From contig CALLML010000031.1 in the NCBI GenBank assembly GCA_938005705.1, forward strand, positions 1 through 37,594: DNA of 37,594 bases, in the 5' to 3' direction. Of this stretch, positions 1-37,594 are shown in pieces. How positions within the stretch are numbered: the first letter of the stretch is position 1; each line of letters starts with the position of its first letter. The position numbers were made by a program, and so were the translations under genes. The notes under the pieces are model-generated. The model worked only from the letters and a program-made list of their open reading frames with translations. It was not told where the DNA came from and ran no database searches. This DNA is from an uncultured bacterium (GTDB taxonomy: Bacteria > Verrucomicrobiota > Kiritimatiellia > PWTM01).

Positions 1-319
1 GCCGATTGCGCGGTAGGGAAATGCGCAATTCACGGACGGCGTGGAAGCCATCCCTCCAATTCCATCACAGGCAAATGATCGGATGGAGACGCGGGGATGG
101 CGCCCCACATCCCTTCCACCCCACCGAACGTGCGGTTTTCCGCATCCGGCGGTGGAACCGGCAGCGACCCTCCGCGAGCCTCCGCGAAGTCTCACCGTAC
201 GATGAACCTGTATCGGTGCAAGATGGTGTTACTCAAGACTGGCTCCAGCGCCCATATGTTCCATCCTGTTATAGGTTGACACGTATGGGAAAAGCGGGAC
301 GGGATGAAAAGGGGTGAGC

Positions 320-795
320 GTGAGGTACAGTGAGGTGTTCAAGCGGCAGGGGTGGATCCGATTGCGCGGGAGAAGGACGATACGGTGAAAACGGCCCGGT
401 AGGCGTACGGGATCGAGGGTTCGATGACGGTAGGCCGATGGGTACGGCGGTATGGTTCGAAGAAACTTCAACCTCAACGCATCAGGATCGAGACGATGAA
501 CGAGATAGAGGAACTGAAAGCGGCGAAGCGACGGATTCGGTAACTGGAGGTGGCGCTGGCGGATGCGCACATCAAGCATTTGGTGGGGAAGATGTTTTTT
601 GGAGGTGGCGTGTGAACGGCTGGGCGAGACGCCGGAGGAATTCAAAAAAACACGTCATGAAGTTGTCGGACGTGCGGCGGCGTCGAGGCCTGGGATGAAA
701 CCGCGGGGGACGGTGGGGCGGCTGTGCGCGGAAGTGGGGATGAGTCGGCAGAACTTTTACAAAGCGCGTCGGCAGCGACGGCGGGCGCAGCGGCA
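320..795 (+). pseudogene. Decayed IS3-like transposase (OrfA plus start of OrfB)
   Basis: Stitching frames gives VRYSEVFKRQ / VDPIAREKDDTVKTAR*AYGIEGSMTVGRWVRRYGSKKLQPQRIRIETMNEIEELKAAKRRIR*LEVALADAHIKHLVGKMFF / LEVACERLGETPEEFKK / MKPRGTVGRLCAEVGMSRQNFYKARRQRRRAQ. This is the HTH plus coiled-coil OrfA layout followed by an OrfB-like start, broken by two in-frame stops and at least two frameshifts. Confidence 0.7.
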
Positions 796-807
796 TGAAA
801 AAATTTT

Positions 808-824
808 CCCCCCCGTCGGGGGGG
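808..824. repeat. C7-GTC-G7 hairpin flanked by AAAAAATTTT and CAAAA
   Basis: CCCCCCCGTCGGGGGGG is a 7-bp perfect stem with a 3-nt loop. On the minus strand it is followed by AAAATTTTTT, so it is terminator-like in that direction. Confidence 0.6.
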
Positions 825-1081
825 CAAAAGGCTCTCCCAGGCAGAAGCTAAAACAAGAAGAAAACAACCAAAAAAGTTACAACCGGAAATCAGGACGTGA
901 CACAACTCCTTCCCCCGACGCCTCTCTTTTCTGCTTGATCCCAAAGCGCCATCGGCGATTCGCCCTCGCGCGAATTGCCTTCGCGAATGAAGGGTTGACG
1001 CTTGATGCGTTTACCTTTAGCGTCCGCCGCACTTGAGCGAGCTGTTCATATCGGTCGGCAAAGCAGAAAACGGAGCACAAA

Positions 1082-1714
1082 ATGAAGTTTCTGGCAGCAG
1101 ATAAAACCATGTGGAAAGTGTGGTTGTCGGCGACATGTGTAACGGTCGTCGGATGTGAGGATTGGACAAGGCTTTCAGTGGATCGGCGGAATGACGATCC
1201 GCCAGCCGAGGCGGGCTCCCCGGTCCCCAACGCCCCGAACGAGGATTCCTCCAAAGTCGAAAAGCCCGTGCCAGCAAATCCTCCTTCGATCGCCGACTCC
1301 GCCGCGCCCATTGATCCGATCCAAGTGCGCTGGCTGCATACCGATGTGTCTGGATGGCCCGTCACTACAACGCTCCATGCCCGCATCAGTGGTGGCTCCG
1401 TAATTCTATCCTACGACAAGGCGCGTGTGTGGCCGGGGCGAGATTTGCCGGAGGGCAGCAACCTGAACGCCAATTGCTGGATTTTTGTCCAGCGCGACGG
1501 CGTGTGGTATGCCGCAACGTGGGAATGGCTGCGGGTCGGACAGACCAGCAAACCGACTTCGGCGGTCCATGGCAACCAAATTAAAAAATCACCGCTGAAC
1601 AACTTTCAGCCAGTCAGCGGAGAGACCTACGGGTTCATGGTCAGCGGGTTAGCACGTACGAACGCCCGCAACATTCAGGAGCGGAGCAACGTAGTCATGC
1701 TCATCTGGCCTTGA
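1082..1714 (+). CDS. Hypothetical lipoprotein-like protein
   Basis: Complete 210-aa ORF with an N-terminal hydrophobic segment ending in a VVGC lipobox-like motif, a Pro/Ala-rich linker, then a Trp-rich globular region. Confidence 0.6.
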   Translation: MKFLAADKTMWKVWLSATCVTVVGCEDWTRLSVDRRNDDPPAEAGSPVPNAPNEDSSKVEKPVPANPPSIADSAAPIDPIQVRWLHTDVSGWPVTTTLHARISGGSVILSYDKARVWPGRDLPEGSNLNANCWIFVQRDGVWYAATWEWLRVGQTSKPTSAVHGNQIKKSPLNNFQPVSGETYGFMVSGLARTNARNIQERSNVVMLIWP

Positions 1715-1792
1715 GAGGAGAGGTCCTCATCGGCGCGGGAGTCTTCAATGCGGCGCCGGATCGAAGCGGAAAGAGGAGGTAACATCTCCGCC

Positions 1793-2356
1793 TCAGACTT
1801 CCATCAGTTCTTTTTCCTTTGCCTCGAGCAGGGCGTCCACTTTGGCAGTGTAGTCATCTGTGAATTTCTGGATATCCTCCAGCCCCGCGTCCCGTTCATC
1901 CTCGGTGATATCGCCCTTCTTCTGTAGCGCTTTGATCTGCTCGTTCGCCTCGCGGCGAATATTACGGATCGCCACGCGCGCATCCTCGGCCATTCGACGC
2001 GCGGCTTTGACCATTTCTCGGCGGCGCTCCTCGCTCAACTCGGGAATCGGAATGCGAATTATCCGCCCGTCGTTGATTGGCGTCACGCCGACGTTGGCGG
2101 CGAGAATCGCCTTTTCGATACTCGACAGCGAGGTCGGATCATACGGGCTGACCACCAGCAGCCGGGCTTCCGGTGCCGAGATATTGGCGATTTCCCGCAA
2201 CCGTGCCTGCGCCCCATAGTATTCCACCGTGATATGCTCCACAAGACTCGGAGATGCTTTTCCCGTCCGCAGTCCGGCCATCTCCTGACGAAAGAACTCC
2301 AACGCCTTGGACATTTTGTCGTCTGATTCCAACAACACGTCATCCAGCGATTCCAT
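1793..2356 (-). CDS. frr: Ribosome recycling factor
   Basis: 187 aa with RRF hallmarks: FRQEMAGLRTGKASPSLVEHITVEYYG, IPIPELSEERRREMVKAARRMAEDARVAIRNIRREAN. Confidence 0.96.
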   Translation of the reverse strand: MESLDDVLLESDDKMSKALEFFRQEMAGLRTGKASPSLVEHITVEYYGAQARLREIANISAPEARLLVVSPYDPTSLSSIEKAILAANVGVTPINDGRIIRIPIPELSEERRREMVKAARRMAEDARVAIRNIRREANEQIKALQKKGDITEDERDAGLEDIQKFTDDYTAKVDALLEAKEKELMEV

Positions 2357-2383
2357 GCGTCCGCTCCCGGCGCGTTCGCGCCC

Positions 2384-3124
2384 TTACCCTCGATCCACTC
2401 GCGTGCCCACGTTTTCGCCGCGAACTACGCGCAGAATCTCATTCGGTTTGAAGAAATCAAAGACGATGATGGGGATGTTGTTTTCCTGACACAAGGCAAA
2501 AGCGGCGGCGTCCATGATCCGCAAACGGCGCTTCAGCGCTTCGGTGAAAGTCAGGCGGTCAAATCGGCGCGCTTGGGGATTTTTTTTCGGATCGTCCGTA
2601 TAAATACCGTCCACCTTTGTCGCCTTGAGCAGCGCCTCTGCCTCGATTTCGCTGGCGCGCAACGCGGCCGCAGTATCGGTGGAAAAGAACGGGTTGCCTG
2701 TTCCTGCCCCGAGGATGACTACGCGGCCTTTTTCCAGATGACGCAGCGCGCGGCGGCGGATAAACGGCTCGGCCACGGCGGGCATGGCAATGGCCGTCAT
2801 GGTGCGCACCTCCACTCCAATATGTTCCAAGGCCGATTGCAGCGCTAGGCTGTTGATAACGGTCGCCAGCATACCCATGTGGTCGCCTGTCGAACGGTCC
2901 ATGCCGCCGGAGGCGCCCGCCAATCCGCGGAAGATATTACCACCGCCGACGACAACGGCTAACTCGATGCCCAGCGCGTGGACGCGTTTCAATTGTTCCG
3001 CCATCCGGCGAAAAGTGTCAGGCGCCAGACTTTCGCCGGTGGTTTCATTTCGAAAGGCTTCCCCGCTGAGTTTCAGCAGGATCCGTCGGTATTTCACCTC
3101 CGATCTTCTGGGGGCGGCAGACAT
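2384..3124 (-). CDS. pyrH: UMP kinase
   Basis: [24 protein letters not shown], and [43 protein letters not shown] are PyrH signatures. Adjacent to frr as is common. Confidence 0.96.
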
Positions 3125-3274
3125 GGCAATGATCCTTCTTTCTTTAAAGACTTAGAGTACCGAATGGTCTCGTATGTGTAAATAGGCAGCCGAAGAGAAA
3201 AGAGCTGGAAATTTGTACCTCAAGGCTCTATAGGGTCGGAAAATTGACAGAGCCAATGCGCGGAAGACGTCATC

Positions 3275-4459
3275 ATGACCAAAAAAACGATCAATGTGGC
3301 CCTGATCGGCCAGGCCTTTATGGGTCGCGCCCATTCCAATGCATGGAGCCAAGTCGGACGATTTTTTGACCCGCCTCGCCTGCCTGTCCTTCACACCATC
3401 TGTGCTCGACATGGAGAAACGCTGAAAACTTTTGCGGAAAAATGGGGCTGGCGGAAGGCGGAAACCCAATGGGAGGCTGTCTGCGCGGATCCTGAGATTG
3501 ACCTCGTGGACATCGGCACGCCGAACGATCTCCACCGGCCAATAGCCGAGGCCGCGTTGGCCGCGGGCAAGGTTGTCGCCTGTGAAAAACCGCTTGCCGG
3601 GACATTGGAGGACGCGCGAAAAATGAGGGCGGCGGCGCGAAACTCCAAGGCGAAAACGTTCGTATGGTACTGCTATCGTCGATGTCCCGCCGTGGCCCTG
3701 GCGTATCAGCTGGTCAGAGCGGGCCGGATCGGAAAAATCCGCCATGTACGCGCCGTTTATCTTCAAAGCTGGGCCGATCAAAGCATTCCTCTCACCTGGC
3801 GTTTTGACGGCAGAATCGCTGGTTCCGGCTCGCATGGCGATCTCAATGCCCATATCATCGACATGACGCGATTTGTCACGGGCGAGGAGATCGTTGAGAT
3901 CTCCGGCGCCATCGCCGAAACCTTCATCAAACGGCGGCGGCGGATGGTTGGACAGGCGGCCGGCGGCATCGCGGAGGGTCTCACCGCCTCATCCAGGATG
4001 GAGCGCGTAACCGTGGATGACGCCGTCCTTTTTCTCGCACGTTTTTCCACCGGTGCGGTGGCGAGCTTCGAGGCCACCCGTATGGCCACCGGGAACCTCA
4101 ACCGGCACGGCTTCGAGATCAACGGCACGAAGGGAGCGCTCCGGTTCAATTTCGAGCGCATGATGGAATTGGATTTCTTCGACGCCACAGCCGACCGTGC
4201 GATGCAGGGGTGGACGACCATATACTGTCAACAGGGCGCGCATCCCTACGCGAGCGCCTGGTGGCCCGCCGCGCACCCCATCGGCTACGAGCACACCTTC
4301 ACAAACATGGCGTACGATATTCTGTGCGCTCTGGGCGGAAAAAAACCCATCGTGCCGCTGCCGGATTTCGAAGACGCCTATCAGACGCAGCGCGTGCTCG
4401 AGGCCGCGCTGATCTCGGCACGCGAGCGGCGCGCGGTGAAGCTCTCGGAAGTACCGTAG
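3275..4459 (+). CDS. Gfo/Idh/MocA family oxidoreductase
   Basis: 394 aa. NVALIGQAFMGRAHSNAW Rossmann start, VDIGTPNDLHRPIAEAALAAGKVVACEKPLAGTLEDA typical EKP motif. Confidence 0.92.
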   Translation: MTKKTINVALIGQAFMGRAHSNAWSQVGRFFDPPRLPVLHTICARHGETLKTFAEKWGWRKAETQWEAVCADPEIDLVDIGTPNDLHRPIAEAALAAGKVVACEKPLAGTLEDARKMRAAARNSKAKTFVWYCYRRCPAVALAYQLVRAGRIGKIRHVRAVYLQSWADQSIPLTWRFDGRIAGSGSHGDLNAHIIDMTRFVTGEEIVEISGAIAETFIKRRRRMVGQAAGGIAEGLTASSRMERVTVDDAVLFLARFSTGAVASFEATRMATGNLNRHGFEINGTKGALRFNFERMMELDFFDATADRAMQGWTTIYCQQGAHPYASAWWPAAHPIGYEHTFTNMAYDILCALGGKKPIVPLPDFEDAYQTQRVLEAALISARERRAVKLSEVP

Positions 4460-4691
4460 CGGGTGGTGTTCTGCCCGTGGTTTCGTCGGCGATAGAATCG
4501 CGAAACGCCCCTTTTCCGCTCGTTATGCCTGTCTGTGCGGCGGTGAGTGAACGGACAGATTTTATAGAGGCAAGGCCATCGCCCGTTTGACTCGGCCGTT
4601 CGGGGAAAGCATATGCCTTTTGCTCGGTCCGGAGCCGGGAAATAAAACCGCGCGAACGCTAGACCCGATCCCCGTCTGGGCTTCACACGGG

Positions 4692-4765
4692 CACCCCGGG
4701 CGGGAATTGAACCCACGACCTCCGGATTAGGAATCCAGCGCTCTGTCCATCTGAGCTACCGGGGC
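4692..4765 (-). tRNA. tRNA-Arg (anticodon CCT)
   Basis: Reverse complement GCCCCGGTAGCTCAGATGGACAGAGCGCTGGATTCCTAATCCGGAGGTCGTGGGTTCAATTCCCGCCCGGGGTG folds as a cloverleaf. Anticodon loop TTCCTAA. Confidence 0.93.
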
Positions 4766-4907
4766 GTTTTGCCGATGGTGGCAGTCTAGCCGAATCGCCT
4801 TGGCAGCGCAAACGCAACCCCTATTTTGCCGTGCCTCGATGAGCACCTCGCGGATCGCCAGCTACGGGGTCCGCGCCGGTCATCGGGCAAGACGCGGCGG
4901 AATTTCT

Positions 4908-6998
4908 TTATCGCACCTTATTCTCGGCGATGCGTCGTTTGGCAATCTGCTCGGCGATGGCAAACGGAACCGCCTCGTACCGTTCAAAATGCATGGTGAA
5001 ATTGCCACGCCCCTGCGTCAGCGTACGCAGGGTGTTGGAATACCCAAACATCTCGCTCAACGGCGCCATGGCGCGGATGACCTTGTCCTGTCCTTGCTGC
5101 TCCATGGTCTCAATTCGACCCCGCCGCTGGCAGATAGAGCTGGTCACTGGCCCCATGAATTCATCCGGCGCAGTGACTTCGAGCGACATGATCGGCTCGA
5201 GCAGTTCCGGCTGAGACCTTCGGAAAAGCTCCTTGAAACAGGCGCGTCCTGCCTCGCGAAACGCAAAATCATTTGAGTCCACTTCGTGGAAGGACCCGTC
5301 GGTGAGCGTCACGCGAACATCTACCACCGGATACCCTGCGAACGTACCCGACTGCATCGCCGCGATAATTCCTTTTTCGACAGAGGGAATGAATTCCGCG
5401 GGGATACGCCCCCCCGTGATGGCATTGACGAAATCGAATCCGCCAGCGGGCCCTAACGGTTCGAGCTCCAGGCATACATGCGCATACTGGCCGCGTCCCC
5501 CCGATTGCTTGACGTGCTTGTACGCATACTGGGCCGGCAACGTGGCGGTTTCACGATAAGCGACTTCTGGCCGCCCTACCCGCGCGTGGACCCCAAACTC
5601 GCGGCGCAGACGATCCACGATAATCTCCAGGTGCAGCTCTCCCATGCCCGAGATAATGGTCTCCGAGGTCTCTGTATCGAACGACACAAGGAATGTCGGA
5701 TCCTCATCGGCGAGGCGTGCGAGCGCATGGCTAAGTTTCTCACTATCGGCTTGGCCTTCCGGCGCGATACTGATTGAAATGACCGGCGACGGAAACTCGA
5801 TGCTTTCCAGGTGAATGGGATGCGATTCAGAACAGATCGTGTCTCCCGTTTTGGTATCCATCAAACCGACAATGGCGACGATATCGCCGGTATAGGCCAC
5901 CTCGACCGGCTCCTGGCGATTGGCGTGCATCCGGAGAATTCGCCCCACTCGCTGTGGTTTATTGCGTGTACTGTTGAAAACGGTTGCTCCGGAATGGAGA
6001 ACCCCGGAATAAATCCGAATATAGGTCAGCTTACCCATGTGTCTATCGGCCATGATCTTGAAAGCGAGCGCAGAGAACGGATCATCATCGCTGGGATTCC
6101 GACGGTTTTTCTCCGCTTCCTTGGCGCAAATGATCGGCGGGATTTCATCCGGAGCGGGTAAGCAATGGATGACTCCGTCAAGCAAGTGTTGAATGCCCTT
6201 GTTTTTGAAAGCCGAACCGCAATAGACCGGTACGACGCGACCGGCCATGGTGGCGCGGCGCAGAATGCTGAGGATTTCCTCCTGCGACAAATCGCCCGTG
6301 TTGACAAACTTTTCCAGAATGGCGTCATCGCCCTGTTCGGCGCATTTTTCGACTAGAAACGCGCGCCATTTGTTCGCCTTCTCCATTTTGTCAGGCGGGA
6401 TATCCTCTTCGCGGAAATCCCTTCCAAGATTCTCCTGATCAAAATACACGGCCTTCATCCGTATGAGGTCGATGATCCCGCGGAACTGATCTTCCCGCCC
6501 GAGGGGAACGACGACGGGGACCGCGTTGGCGCCCAATTCTTCATGGATTTCTTCCACGACGCGGAAGAAATCCGCGCCTACGCGATCCATCTTGTTGACA
6601 AACGCGATCTTCGGCACGTTGTATTTTTCACTCTGTCGCCACACCTTTTCGGACTGCGGCTGGACGCCGCCCACGGCGCAGAAAAGGGCGATTGCGCCGT
6701 CCAATACACGCAAACTGCGCTCGACCTCGGCGGTGAAGTCCACATGACCGGGCGTATCGATCAGCGTGATCCGATGGCCCTTCCATATCAAGGTAGTGGC
6801 AGCCGACGTGATCGTGATGCCACGCTCCCGTTCCTGTTCCATCCAGTCCATCGTCGCGGCGCCTTCATGCACTTCTCCGACTTTATGGGTCTTGCCGGAA
6901 TAGAACAAAATACGCTCGCTGGCGGTCGTTTTGCCGGCGTCAATATGCGCCATGATTCCGATATTTCGAACTTTCGAAAGCGGCACTTCTCTTTTCAT
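4908..6998 (-). CDS. fusA: Elongation factor G
   Basis: [56 protein letters not shown]. The start is taken at MKREVPLS; the ORF extends to 7019. Confidence 0.96.
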
Positions 6999-7156
6999 GT
7001 CGTTCTCCCAGGGATCCACCGCGAGTGGTCAAAAAAGACCCGACCGCTCGGCCGAAAAGGGGCGAGCAAGATACGAAAATAAAGAAAAAAATGCAAGCGG
7101 GATCCGCGCCTCCCACCATCATAGGATTTCAGACGGAAGACGCGCCAATATATCGT

Positions 7157-9097
7157 CTACTCGTGAGGAGGGAGTTTTTCTTCGGCCTTGATGCGCCGAC
7201 TCAGAATCTGGATTTTCCATCGGACATCGAGACCCGTCTCTCCAAGCTGCTGCGCCATTTGAAAGGCCTCCAGCGCCTCTGGATTCCTCCCCAGGCGCTC
7301 CCTTTGATAGCCGAGCTGTTTGAAAAAGTAACCTCGTTTGGGGTGCAACCGAACGATTTTCTCCATCACGCGTAGCGCCGCCTCCTCATCGCCTCGCAAT
7401 CGGTGAATCTGTGCGATCCCGAACAGCACATCCTCGTCATAGGGGTTGATTCGATCCGCCCGCTGATACGCCTCATAAGCGGTTTCGATCCATCGCACCC
7501 GCTGAGCGACATCTTTGGTTTCAACAGCGCGGGTGCGATAGAGCCAGCCGATTTCCCGCCAGGCATTGAAATTCCCGGGGTCCAGACGAGCGGCGATGCG
7601 ATAATAGGCTTCGGCGCGATCGTCTTCGCGTCGATCGCGCGCGGCATCCCCCAAGAACATCACTCCGTAGGAAGCGCCCGTGAAGAACATGGCGCCGAAA
7701 AGCAACACCCCGGCGAATGCCAACGCCGCGCCGAGCGCGCGGCGGGGGCGGGGATCGACGGGCCAGCGGGGCAGACCTCCGGTGCGGGCGTGGAGCGACA
7801 TCGCCACGCCCATGACGAGCAGCACAGCGTGGCTGTTGGAGTAGATATGAATGTTGTAGTCGAAGAGCCCATGGACGAGTGTCGCGACGAGAACGGACAC
7901 GGCCCCGGCAGTGAGAACCGCATCGCGCGGCTCCGGCGACCGTCGAATCAAGAGGAACGATCGCCAGAGAAAAGCCCCCACCATGAGTGTCAGCAAGCTC
8001 GCCCCAACCAACCCATATTCGGCCGCGAGATGCAGAGGTTCGTTGTGCGCATACACGGCGGTACCTCCGGCCGGATAAAGCTGAAACGCGGGCTCCGCCC
8101 ACGCATAGGAACCGCCGCCCCAGCCCCACAACGGCCGCTGTCGAATCATCTCGAGGGTGCCTTTCCAACACAGAGGGCGGAAATCGAGGCCGGAGTAAAT
8201 GCCTCGCCGAGCCTCCTCGAAACGCTCTCGCCAGGCGGGCGAAAAGCGGAGAACCGCCCAACCGCTCATAGCCAGGGCGGCAATAACCGCCCCGGTCGTC
8301 ACCACCATGCGTCGCCATCCGCACCGCACAGCCACGAGGAAGCCAAAGGTGGCCCATCCGGCGGCCAGTCCCAGAAGAGCGGCGCGCGATCGCGTGAGAT
8401 AGAGCGGATACAACAGCACTACAGCCGTATAACCACTGATCAATCGTGTTGCAGCACCCGCCCTAGGCGTGAACACCAAGGCCGTTCCCGTGACAATGCC
8501 GATGATGACCATGTGCGCGAAATGGTTTGGACAAAAATAGGTCCCACTGGCCCTCATACCGTATCCCTCGGGCCTCACAAGGTTGAGCACACCACGGGCG
8601 CCTTTCGCATCCTGGATGATCGCGTACCATCCGACCACCGAGATCAGAATTAGCAACGCGTACAGCCAGAAACGCCAGCGCCAACCGGGGCCCGTCAGCG
8701 CGCACCAGAGGAAATAGGCCGCCGGCGCCGTGCACATCATGAGAAACTTCACGCGGGCCGGATAATGCGGGGCGACAAAAAATAAATGAATCCCCGCATA
8801 GACAAGAAATAACAATGTCAACAAGAGACCGGGGGGGATAGGCGCGGACTCAGCGCTTTCTTTCCGCCAAAGGCGAAAACCAAAAATCGCCAATGCCGCG
8901 AAAACGCCAAGTGATAAGGGCCCAATGGACCACAGGCGGACCGCGCCGAATAGAAACATACCGAGCCCCGATGAGAGAAACACCAGACCTAGCACCGGCA
9001 TCTCAACGGCGGCTGGGAGATTTCGTCTGCCGGCACTCATTGAGAAAGGGAGCCCGGCCGCCCTTTTATTGAAAAATCCCGTGCCCGGCTCCGCCAT
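7157..9097 (-). CDS. O-antigen ligase/Wzy-like multi-pass membrane protein with C-terminal TPR repeats
   Basis: 646 aa with many hydrophobic helices. WGWGGGSYAWAEPAF...AHNEPLHLAAEYGLVG is typical of the O-antigen ligase loop. The C-terminus has TPR-like repeats (AYYRIAARLDPGNFNAWREIGWLYRTRA...). Confidence 0.85.
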   Translation of the reverse strand: MAEPGTGFFNKRAAGLPFSMSAGRRNLPAAVEMPVLGLVFLSSGLGMFLFGAVRLWSIGPLSLGVFAALAIFGFRLWRKESAESAPIPPGLLLTLLFLVYAGIHLFFVAPHYPARVKFLMMCTAPAAYFLWCALTGPGWRWRFWLYALLILISVVGWYAIIQDAKGARGVLNLVRPEGYGMRASGTYFCPNHFAHMVIIGIVTGTALVFTPRAGAATRLISGYTAVVLLYPLYLTRSRAALLGLAAGWATFGFLVAVRCGWRRMVVTTGAVIAALAMSGWAVLRFSPAWRERFEEARRGIYSGLDFRPLCWKGTLEMIRQRPLWGWGGGSYAWAEPAFQLYPAGGTAVYAHNEPLHLAAEYGLVGASLLTLMVGAFLWRSFLLIRRSPEPRDAVLTAGAVSVLVATLVHGLFDYNIHIYSNSHAVLLVMGVAMSLHARTGGLPRWPVDPRPRRALGAALAFAGVLLFGAMFFTGASYGVMFLGDAARDRREDDRAEAYYRIAARLDPGNFNAWREIGWLYRTRAVETKDVAQRVRWIETAYEAYQRADRINPYDEDVLFGIAQIHRLRGDEEAALRVMEKIVRLHPKRGYFFKQLGYQRERLGRNPEALEAFQMAQQLGETGLDVRWKIQILSRRIKAEEKLPPHE

Positions 9098-9105
9098 AAT
9101 GCGTT

Positions 9106-9792
9106 TCAGAACACGCTGCGAGGGACGATAATGACGTCGCCCGTTTCGACGGCGATGTCCTGTTCCGGATCGCGCCCATCCAACGTCATAGTGGTGCCGC
9201 CCCGCAAGATCTGAATGCGCCGGGGATTAGCGAAGTCCGTATAACCGCCCGCCGCGGCAATGGCTTGCAAGAGGGTCAAGCTGCCCGTCAATGGATAGCG
9301 CCCCGGAGAACGCACTTCTCCGCGCACGAAATAACTGCGCTGGGGCACTAGAACATTGACCGTGACATTGCGATAGATTTGGTTCGATATATACGAATTC
9401 TTGATGAAGCGCTCGAGTTCCGATCCCGTCAATCCCGCCGCCCGAATATCGGGAATGAGGGGCAATTTGATCATTCCATGCTCATCGACAATCATTTCGA
9501 ATTGTTGCTCGGCCGGCGTGCGTACAGTCACAACGATCGCATCGCCAGACCTCAATCGATAGGCGGCCGGCGTTGGCGCGACACTCGCCGATGGCGAACT
9601 CGGTTCCATCCCGGCGGGTCCATACGGTGGCGTACGGTCCACCCTCAAGGGAACCGTCGAAGGAGGTATAGGATCCTGCGGAGCAGACGAGCAGCCGGCC
9701 ACCACCAGACCCACCACCAAGGCCGCCATTATCCGTACCCACATCCACTTTGTTGACGGCCTCGACATTCTTGTGACTCTCCTTCCGCTCAC
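9106..9792 (-). CDS. Polysaccharide export lipoprotein (Wza/SLBB type)
   Basis: Lipobox VAGCSS, YRLRSGDAIVVTV, YFVRGEVRSPGRYPLTGSLTLLQAIAAAGGYTDFANPRRIQILR, ETGDVIIVPRSVF. Confidence 0.92.
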   Translation of the reverse strand: MSGRRVTRMSRPSTKWMWVRIMAALVVGLVVAGCSSAPQDPIPPSTVPLRVDRTPPYGPAGMEPSSPSASVAPTPAAYRLRSGDAIVVTVRTPAEQQFEMIVDEHGMIKLPLIPDIRAAGLTGSELERFIKNSYISNQIYRNVTVNVLVPQRSYFVRGEVRSPGRYPLTGSLTLLQAIAAAGGYTDFANPRRIQILRGGTTMTLDGRDPEQDIAVETGDVIIVPRSVF

Positions 9793-11918
9793 GCCGCCGG
9801 ACCGCCTTCCCGACTCACCGGCAATGCCTTGCCTTCTTCAGGCCGATAATAGTAATTGGAGTAGTATGAATGATAATAATAGTAATAATCGTCGCGCATG
9901 ATATTGATATTGTTCAAGACGACACCCACAATTTTGCCGCCCACGTTCTCAATCATTCGTTTTGCCCGAAGCGAGATTACCCGCGGATACTTGCGGTACT
10001 GCACCACAAGCAGAACCCCATCCGCCTCGCTGGCCAGGATGGAGGCGTCACTCACGCCGACGAGCGGCGGCGAGTCAAAGAAGATGTAGTCGTAACGTGT
10101 TTTCAAATTACGAATGAGTTCCCTTACCCGCTGGGGATTAAGTACACCCACGGACGACCGTGGCAGCTTACCGCTCGGCAAAAAGTGGAGATTCGGCACA
10201 TTCACTACCGGCTTGATCGTTTCTTCGATTGGAACATCCCGCATCAAGACATTGGTTAGACCAAACCGGTTCTGCATTCCCAGAATGCTATGCTGAACCG
10301 GGCGCCGAAGGTCAGAGTCCACAATTAACACTTTATCGCCGATCGTGGCGCACACAAAAGCCAAATTGAACAGCGTGGTGGATTTTCCTTCACCGGCGCC
10401 CCCACTGGTCACTGTGAAAGCCCCGCCCGAAGCGCCCTTGTTCGCAAAAATCAGGTTGGTGCGAAGCACTCGATACGCCTCCGCGTAAGGGCTGTCCGGA
10501 CCCTCTTCAATCAAAGGGCGGACTTTCTGCGGGATGACGCCGATCACGGGGACACCCAGATAGCGTTCGACGTCGTCCACCGTTTTCACGGAGGTATCCA
10601 GATACTCGATAAAGTAAGCCAGCCCCACCCCAGCGATTAATCCGATGACAACACTCAGAATCACATTCAAAAGAAAATTCGGACTGACGGGACGGTTTAG
10701 CGAAGGCGGTTCCGCGGGCTCGATGATTTCAACCTGAGTGCGCGGAATATCCATCTTGATGCTTTCCTGCCGCACCCGGGCCTCGAGGGCCTCAAGGATT
10801 GTACGCTGCAATTGCAATTCGCGTTCGGCGCGATCGAACGGAAGAAACCGGTCGCCTTCCGCTGTGATGTCGGCTTCACGAGCTTTTTGAAGCTCATTTT
10901 CCAGGGCCTCATATCGCGCCCGACTCACTTCGTATTCCGAACGCAATCCCCGCTTCAAACCGGCGAGCGCACGCTCCATCTTGCTCATCAGCTCTTCCCG
11001 TCCCCCCCGCAGGCGACGTACGTCAGGATGATTTTCGCCCAGATTCTCCAGCAGCAAACGGAGCTGAACATCAATATCCAGGAGCTGACGGCGGATCGCG
11101 GAAATCTCGGCATCATTGACGATATAGGCAGCCGCATCCATGAGCTCTTCGCCGCTCAATCCCTCCAATTGCTCCATGCGAGCTTTGCGTGAAAGCATGT
11201 CTACGCGGGCAGCGATACGATCGGCTTCCAGTTGCTGCAACCGGATTTTGTCCGCGCGCTGGCCGCGGGTCAACAACGCCACGCCGAGTTCTCGGCGTAA
11301 CCTTTCCAACTCTTGTTCTGCCGCCTGGACACTCTCGCGTTGTTTTTCCAGTTCGGCCTTCATGGCATCGAGACCACGCCGAAGCTCCTTCCGCTTCAGT
11401 GTCAACCGTTGCTCGCGGTATGCCTTGGCGATCTCGTTGGCAATATCCGCCGCTTCCTGGGGATCCTGTCGAAACACATTGATGGCAATCAGCGATGTGT
11501 CGCGGGACTGATCCACGCGTACACTTCGCTGAAGAATCACCAGCGCATCCTCCTCCGTAAGTTGTTGTCCTCCGCCGCGGTCTCCTCTTTTCGGTCGAGA
11601 CCAACGCTCCACCAGATTGAGAGACTGGACCACCTGAGTCAGAATGGGCCGCGATTGGATGATTTCAAACTGCGTGCGCAGAAAAAAGGGATTATACGAA
11701 CTCGTGAATTGCCGTTCGAAGACATCCACGTCCAGCGAATCCTCGCGCACGAGTATGCGCGCTTGCGCCCGGTAGATACGCGGAAGCGTGAACGTATAAG
11801 CTGTGCCGGTGAGCACCACCAAGAGCATCACCGCGAGGATGATCTCCTTTCGGGAGCGAATCACCCTCCAATAGTCGAGAAAATGAAGGCCAGTATCTTG
11901 CTGTTGCGTTTGTTCCAT
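9789..11918 (-). CDS. Polysaccharide chain-length/BY-kinase (Wzc/CpsCD-like tyrosine autokinase)
   Basis: Wzz domain start (HFLDYWRVIRSRKEIILAVM), Pro-rich TM2 region, Walker A SGGAGEGKSTTLFNLA, Walker A' VLIVDSDLRRP, C-terminal tyrosine cluster DDYYYYYHSYYSNYYYRPEE. The start is taken at MEQTQQQ; the ORF extends to 11951. Confidence 0.93.
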   Translation of the reverse strand: MEQTQQQDTGLHFLDYWRVIRSRKEIILAVMLLVVLTGTAYTFTLPRIYRAQARILVREDSLDVDVFERQFTSSYNPFFLRTQFEIIQSRPILTQVVQSLNLVERWSRPKRGDRGGGQQLTEEDALVILQRSVRVDQSRDTSLIAINVFRQDPQEAADIANEIAKAYREQRLTLKRKELRRGLDAMKAELEKQRESVQAAEQELERLRRELGVALLTRGQRADKIRLQQLEADRIAARVDMLSRKARMEQLEGLSGEELMDAAAYIVNDAEISAIRRQLLDIDVQLRLLLENLGENHPDVRRLRGGREELMSKMERALAGLKRGLRSEYEVSRARYEALENELQKAREADITAEGDRFLPFDRAERELQLQRTILEALEARVRQESIKMDIPRTQVEIIEPAEPPSLNRPVSPNFLLNVILSVVIGLIAGVGLAYFIEYLDTSVKTVDDVERYLGVPVIGVIPQKVRPLIEEGPDSPYAEAYRVLRTNLIFANKGASGGAFTVTSGGAGEGKSTTLFNLAFVCATIGDKVLIVDSDLRRPVQHSILGMQNRFGLTNVLMRDVPIEETIKPVVNVPNLHFLPSGKLPRSSVGVLNPQRVRELIRNLKTRYDYIFFDSPPLVGVSDASILASEADGVLLVVQYRKYPRVISLRAKRMIENVGGKIVGVVLNNINIMRDDYYYYYHSYYSNYYYRPEEGKALPVSREGGPAA

Positions 11919-12028
11919 ATTGGCCGTACTCCCGACCCTGATGAAGAGCATTCCCCCGCGGGGAGGCGCCCTGCGGGAATTTTCATACGCGCCCGAACGT
12001 TCCTAACCACCCGGCGCTGCGGCGCGCA

Positions 12029-13285
12029 TCACAGTTGAATGCGCCACGCAACGTCATACCGATTGCGGGTGTAGTCCGAACGAAGATCGGAGTTGAGGTC
12101 CGTGAACGTCCAACCAGCCTCGATCGCATTCTTGCGAGGACGGTCTACCCAGTACACCGCGCGCGCCGAAAGCGCCACCGCGTCTTCGCTCCCCTCACGC
12201 ACCTCGCTCTCCCGGACCGTATCCACCGACGTCTTTGCCTGATAATCCGAATTGACGTAAGTACCCGCCAGATATAGCGACAACTGCCCCGGCAGGTCAC
12301 GGCCCAAGCTGGCAGAAAACGCTGTACGTCGCTGTGTGGAAAAGCTGAGCAGGCTAGACTGGTAGAGCGAATAGCTGGCGCCCAGCGTCAAACGCGTACG
12401 CGGATCGCTAGCAATCGTCACTGCTGCATCCGCATAAGGTGCGCTTTCATTATCGGTATTCGCAGCGTCAAACTCTTTCAGCATATAACCAACCGACGCC
12501 CGCCCTATCAGGTTTGGGCTGAAGTTTTGTTCAAGGCCGACGCCCCCCATAATCGCAGAGTGGCTGCGGTCTGGGATCTGACGCCTCCCCTTACCCTCCG
12601 CGCCGGGCAGCACCGGGCTGTAATCCACGGTCTTGCCGCCATCCACGTAGCTGGTCTTCTCATAGCGCAGCTCACCGAGCAGCACCGCATCACGGCGATA
12701 CTGATTGCGAAGCGTAATGCCCCCGGCATAGATATCATAATCCTCCCGTTCCGCCTGCCCCTCATCCTCATAACGGAGCAATTGCCAGCGTCCGGAAACC
12801 ACCGCGAGCGTCTGGGCGGTCACGCCGACGTTGACGGCGCCGCTGAGCGAATTGTACAGATACGACGATTCGCCCACCACCGTGCGGCCGTCCTCGTCAA
12901 TCAGCTCGGAATTGTCACGACGAACGAAACGATCGGTCACATTCAGGCCGAGTTGCGGCGTCAACTTCCGGGACCAGTCGAAATCCACGAGATGGTCGAA
13001 CGTCCACTCGTTGGACTTGCGCGCTTCCCACCAACTCGCAATCATATGATATCGTGCGTTCACCCCGCTCACTTCCCCAGGGTAGGCGAGCGTGAGCGAA
13101 ATCTGGTTGGTGACTTTGACGCTATCTATCTTGTCCGTTTTGGACTGCGCAATATTGTCGTCGTATTCCATGTGAAGGCTGTTGCCGACGGAAATTCTAT
13201 CTGCCGCCATAGCGCTTCCAGCCATCCAGACCGTCATTATCGCCGTCATTCCGATCCGCAAAACCAGCGCATTTTTCTCAGTCAT
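12029..13285 (-). CDS. Outer-membrane beta-barrel protein of the exopolysaccharide cluster
   Basis: Signal peptide, alternating amphipathic strands, terminal aromatic-rich strand NRYDVAWRIQL. Sits between the SLH-like gene and wzc. Confidence 0.75.
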   Translation of the reverse strand: MTEKNALVLRIGMTAIMTVWMAGSAMAADRISVGNSLHMEYDDNIAQSKTDKIDSVKVTNQISLTLAYPGEVSGVNARYHMIASWWEARKSNEWTFDHLVDFDWSRKLTPQLGLNVTDRFVRRDNSELIDEDGRTVVGESSYLYNSLSGAVNVGVTAQTLAVVSGRWQLLRYEDEGQAEREDYDIYAGGITLRNQYRRDAVLLGELRYEKTSYVDGGKTVDYSPVLPGAEGKGRRQIPDRSHSAIMGGVGLEQNFSPNLIGRASVGYMLKEFDAANTDNESAPYADAAVTIASDPRTRLTLGASYSLYQSSLLSFSTQRRTAFSASLGRDLPGQLSLYLAGTYVNSDYQAKTSVDTVRESEVREGSEDAVALSARAVYWVDRPRKNAIEAGWTFTDLNSDLRSDYTRNRYDVAWRIQL

Positions 13286-13335
13286 AAAACAGGTCCTCCC
13301 TATCGCAGATTAACTATTACTCCGTGGTTGTTCGA

Positions 13336-13953
13336 TCAGTTCGGCGTAACCGGTTTTGGCTTGGCCGGGACAGGAACATGCAAATTCGGAAACGTCAGGA
13401 TGCCAACCAGCATCAGCGCATCCGATTCAGGGATATATCTCTTGGTCAATGGATCGGGGCTCATCTGAAACAACGGCAGAGCCGTCAGCACCTGATCGAG
13501 CGGTTTCACTTCTGCCAGACCGCCGGTCACGGTCTCATGGGGAATCTGAAGGTTCCTCAGCACATTCACCCAGTTTTGGACATCGGCCACGTCCCCTTCG
13601 ACCTTATCCGTCAACCCCAAGGCGCGAACCAGCACCACCGCCAGATCGGCGAGAGTCACCTTGGCTTCTGGATCCAAACTCCATCCTGGCGCCGGATTCT
13701 GTTCCGTCGGCTTCAGCGTAGGGGATGGATAGATACCGTTCTGCGCGAGCATCATGATGCACTCAAAGTCCGACGGGTTTGCGGGTAACACCCTCGTCAA
13801 CCCCAGTTTCTGCACCAGCATCCGTGCCAGCTGCCCGTGAGTGACAGTGTCATTCTTCGGGACGTCCGCTTCTCCTTGCGCGAAGGCGGTAGAGAACCCC
13901 ACCGCCCCCATAGCTATCGTCACCGCTAATAAAGCACTTAGACTTGTCTTCAT
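13336..13953 (-). CDS. Secreted protein with SLH-like repeats, hypothetical
   Basis: Signal peptide MKTSLSALLAVTIAMGAVGFSTAFAQ, then VTHGQLARMLVQKLGL and VTLADLAVVLVRALGL, which resemble degenerate S-layer-homology helices. Confidence 0.6.
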   Translation of the reverse strand: MKTSLSALLAVTIAMGAVGFSTAFAQGEADVPKNDTVTHGQLARMLVQKLGLTRVLPANPSDFECIMMLAQNGIYPSPTLKPTEQNPAPGWSLDPEAKVTLADLAVVLVRALGLTDKVEGDVADVQNWVNVLRNLQIPHETVTGGLAEVKPLDQVLTALPLFQMSPDPLTKRYIPESDALMLVGILTFPNLHVPVPAKPKPVTPN

Positions 13954-14056
13954 GGCCTGCTCCTTTCTTTTTCAAAAAACCGTGCTGCCTCTGGGTCGAA
14001 ATACCCACCGTCCTTCCCCCGAGGGCATCTCCGAAAAAATCTTTTCATCATCAATC

Positions 14057-14086
14057 AATATACGCCAGTACATCCCGTACTGTCAA
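14057..14086 (-). promoter_or_regulatory. Sigma70-like promoter of the exopolysaccharide cluster
   Basis: Minus strand reads TTGACA (14086-14081), 18-nt spacer, TATATT (14062-14057), about 100 nt upstream of the 13953 start. Confidence 0.6.
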
Positions 14087-14118
14087 TTGACGTTTTTATC
14101 CGGACCAGCCGTCGCGCA

Positions 14119-15027
14119 TCAACCTTGCCATTGGCTATTGTCCACCGTGGTCTTGAATTCCGCCCTCACCGGCTGTGCCGAGCCGGATTCTCTATCGTCT
14201 TTTTTCGTTCGTGGAGGCCGACCCACGAAAATTAATCCCTGCATGGGACATTTTTCCACGGCCGCCATCGCCGATTCCAATCGTGCCGGGTCGTATCGAT
14301 CATAATCGATCTTCGGCAGGAATCCATCAAATGAGAAAAGGTCACACGCCTTCTGGCATGCCTTGCAGCCGATACAACCAACACGGCAGACGGCACGAAC
14401 ATCCCTTCCAAAATCCTGGTTCGCGCAGGCCACCACCAGCATTCGTTCGCTCTTGAACGGCGTCATGTTGATGATATTTCGCGGACAAACCCGCGCGCAG
14501 GCGCCACAGCCCGTGCACTTCTCGTAGTCAATTACCGCCAGGCCGTCAACGATACGGATGGCGTCAAACGCGCAGGCCGCGCGGCAATCACCGAAACCTA
14601 GGCAGCCATACACGCAGCCCTGAACCCCGGCGACCAGGTTGGCCGCTGCGCAAGTGGGCTCGCCATGATACTGACCGCGGCCCAGACGGTCCCCGTAATG
14701 GGCGCGGCAATGCACCACCGGGCGCTGCGGCCAGCTCGGACGCACATCCACGCCCAGAATTTTAGCCACCGCCTGCGCGCAGCTCGCCCCACCCACAGGA
14801 CACTTGTCCGGCGGTGCGCCGGCGAGGACGACGGCCTCCGCATAGCTGGCGCAGCCGACGTAACCGCAGCCACCGCAATTCGCGCCGGGCAGCACACCGA
14901 GTACGGCTTCTACCCGCGGATCGATTTCGACGTGAAATGTTCGACTGGCCCATCCCAGAGCATAGCCCGCGCCGATGGAAAGGAGACCCAGCGTCCCGCC
15001 CGCCAGCAACATCAAGAGAGGATCCAT
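14119..15027 (-). CDS. rnfB: Electron transport complex protein RnfB-like ferredoxin
   Basis: N-terminal TM segment; VEAVLGVLPGANCGGCGYVGCASYAEAVV; 4Fe-4S motifs CTGCGACARVCP and CIGCKACQKACD. Confidence 0.92.
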   Translation of the reverse strand: MDPLLMLLAGGTLGLLSIGAGYALGWASRTFHVEIDPRVEAVLGVLPGANCGGCGYVGCASYAEAVVLAGAPPDKCPVGGASCAQAVAKILGVDVRPSWPQRPVVHCRAHYGDRLGRGQYHGEPTCAAANLVAGVQGCVYGCLGFGDCRAACAFDAIRIVDGLAVIDYEKCTGCGACARVCPRNIINMTPFKSERMLVVACANQDFGRDVRAVCRVGCIGCKACQKACDLFSFDGFLPKIDYDRYDPARLESAMAAVEKCPMQGLIFVGRPPRTKKDDRESGSAQPVRAEFKTTVDNSQWQG

Positions 15028-15155
15028 ACCCCTACTCTAACTCTAAAAAAACATGCCGTCCAGCAAATGCCATTGCCTGAAATTCTCTGCCGCGCTCCCT
15101 TCGGAGGCGTATGGATCCGCACCGTCCCGCGTACACCCGCCCCCCCGCCGCGCCA

Positions 15156-17324
15156 TCAGTCTGCCACTTCGAAAACGGCTTCAGCGGGGGCGGGCGCACC
15201 CAGCGCGACAGACGCGGGCAGAGGGGAGGCCCCGCCGATATACAACCGAAAACGGCCGGGCGCGCGGATCCGCGACCCATCCGCGGCCACATATTCCCGC
15301 GCTCGCGGCACAATGACGAACTCCACTCGCGCCGTCTCGCCGGCCTCGATCCACACTCGCTGAAATGCGACGAGCCGATATCGCGGCGCCGGCGCAGGTT
15401 CGTCCTCACCGCACAGATACACCTGCACGACCTCGTGAGCCGCGCGCGGGCCCGAGTTGCGCACGGCGGCCGCAACCCACAGCGGTTCATCTCGTCCCAC
15501 CTGGGGAGAGACTTCCGCTGCTTCGTACGAAAAGCGGGTATAACTCAGACCGAACCCAAATGGATATAAGATGGAGGCATCATCCATATACCGATAGGTA
15601 CGGCCCGCCATCGCATAGTCGTCGAACGGCGGCAACACGTCGGTTGAGCGGGGCATCGTGAACGGGAGACGACCACTCGGCGACACCTCCCCAAACAACA
15701 CATCCGTGATCGCCGCTCCGCCGGCTTCGCCCGGATAGCCCACCCACAGGATCGCGTCCGCTAGTTCTTGGACTTCCGGAACGGCCAAGGGACTCCCCCC
15801 GAAGAGGACCACCACAAGTCGTTTTTTCATCCCTGCCTGTTTCTCGCGAATGCGCCACAGGAACTCCACCTGATGCACCGGAAGCTCGATGCGATCGCGA
15901 TCGCCATGGTTCGCGGCCAATGGCGACTCTCCCTCCTCGCCTTCCATCAATGGCGATATACCCATCGCGGCAATCACGGTATCCGCCGACGCCGCCTCGC
16001 CGATCGCCCAGTTGACGGGGCTCTTGGGGGGCTCGGACGGTGGACAGCCCATGCGGTAATCGATGGCCGTGCCCTCTGGAAGATGATCGGTGATACCCTC
16101 CAGCAACGTGCACATCCGGTCCGATAGACCATAGTAGTTGCCGAGGAGCACATTCAGGTCTGCCGCAAAGGGACCGGTAACGAAAAGCCTTCCGGCCCGC
16201 GCGGGGAGTGGAAGGGCGCTGCTGTCGTTCTTCAGCAGCACGATGGAAGCGGCCGCCGCCTCGCGCGCCAGCCGGACGTGCTTCGCACAACGAACGACGC
16301 GCATCGAAGTGGATGCGTACGGTACGCGCTCGGGCGGGTCGAACAATCCGAGCCGGATCCTTGTGCGCAACAGCCGCCGCAGGGCGCGATCTACATCCGC
16401 CTCCGTGCACAAGCCAGCCAACACGGCGCCGACCAAAGCGTCACAATACGTGTTGCCGCAATTGAGATCGCATCCGCGGCGGATCGCCAGCGCCGCCGAT
16501 TCTTCGGCGGATTTCGTCACGCCATGGTGAACATGGAAATCTCGGATCGCCCAGCAATCGGAGACCACGTGGCCTTGAAAACCCCATTCCCCGCGCAGGA
16601 TGTCCTCCAACAACAGTTTGCTGCCGTTGCAGGGTTCGCCGTAAACACAGTTATACGCGCCCATGACGCTTTCAACTCCCTCTTCGACGAGCCGCTGAAA
16701 TGCCGGCAGATAAGTCTCACGGAAATCCTTGAGCGGCGGCCGGGCATCAAACGTGTGGCGCTGGCCCTCCGGTCCGCTGTGCACGGCGTAATGTTTGGCG
16801 CAAGCCGCCACCTTCAAATATTTGGGATCGTGTCCCTGCAACCCGCGCACGAAAGCAGCGCCCAGTTCCCCCGTGAGAAACGGGTCCTCACCCCACGTTT
16901 CCTGTCCCCTTCCCCAACGCGGATCGCGGAAAATGTTGACATTGGGCGACCAGAAGGTCAGCCCCTGATATTGACCGCGTGCGCCGCGACGCGCCGCCGC
17001 ATGGTGTTTCGCCCGCGCTTCATCGGCGATAGCGGCGGCGATCCGCTCGATCAGCTCTGCATCCCAGGTGGCCGCCAGGCCTATCGCCTGCGGGAAAACG
17101 GTCGCCCGCCCGTTTCGTCCCACACCGTGTAACGCCTCATTCCACCAATTGTAGGCCGGAATACCGAGCCGATCGATGGCGGGCGCGTTATAGCGCAGCT
17201 GGGAGCATTTTTCCTCGACCGTCAGCCGCCCTATTAAATCCTCGATGCGATCCTCCAGGGGAAGATCGGGGTTGAGAAAGGGCAGGCCTTTCTCCTTTTT
17301 GCGCGACGTCACATTTTTCTTCAT
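15156..17324 (-). CDS. Glycoside hydrolase family 3 (beta-glucosidase/xylosidase type)
   Basis: YNWWNEALHGVGRNGRATVFPQAIGLAATWD, NIFRDPRWGRGQETWGEDPFLTGELGAAFVRGLQG, KHYAVHSGPEGQRHTFDA, VVSDCWAI; C-terminal Fn3-like region. Confidence 0.94.
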   Translation of the reverse strand: MKKNVTSRKKEKGLPFLNPDLPLEDRIEDLIGRLTVEEKCSQLRYNAPAIDRLGIPAYNWWNEALHGVGRNGRATVFPQAIGLAATWDAELIERIAAAIADEARAKHHAAARRGARGQYQGLTFWSPNVNIFRDPRWGRGQETWGEDPFLTGELGAAFVRGLQGHDPKYLKVAACAKHYAVHSGPEGQRHTFDARPPLKDFRETYLPAFQRLVEEGVESVMGAYNCVYGEPCNGSKLLLEDILRGEWGFQGHVVSDCWAIRDFHVHHGVTKSAEESAALAIRRGCDLNCGNTYCDALVGAVLAGLCTEADVDRALRRLLRTRIRLGLFDPPERVPYASTSMRVVRCAKHVRLAREAAAASIVLLKNDSSALPLPARAGRLFVTGPFAADLNVLLGNYYGLSDRMCTLLEGITDHLPEGTAIDYRMGCPPSEPPKSPVNWAIGEAASADTVIAAMGISPLMEGEEGESPLAANHGDRDRIELPVHQVEFLWRIREKQAGMKKRLVVVLFGGSPLAVPEVQELADAILWVGYPGEAGGAAITDVLFGEVSPSGRLPFTMPRSTDVLPPFDDYAMAGRTYRYMDDASILYPFGFGLSYTRFSYEAAEVSPQVGRDEPLWVAAAVRNSGPRAAHEVVQVYLCGEDEPAPAPRYRLVAFQRVWIEAGETARVEFVIVPRAREYVAADGSRIRAPGRFRLYIGGASPLPASVALGAPAPAEAVFEVAD

Positions 17325-17687
17325 AGGGCTGGAGATCCTTGCCTCTAACTTCGTCCCAGATTCCGCCGTATTACGATGATAGAAAGAATCTTATGAATTC
17401 GTCCCGGAAAATTCGTAATCTGCCCCCGTATTTCCCCGGTATTCTCCCGGTGCGACGGGCTCTGTTCCGGTTGTGCAAGGTGGGCGACGGCCCAAAATGT
17501 CGAAAAAGACGTGGCTGAGCCTCGGTGGTTGAAAGCTCGACTTTCCCCTACCACCGTCCGAGCAGGTCCACCTCACTAAGGACGCGCCATTGCCCGGCCG
17601 TTGGAAATCGGCCGCAAACCGGCTTTGCGCCACAGCAAACAAGTTCGATTCCTTCATCCCGAAACATGTGTCCCATCGCATAAAGCC

Positions 17688-18770
17688 CTAAATCACTTCC
17701 AGCGCGTCGCGGGCCGGCAAAGGCGGGAAGAGCGCTGTGGGCAGCGTCTGATACCAGAAGGCGACGGAAGCGATGTCGTCCTGCAGCGGCAGATAGCGCT
17801 TACCGGCCCGCCATCCCAGGGCCTGAAGGGTCACCCTCAGGTCACGGCGGAAGCGGATGGGATCGGTGAGGTGCCATCGGTACATGCCGAATCGCATTTG
17901 GGACTGATAGAGGCCGTCGGGCCGCAAGACCTGACAAAGGCCGGAATAAGGCGATGTGAACTCCTCATATTGATGCAACGTCTTGTTTTCAAAATTGTAG
18001 GAGCCGCCAAAATAATCTTCCGTACCGGTGCCGCAGATGGTCGGGAAATCATCGTCGCCGTCGAGATAGAATTTGATCTCGCCCTCGCCCCACCAGCCGG
18101 AATGGTTGACTCCCCACGCCAGATAGGTGCCCACGTAGTGTCCGTGTCCGCGCACGCCATCCAGGATGACGTACACCGACTTGTAGGGAAGTGGATTGAC
18201 CCGGCGAAACTGGGCATGAAAATAGGCGATATCGCCAGGCAAATCGGTCAGTGTATAGTTGATCTGATAGAAACACGTCACCGGCTCATCAGCGAGGTTG
18301 GTCAGCGTCATGCGACAGCTCTGACGAAACGGCATGGGCCAATAACAGTTGAAACCGCTGCCTGGATTGACGCAGACTGCAAGCGATCGCACCGGCGCAT
18401 ATCGCCCCCAACCGCACGCAAAGAAATCACCGGCGGGGCATTCCACCGAAGGCTGCTCCTGCCCGTCCCAATATATTCGAAGGATGCTCCAGCGCCAGGC
18501 GCCGGTCAAGGTCATCCATATTTGTTGGATGGCGCCGGAACCCGCGATGTGTGCCAGCGGGAAGGTCTCGCCGGCGGGAATGCGCACCGCAGGCGAAATC
18601 TTCCATCCCGGACCAAGATCCCGCGCCGCCTCTGCACCCACGCCTTCGACCGCGCGGCCCCCGCCGCCCTTTTCGCCGGTGAAATTCTCCGGACTGATGG
18701 ATCGCGATTCTGCGTTCGACAGTCGCCAAAGATTTCCCAGGTGCGAAGTCCAATCGTCGTGTCTATCCAT
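17688..18770 (-). CDS. DUF2961 (GH172-type) protein
   Basis: GAIQQIWMTLTGAWRWSILRIYWDGQEQPSVECPAGDFFACGWGRYAPVRSLAVCVNPGSGFNCYWPMPFR and GTGTEDYFGGSYNF are characteristic of DUF2961. Confidence 0.9.
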   Translation of the reverse strand: MDRHDDWTSHLGNLWRLSNAESRSISPENFTGEKGGGGRAVEGVGAEAARDLGPGWKISPAVRIPAGETFPLAHIAGSGAIQQIWMTLTGAWRWSILRIYWDGQEQPSVECPAGDFFACGWGRYAPVRSLAVCVNPGSGFNCYWPMPFRQSCRMTLTNLADEPVTCFYQINYTLTDLPGDIAYFHAQFRRVNPLPYKSVYVILDGVRGHGHYVGTYLAWGVNHSGWWGEGEIKFYLDGDDDFPTICGTGTEDYFGGSYNFENKTLHQYEEFTSPYSGLCQVLRPDGLYQSQMRFGMYRWHLTDPIRFRRDLRVTLQALGWRAGKRYLPLQDDIASVAFWYQTLPTALFPPLPARDALEVI

Positions 18771-18822
18771 AAGTTCTGCTCACGAATCCTGTTGTGTCCA
18801 CCACCGTCGCGGTGGTCGTATC

Positions 18823-20865
18823 TCAACGCGAATCGAACACCGATACGCTCAAAGGACCCACGACAATCGAAGAGTCCTGTTCCACAGTGACTTCCTTCGG
18901 TTCGCCCGTGGTCCAGCAGAGTTTCCAACGATCCGTTCTAAAAGTAAAGACTGGCGGATGAAAGCGCACCGGCACGCCGTCGGCATTGATGAGGATCAAC
19001 AGGTGCTCCTCATTGCGGTCCGCACCGGTGGCGACGGCTCGTCCGTCCAGCCGAAATCCCAACGCTCGTCCGTGAGTCCAGTCCGGCGGCTCGCCATTGG
19101 GGCCGATCCAATAGACATCGGGGGCCCCGCCCAGGGGTAACGCGCCGCGCAAGAAACGCGCACGACGAAGGCTCGCGTGAGACCGGCGAAAGGCGATGAG
19201 CATCTTGACGAATTCTCGCAGGTCCTCGTTTTGTTCGCTGAGGACCCAATTTACCCATGAGACTTCGTTGTCCTGACAATAGGCGTTGTTGTTGCCTCGC
19301 TGCGTGCGCCCGAACTCGTCACCGGCGGTGAGCATCGGGACGCCTTGCGCGAGCAGCAGCGTCGCGAGCAGATTTTTCGCGTGACGGCGGCGAGCCGCGC
19401 GAATGGCGGGATCATGAGTCGGTCCTTCGACGCCATGGTTCACGCTGAAATTGTGTGGATGGCCGTCGCGGTTGCCCTCGCCATTGGCCCAGTTGTGCTT
19501 GTTTCCATACGAGACGAGGTCTTCCAGTGTAAAACCGTCATGGCTGGTGATATAGTTGATACTGCGGGCCGGCGTACCGCCGGAACGTTCGAACAGGTCG
19601 GAACTGCCAGCCAGCCGTGTCGCCAGTCGGCCGATGGTGCCCCGCCCGGCCCAAAAGCGGCGCACGTCGTCGCGAAAGGCATCGTTCCATTCCGACCACG
19701 TCGGAGGGAACTCGCCCAGGCGGTGCACGCCGCCAGAATCCCAGGGTTCGGCGATGAGCTTCAATTCCCGCAGAACCGGATCAGCGCCGATCGCGCGCAA
19801 CAACGGGGGATCGGCGGATGGGGTGCCGTCCGGGGGCACGCGGCATAGCGCCGCGGCCAAGTCGAATCGAAAGCCGTCCACATGAAAATCCATTGCCCAA
19901 TGCCGCAGCGCGTCCAGAGCGTGCCGCATCGCCGCCGGTTCATTGGCGTTATAGGTATTTCCGCAGCCGCTGTAGTCGCGGAAATCGCCGCGAGGATCGA
20001 GTAGATAATACGTCGGACGGTCAATGCCCTTGTAGGACCAGGTCGGCCCGCGTGCACCCCACTCCGCGGTGTGGTTGAGCACAACATCAAGGATCACTTC
20101 GATTCCGGCCGCATGTAGTGCGCGAACCAGGTCGCGCAGCTCACGGCGGGCTATTTCGCCCGAAGGCACGGTCGCGTAGCGCGACATGGGCGCAAGGAAC
20201 GATAGGGGGCTGTAGCCCCAAAAATTGAGCAGGCCCACGCGCGCGCCGCCTTCCATGAAAAACTCGAGCTCATTGAATTCCTGCAACGGCAGGAACTCAA
20301 CTGCGGTGATGCCAAGGTCACGCAGATAAGGAATCCGTTCGATGAACCCTCGATACGTGCCGGGATGCGTGCAATTCGCGGAAGGATGGACTGTGAAGCC
20401 GCGCAGATGCGCCTCGTAGATCACTGTGTCGCGCAGTGGGATACGCGGCGGTCGGTCATCGCCCCAGTCGTAGTCGTCGTGGATAACACGCCCCTTGGGG
20501 AAATGGGCGCCTCGGTTGGGCCATACGCCCGCCCGCCATCCCCGTGAATCTCCCCACGATCGGTTCCACTCGATCGCCAACGCATAGGGATCCAGCAGCC
20601 ATTGATCGGGATCAAAAAAAGGCGCCGACCCTTCTATGCGATAAACATAGCACACTCCCGGCTGGAGTCCTTCCACCCGCCCCGTCCACATTCCGTCGGC
20701 CTCAGGAGTCGGAGGGGCTAATTCGATTTCGCGGTCCGGTTCAGACGCGGCGGGATCGGAGAACAAGAGCAGAAACACGCGCCCTGCGCGCGGCGCACGG
20801 ATCGCGAATTCCACACCGCCATCTACCCACCGCGCGCCGAGACGGGCCGATGGCCAAGGCGTCAT
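18823..20865 (-). CDS. glgX: Glycogen debranching enzyme / isoamylase
   Basis: VIYEAHLRGFTVHPS, VEFLPLQEFNE, VILDVVLNHTAEW, FHVDGFRFDLAAAL, NYITSHDGFTLEDLVSYGNKHNWANGEGNRDG. The start is taken at MTPWPSARLG; the ORF runs to 20946. Confidence 0.93.
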   Translation of the reverse strand: MTPWPSARLGARWVDGGVEFAIRAPRAGRVFLLLFSDPAASEPDREIELAPPTPEADGMWTGRVEGLQPGVCYVYRIEGSAPFFDPDQWLLDPYALAIEWNRSWGDSRGWRAGVWPNRGAHFPKGRVIHDDYDWGDDRPPRIPLRDTVIYEAHLRGFTVHPSANCTHPGTYRGFIERIPYLRDLGITAVEFLPLQEFNELEFFMEGGARVGLLNFWGYSPLSFLAPMSRYATVPSGEIARRELRDLVRALHAAGIEVILDVVLNHTAEWGARGPTWSYKGIDRPTYYLLDPRGDFRDYSGCGNTYNANEPAAMRHALDALRHWAMDFHVDGFRFDLAAALCRVPPDGTPSADPPLLRAIGADPVLRELKLIAEPWDSGGVHRLGEFPPTWSEWNDAFRDDVRRFWAGRGTIGRLATRLAGSSDLFERSGGTPARSINYITSHDGFTLEDLVSYGNKHNWANGEGNRDGHPHNFSVNHGVEGPTHDPAIRAARRRHAKNLLATLLLAQGVPMLTAGDEFGRTQRGNNNAYCQDNEVSWVNWVLSEQNEDLREFVKMLIAFRRSHASLRRARFLRGALPLGGAPDVYWIGPNGEPPDWTHGRALGFRLDGRAVATGADRNEEHLLILINADGVPVRFHPPVFTFRTDRWKLCWTTGEPKEVTVEQDSSIVVGPLSVSVFDSR

Positions 20866-20873
20866 GACGGCGC

Positions 20874-22094
20874 TCACGCCCTCGCCTCCCGAGGTATTTC
20901 GATGTCCGTACGGGGCGCGTTTTTCGCCACATCCCAATACGGACAAATGCGCCGCAATGCCGCGACAATGCGTGGAAACACTTCGATGACGTAATCAATT
21001 TCCTCGTCCGTCGTATAGCGGCTCAGACTGAAACGGATCGATCCGTGCCGTGCCGTGAATGGGACCTTCATCGCCGTCAGCACATGGGAGGGCTCGAGCG
21101 AACCCGATGTGCAGGCCGATCCGCTCGATGCGCAAATGCCATGCGCATCAAGCTGGTAGAGCATGGCCTCGCCCTCGACAAAGTGCACCGCGAGATTCAG
21201 CGTGTTCGGCAGCCGCGGCGCCCCGCCACCGTTGATCTCCATCATCGGAATACGCGCCGCCAGTTCCCGCTGCAGCCGGTCCCGCCGCGCGCGCACCGCC
21301 GTCTCGTCGGCCATGTGCCGCTGCGCGAGCTGGGCCGCCGCACCGAACGCCATAATATGCGCCGTGTTTTCAGTGCCCGCCCGCTGCCCCTGCTCCTGAT
21401 GGCCGCCTATCAGAAATGGCCGTACGGGCGCCCCCTGCCGAATATACAGCGCACCGACGCCTTTCGGCGCATGCAGTTTGTGTCCCGAAAATGACAGCAG
21501 GTCCACCTGGTGAAATTCGCCCGCCAGATTCACGGGAATCTTCCCGACCGACTGCGTCGCATCCGTATGAAAGAGGATATCAGGGTCCGTTTCCTTGGCG
21601 ATGCGGGACAACCCTTCGATCGGAAAAATCACGCCCGTCTCATTGTTCGCGTGCATGAGGGTAACCAGCAAAGTCCGGCCAGGCCGCAGCGCCCGCACAT
21701 AAGCGTTCATATCCAGCCGGCCCTCACGGTCCACCGGCACCTCCGTCACCTCATAGCCCTCGCGCACCAGCTCGCGGCAGACCTCGCGAACCGATGGGTG
21801 CTCGACCGGCGAAGTGACGATGTGGCGACGTTCCGGCCGCGCACGCGCCGCGCCGAAAATCGCCCAGTTATTGCTTTCGGTGGCGCAACCGGTGAAGAAT
21901 AATCGGGACGGGTTCGCCCCGATGAGCGCCGCCACATCCTTGCGCGCTTCGGCAATGGCCCGAGCCACGCGCGCCGCAGGCGCATACATCGAACTGGGGT
22001 TGAAGTACAGGTCCTCCAGAAACGGCCGCATCGCCGCTGCCGCCTCCGGCGCCACCGACGTTGTCGCATTATTGTCCAGGTAAACGATATTCAC
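20874..22094 (-). CDS. Cysteine desulfurase (NifS/IscS-like)
   Basis: VNIVYLDNNATTSVAPEA, HVEHPS-like TSPVEHPSVREV, SFSGHKLHAPKGVGALYIR, GICASSGSACTSGSLEPSHVLTAM. The natural start looks like GTG at 22094; the listed ATG at 22223 would read through the palindrome array. Confidence 0.93.
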   Translation of the reverse strand: MNIVYLDNNATTSVAPEAAAAMRPFLEDLYFNPSSMYAPAARVARAIAEARKDVAALIGANPSRLFFTGCATESNNWAIFGAARARPERRHIVTSPVEHPSVREVCRELVREGYEVTEVPVDREGRLDMNAYVRALRPGRTLLVTLMHANNETGVIFPIEGLSRIAKETDPDILFHTDATQSVGKIPVNLAGEFHQVDLLSFSGHKLHAPKGVGALYIRQGAPVRPFLIGGHQEQGQRAGTENTAHIMAFGAAAQLAQRHMADETAVRARRDRLQRELAARIPMMEINGGGAPRLPNTLNLAVHFVEGEAMLYQLDAHGICASSGSACTSGSLEPSHVLTAMKVPFTARHGSIRFSLSRYTTDEEIDYVIEVFPRIVAALRRICPYWDVAKNAPRTDIEIPREARA

Positions 22095-22153
22095 ATTATC
22101 CCAATATAATCCAGTGCACGGCGATTGAAAAATCTCTTCTTTTCCCCGCGCCC

Positions 22154-22168
22154 TTCCAAGGCTTGGAA
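22154..22168. repeat. 15-nt dyad repeat copy 1 (TTCCAAGGCTTGGAA)
   Basis: Read directly. 7-nt arms TTCCAAG/CTTGGAA around a central G. Confidence 0.97.
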
Positions 22169-22185
22169 GAAGTCCCCCCTGGACT

Positions 22186-22200
22186 TTCCAAGGCTTGGAA
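22186..22200. repeat. 15-nt dyad repeat copy 2 (TTCCAAGGCTTGGAA)
   Basis: Identical to copy 1, start-to-start distance 32 nt. Spacer 22169-22185 = GAAGTCCCCCCTGGACT. Confidence 0.97.
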
Positions 22201-22217
22201 CATTTCGATGCCGGATC

Positions 22218-22232
22218 TTCCAAGCCTTGGAA
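22218..22232. repeat. 15-nt dyad repeat copy 3 (TTCCAAGCCTTGGAA, opposite orientation)
   Basis: Exact reverse complement of copy 1, start-to-start 32 nt from copy 2. Spacer 22201-22217 = CATTTCGATGCCGGATC. Confidence 0.97.
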
Positions 22233-22244
22233 AAACGTGTTTAC

Positions 22245-22703
22245 TCACAGGCTGATGAGCGTGAAGACCATGATCAGCAATGCTACGGTCTCGACGACGC
22301 CAAGCGTCATTAGGTAGTTGCTGAAGCCCTGGCCGGTCTCCGCCAGCGCATCGGCACCGGCCGCGCCGGCCTTGCCCTGGTACCAGGCCGAAACGCCGAT
22401 GCCCAGCCCGCCGACCAATCCCGCGCCGAGCATGAGGCCAACGCGCGCCACCTCGCCGGCAGCGAGTTTGCCGAGCATACTGTTCATCAGGATGAAACCG
22501 TAGATGGTCTGGGACATCGGCGCACCGATGAAGGTGACCAGAATGAAGGGCGCTGCTTTGCTCTGAGCAAAGCATTTCTTCCAGGAACCGATCGCCGCCA
22601 TGCCGGCCGTTCCCGTGCCGAGGGCCGAGCCGATGGCGGAGAACCCCAGCGCCATCGCCGCCGCCATTTGTCCGATTGCTGTCCATATCGCCGTTGCTTC
22701 CAT
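22245..22703 (-). CDS. V/A-type ATP synthase subunit K (proteolipid)
   Basis: MEATAIWTAIGQMAAAMALGFSAIGSALGTGTAGMAAIG...MSQTIYGFILM...; four-helix double-hairpin proteolipid of 152 aa. Confidence 0.93.
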   Translation of the reverse strand: MEATAIWTAIGQMAAAMALGFSAIGSALGTGTAGMAAIGSWKKCFAQSKAAPFILVTFIGAPMSQTIYGFILMNSMLGKLAAGEVARVGLMLGAGLVGGLGIGVSAWYQGKAGAAGADALAETGQGFSNYLMTLGVVETVALLIMVFTLISL

Positions 22704-22729
22704 CGTATGCGCTCCTTCTCTGCGTTGTT

Positions 22730-24529
22730 CTAACGATTTTTCGCCGGCGCGCCGTCCGCCGCTCGCGCGCGCGCGAACGGCCGGTACGGAATGCCGGTCC
22801 ACTGCATGCCTAGATGACCCGAAAACTCCAGCGTGTTCAGGCGTACGCCATGCACAATCACACCCATGCCTGCCAGCACGACGTTCAAGGCGTGGCCGAT
22901 GAAGAGGATCAGGGCCGCCACCAGCCCGCGCGCGATCCCGCCGCCTCCGCCGCCGAGCGCGATGCCATTGAACGCCTGCGCCACGGCGAACGTCGCCGTG
23001 CCCACTGCAAAGAGACGGATGTAGGATACCACGTCCACGAAGTTGCTGACGAGGTTGAGCGGCAGCATGGCGTGGTTGAACCATTCGGCCTTCAGCCGCG
23101 CCGGCGGCGTCATGAAAAGGACTATCAGCGCGACGGAGATGAGGGAAATCACGCCTATCGCACGGGGAAACGTCCGGTTGAGCACCATCGCGCCGGCGGC
23201 GAAATACATCGTCCAGGTGACGCCCAGCCAGCCGAGTTGCGCCAGCGCCTGCAGCGAGCGGCGCTGACGGAGGATGTTCCAGACGTGCGCGAGGCTCAAC
23301 TGCGCCGCGCCGATCAGGAAACACAGCCCCATGATGCGCTGCTGCGCGAGCTTCGGATCCGCCGGCGCGAGCCAGTCGCTCCGTAGCGCGTCCAGCACGG
23401 ACGGCAGACGGGCGGCACCGAACCACGAGCCAGTCAGCGCGCCCCACACGATCGTCGCCACGCTCATAATGAGCATCAACGTCACGGCCGGCGGACGTTG
23501 CGGGCGCAGCTTGCGCCGCGCCCAGAGGGTCAGACCGAGAAAGAGGAAGCCATAGCCCGCGTCGCCGACGAGCATAGCAAAGAACAAGCTGAAAAAGATC
23601 AGAAACACCGCGCCGATATCCACCTCGCGGTAGCCGGGTAGGATGCCGATCAGATCGAACACCGCGCGAATCGGCCGTACCCATCGCGGGTGGCGAATAA
23701 GCGTCGGCACGGGGTCGTCTTCCGCCGGCTCCTCTATTCGTAGCGCCCAGCCCTGATCCCGTGCCGCCGCGCGCAGGGCATCGGTGGCATCCGTGGGGGC
23801 GAATCCGCGCAACCAAGCGACGCGCTCGGCGTCACCCATGCCGGCGCGGGCTTCGAGAAAGCGCAGGCGATCTTCCGCCTCCGCGACCAGCGCGGCCACC
23901 GCCGCGCGGTCGGCGGCGTAAGCTTCGAATGCGCGGCGATTGTCGTCCAACGCCGCCTCCGTTTCGGTGATGCGCCGATCCAGTTCGGCCAAGCCCGTTT
24001 CCGGCATCCGGATTTCGGATGCGCCTTCCGGCGCCGGCGCGTCGGCCGGGCCGATGACGACGAAATAGGTCGCCTCCTTGGTTCGGCGCGTTATGCGCAA
24101 GACAGCCCCCGCGGGCGCGGAGGGTTCATAACGAGGTTCGCAGCGATACAACCGGAGCTTCAGTCCCTTCGCTTCGAGCGCGCGGGCCGAGACCGGATCG
24201 AACGCGCCGAAAGGCTCGATGCGCTGTCGTTCACGTCGTAGGGCGTCGAGTTTTTCCTCGAGATCCCGGCGCTCGTGAATGCGCCGCCAGACATCCTCGA
24301 CGACGTCGGCGGCGGGTCGTCCGGAGGGTGTGCCGGCGGCACGCGGTGGCAAGGTTTCCAGCGCCCGGCGCCCGTGGGCAAGGGCCTTGCGCGCCGCCTC
24401 GATATCGTCGTTTTCCGGCGGGCGGATGGGATGCAGGTGCAGCGCACCCAACGCCCGCAGGCGCTCGAGCGCGGCGTCGCGCGCACTGGCGAGGCACAGG
24501 ATCGTGACTTTTTTCATCGGCACGATCAT
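22730..24529 (-). CDS. V/A-type ATP synthase subunit I
   Basis: 599 aa. IVPMKKVTILCLASARDAALERLRALGALHLHP start; long soluble coiled-coil N-half; C-half with FSLFFAMLVGDAGYGFLFLGLTLWARRKL and NFVDVVSYIRLFAVGTATFAVA. Confidence 0.93.
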   Translation of the reverse strand: MIVPMKKVTILCLASARDAALERLRALGALHLHPIRPPENDDIEAARKALAHGRRALETLPPRAAGTPSGRPAADVVEDVWRRIHERRDLEEKLDALRRERQRIEPFGAFDPVSARALEAKGLKLRLYRCEPRYEPSAPAGAVLRITRRTKEATYFVVIGPADAPAPEGASEIRMPETGLAELDRRITETEAALDDNRRAFEAYAADRAAVAALVAEAEDRLRFLEARAGMGDAERVAWLRGFAPTDATDALRAAARDQGWALRIEEPAEDDPVPTLIRHPRWVRPIRAVFDLIGILPGYREVDIGAVFLIFFSLFFAMLVGDAGYGFLFLGLTLWARRKLRPQRPPAVTLMLIMSVATIVWGALTGSWFGAARLPSVLDALRSDWLAPADPKLAQQRIMGLCFLIGAAQLSLAHVWNILRQRRSLQALAQLGWLGVTWTMYFAAGAMVLNRTFPRAIGVISLISVALIVLFMTPPARLKAEWFNHAMLPLNLVSNFVDVVSYIRLFAVGTATFAVAQAFNGIALGGGGGGIARGLVAALILFIGHALNVVLAGMGVIVHGVRLNTLEFSGHLGMQWTGIPYRPFARARAADGAPAKNR

Positions 24530-25131
24530 GCGGCGCGCTCCTTTTCCGAAGACTTACCCTTGGCGATCTTCGAGCGGGCGACTTCGGCCGTCATCTGGTC
24601 GCCCAGAAAAATGCGAATAACGCGAATGTTCTCGCGCGTTTCGGGAATTTTGACTTTTTCGAAGAGATTGATGCGCTGGGTTGTGGTGCGCAGTTCCTCG
24701 GCCACGCGCCGACGTTGCTCGGTGAGCACCTCCAGCTCGATCGTCAGCCGCGCCTGCCGCTCCAGCATTTCCAAACCATCATCTACCCACGGCGGCGTTT
24801 CGAACAGGTCGGGCATGCGGCGTTCGAAGCGCAAGCTTTCGAGCACCGGGATCACGACGCCGGCGATGTTGCCGACGGTTTCGCGCCGCTCGGCCAGCCG
24901 CAGATACTCGTGAAACGGAAACGGTTCGGCAAACAGCCGGATCCACGGCGCCAGCTCTGATTTCGCCGCCTCAAGCTCGCCGCGTTTGCGTTCGATCATG
25001 GCGTCCATCTGACGGATTTCGAGCTGCAGTTGCTGTTTCTTCAACTGCAACGTGGGCAGATAGCGCTCGAACCGCCGCAGGGCGTCGCGTTGAGCCTTCA
25101 GCTCATTTTTGGTGTGTTTGATGCGCGGCAT
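24526..25131 (-). CDS. V/A-type ATP synthase subunit D
   Basis: 201 aa. IKHTKNELKAQRDALRRFERYLPTLQLKKQQLQLEI, TTQRINLFEKVKIPETRENIRVIRIFLGDQMTAEVARSKIAKGKS. Confidence 0.93.
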   Translation of the reverse strand: MPRIKHTKNELKAQRDALRRFERYLPTLQLKKQQLQLEIRQMDAMIERKRGELEAAKSELAPWIRLFAEPFPFHEYLRLAERRETVGNIAGVVIPVLESLRFERRMPDLFETPPWVDDGLEMLERQARLTIELEVLTEQRRRVAEELRTTTQRINLFEKVKIPETRENIRVIRIFLGDQMTAEVARSKIAKGKSSEKERAA

Positions 25132-25149
25132 GGCGTCTCAAACGGGTTT

Positions 25150-26499
25150 TCAGGATGCGGCGGCCTCCACCGGTCGGGGCGTCGCATGCGACGCGACGGC
25201 GGCGTGCGTTTTCGGCCAGAATTTCGTGATGAGTTTGGTCGGGATGCCGGTTTCCTCCGGGTCGAAGCAGTCGGCCAGGATTTCCCAGCCGAGATCGAGC
25301 GCCTTTTCCAGCGGGATGTTGACGGAGAGGTCCATCATCTCGTGTTCGAAGCGCCCCCCGTATTTGAGTAGTTTATGGTCCCACGCACTCATGCGGAAGC
25401 CCATGGACTGCTTTTCAAGGGTTTCCCGATAGGCCGCGTAGAGTTGCACCATGGTGTTCATGATGGTGCGGTGATCTTCACGCGTGCGGTTGTTGACGAG
25501 CTGTTTGAGGCGGGAGAGCGAACCGAAAGGTTCGATGCGCCCGTTGCGCAGGTAGAACTGGCCCTCGGTGATGTAACCGGTGTTGTCGGGGACAGGGTGT
25601 GTCACGTCATCGCCCGGCATGGTGGTCACGGCGAGGATCGTGATCGAGCCGGCGGTATCGAAATCCACGGCCTTCTCGTAGCGGGCGGCAAGTTGGCTGT
25701 AGAGATCGCCGGGGTATCCGCGGTTGGAGGGAATCTGCTCCATCGTGATGGCGATTTCTTTCAGGGCGTCGGCGAAATTCGTCATATCCGTCAACAGTAC
25801 GAGCACGCGTTTGCCCTGCAGGGCGAACTGCTCGGCCACGGCGAGGGTGATATCGGGCACGAGTAGACACTCGACGGTCGGGTCGGCGGCGGTGTGAATG
25901 AACATCACCGAGCGCGACAGCGCACCCTGGGCCTCCAGCGTGTCCCGGAAGAAGAGATAATCGTCGTGCTTCAACCCCATGCCGCCGAGGAGGATCACGT
26001 CCACCTCCGCCTGCAGCGCGATGCGGGCCAGCAGCGGGTTGTAGGGCTCGCCGGCGACGGAGAAAATGGGGAGCTTCTGTGATTCGACAAGCGTATTGAA
26101 GACGTCAATCATCGGGATACCGGTGCGCACCATGCGCCGCGGGATGATGCGCCGTGCGGGATTGACGGAGGGGCCGCCGATGGGAATGAGATTCTCATGG
26201 ATCGAGGGGCCACGATCGCGCGGTGCACCGCTGCCGTTGAACACGCGGCCCAAAAGCGCTTCGGAAAATGGCACCTGCATCGTGTGGCGTAAAAAACGCA
26301 CCTTGGCGTCGGTCGAGATGCCGCGTCCGCCGGCGAACACCTGCAGGTCCACGCGCCCGCCTTCGATGCGGATCACCTGCGCGAGCGAAGTCCCGTAGCG
26401 GGTTTCGATCTGCGCCAGCTCGCGGTAGGAAACGTCCGACGCCCGCACGGTGACGACGTTGCCGGCGATGCGTTCGACTCGGGTATAGACCTTATGCAT
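25150..26499 (-). CDS. V/A-type ATP synthase subunit B
   Basis: [20 protein letters not shown]..., [53 protein letters not shown]. Start set at MHKVY. Confidence 0.95.
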
Positions 26500-28225
26500 A
26501 ATCGGCCACCTCCGTGCGCATGTTCTCGATCCGCTCTTCGAGGCTTTTGAACTCATCGCTTCCCCATGCCGCGCGGTTCCAATCGCGCGCGGTCTGGGTC
26601 AGCCGCTGGAAGAAACGGCGCGCACCGTCCTTGTCCTCGAACTTCATGGGCGTTTTCAGCACGGTGTGGATGCGCTCGAACACGTACTGCTGGCGCTCCG
26701 CCGGCGTCGCGGCGTCCACCTCGTGAAAGGCGTCCTGCTGCAGGTAGACGTCATCGAGAAATTCCGCTTTTAAATAGACGACAAAATCCTCGATGGACGT
26801 GCCTTCCTCGCCGACGACCTTCATCATCTGCGCGACGTCGTTGCCGAGTCGCAGTATGCGCTTCGCATCCGCCACTTGTTCCGCGTTCACGACGCCGCGA
26901 TACTTGCTCCAGCTGTCGAGCGGATGAATGGCCGGATATCGGCGCTGATCAGACCGCTCGCGCGAGAGGCCGTGGAAGGCCCCCACGACCTTCAGCGTGC
27001 TCTGCGTGACGGGTTCCTCGAAATTACCGCCGGCGGGACTGACTGTGCCGCCGATCGTGACCGATCCGGTGGAGCCGTCCTTCAACTTCACAACGCCGCC
27101 GCGTTCGTAGAAGGCCGCGATGACGGATTCGAGATAGGCCGGGAACGCCTCCTCGCCGGGGATTTCTTCGAGCCGCCCGGACATCTCGCGCAGGGCCTGC
27201 GCCCACCGCGACGTCGAGTCGGCCAGCAGCAGCACGTTCAGTCCCATCTGGCGGTAGTATTCGGCGATCGTCACCGCGGTATAGACCGACGCCTCGCGCG
27301 CGGCAACGGGCATCGAGCTGGTGTTGCAGATGATCAGCGTGCGCTCCATCAGGCTCTTGCCCGTGCGCGGGTCCGTCAGTTCGGGAAACTCGCGCAGCGT
27401 CTCGACGACCTCGCCGGCGCGCTCGCCGCAAGCGGCGACAATGACGATATCCACGTCGGCATAGCGACTCGTGAGCTGCTGCAGCACCGTTTTGCCGGCG
27501 CCGAAGGGACCGGGAATGCAGTAGGTGCCGCCGCGGGCGACGGGGAAGAAGGTGTCGATGATGCGGATTTTCGTCGTCAGCGGTTCGGTGGGCGCCAGCC
27601 GTTCGGCATAGGCACGGATAGGGATTTTGACCGGCCACCGCTGCATCAACCGCGCCTCGCGGATTTCGCCCTCCTCGTGCTTCAGCTTCGCGATGACGTC
27701 GGTGACTTTGTAATCGCCTGTGGGCACGATGTCCTCCACCGTCCACACGCCGCGCCAGCCGAACGGCACCATGATCCGATGCTCGAAAATGCCCTCTGGA
27801 ACGGTCCCGAGCGTCTCGCCGGCAGTTCGCCGGTCGCCTTTCTTCGCCCGCGGGGTGAACGTCCAGGCACGCTCGCGCGGCAATGAATCCAGATAGACGC
27901 CCCGCTGGAGAAAGAAACCACTCTTTTCAGCGAGCAGTGGCAGGGGATTCTGGAGACCGTCAAACACCTGGGTCAGCAGGCCGGGCCCCAGCTCGGCGGC
28001 GAGGAGCTCGCCGGTGAAAATCACTTGATCCCCCTCCTTCAGACCGGTGGTGTCCTCAAACACCTGCAGTTCCGCGTAGCGTCCGCGGATGCGGATAACT
28101 TCCGACTTCAGCCGCAACTCGCCGGTGACGGCGTAGGCGACTTCGTTCTGAATCACGGGTTTTTCGAACTCGACTGTGATCAGGTTGCCGTTGACGCCGA
28201 CGATTTTTCCGATGTTTTCGCTCAT
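26492..28225 (-). CDS. V/A-type ATP synthase subunit A (catalytic)
   Basis: 577 aa. Walker [32 protein letters not shown]-like region, [32 protein letters not shown]. Confidence 0.97.
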
Positions 28226-28809
28226 GGCACCGAGGGCAGGGTTGAGGGTGAAAGGTTCGGACCGTTCGCGGCCTCCGCCGGCGCCGGGCCGACCCCAGCG
28301 GCGAGGCTTTCTTCAAAGCGCTGACGCCCTTCCTCCTCGCGCAAGGCGGCCCACCGTTCCGCGATGCGAAGTTTTAGGGCATAGGAGAAAACCGCCGCCG
28401 CATTGAACACGCCGGGCGGCGCCAGTTCGTCCAACACGCGCCATCGTTCGCGATCCAGCGCCATTTCGCGCTCGTGGGGGCCAGCCTTCGTGAAGGCGTC
28501 CACAACCCCCGTTTCGACCGCGCCGTCCCAGCCGGGATGCGGTCGGCGTTCCGCGCGGGGATCGGCCCCGTAACGGGGCGCGCGCGCGGCGGCCGCCGCG
28601 CTGCGAATCTGTCGCTCGCGAGCGGCCCATGCGCCCTCGAACCCGGGCGCGTCGGTATTCGCTCGCCCTGCCAGCAACCGATCGAGAACGGCGACATCGC
28701 GCGGCGACAATTGCTCGGCGCAACGCGCGCGAAAATCCGCCGACGTCATGGGCGGCGGATCGCCGAACATGAACATTGGCAAGCTGGCCACCAGATACTC
28801 GTAGCTCAT
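28222..28809 (-). CDS. DUF2764-like protein encoded in the V-ATPase operon
   Basis: MSYEYLVASLPMFMFGDPPPMTSADFRARCAEQLSPRD... Located between E and A subunit genes with 4-nt overlaps on both sides. Start set at 28809. Confidence 0.75.
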   Translation of the reverse strand: MSYEYLVASLPMFMFGDPPPMTSADFRARCAEQLSPRDVAVLDRLLAGRANTDAPGFEGAWAARERQIRSAAAAARAPRYGADPRAERRPHPGWDGAVETGVVDAFTKAGPHEREMALDRERWRVLDELAPPGVFNAAAVFSYALKLRIAERWAALREEEGRQRFEESLAAGVGPAPAEAANGPNLSPSTLPSVP

Positions 28810-29471
28810 GCGCTGGCGCCTTTGGGATGGTTTTCCCGTTGGCCGGTTTCCGAGCCGTCGCTCGCGGCGCGGTGGACGATTTCCGCCAGGTGCGGACGCA
28901 GAAAAGCGCACAGGGCTTCCGCGATCGAGGCCTTTGTGAAGTCGTGCACGACGTGCTGGTCAGAAAGCGCCACACGAAATCCTTTGAAAATGCCCGTATC
29001 GGTGTGAATCTCCACGCCCTTGACCAGTTTCTGGCGATATTGATCGGCGAAGAATCGAATGATTTCCGCCTGGTCTTTCTCGCTGATCAGCACTTCGATG
29101 CGGCTTTCCACCCCGCCGCGCTCAACATAAGCCTGGGCGATCTTCAGCAGCATATCCTTGAGAAACTGACCGTCCATGGCGCGATCGAGGGCCTCGCTGA
29201 CAATATCCTCAAGGATATTCTCGATACCCTGGCCGACGGTAATCAGCAAATCACGCGCCGCTTGTTCCAGGGTGCGTTGGGCACGTTCAACGAATAGCTG
29301 CGCATCGCGCTCGGCTTTTTCCACAATCGCCTTCGCCTTCGCTTCTGCCTCGCGGACGAGGGCCGCAGCCTTTTCCCGAGCCTGTTCGAGCAGACGAGCT
29401 GCCTGGGCCTCCGCTTCGCCGACGGCCTCGCGTTGAATACGCTCAATCAATTGTTGGATGTCGTCCGCCAT
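28806..29471 (-). CDS. V/A-type ATP synthase subunit E
   Basis: Long charged Ala/Glu/Lys coiled-coil N-terminus (EAEAQAARLLEQAREKAAALVREAEAKAKAIVEKAERDAQLFVERAQRTLEQAARDLL). First gene of the operon. Confidence 0.88.
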   Translation of the reverse strand: MADDIQQLIERIQREAVGEAEAQAARLLEQAREKAAALVREAEAKAKAIVEKAERDAQLFVERAQRTLEQAARDLLITVGQGIENILEDIVSEALDRAMDGQFLKDMLLKIAQAYVERGGVESRIEVLISEKDQAEIIRFFADQYRQKLVKGVEIHTDTGIFKGFRVALSDQHVVHDFTKASIAEALCAFLRPHLAEIVHRAASDGSETGQRENHPKGASA

Positions 29472-29544
29472 GTGCCGACTCCCTCTGCTGAGGACGGCGC
29501 CGCCGCGGGCCCGTCACCTTGTTCTAACGAAAAGAAGAAGTTTC

Positions 29545-29573
29545 ATTATGGAATCGCGGGCGCGGAATTTCAA
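29545..29573 (-). promoter_or_regulatory. Candidate sigma70-like promoter of the V-ATPase operon
   Basis: Minus strand TTGAAA (29573-29568), 17-nt spacer, CATAAT (29550-29545). Confidence 0.5.
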
Positions 29574-29881
29574 GCGCGAAAACCCCTGTTGAAGATCTGT
29601 GATTCACTGGCAAGCGTCTCCGCGCGGTGAGTGAGGCACGGCGAATAGCCGGTGCGCAGCCCGGTGAGCCTCGGTCTCCGGAAGCGACCTGCAAAGGAGG
29701 GGCTGACGTCGTCTTCCAACGCCCCGTCCGATCCGCCACCCGGTCGTCTTCTAACGTCTTTTGGCAGGGAGCAGCGTACAGTTTTTCACGCGCGGTCCGC
29801 CCTTTTTTTTGCATGCTTCCCGACTTTGATGGGGGGATGATGCGGCCGCCGGGGGCGGCTCAACTTCTTGAAGCTTTGGCC

Positions 29882-29910
29882 TTGAGAAAACCGGCAAGTG
29901 ATCGTATAAA
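29882..29910 (+). promoter_or_regulatory. Candidate sigma70-like promoter of tRNA-Glu
   Basis: TTGAGA (29882-29887), 17-nt spacer, TATAAA (29905-29910), ending 19 nt before the tRNA. Confidence 0.65.
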
Positions 29911-29929
29911 TCCCAGCTTTCTGGGCGCC

Positions 29930-30004
29930 GACCCCATCGTCCAGCGGTCAGGACACCAGGTTTTCATCCTGGAAACACGGGTTCGATTCCCGTTGGGGTC
30001 GCCA
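29930..30004 (+). tRNA. tRNA-Glu (anticodon TTC), CCA encoded
   Basis: GACCCCATCGTCCAGCGGTCAGGACACCAGGTTTTCATCCTGGAAACACGGGTTCGATTCCCGTTGGGGTCGCCA; full cloverleaf. Confidence 0.96.
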
Positions 30005-30024
30005 TTCTCACGCGAATGTGGATC

Positions 30025-30045
30025 GTTTTCCAAGGCTTGGAAAAC
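30025..30045. repeat. Fourth copy of the 15-nt dyad, inside a 21-nt palindrome (GTTTTCCAAGGCTTGGAAAAC)
   Basis: Core TTCCAAGGCTTGGAA at 30028-30042, identical to copies 1 and 2. Arms extend to 10 bp. Confidence 0.97.
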
Positions 30046-30351
30046 CGCGGTCTTCTTCCGACATTTCGTCACCTCGCATGTCGCGAATGCCGAATAAGTC
30101 GGCTTACACGCCACCGCTTCCCCGCGATTCCGTAGCGTCGCGTCATCCTGTTCGGTGGGCCAACGCAATCTTTTCTTCTCTTTTCAACCGCTTAAAAAGC
30201 GGCTAGTCCTGTGTTGCCTTGACGGAAGGCGTAATGACACCTATGCTTGATGGATTGAATTGAGGCTTCCAAGCGCGGGAGCGGGTTCGTCTCATTCCCT
30301 TGCGCGGGGGTTCTTTACAGTTTTCGGAATCGGCGCGGCCGGGGGTTTGAT

Positions 30352-31617
30352 ATGAGCAGTGAATTGCTTTCGGTTTTCGAGTATCTGGAGCGGGAGCGGG
30401 GCATTGACCGCGAGACGCTCTGCCGGGTGGTGGAGGAGGCGCTCGTTGCTGCAGCCAAGAAAAGCATCCGGCACGCCGACGATGTCGTGGTGACCATGGA
30501 CCGCAAGACGTGCGATATCCGCGCCGTCGGCCGGTTCACGGTGGTCGAGACGGTGCGAAATCCCGGCCTCGAAATCGCCTTGGCGGACGCCCGCCGTCTT
30601 CGGGGCGACGCCACCATAGGCATGGTAATCGAGCAGGAGGTCACGCCGCGGAATTTCGGGCGTATCGCGGCGCAGACGGCGAAGCAGGCGATTCTGCAGC
30701 GCATCCGTCAGGCGGAACGGGAGCGCGTGTTCGGCGAGTACAAGAACCGGCCCGGGGATATCATCAGCGGTACGGTGCGCCGCTTTGAGCGCAGTGATGT
30801 GATTGTGGACCTTGGCCGCGCGGAAGCCGTCATGCCGGCGGCGGAGCGGGTGCCCACAGAGGAATACCAGATCGGCGACCGCATCCGCGCCTATATCTTG
30901 CGCGTGGATCAGAACGCGCTGGGCCCGATGATCATTCTTTCACGGGCTCATCCGGATTTTGTGCGGCGCCTCTTTCAGCTTGAAGTATCCGAAATTGCCG
31001 ACAACACTGTCGAGATCAAGGGCATCGCGCGCGAGCCCGGCTTCCGCACAAAGCTGGCGGTGTATTCCCACGATGAAAAGGTGGATCCCGTAGGCGCCTG
31101 CGTGGGATTACGGGGTCTGCGAGTGAAGAATATCGTACGCGAACTCTCCGGCGAGAAAATTGACATTGTCCGCTGGCATGAGGATATCCGTGTGTATGTT
31201 GCCAACGCCTTGGCGCCCGCCCGCCTGGCGCGCGTGGTCGCCGATGAGACGACCCGCACGGTGACCGTCATCGTGGATGCGGATCAGCTTTCGTTGGCCA
31301 TCGGTAAAAAAGGGCAGAATGCGCGATTGACATCGAAGTTGACGGGATGGCGGATTGACATCCAGCGACAGCCCGAGGACATTACCTTCGAGGAGAAGGT
31401 CCGCCGCGCCGTCGAGAAACTTGCCTCGATCGAGGGTATCGGACCGGAGCGGGCCGAGGCCCTGGTGCAGGCGGGCTTTCTCACGATCGAAGGCGTGCTG
31501 GCGGCCGACACGTCGGACCTGGCGGAGGTCGAGGGCTTCAATTCGGAAATCGCCGAGGCGGTCCACCGCGCGGCCGAGGCCGCGTATGAAAAGGAACATG
31601 GGGCGATTGAGTCATGA
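30352..31617 (+). CDS. nusA: Transcription termination/antitermination factor NusA
   Basis: 421 aa. S1 domain (PGDIISGTVRRFERSDVIVDLGRAEAVMP), KH domains (DPVGACVGLRGLRVKNIVRELSGEKIDIVRW, LAIGKKGQNARLTSKLTGWRIDI), HhH C-terminus. Confidence 0.96.
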   Translation: MSSELLSVFEYLERERGIDRETLCRVVEEALVAAAKKSIRHADDVVVTMDRKTCDIRAVGRFTVVETVRNPGLEIALADARRLRGDATIGMVIEQEVTPRNFGRIAAQTAKQAILQRIRQAERERVFGEYKNRPGDIISGTVRRFERSDVIVDLGRAEAVMPAAERVPTEEYQIGDRIRAYILRVDQNALGPMIILSRAHPDFVRRLFQLEVSEIADNTVEIKGIAREPGFRTKLAVYSHDEKVDPVGACVGLRGLRVKNIVRELSGEKIDIVRWHEDIRVYVANALAPARLARVVADETTRTVTVIVDADQLSLAIGKKGQNARLTSKLTGWRIDIQRQPEDITFEEKVRRAVEKLASIEGIGPERAEALVQAGFLTIEGVLAADTSDLAEVEGFNSEIAEAVHRAAEAAYEKEHGAIES

Positions 31618-33725
31618 GAGTTCACGATCTGGCGAGAGAATTGAATCTGTCGAGCAAGGAGCTGATGCTCCGACTGGCCGGCATGGGTATTCCCGTGTCG
31701 AATCACGCGGCCTCGTTGACGCTCGATCAGGTACGCCAGGTGCGTGATAAACTTGGGGCACCAGCTATTCCGACCACCCGTTTTGCGCGGGCGGTCGATA
31801 TCCTCCCGCCACGTCCCTCCGCCGCGCCGCCGCCCATACCCGAATCGCCGCTTCCCTCTCCCCCGCCGGAAGTACCGCCGGTCGCAACCGAGACCTCGGC
31901 ACCCGCGGAAGTGGGGCCCGGATCTGCCACAGCCGGCGCGCCCGCACGCACGATCTTCACGGCCCATCCGCAGATCGTCGTAAAGGAGTTTGCCGCTCAA
32001 ATGGGCGTCAAGCCCAACATCCTCATCGCCGAACTGATGCGGATGAACGTCTTTGCAACGATCAACGACAAGATTGATATTAAGGTTGCGCGGCGCCTGG
32101 CCGAGAAACGCGGGTTCACGATCGAGATCGAGCACAAACCCGCCGAACCCCCCAAGTCGCCGCCACCAAAGGCCAAAAAAATCGAGGCGCCGGAGCAGCG
32201 CCCGGACGAGCTGCTGCCCCGCCCGCCGGTGGTGACGTTCATGGGGCATGTGGACCATGGAAAGACGTCCTTGCTGGACCGTATCCGCCAGACGCGCGTG
32301 GCGGAGGGCGAGGCAGGCGGCATCACTCAGCACATAGGCGCCTACATGGTGACCGTCAACGACAAAGAGATCACCTTCATTGACACGCCGGGGCACGCCG
32401 CGTTCACGGCGATGCGCGCGCGGGGCGCCAATCTCACCGATATCGCGGTCATCGTCATTTCCGCCGAGGAAGGGATCAAAGAACAAACCCGTGAAGCCAT
32501 TCAGCACGCGCGGGCGGCGGGCGTCGCCATCATGGTGGCCATCAACAAGATTGACTTGCCCAATGCCGATGTGCGCCGGGTGATGAATGATCTCCAGAAA
32601 GAGGGCCTCGCGCCGGAGGAATACGGCGGCCAAACCATCGTCTGCCCCGTTAGCGCCAAGACCGGCGAAGGGGTGGACCACCTGCTGGAGATGATTCTGC
32701 TTCAAGCAGAGATCATGGAACTGAAGGCGGCGCCGCGGCGTCGGGCCGAGGGATTCGTGGTGGAGGCCAACCTCGAACCCGGACGCGGGCCGGTCGCAAC
32801 GGTGCTGGTGAAGAACGGAACGCTCCAGGTCGGCGACGCCATGGTGTGCGGGGATCACTGGGGCCGTGTAAAAGCCCTCATCAATGATCGCGGGGTCAAG
32901 GTTCGCACCGCCGGTCCTTCCCACGCCGTTCAATGCCTCGGCCTCAACGCCGTGCCGGAGGCGGGCGCCCGATTCGAGGTCGTAGGGAGCGACCGCGAGG
33001 CCCGTGAAATCTCCGAACAGCGGCTCGAGGCCCGCCGGCTCGGACAGCTTCAGCAGACGCGCCGCGGCGTGACGCTGGAAGACCTCCTTCACGCCCCCGA
33101 AGGCTCCAACGTGCGTGAGCTGAATATCGTCTTGAAAACGGACGTTCAAGGGACGCTTGAAGCCATCCGACAGGCCCTTTCCGAAATTCGAAGCGAGAAG
33201 GTGACGCTTCGCATCCCGCTGTTCGGCGTCGGCAATATCACGCTGAATGACGTGCTGCTGGCCAAAGCGTCCGGTGCTATCATCTTCGGCTTCCACGTAT
33301 CCGCCGACGAAGGCGTAGCTAAGGCGGCCAAGCGCGAGGGCGTTGAAATTCGTTTTTACACCATCATTTACGAGCTGGTGGAGGACGCACGGCGCGCGAT
33401 GGCGGGATTGCTGGAGCCGATTGTGCGTGAGACGGTAATCGGCCAGCTTGAAGTGAAGCAAGTGTTCGAATTGTCGCGGAAAGGCACGGTCGCCGGCTGT
33501 ATCGTGCGCAGCGGGCGGATCACCTCACGCTCGCGCGTGCGGGTGCGACGGCGGGGCGAAGTGCTCTTCCAGGGAACGGTCGCGTCGCTACGGCGTTTTC
33601 AAAACGACGCCACCGAGGTGCGCGAGGGCCAGGAATGCGGCGTGCGGGTCGAGGGCTTCTCCGCCTTCCAGCCGGGCGACATGATCGAGGCCTACGAGGT
33701 TCAGCGCATTGCGCAGCAACTGTAA
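31614..33725 (+). CDS. infB: Translation initiation factor IF-2
   Basis: 703 aa. [66 protein letters not shown]. Overlaps nusA by 4 nt. Confidence 0.97.
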
Positions 33726-33749
33726 GCCGCGCGATGCGCATCGCGCGGC
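33726..33749. repeat. 24-nt perfect palindrome between infB and rbfA
   Basis: GCCGCGCGATGCGCATCGCGCGGC begins at the nucleotide after the infB stop codon; 10-bp stem with GCGC loop if transcribed. Confidence 0.9.
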
Positions 33750-33794
33750 GGGCTCGGCCTTCGAATGTTGAATATAGCCTAAACACAAGCGGCC

Positions 33795-34199
33795 ATGCGA
33801 AATCGTCGGATCACCCGGATCAACGAACTTCTCAAGCGCGAGATCGCGATGGTGCTCTATCGCGAGATGAGCGACGCGGAGATGGACCTTTCGTCCGTCA
33901 CAATCACGCGGGCAGCGGTCAGTGCCGATCTCCGTCATGCGCACATCGGTGTATCCGTGCGCGGCGGCGATGCCGAGTGGGCATCGGCTCGCCGGCTGCT
34001 CAATCGCCACCGGCCCGCCATTCAAGAAGCCATCCATCGCCACCTGACGCTCAAATACACGCCCGTGCTGGTCTTCGAACGTGACGAATCCATCGCCGCC
34101 GGCGACCGCGTCTTGCGCCTGATCGAGGCCTTGTCCCCGAACCCGCCCCCATCTGAACCCGCAGACGCCTCGCCTGTTGAACCGGACGAGTCTTTATGA
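33795..34199 (+). CDS. rbfA: Ribosome-binding factor A
   Basis: RITRINELLKREIAMVLYREMSDAEMDLSSVTITRAAVSADLRHAHIGVSV, PVLVFERDESIAAGDRVLRLIE. Confidence 0.92.
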   Translation: MRNRRITRINELLKREIAMVLYREMSDAEMDLSSVTITRAAVSADLRHAHIGVSVRGGDAEWASARRLLNRHRPAIQEAIHRHLTLKYTPVLVFERDESIAAGDRVLRLIEALSPNPPPSEPADASPVEPDESL

Positions 34200-34963
34200 A
34201 ACCTCCCTATCCTGCTCATGCGCGCCCTTCCGCGTCCGATCCCGTGGATGGCGTCCTGTTGGTGGACAAACCCCAGGGGTTGACCTCACACGACGTCGTG
34301 GACCGCATCCGCCGCCGCTTTCGTTTTCGCAAAGTTGGACATGGCGGAACGCTCGATCCCATGGCCACCGGCCTGCTCGTCATTCTCCTGGGGCGCGGTA
34401 CCCGCCTCTCCGACCGTGTGATGGCCAGCGACAAGGTGTACGAGGGAGTGATGCGCCTCGGCGTCCGCACCGACACGGAGGATGTGGATGGTCAAGTGAT
34501 TTCGGAGACGGACGCCTCCGGCGTGACCGAAGAGGCCGTGCGCGCGGCGATGGCTCGGCGCGTGGGTGATCTCATGCAGACCCCGCCGATGATCTCGGCC
34601 GTCAAGAAAGGCGGCATGCCCCTTTACAAACTGGCACGCAAGGGGCAGACAGTCGAGCGGACGCCCCGCCTGATTCACATTTACGATTTCATGCTGCTCG
34701 GCTACGAGCCGCCGCGGGCGCGATTCCGATTGTCCTGCACTAAGGGCACCTATGTGCGCACCTTGTGCGCCGATATCGGGGAGGAGCTGGGATGTGGGGC
34801 CTTTCTCGAATCGCTGCGCCGGATTTCCGCCGGCGTGTTTCATGTCTCCGACGCGCGTCCGCTGGCGGAATTGCTGGAGATGGAACCGGCGGCGTTTCTC
34901 GATTGCGCTATACCGGTGCACCGAATTCATTGGGGCGATGAGCACGGCGCGCACGTGGGATGA
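34196..34963 (+). CDS. truB: tRNA pseudouridine(55) synthase
   Basis: DGVLLVDKPQGLTSHDVVDRIRRRFRFRKVGHGGTLDPMATGLLVILLGRGTRLSD; GTYVRTLCADIGEELG. Confidence 0.96.
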   Translation: MKPPYPAHARPSASDPVDGVLLVDKPQGLTSHDVVDRIRRRFRFRKVGHGGTLDPMATGLLVILLGRGTRLSDRVMASDKVYEGVMRLGVRTDTEDVDGQVISETDASGVTEEAVRAAMARRVGDLMQTPPMISAVKKGGMPLYKLARKGQTVERTPRLIHIYDFMLLGYEPPRARFRLSCTKGTYVRTLCADIGEELGCGAFLESLRRISAGVFHVSDARPLAELLEMEPAAFLDCAIPVHRIHWGDEHGAHVG

Positions 34964-35894
34964 GCTGCGGGCGATTCCCGGCCCTCTGTTTCTCGCCATC
35001 GGCTTCTTCGATGGCGTTCATCGCGGCCACGCCGCCGTCATCACGGAGGCGGTCCGCCGCGCGCGGAAACGGCAAGGGCGTGCGTGGGCCCTGACCTTCG
35101 ATCCGCATCCGCTGCGCGTCCTGCGTCCCGCTCATGCGCCGCCCGCGCTCATGACGAGTGCGACCCGTATTCGTCACATCCTCGCCCTTGGCGTGGACGG
35201 GTGCGCGCTGACTCCGTTTACGCCGGATTTCGCGCGTCAGACGCCGGAGGAATTCGTCCTGGCGCTGCGCGGGGCCGCTCCGGCGCTGGCGGGCGTGGTG
35301 ATCGGCCCCAATTGGCGGTTCGGGCATGACGCCAAGGGCAATGCGGAACTCCTTGCGACGTTCGGACGGGAGGCGGGATTCGATGTGGTCGTCGTGCCCG
35401 CTCTGCAGTATCGCGGAGAGCCCATATCCAGCACCCGCATCCGCCGCGCGGTGGCGGCGGGCGATGTCATGGAGGCCGCCGCGATGTTGGGGCGCCCCTT
35501 CTCCGCGGAGGGTATGGTGGTCGAAGGACGACGCGTCGGCCGCGCCCTGGGATGCCCGACGGCCAATATCCGCGTCGAGAACGAAGTGATGCCGCCACCG
35601 GGCGTCTATGCCGGACGCCTGCGCCTGGCCGACGGGCGTCTTTTCCCCGCCGCCGCCTACCGGGGCACGCGACCGACGTTCGACTCGGAGGGGAACGCCG
35701 GTATCGTTTTGGAAGCGCACGCGCTGGATGTCGAGCTCTCGATCTACGGCGAGCGCGTCGAACTGGATTTTATTCGCCACCTGCGCGGCGATCGCCGTTT
35801 TGAGCATCTCGAATCCCTGCGCGCACAAATCACCGAAGACCTGCGCGCCATCCGCGCCGTTCTGCAGAATAGCCCCTCGGAGAGGAGCCCATAA
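34938..35894 (+). CDS. ribF: Bifunctional riboflavin kinase / FAD synthetase
   Basis: LAIGFFDGVHRGHAAVI, GPNWRFGHDAKGN, ISSTRIRRAVAAGDV, GRALGCPTANI. The start is set at ATG 34938, overlapping truB. Confidence 0.94.
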   Translation: MSTARTWDELRAIPGPLFLAIGFFDGVHRGHAAVITEAVRRARKRQGRAWALTFDPHPLRVLRPAHAPPALMTSATRIRHILALGVDGCALTPFTPDFARQTPEEFVLALRGAAPALAGVVIGPNWRFGHDAKGNAELLATFGREAGFDVVVVPALQYRGEPISSTRIRRAVAAGDVMEAAAMLGRPFSAEGMVVEGRRVGRALGCPTANIRVENEVMPPPGVYAGRLRLADGRLFPAAAYRGTRPTFDSEGNAGIVLEAHALDVELSIYGERVELDFIRHLRGDRRFEHLESLRAQITEDLRAIRAVLQNSPSERSP

Positions 35895-36486
35895 AAGCAG
35901 ACCCCTTTGGCCCATACTGTGACAACAGTCGCGAAGCCATGGTTACGAAGCCCCTATGCGTGCGAAAAAACCGATGGCGCAGCGGGGCGTGCGAACGAGG
36001 ATCCGCCGACCCATCGGCTGGACACCTGGGGCTGCCACGTCGGCCTCGGCAATGATCGGATCGCTTCGCGGCATAGAGGCTGATGGGCTTCTCTTTTCTC
36101 ACGCTTCACGCCCCTGCCAGTCGAGGTGATGAAAGAGATGGCGAGGGGATCCGCCACTCGCACCGCGCGTGTTATTTTGCCAGCGAACCCATCAATAGAT
36201 GGGCTATTGGGTTGAGGTCTCTTATCGGTGCCATCGGCAAGGCGTTGGATGCGCGCTCACTAGAGGAGGTAAAAGGCTTCGATTTTACGTCACGTCTTTC
36301 TTTACTTTTGTCCCTTGACCATCGTTTATGAGAGTACGGCCTCGGTGGCTAACACCTTTTGGCGCTCCTCACCGACCGCTCCAATTCCAAATTTCTATTT
36401 ACACCCCCTGCCTTCGGTTAAAAGGCGGCAAAGCGGGGGCGCTTAAGAAAATTGAACTCAAGTTTTATTTTATGTATTTTAAAAAG

Positions 36487-37050
36487 ATGAAAAGATCTGG
36501 GTTGCTAAACCACGGTAGCCTTCTCTTAACGGTGATTCTTCTAACGGGGTGTGGCGGGTGTGCCGGGTTGACCCGAGGGAGGATGATAACGCCCCGCGGC
36601 CGGATGGCGGAGATATCTGCTGATCATTCCGATGTCCGAGCCGTGCGGGCGATTCTCGATGCGAACGGGCTACTGCGAAAAACAGTCGAAGGCGTGGCCG
36701 TGTTTGAGAACGGACGCATCGTTGAATTGTACTTGCAGGAAAGTGGCATCCGTGAGCTGACTGCGGATATCGGGCAGCTAAAACATCTTCGGCGCCTTCA
36801 CCTTTATGGCGATCGGTCGCTCGGGCTGCCTCTCTTGGAGAGCATTGCGCCCGAAATCGGACGATGTTCGGAGCTGGAAGAACTCCTGCTCAACAGCAAT
36901 GAGCTGACCACGTTACCGGAAACCCTCATGGAGTTGCGCAAACTCAGACGTCTGTCCATCGCCGATAATCGCCTCTTTCAACTGTCGCCGGAGTTACAGG
37001 TCTGGATCGAACGGCTGGAACCTCGAGGCCTGGCCGATCAACGCCCTTGA
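36487..37050 (+). CDS. Leucine-rich-repeat lipoprotein-like protein
   Basis: Start at MKRSGLLNHG; lipobox LLTGC; LRR segments (LKHLRRLHLYGDRSLGLPLLESI, CSELEELLLNSNELTTLPETLMELRKLRRLSIADNRLFQLSPEL). Confidence 0.75.
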   Translation: MKRSGLLNHGSLLLTVILLTGCGGCAGLTRGRMITPRGRMAEISADHSDVRAVRAILDANGLLRKTVEGVAVFENGRIVELYLQESGIRELTADIGQLKHLRRLHLYGDRSLGLPLLESIAPEIGRCSELEELLLNSNELTTLPETLMELRKLRRLSIADNRLFQLSPELQVWIERLEPRGLADQRP

Positions 37051-37071
37051 AATCCGCCACCCGCCTGATGC

Positions 37072-37594
37072 TCGACTGAAACCTGCTCCACCTAAGCCGA
37101 TTGCGCTGTGAATTGTTTTGAGGGGTGAGACGAGGGGGTCGGAATGCGGGAAGGAGCAAAAATCTTCAGAATGCGACTGAAAAAAACCCTCAGTTTCCGC
37201 CTTCCCAACCGTCGCTTCAGCCTCCGAACAGCGCCCTCGGGATAGACCTCACCCTCCTCGGCCGTTGTTCTCCGAAGTTTCAGACTGCGTCTTACCGGTT
37301 GAGCGCGCGCAGGATCGGCGATAATCGCGTTTGTCCCAGCCGTTTCCCAGACCTTTGCCCACCCCTTGCGCCAGCAACTTCGCCAGACCGATGTGCACCA
37401 GCATCGCCAAGCCCACACGCACATGAAACGCCGCCCTCCGCGCTGTAGTAGGTCTTCGCCCCGCCGTCCGGCCCCGGCGTCCCCCCATCGTCCGAACGCC
37501 CCCGTTTCGGTCGCGCGCGCAGGTGCGTGGCGTCCCCGGCGGTATGCCGCCCCAAATCTTCCACCGCCTGGGCCAACGATTGCGCTTGTTGATC
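37072..37594 (-). pseudogene. Decayed DDE-type transposase remnant (runs off window edge)
   Basis: Frame pieces MAQAVEDLGRHTAGDATHLRARPKRGRSDDGGTPGPDGGAKTYYSAEGG then FHVRVGLAMLVHIGLAKLLAQGVG resemble the DATxLRA...PGPDGGxKTYY region and C-terminus of DDE transposases, but they lie in different frames and lack the middle. Confidence 0.55.

Follow-up and report, generated by a model that had tools for sequence, protein, structure and literature searches.

An array of phased palindromes behind a V-type ATPase gene

What is a short array of near-identical palindromes, spaced at one exact period, doing in the gap between two genes of an uncultured member of the Kiritimatiellia? We analyzed the window (the whole stretch of DNA, 37,594 nucleotides long) that contains this array. 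A rescan reproduced exactly what the first-pass annotation had described: the palindrome TTCCAAGGCTTGGAA at positions 22154 to 22168 and again at 22186 to 22200, and TTCCAAGCCTTGGAA at 22218 to 22232, each starting 32 bp after the one before. Two spacers of 17 nucleotides (nt) that are unrelated to each other, GAAGTCCCCCCTGGACT (22169 to 22185) and CATTTCGATGCCGGATC (22201 to 22217), separate the palindromes, which are built with a 7-bp arm on either side of a G/C dyad base (7-1-7). The annotation had overlooked a fourth exact copy at 30028 to 30042, a single palindrome of the same family with a TTT/AAA flank extension that lies 23 bp behind the tRNA-Glu (ttc) gene (29930 to 30004, plus strand), between it and nusA. 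A pattern scan of the window gave five matches at three or fewer mismatches, four of them exact, against 0.86 expected from shuffles.

The array occupies a gap of 150 bp between two minus-strand genes, the V-type ATPase K-subunit (ATP-synt_C) gene atpK (22245 to 22703) and a class-V aminotransferase (NifS-like) gene (20874 to 22094). It begins 12 bp behind the atpK stop codon, and the aminotransferase start lies 59 bp beyond it. We called no intrinsic terminator in this gap. Between the array and the aminotransferase gene there is a weak sigma-70-like promoter match on the minus strand (22103 to 22131; 9/12, with 0.3 expected). The position of this promoter-like match beyond the array and the lack of a called terminator would be in keeping with a boundary that divides the V-ATPase operon from the unit that follows. 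An Rfam search of the window returned two tRNAs and nothing else, and a gene for a small leucine-rich-repeat protein lies near the window end (36328 to 37050).

Copies in the source genome and across the class

The source assembly (G000; 2.76 Mb in 149 contigs) contains 141 exact copies of TTCCAAGSCTTGGAA and 185 copies of TTCCAAnnnTTGGAA / TTCCAANNNTTGGAA, while the reversed-pattern control gave none, so the motif is far above chance in the full genome. Adding up all spacings between 17 and 47 bp gives 91 adjacent pairs, and among the 50 pairs listed, 49 are spaced at 32 bp and one at 31 bp, as judged from match lengths. Across 430 kb of this genome, arrays consist of one to five units, and the spacers differ from locus to locus.

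Of the 241 genomes that we scanned from this class, 79 have arrays of TCCAAnnnTTGGA. When the inner arm bases were left free (TCCANNSNNTGGA), arrays appeared in 105 of the 241, with a maximum of 1,662 pairs in G090, and with the TTCCNNNSNNNGGAA pattern family f19 became positive as well (143 in G026, 88 in G058, and 63 in G075). The same TTCCNNNSNNNGGAA pattern gave zero in about 198 Verrucomicrobiota genomes outside the Kiritimatiellia, save for five with one or two matches. Families f2, f9, f26, f32, and f38 within the class are essentially array negative. When we looked for phased palindromes of any sequence in about 60 to 80 kb each of G009, G016, G050, G080, and G106, no such arrays came up. 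Copy number varies hugely among related genomes. For example, G117 of family f27 has a single pair and several sister species in its genus have about 90 to 100, making this a natural case of loss or motif switch that could help to find the binding protein. G063 would be another loss within its genus. The arrays behind atpK are not conserved in most family relatives.

High copy number, recurrence of the 32-bp spacing, and the presence of the motif in relatives are the opposite of what the first-pass annotation had named as grounds for dismissing the array. The window array belongs to a family of 15-bp palindrome arrays that is spread over whole genomes, restricted to this class, and phased to the helix, and whose arms shift between lineages. 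We found no description of this palindrome array system in the open literature that we searched, where no article contained the motif and none had anything pertinent to say about palindromic arrays in this class.

Half-site switching with constant geometry

Several features are constant across lineages, namely, the TCC...GGA bases, the 7-1-7 layout, the G/C dyad base, and the phase. The dyad base is G/C in 94 to 100% of sites and A/T in 0 to 6%. The arms differ by lineage (TTCCAA, TTCCAY, or TTCCGA), even inside one genus, with the geometry kept. Family f27 has TTCCAC/TTCCAT arms, and family f19 has TTCCGA arms. The genome G031 has no TTCCAA arrays at all, whereas its genus-mates G042 and G061 have them; its own arrays are TTCCA[TC]TCAATGGAA at a 31-bp period, one with seven units, and the relaxed pattern found 98 pairs. 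Arrays in G002 and G006 were detected only by a pattern with an unconstrained outer T, with 45 and 28 pairs versus 0 and 0. In G001, the atpK gene is followed by sites of the ATCCAA type at a spacing of 32 bp.

Helical phasing and DNA-level symmetry

The first-pass annotation had read the exact period as a sign of selection on phasing, and the class-wide data support this. The main period over the class is 31 or 32 bp, and the rarer spacings outside 30 to 33 bp (22, 62, 73, and others; n = 55) fall at multiples of about 10.4 to 10.5 bp, being nonuniform modulo that length (Rayleigh P ~ 3 × 10−9; phasing and mismatch counts pool related sites, and P values are indicative only). Phasing at 10.4 to 10.5 bp is the signature of sites held on one face of the helix. 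The suggestion in the same annotation of a cooperative or nucleoid-type binding array gains support from this class-wide phase together with spacers that differ between loci, and a phased DNA array is well supported.

An alternative is that the palindromes work as RNA, forming hairpins at mRNA 3′ ends that act as bidirectional terminators or stabilizers. The strong folding potential of the palindromes, their bias to 3′ ends and convergent gaps, and the phage arrays behind capsid genes described below are consistent with this, as are the terminator-like flanks in families f15 and f18 (AAAA-palindrome-TTTT). However, the flanks in the source genome are TTTT-palindrome-AAAA, which is not terminator-like, and the window array lies in a gap where no terminator was called. 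When imperfect pairs were read on the strand that the flanking genes use, there were 72 A-C mismatches and 42 G-U mismatches, the reverse of what selection on an RNA stem would be expected to leave. Arrays had no consistent polarity, and the spacing follows the DNA helical repeat. With a negative wobble-strand test and no consistent polarity, we rejected an RNA hairpin and regard an RNA element as quite improbable.

Unit-wise change of the arrays and the case for mobility

We compared spacers between relatives, as the first-pass annotation had recommended. G069 and G087, two genomes with 95% identity, have arrays at an orthologous site whose lengths differ by exactly one unit of 31 bp, and the remaining spacers are conserved. 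This difference amounts to a tandem gain or loss. Neighboring spacers are similar in some arrays, which would fit tandem duplication of units, and spacers at different loci are mostly unrelated. The exact period within one array could stem partly from tandem duplication rather than from selection.

A locus of the CRISPR or integron type, in which the 17-nt spacers are acquired cargo, had been offered as one reading of the array. Regular repeats with variable spacers and a length that changes by whole units are what such a locus would have, but there are hundreds of separate loci of one to seven units each, with no recurrent neighbor gene family such as cas or integrase. The spacers have no sign of acquired cargo: neighboring ones can be similar, they carry position-specific A/T edges, and the orthologous array changed by one tandem unit. 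We give this reading next to no credence.

The other mobile reading, of REP/REPIN-like selfish palindromes copied by a trans-acting transposase and tolerated behind genes and away from promoters with no host function, is less improbable. The first-pass annotation had raised a REP/BIME-like element, and with regard to distribution the likeness stood: the palindromes are dispersed and intergenic, they are biased to 3′ ends, doublets dominate, and copy number is hugely variable between related genomes. With regard to the transposase that defines REPINs, it did not. In protein family searches of 62 class genomes, Y1_Tnp (RAYT) had no matches in the array-rich genomes G000, G002, G006, G007, G008, and G022, and Y1_Tnp genes are not flanked by the palindromes, with four sites in 91 kb around 30 loci. 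Arrays with mostly unrelated spacers, helical phasing, an odd 7-1-7 symmetry, and a fixed G/C dyad also set this family apart from REP, REPIN, and BIME elements, and the conserved spacer between the paired palindromes of REPINs does not occur here. We rejected a RAYT/REPIN system on the missing transposase, the unflanked transposase genes, and the mostly unrelated spacers, and we consider selfish palindromes of this kind unlikely.

Some observations bear on copying without belonging to the main pattern. The spacers of doublets in G090 (L273 to L282) have a weak asymmetric consensus, ATTTGCGCnnCCGnAAT, limited to this genome and a likely close relative, and one 17-nt spacer of G090 is identical but inverted at L274:3498 and L274:14460, together hinting at a minor role for copying. 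G037 has 58 Y1_Tnp (PF01797) matches, far above any other of the 62 genomes. G063 carries a longer dispersed repeat around CCCTCTCCCACnnnGTGGGAGAGGG (L242:184-200, L245:200-216, and L245:13475-13491); two of its copies have common long flanks, and it has the look of a MITE-type element unrelated to the arrays.

Placement at gene ends and on viral contigs

Using genes predicted with a home-made gene caller, we found a site density of 0.3 to 2.8 per kb in intergenic DNA and 0 to 0.29 per kb in coding DNA. Among gaps of 80 to 150 bp, a site was present in 8 of 17 convergent, 16 of 92 tandem, and 0 of 30 divergent gaps. Arrays in tandem gaps lie at a median of 17 to 36 bp behind the stop codon and 73 to 89 bp before the next start, and some arrays stand directly before start codons. 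In G090, the richest genome, 7 of 8 convergent, 7 of 8 divergent, and 12 of 32 tandem gaps are occupied, mostly by exact doublets. The pooled other genomes, in which many loci had been selected for their arrays, gave about equal occupancy (29 of 102 convergent, 34 of 156 divergent, and 103 of 490 tandem). The boundary bias is thus strong in one genome and modest elsewhere, and it is not general. Replacement of terminators by the arrays was rejected, as array-bearing gaps had no clear deficit of intrinsic terminators.

The genes beside the arrays are unrelated and include those for a polyamine-type decarboxylase, a phosphoribosyltransferase, an ECF sigma factor, a transporter, and a sulfatase, among others. 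In a comparison of all flanking genes against all, no family recurred next to arrays in more than three genomes. Between orthologues, the agreement in array position is modest.

A few viral contigs also carry arrays. In L356, an array follows the major head protein gene at a distance of 5 bp; in L367, one follows the gene for a terminase small subunit at 1 bp; and in L359, one is behind a small gene that adjoins a major head protein gene. Two further viral matches at a period of 33 (L357 and L358) fall within repeats in coding sequence and were discounted as chance matches. Two other viral contigs have seven to eight palindromes at spacings of 31, 22, 32, and 42 (L354:3034-3330 and L355:2786-2977), with TTCCAA left arms and often degenerate right arms. 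These arrays are in stretches of 2 to 3 kb where the home-made gene caller called no genes, and in L355 a terminase large subunit gene lies 584 bp beyond the array.

Known systems and candidate binding proteins

The boxes of Fur-family proteins have a 7-1-7 layout. The palindromes here have the same 15-bp symmetry, and some array lineages (e.g., G090 and G069) have the AATnATT core of a Fur box. We rejected Fur as the binder, since at least 11 array-rich genomes among the 62 searched (G002, G003, G006, G007, G013, G031, G041, G042, G096, G104, and G158) had no Fur-family match. Other dispersed sites that are read by a chromosome-organizing protein are matS, bound by MatP, and the Noc-binding sites, both of which organize the nucleoid. 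On their general description, these resemble the present family in being genome-wide palindromes and differ in being single sites rather than phased arrays.

NrdR boxes lie in nrd promoters and have a consensus different from that of the arrays. They are tandem palindromes 31 to 32 bp apart (PMC2892513), a spacing that the arrays share. NrdR is encoded in 61 of the 62 class genomes, whether or not they have arrays, and the 12 NrdR sequences that we read look canonical. With a different site sequence, unrelated neighbor genes, and a ubiquitous protein, NrdR was rejected as the binder and serves as a precedent for geometry only.

The closest architectural match is to the Lrp/AsnC family, whose targets, such as those of the archaeal Ss-LrpB and FL11, are palindromes clustered two or three helical turns apart center to center on one face of the DNA (PMC2995911). 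The 22-bp and 31- to 32-bp spacings of the arrays agree with this clustering, and all 42 array-positive genomes have an Lrp/AsnC homologue, as do 15 of the 20 negatives. In G000 the homologue lies at C29:43440-43664. The arrays might be operators of a classical global regulator, e.g., the single Lrp/AsnC homologue, which would wrap the DNA and in this way control many promoters, and the arrays found right before start codons would fit. However, arrays are nearer stops than starts and occupy convergent gaps, the flanking genes form no regulon, and the sites here are strict, number up to more than 1,600 pairs per genome, and lie close to the ends of genes. In about a dozen sequences that we examined, the recognition helix of Lrp is not constant across genomes with TTCCAA arms, and the DNA flanking lrp contained no palindrome in most genomes read. 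A global regulator is the most credible of the alternatives, and even so we doubt it. Because the recognition helix differs among TTCCAA-sharing genomes, Lrp would be the best architectural precedent and a candidate rather than the identified binder.

A model for phased arrays at gene ends

Based on these results, we favor, at slightly better than even confidence, the reading that the window array is a member of a Kiritimatiellia-wide family of protein-binding arrays, composed of putative dimer operators that form nucleoprotein boundaries at gene ends. Each 15-bp palindrome would be the site for a single dimer of a DNA-binding protein with sequence specificity. Neighboring dimers would occupy one side of the helix at intervals of three turns (31 to 32 bp), sometimes two (22 bp) or another whole number of turns, and could touch one another and so stack the DNA or wrap it. 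The arrays grow and shrink by whole units, and their spacers drift while sites and phase are kept. Placed for the most part directly after stop codons, clear of the region ahead of starts, and marking most transcription unit boundaries in G090, they would place a nucleoprotein boundary at gene ends that insulates neighboring transcription units, possibly as a roadblock or a topological barrier. In the window, such a boundary would stand between the aminotransferase gene and the end of the V-ATPase operon that precedes it.

Boundary formation or insulation is the most likely function because of the placement of the arrays, the pattern in G090, and the phage copies, although taken by itself we hold it only tentatively, as distinctly less than an even prospect. 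A more ambitious version is possible but somewhat doubtful: a class-wide partitioning of genomes in which one dimeric protein forms helix-phased plugs at transcription unit boundaries and its specificity has shifted repeatedly together with hundreds of sites. Neighboring genes would thereby be insulated, the plugs would replace or add to terminators, and phages would use the same signal.

The site is short, strict, and countable, so that it can serve as direct bait for the binding protein, and closely related genomes whose half-sites differ, such as G031 and G042, provide a ready test of coevolution. Should these arrays prove to be boundary or chromatin elements, a large part of a bacterial class would have an unrecognized sequence-encoded system for separating genes or organizing the chromosome, and its genomes would hold a record of a protein and hundreds of its sites changing specificity together.
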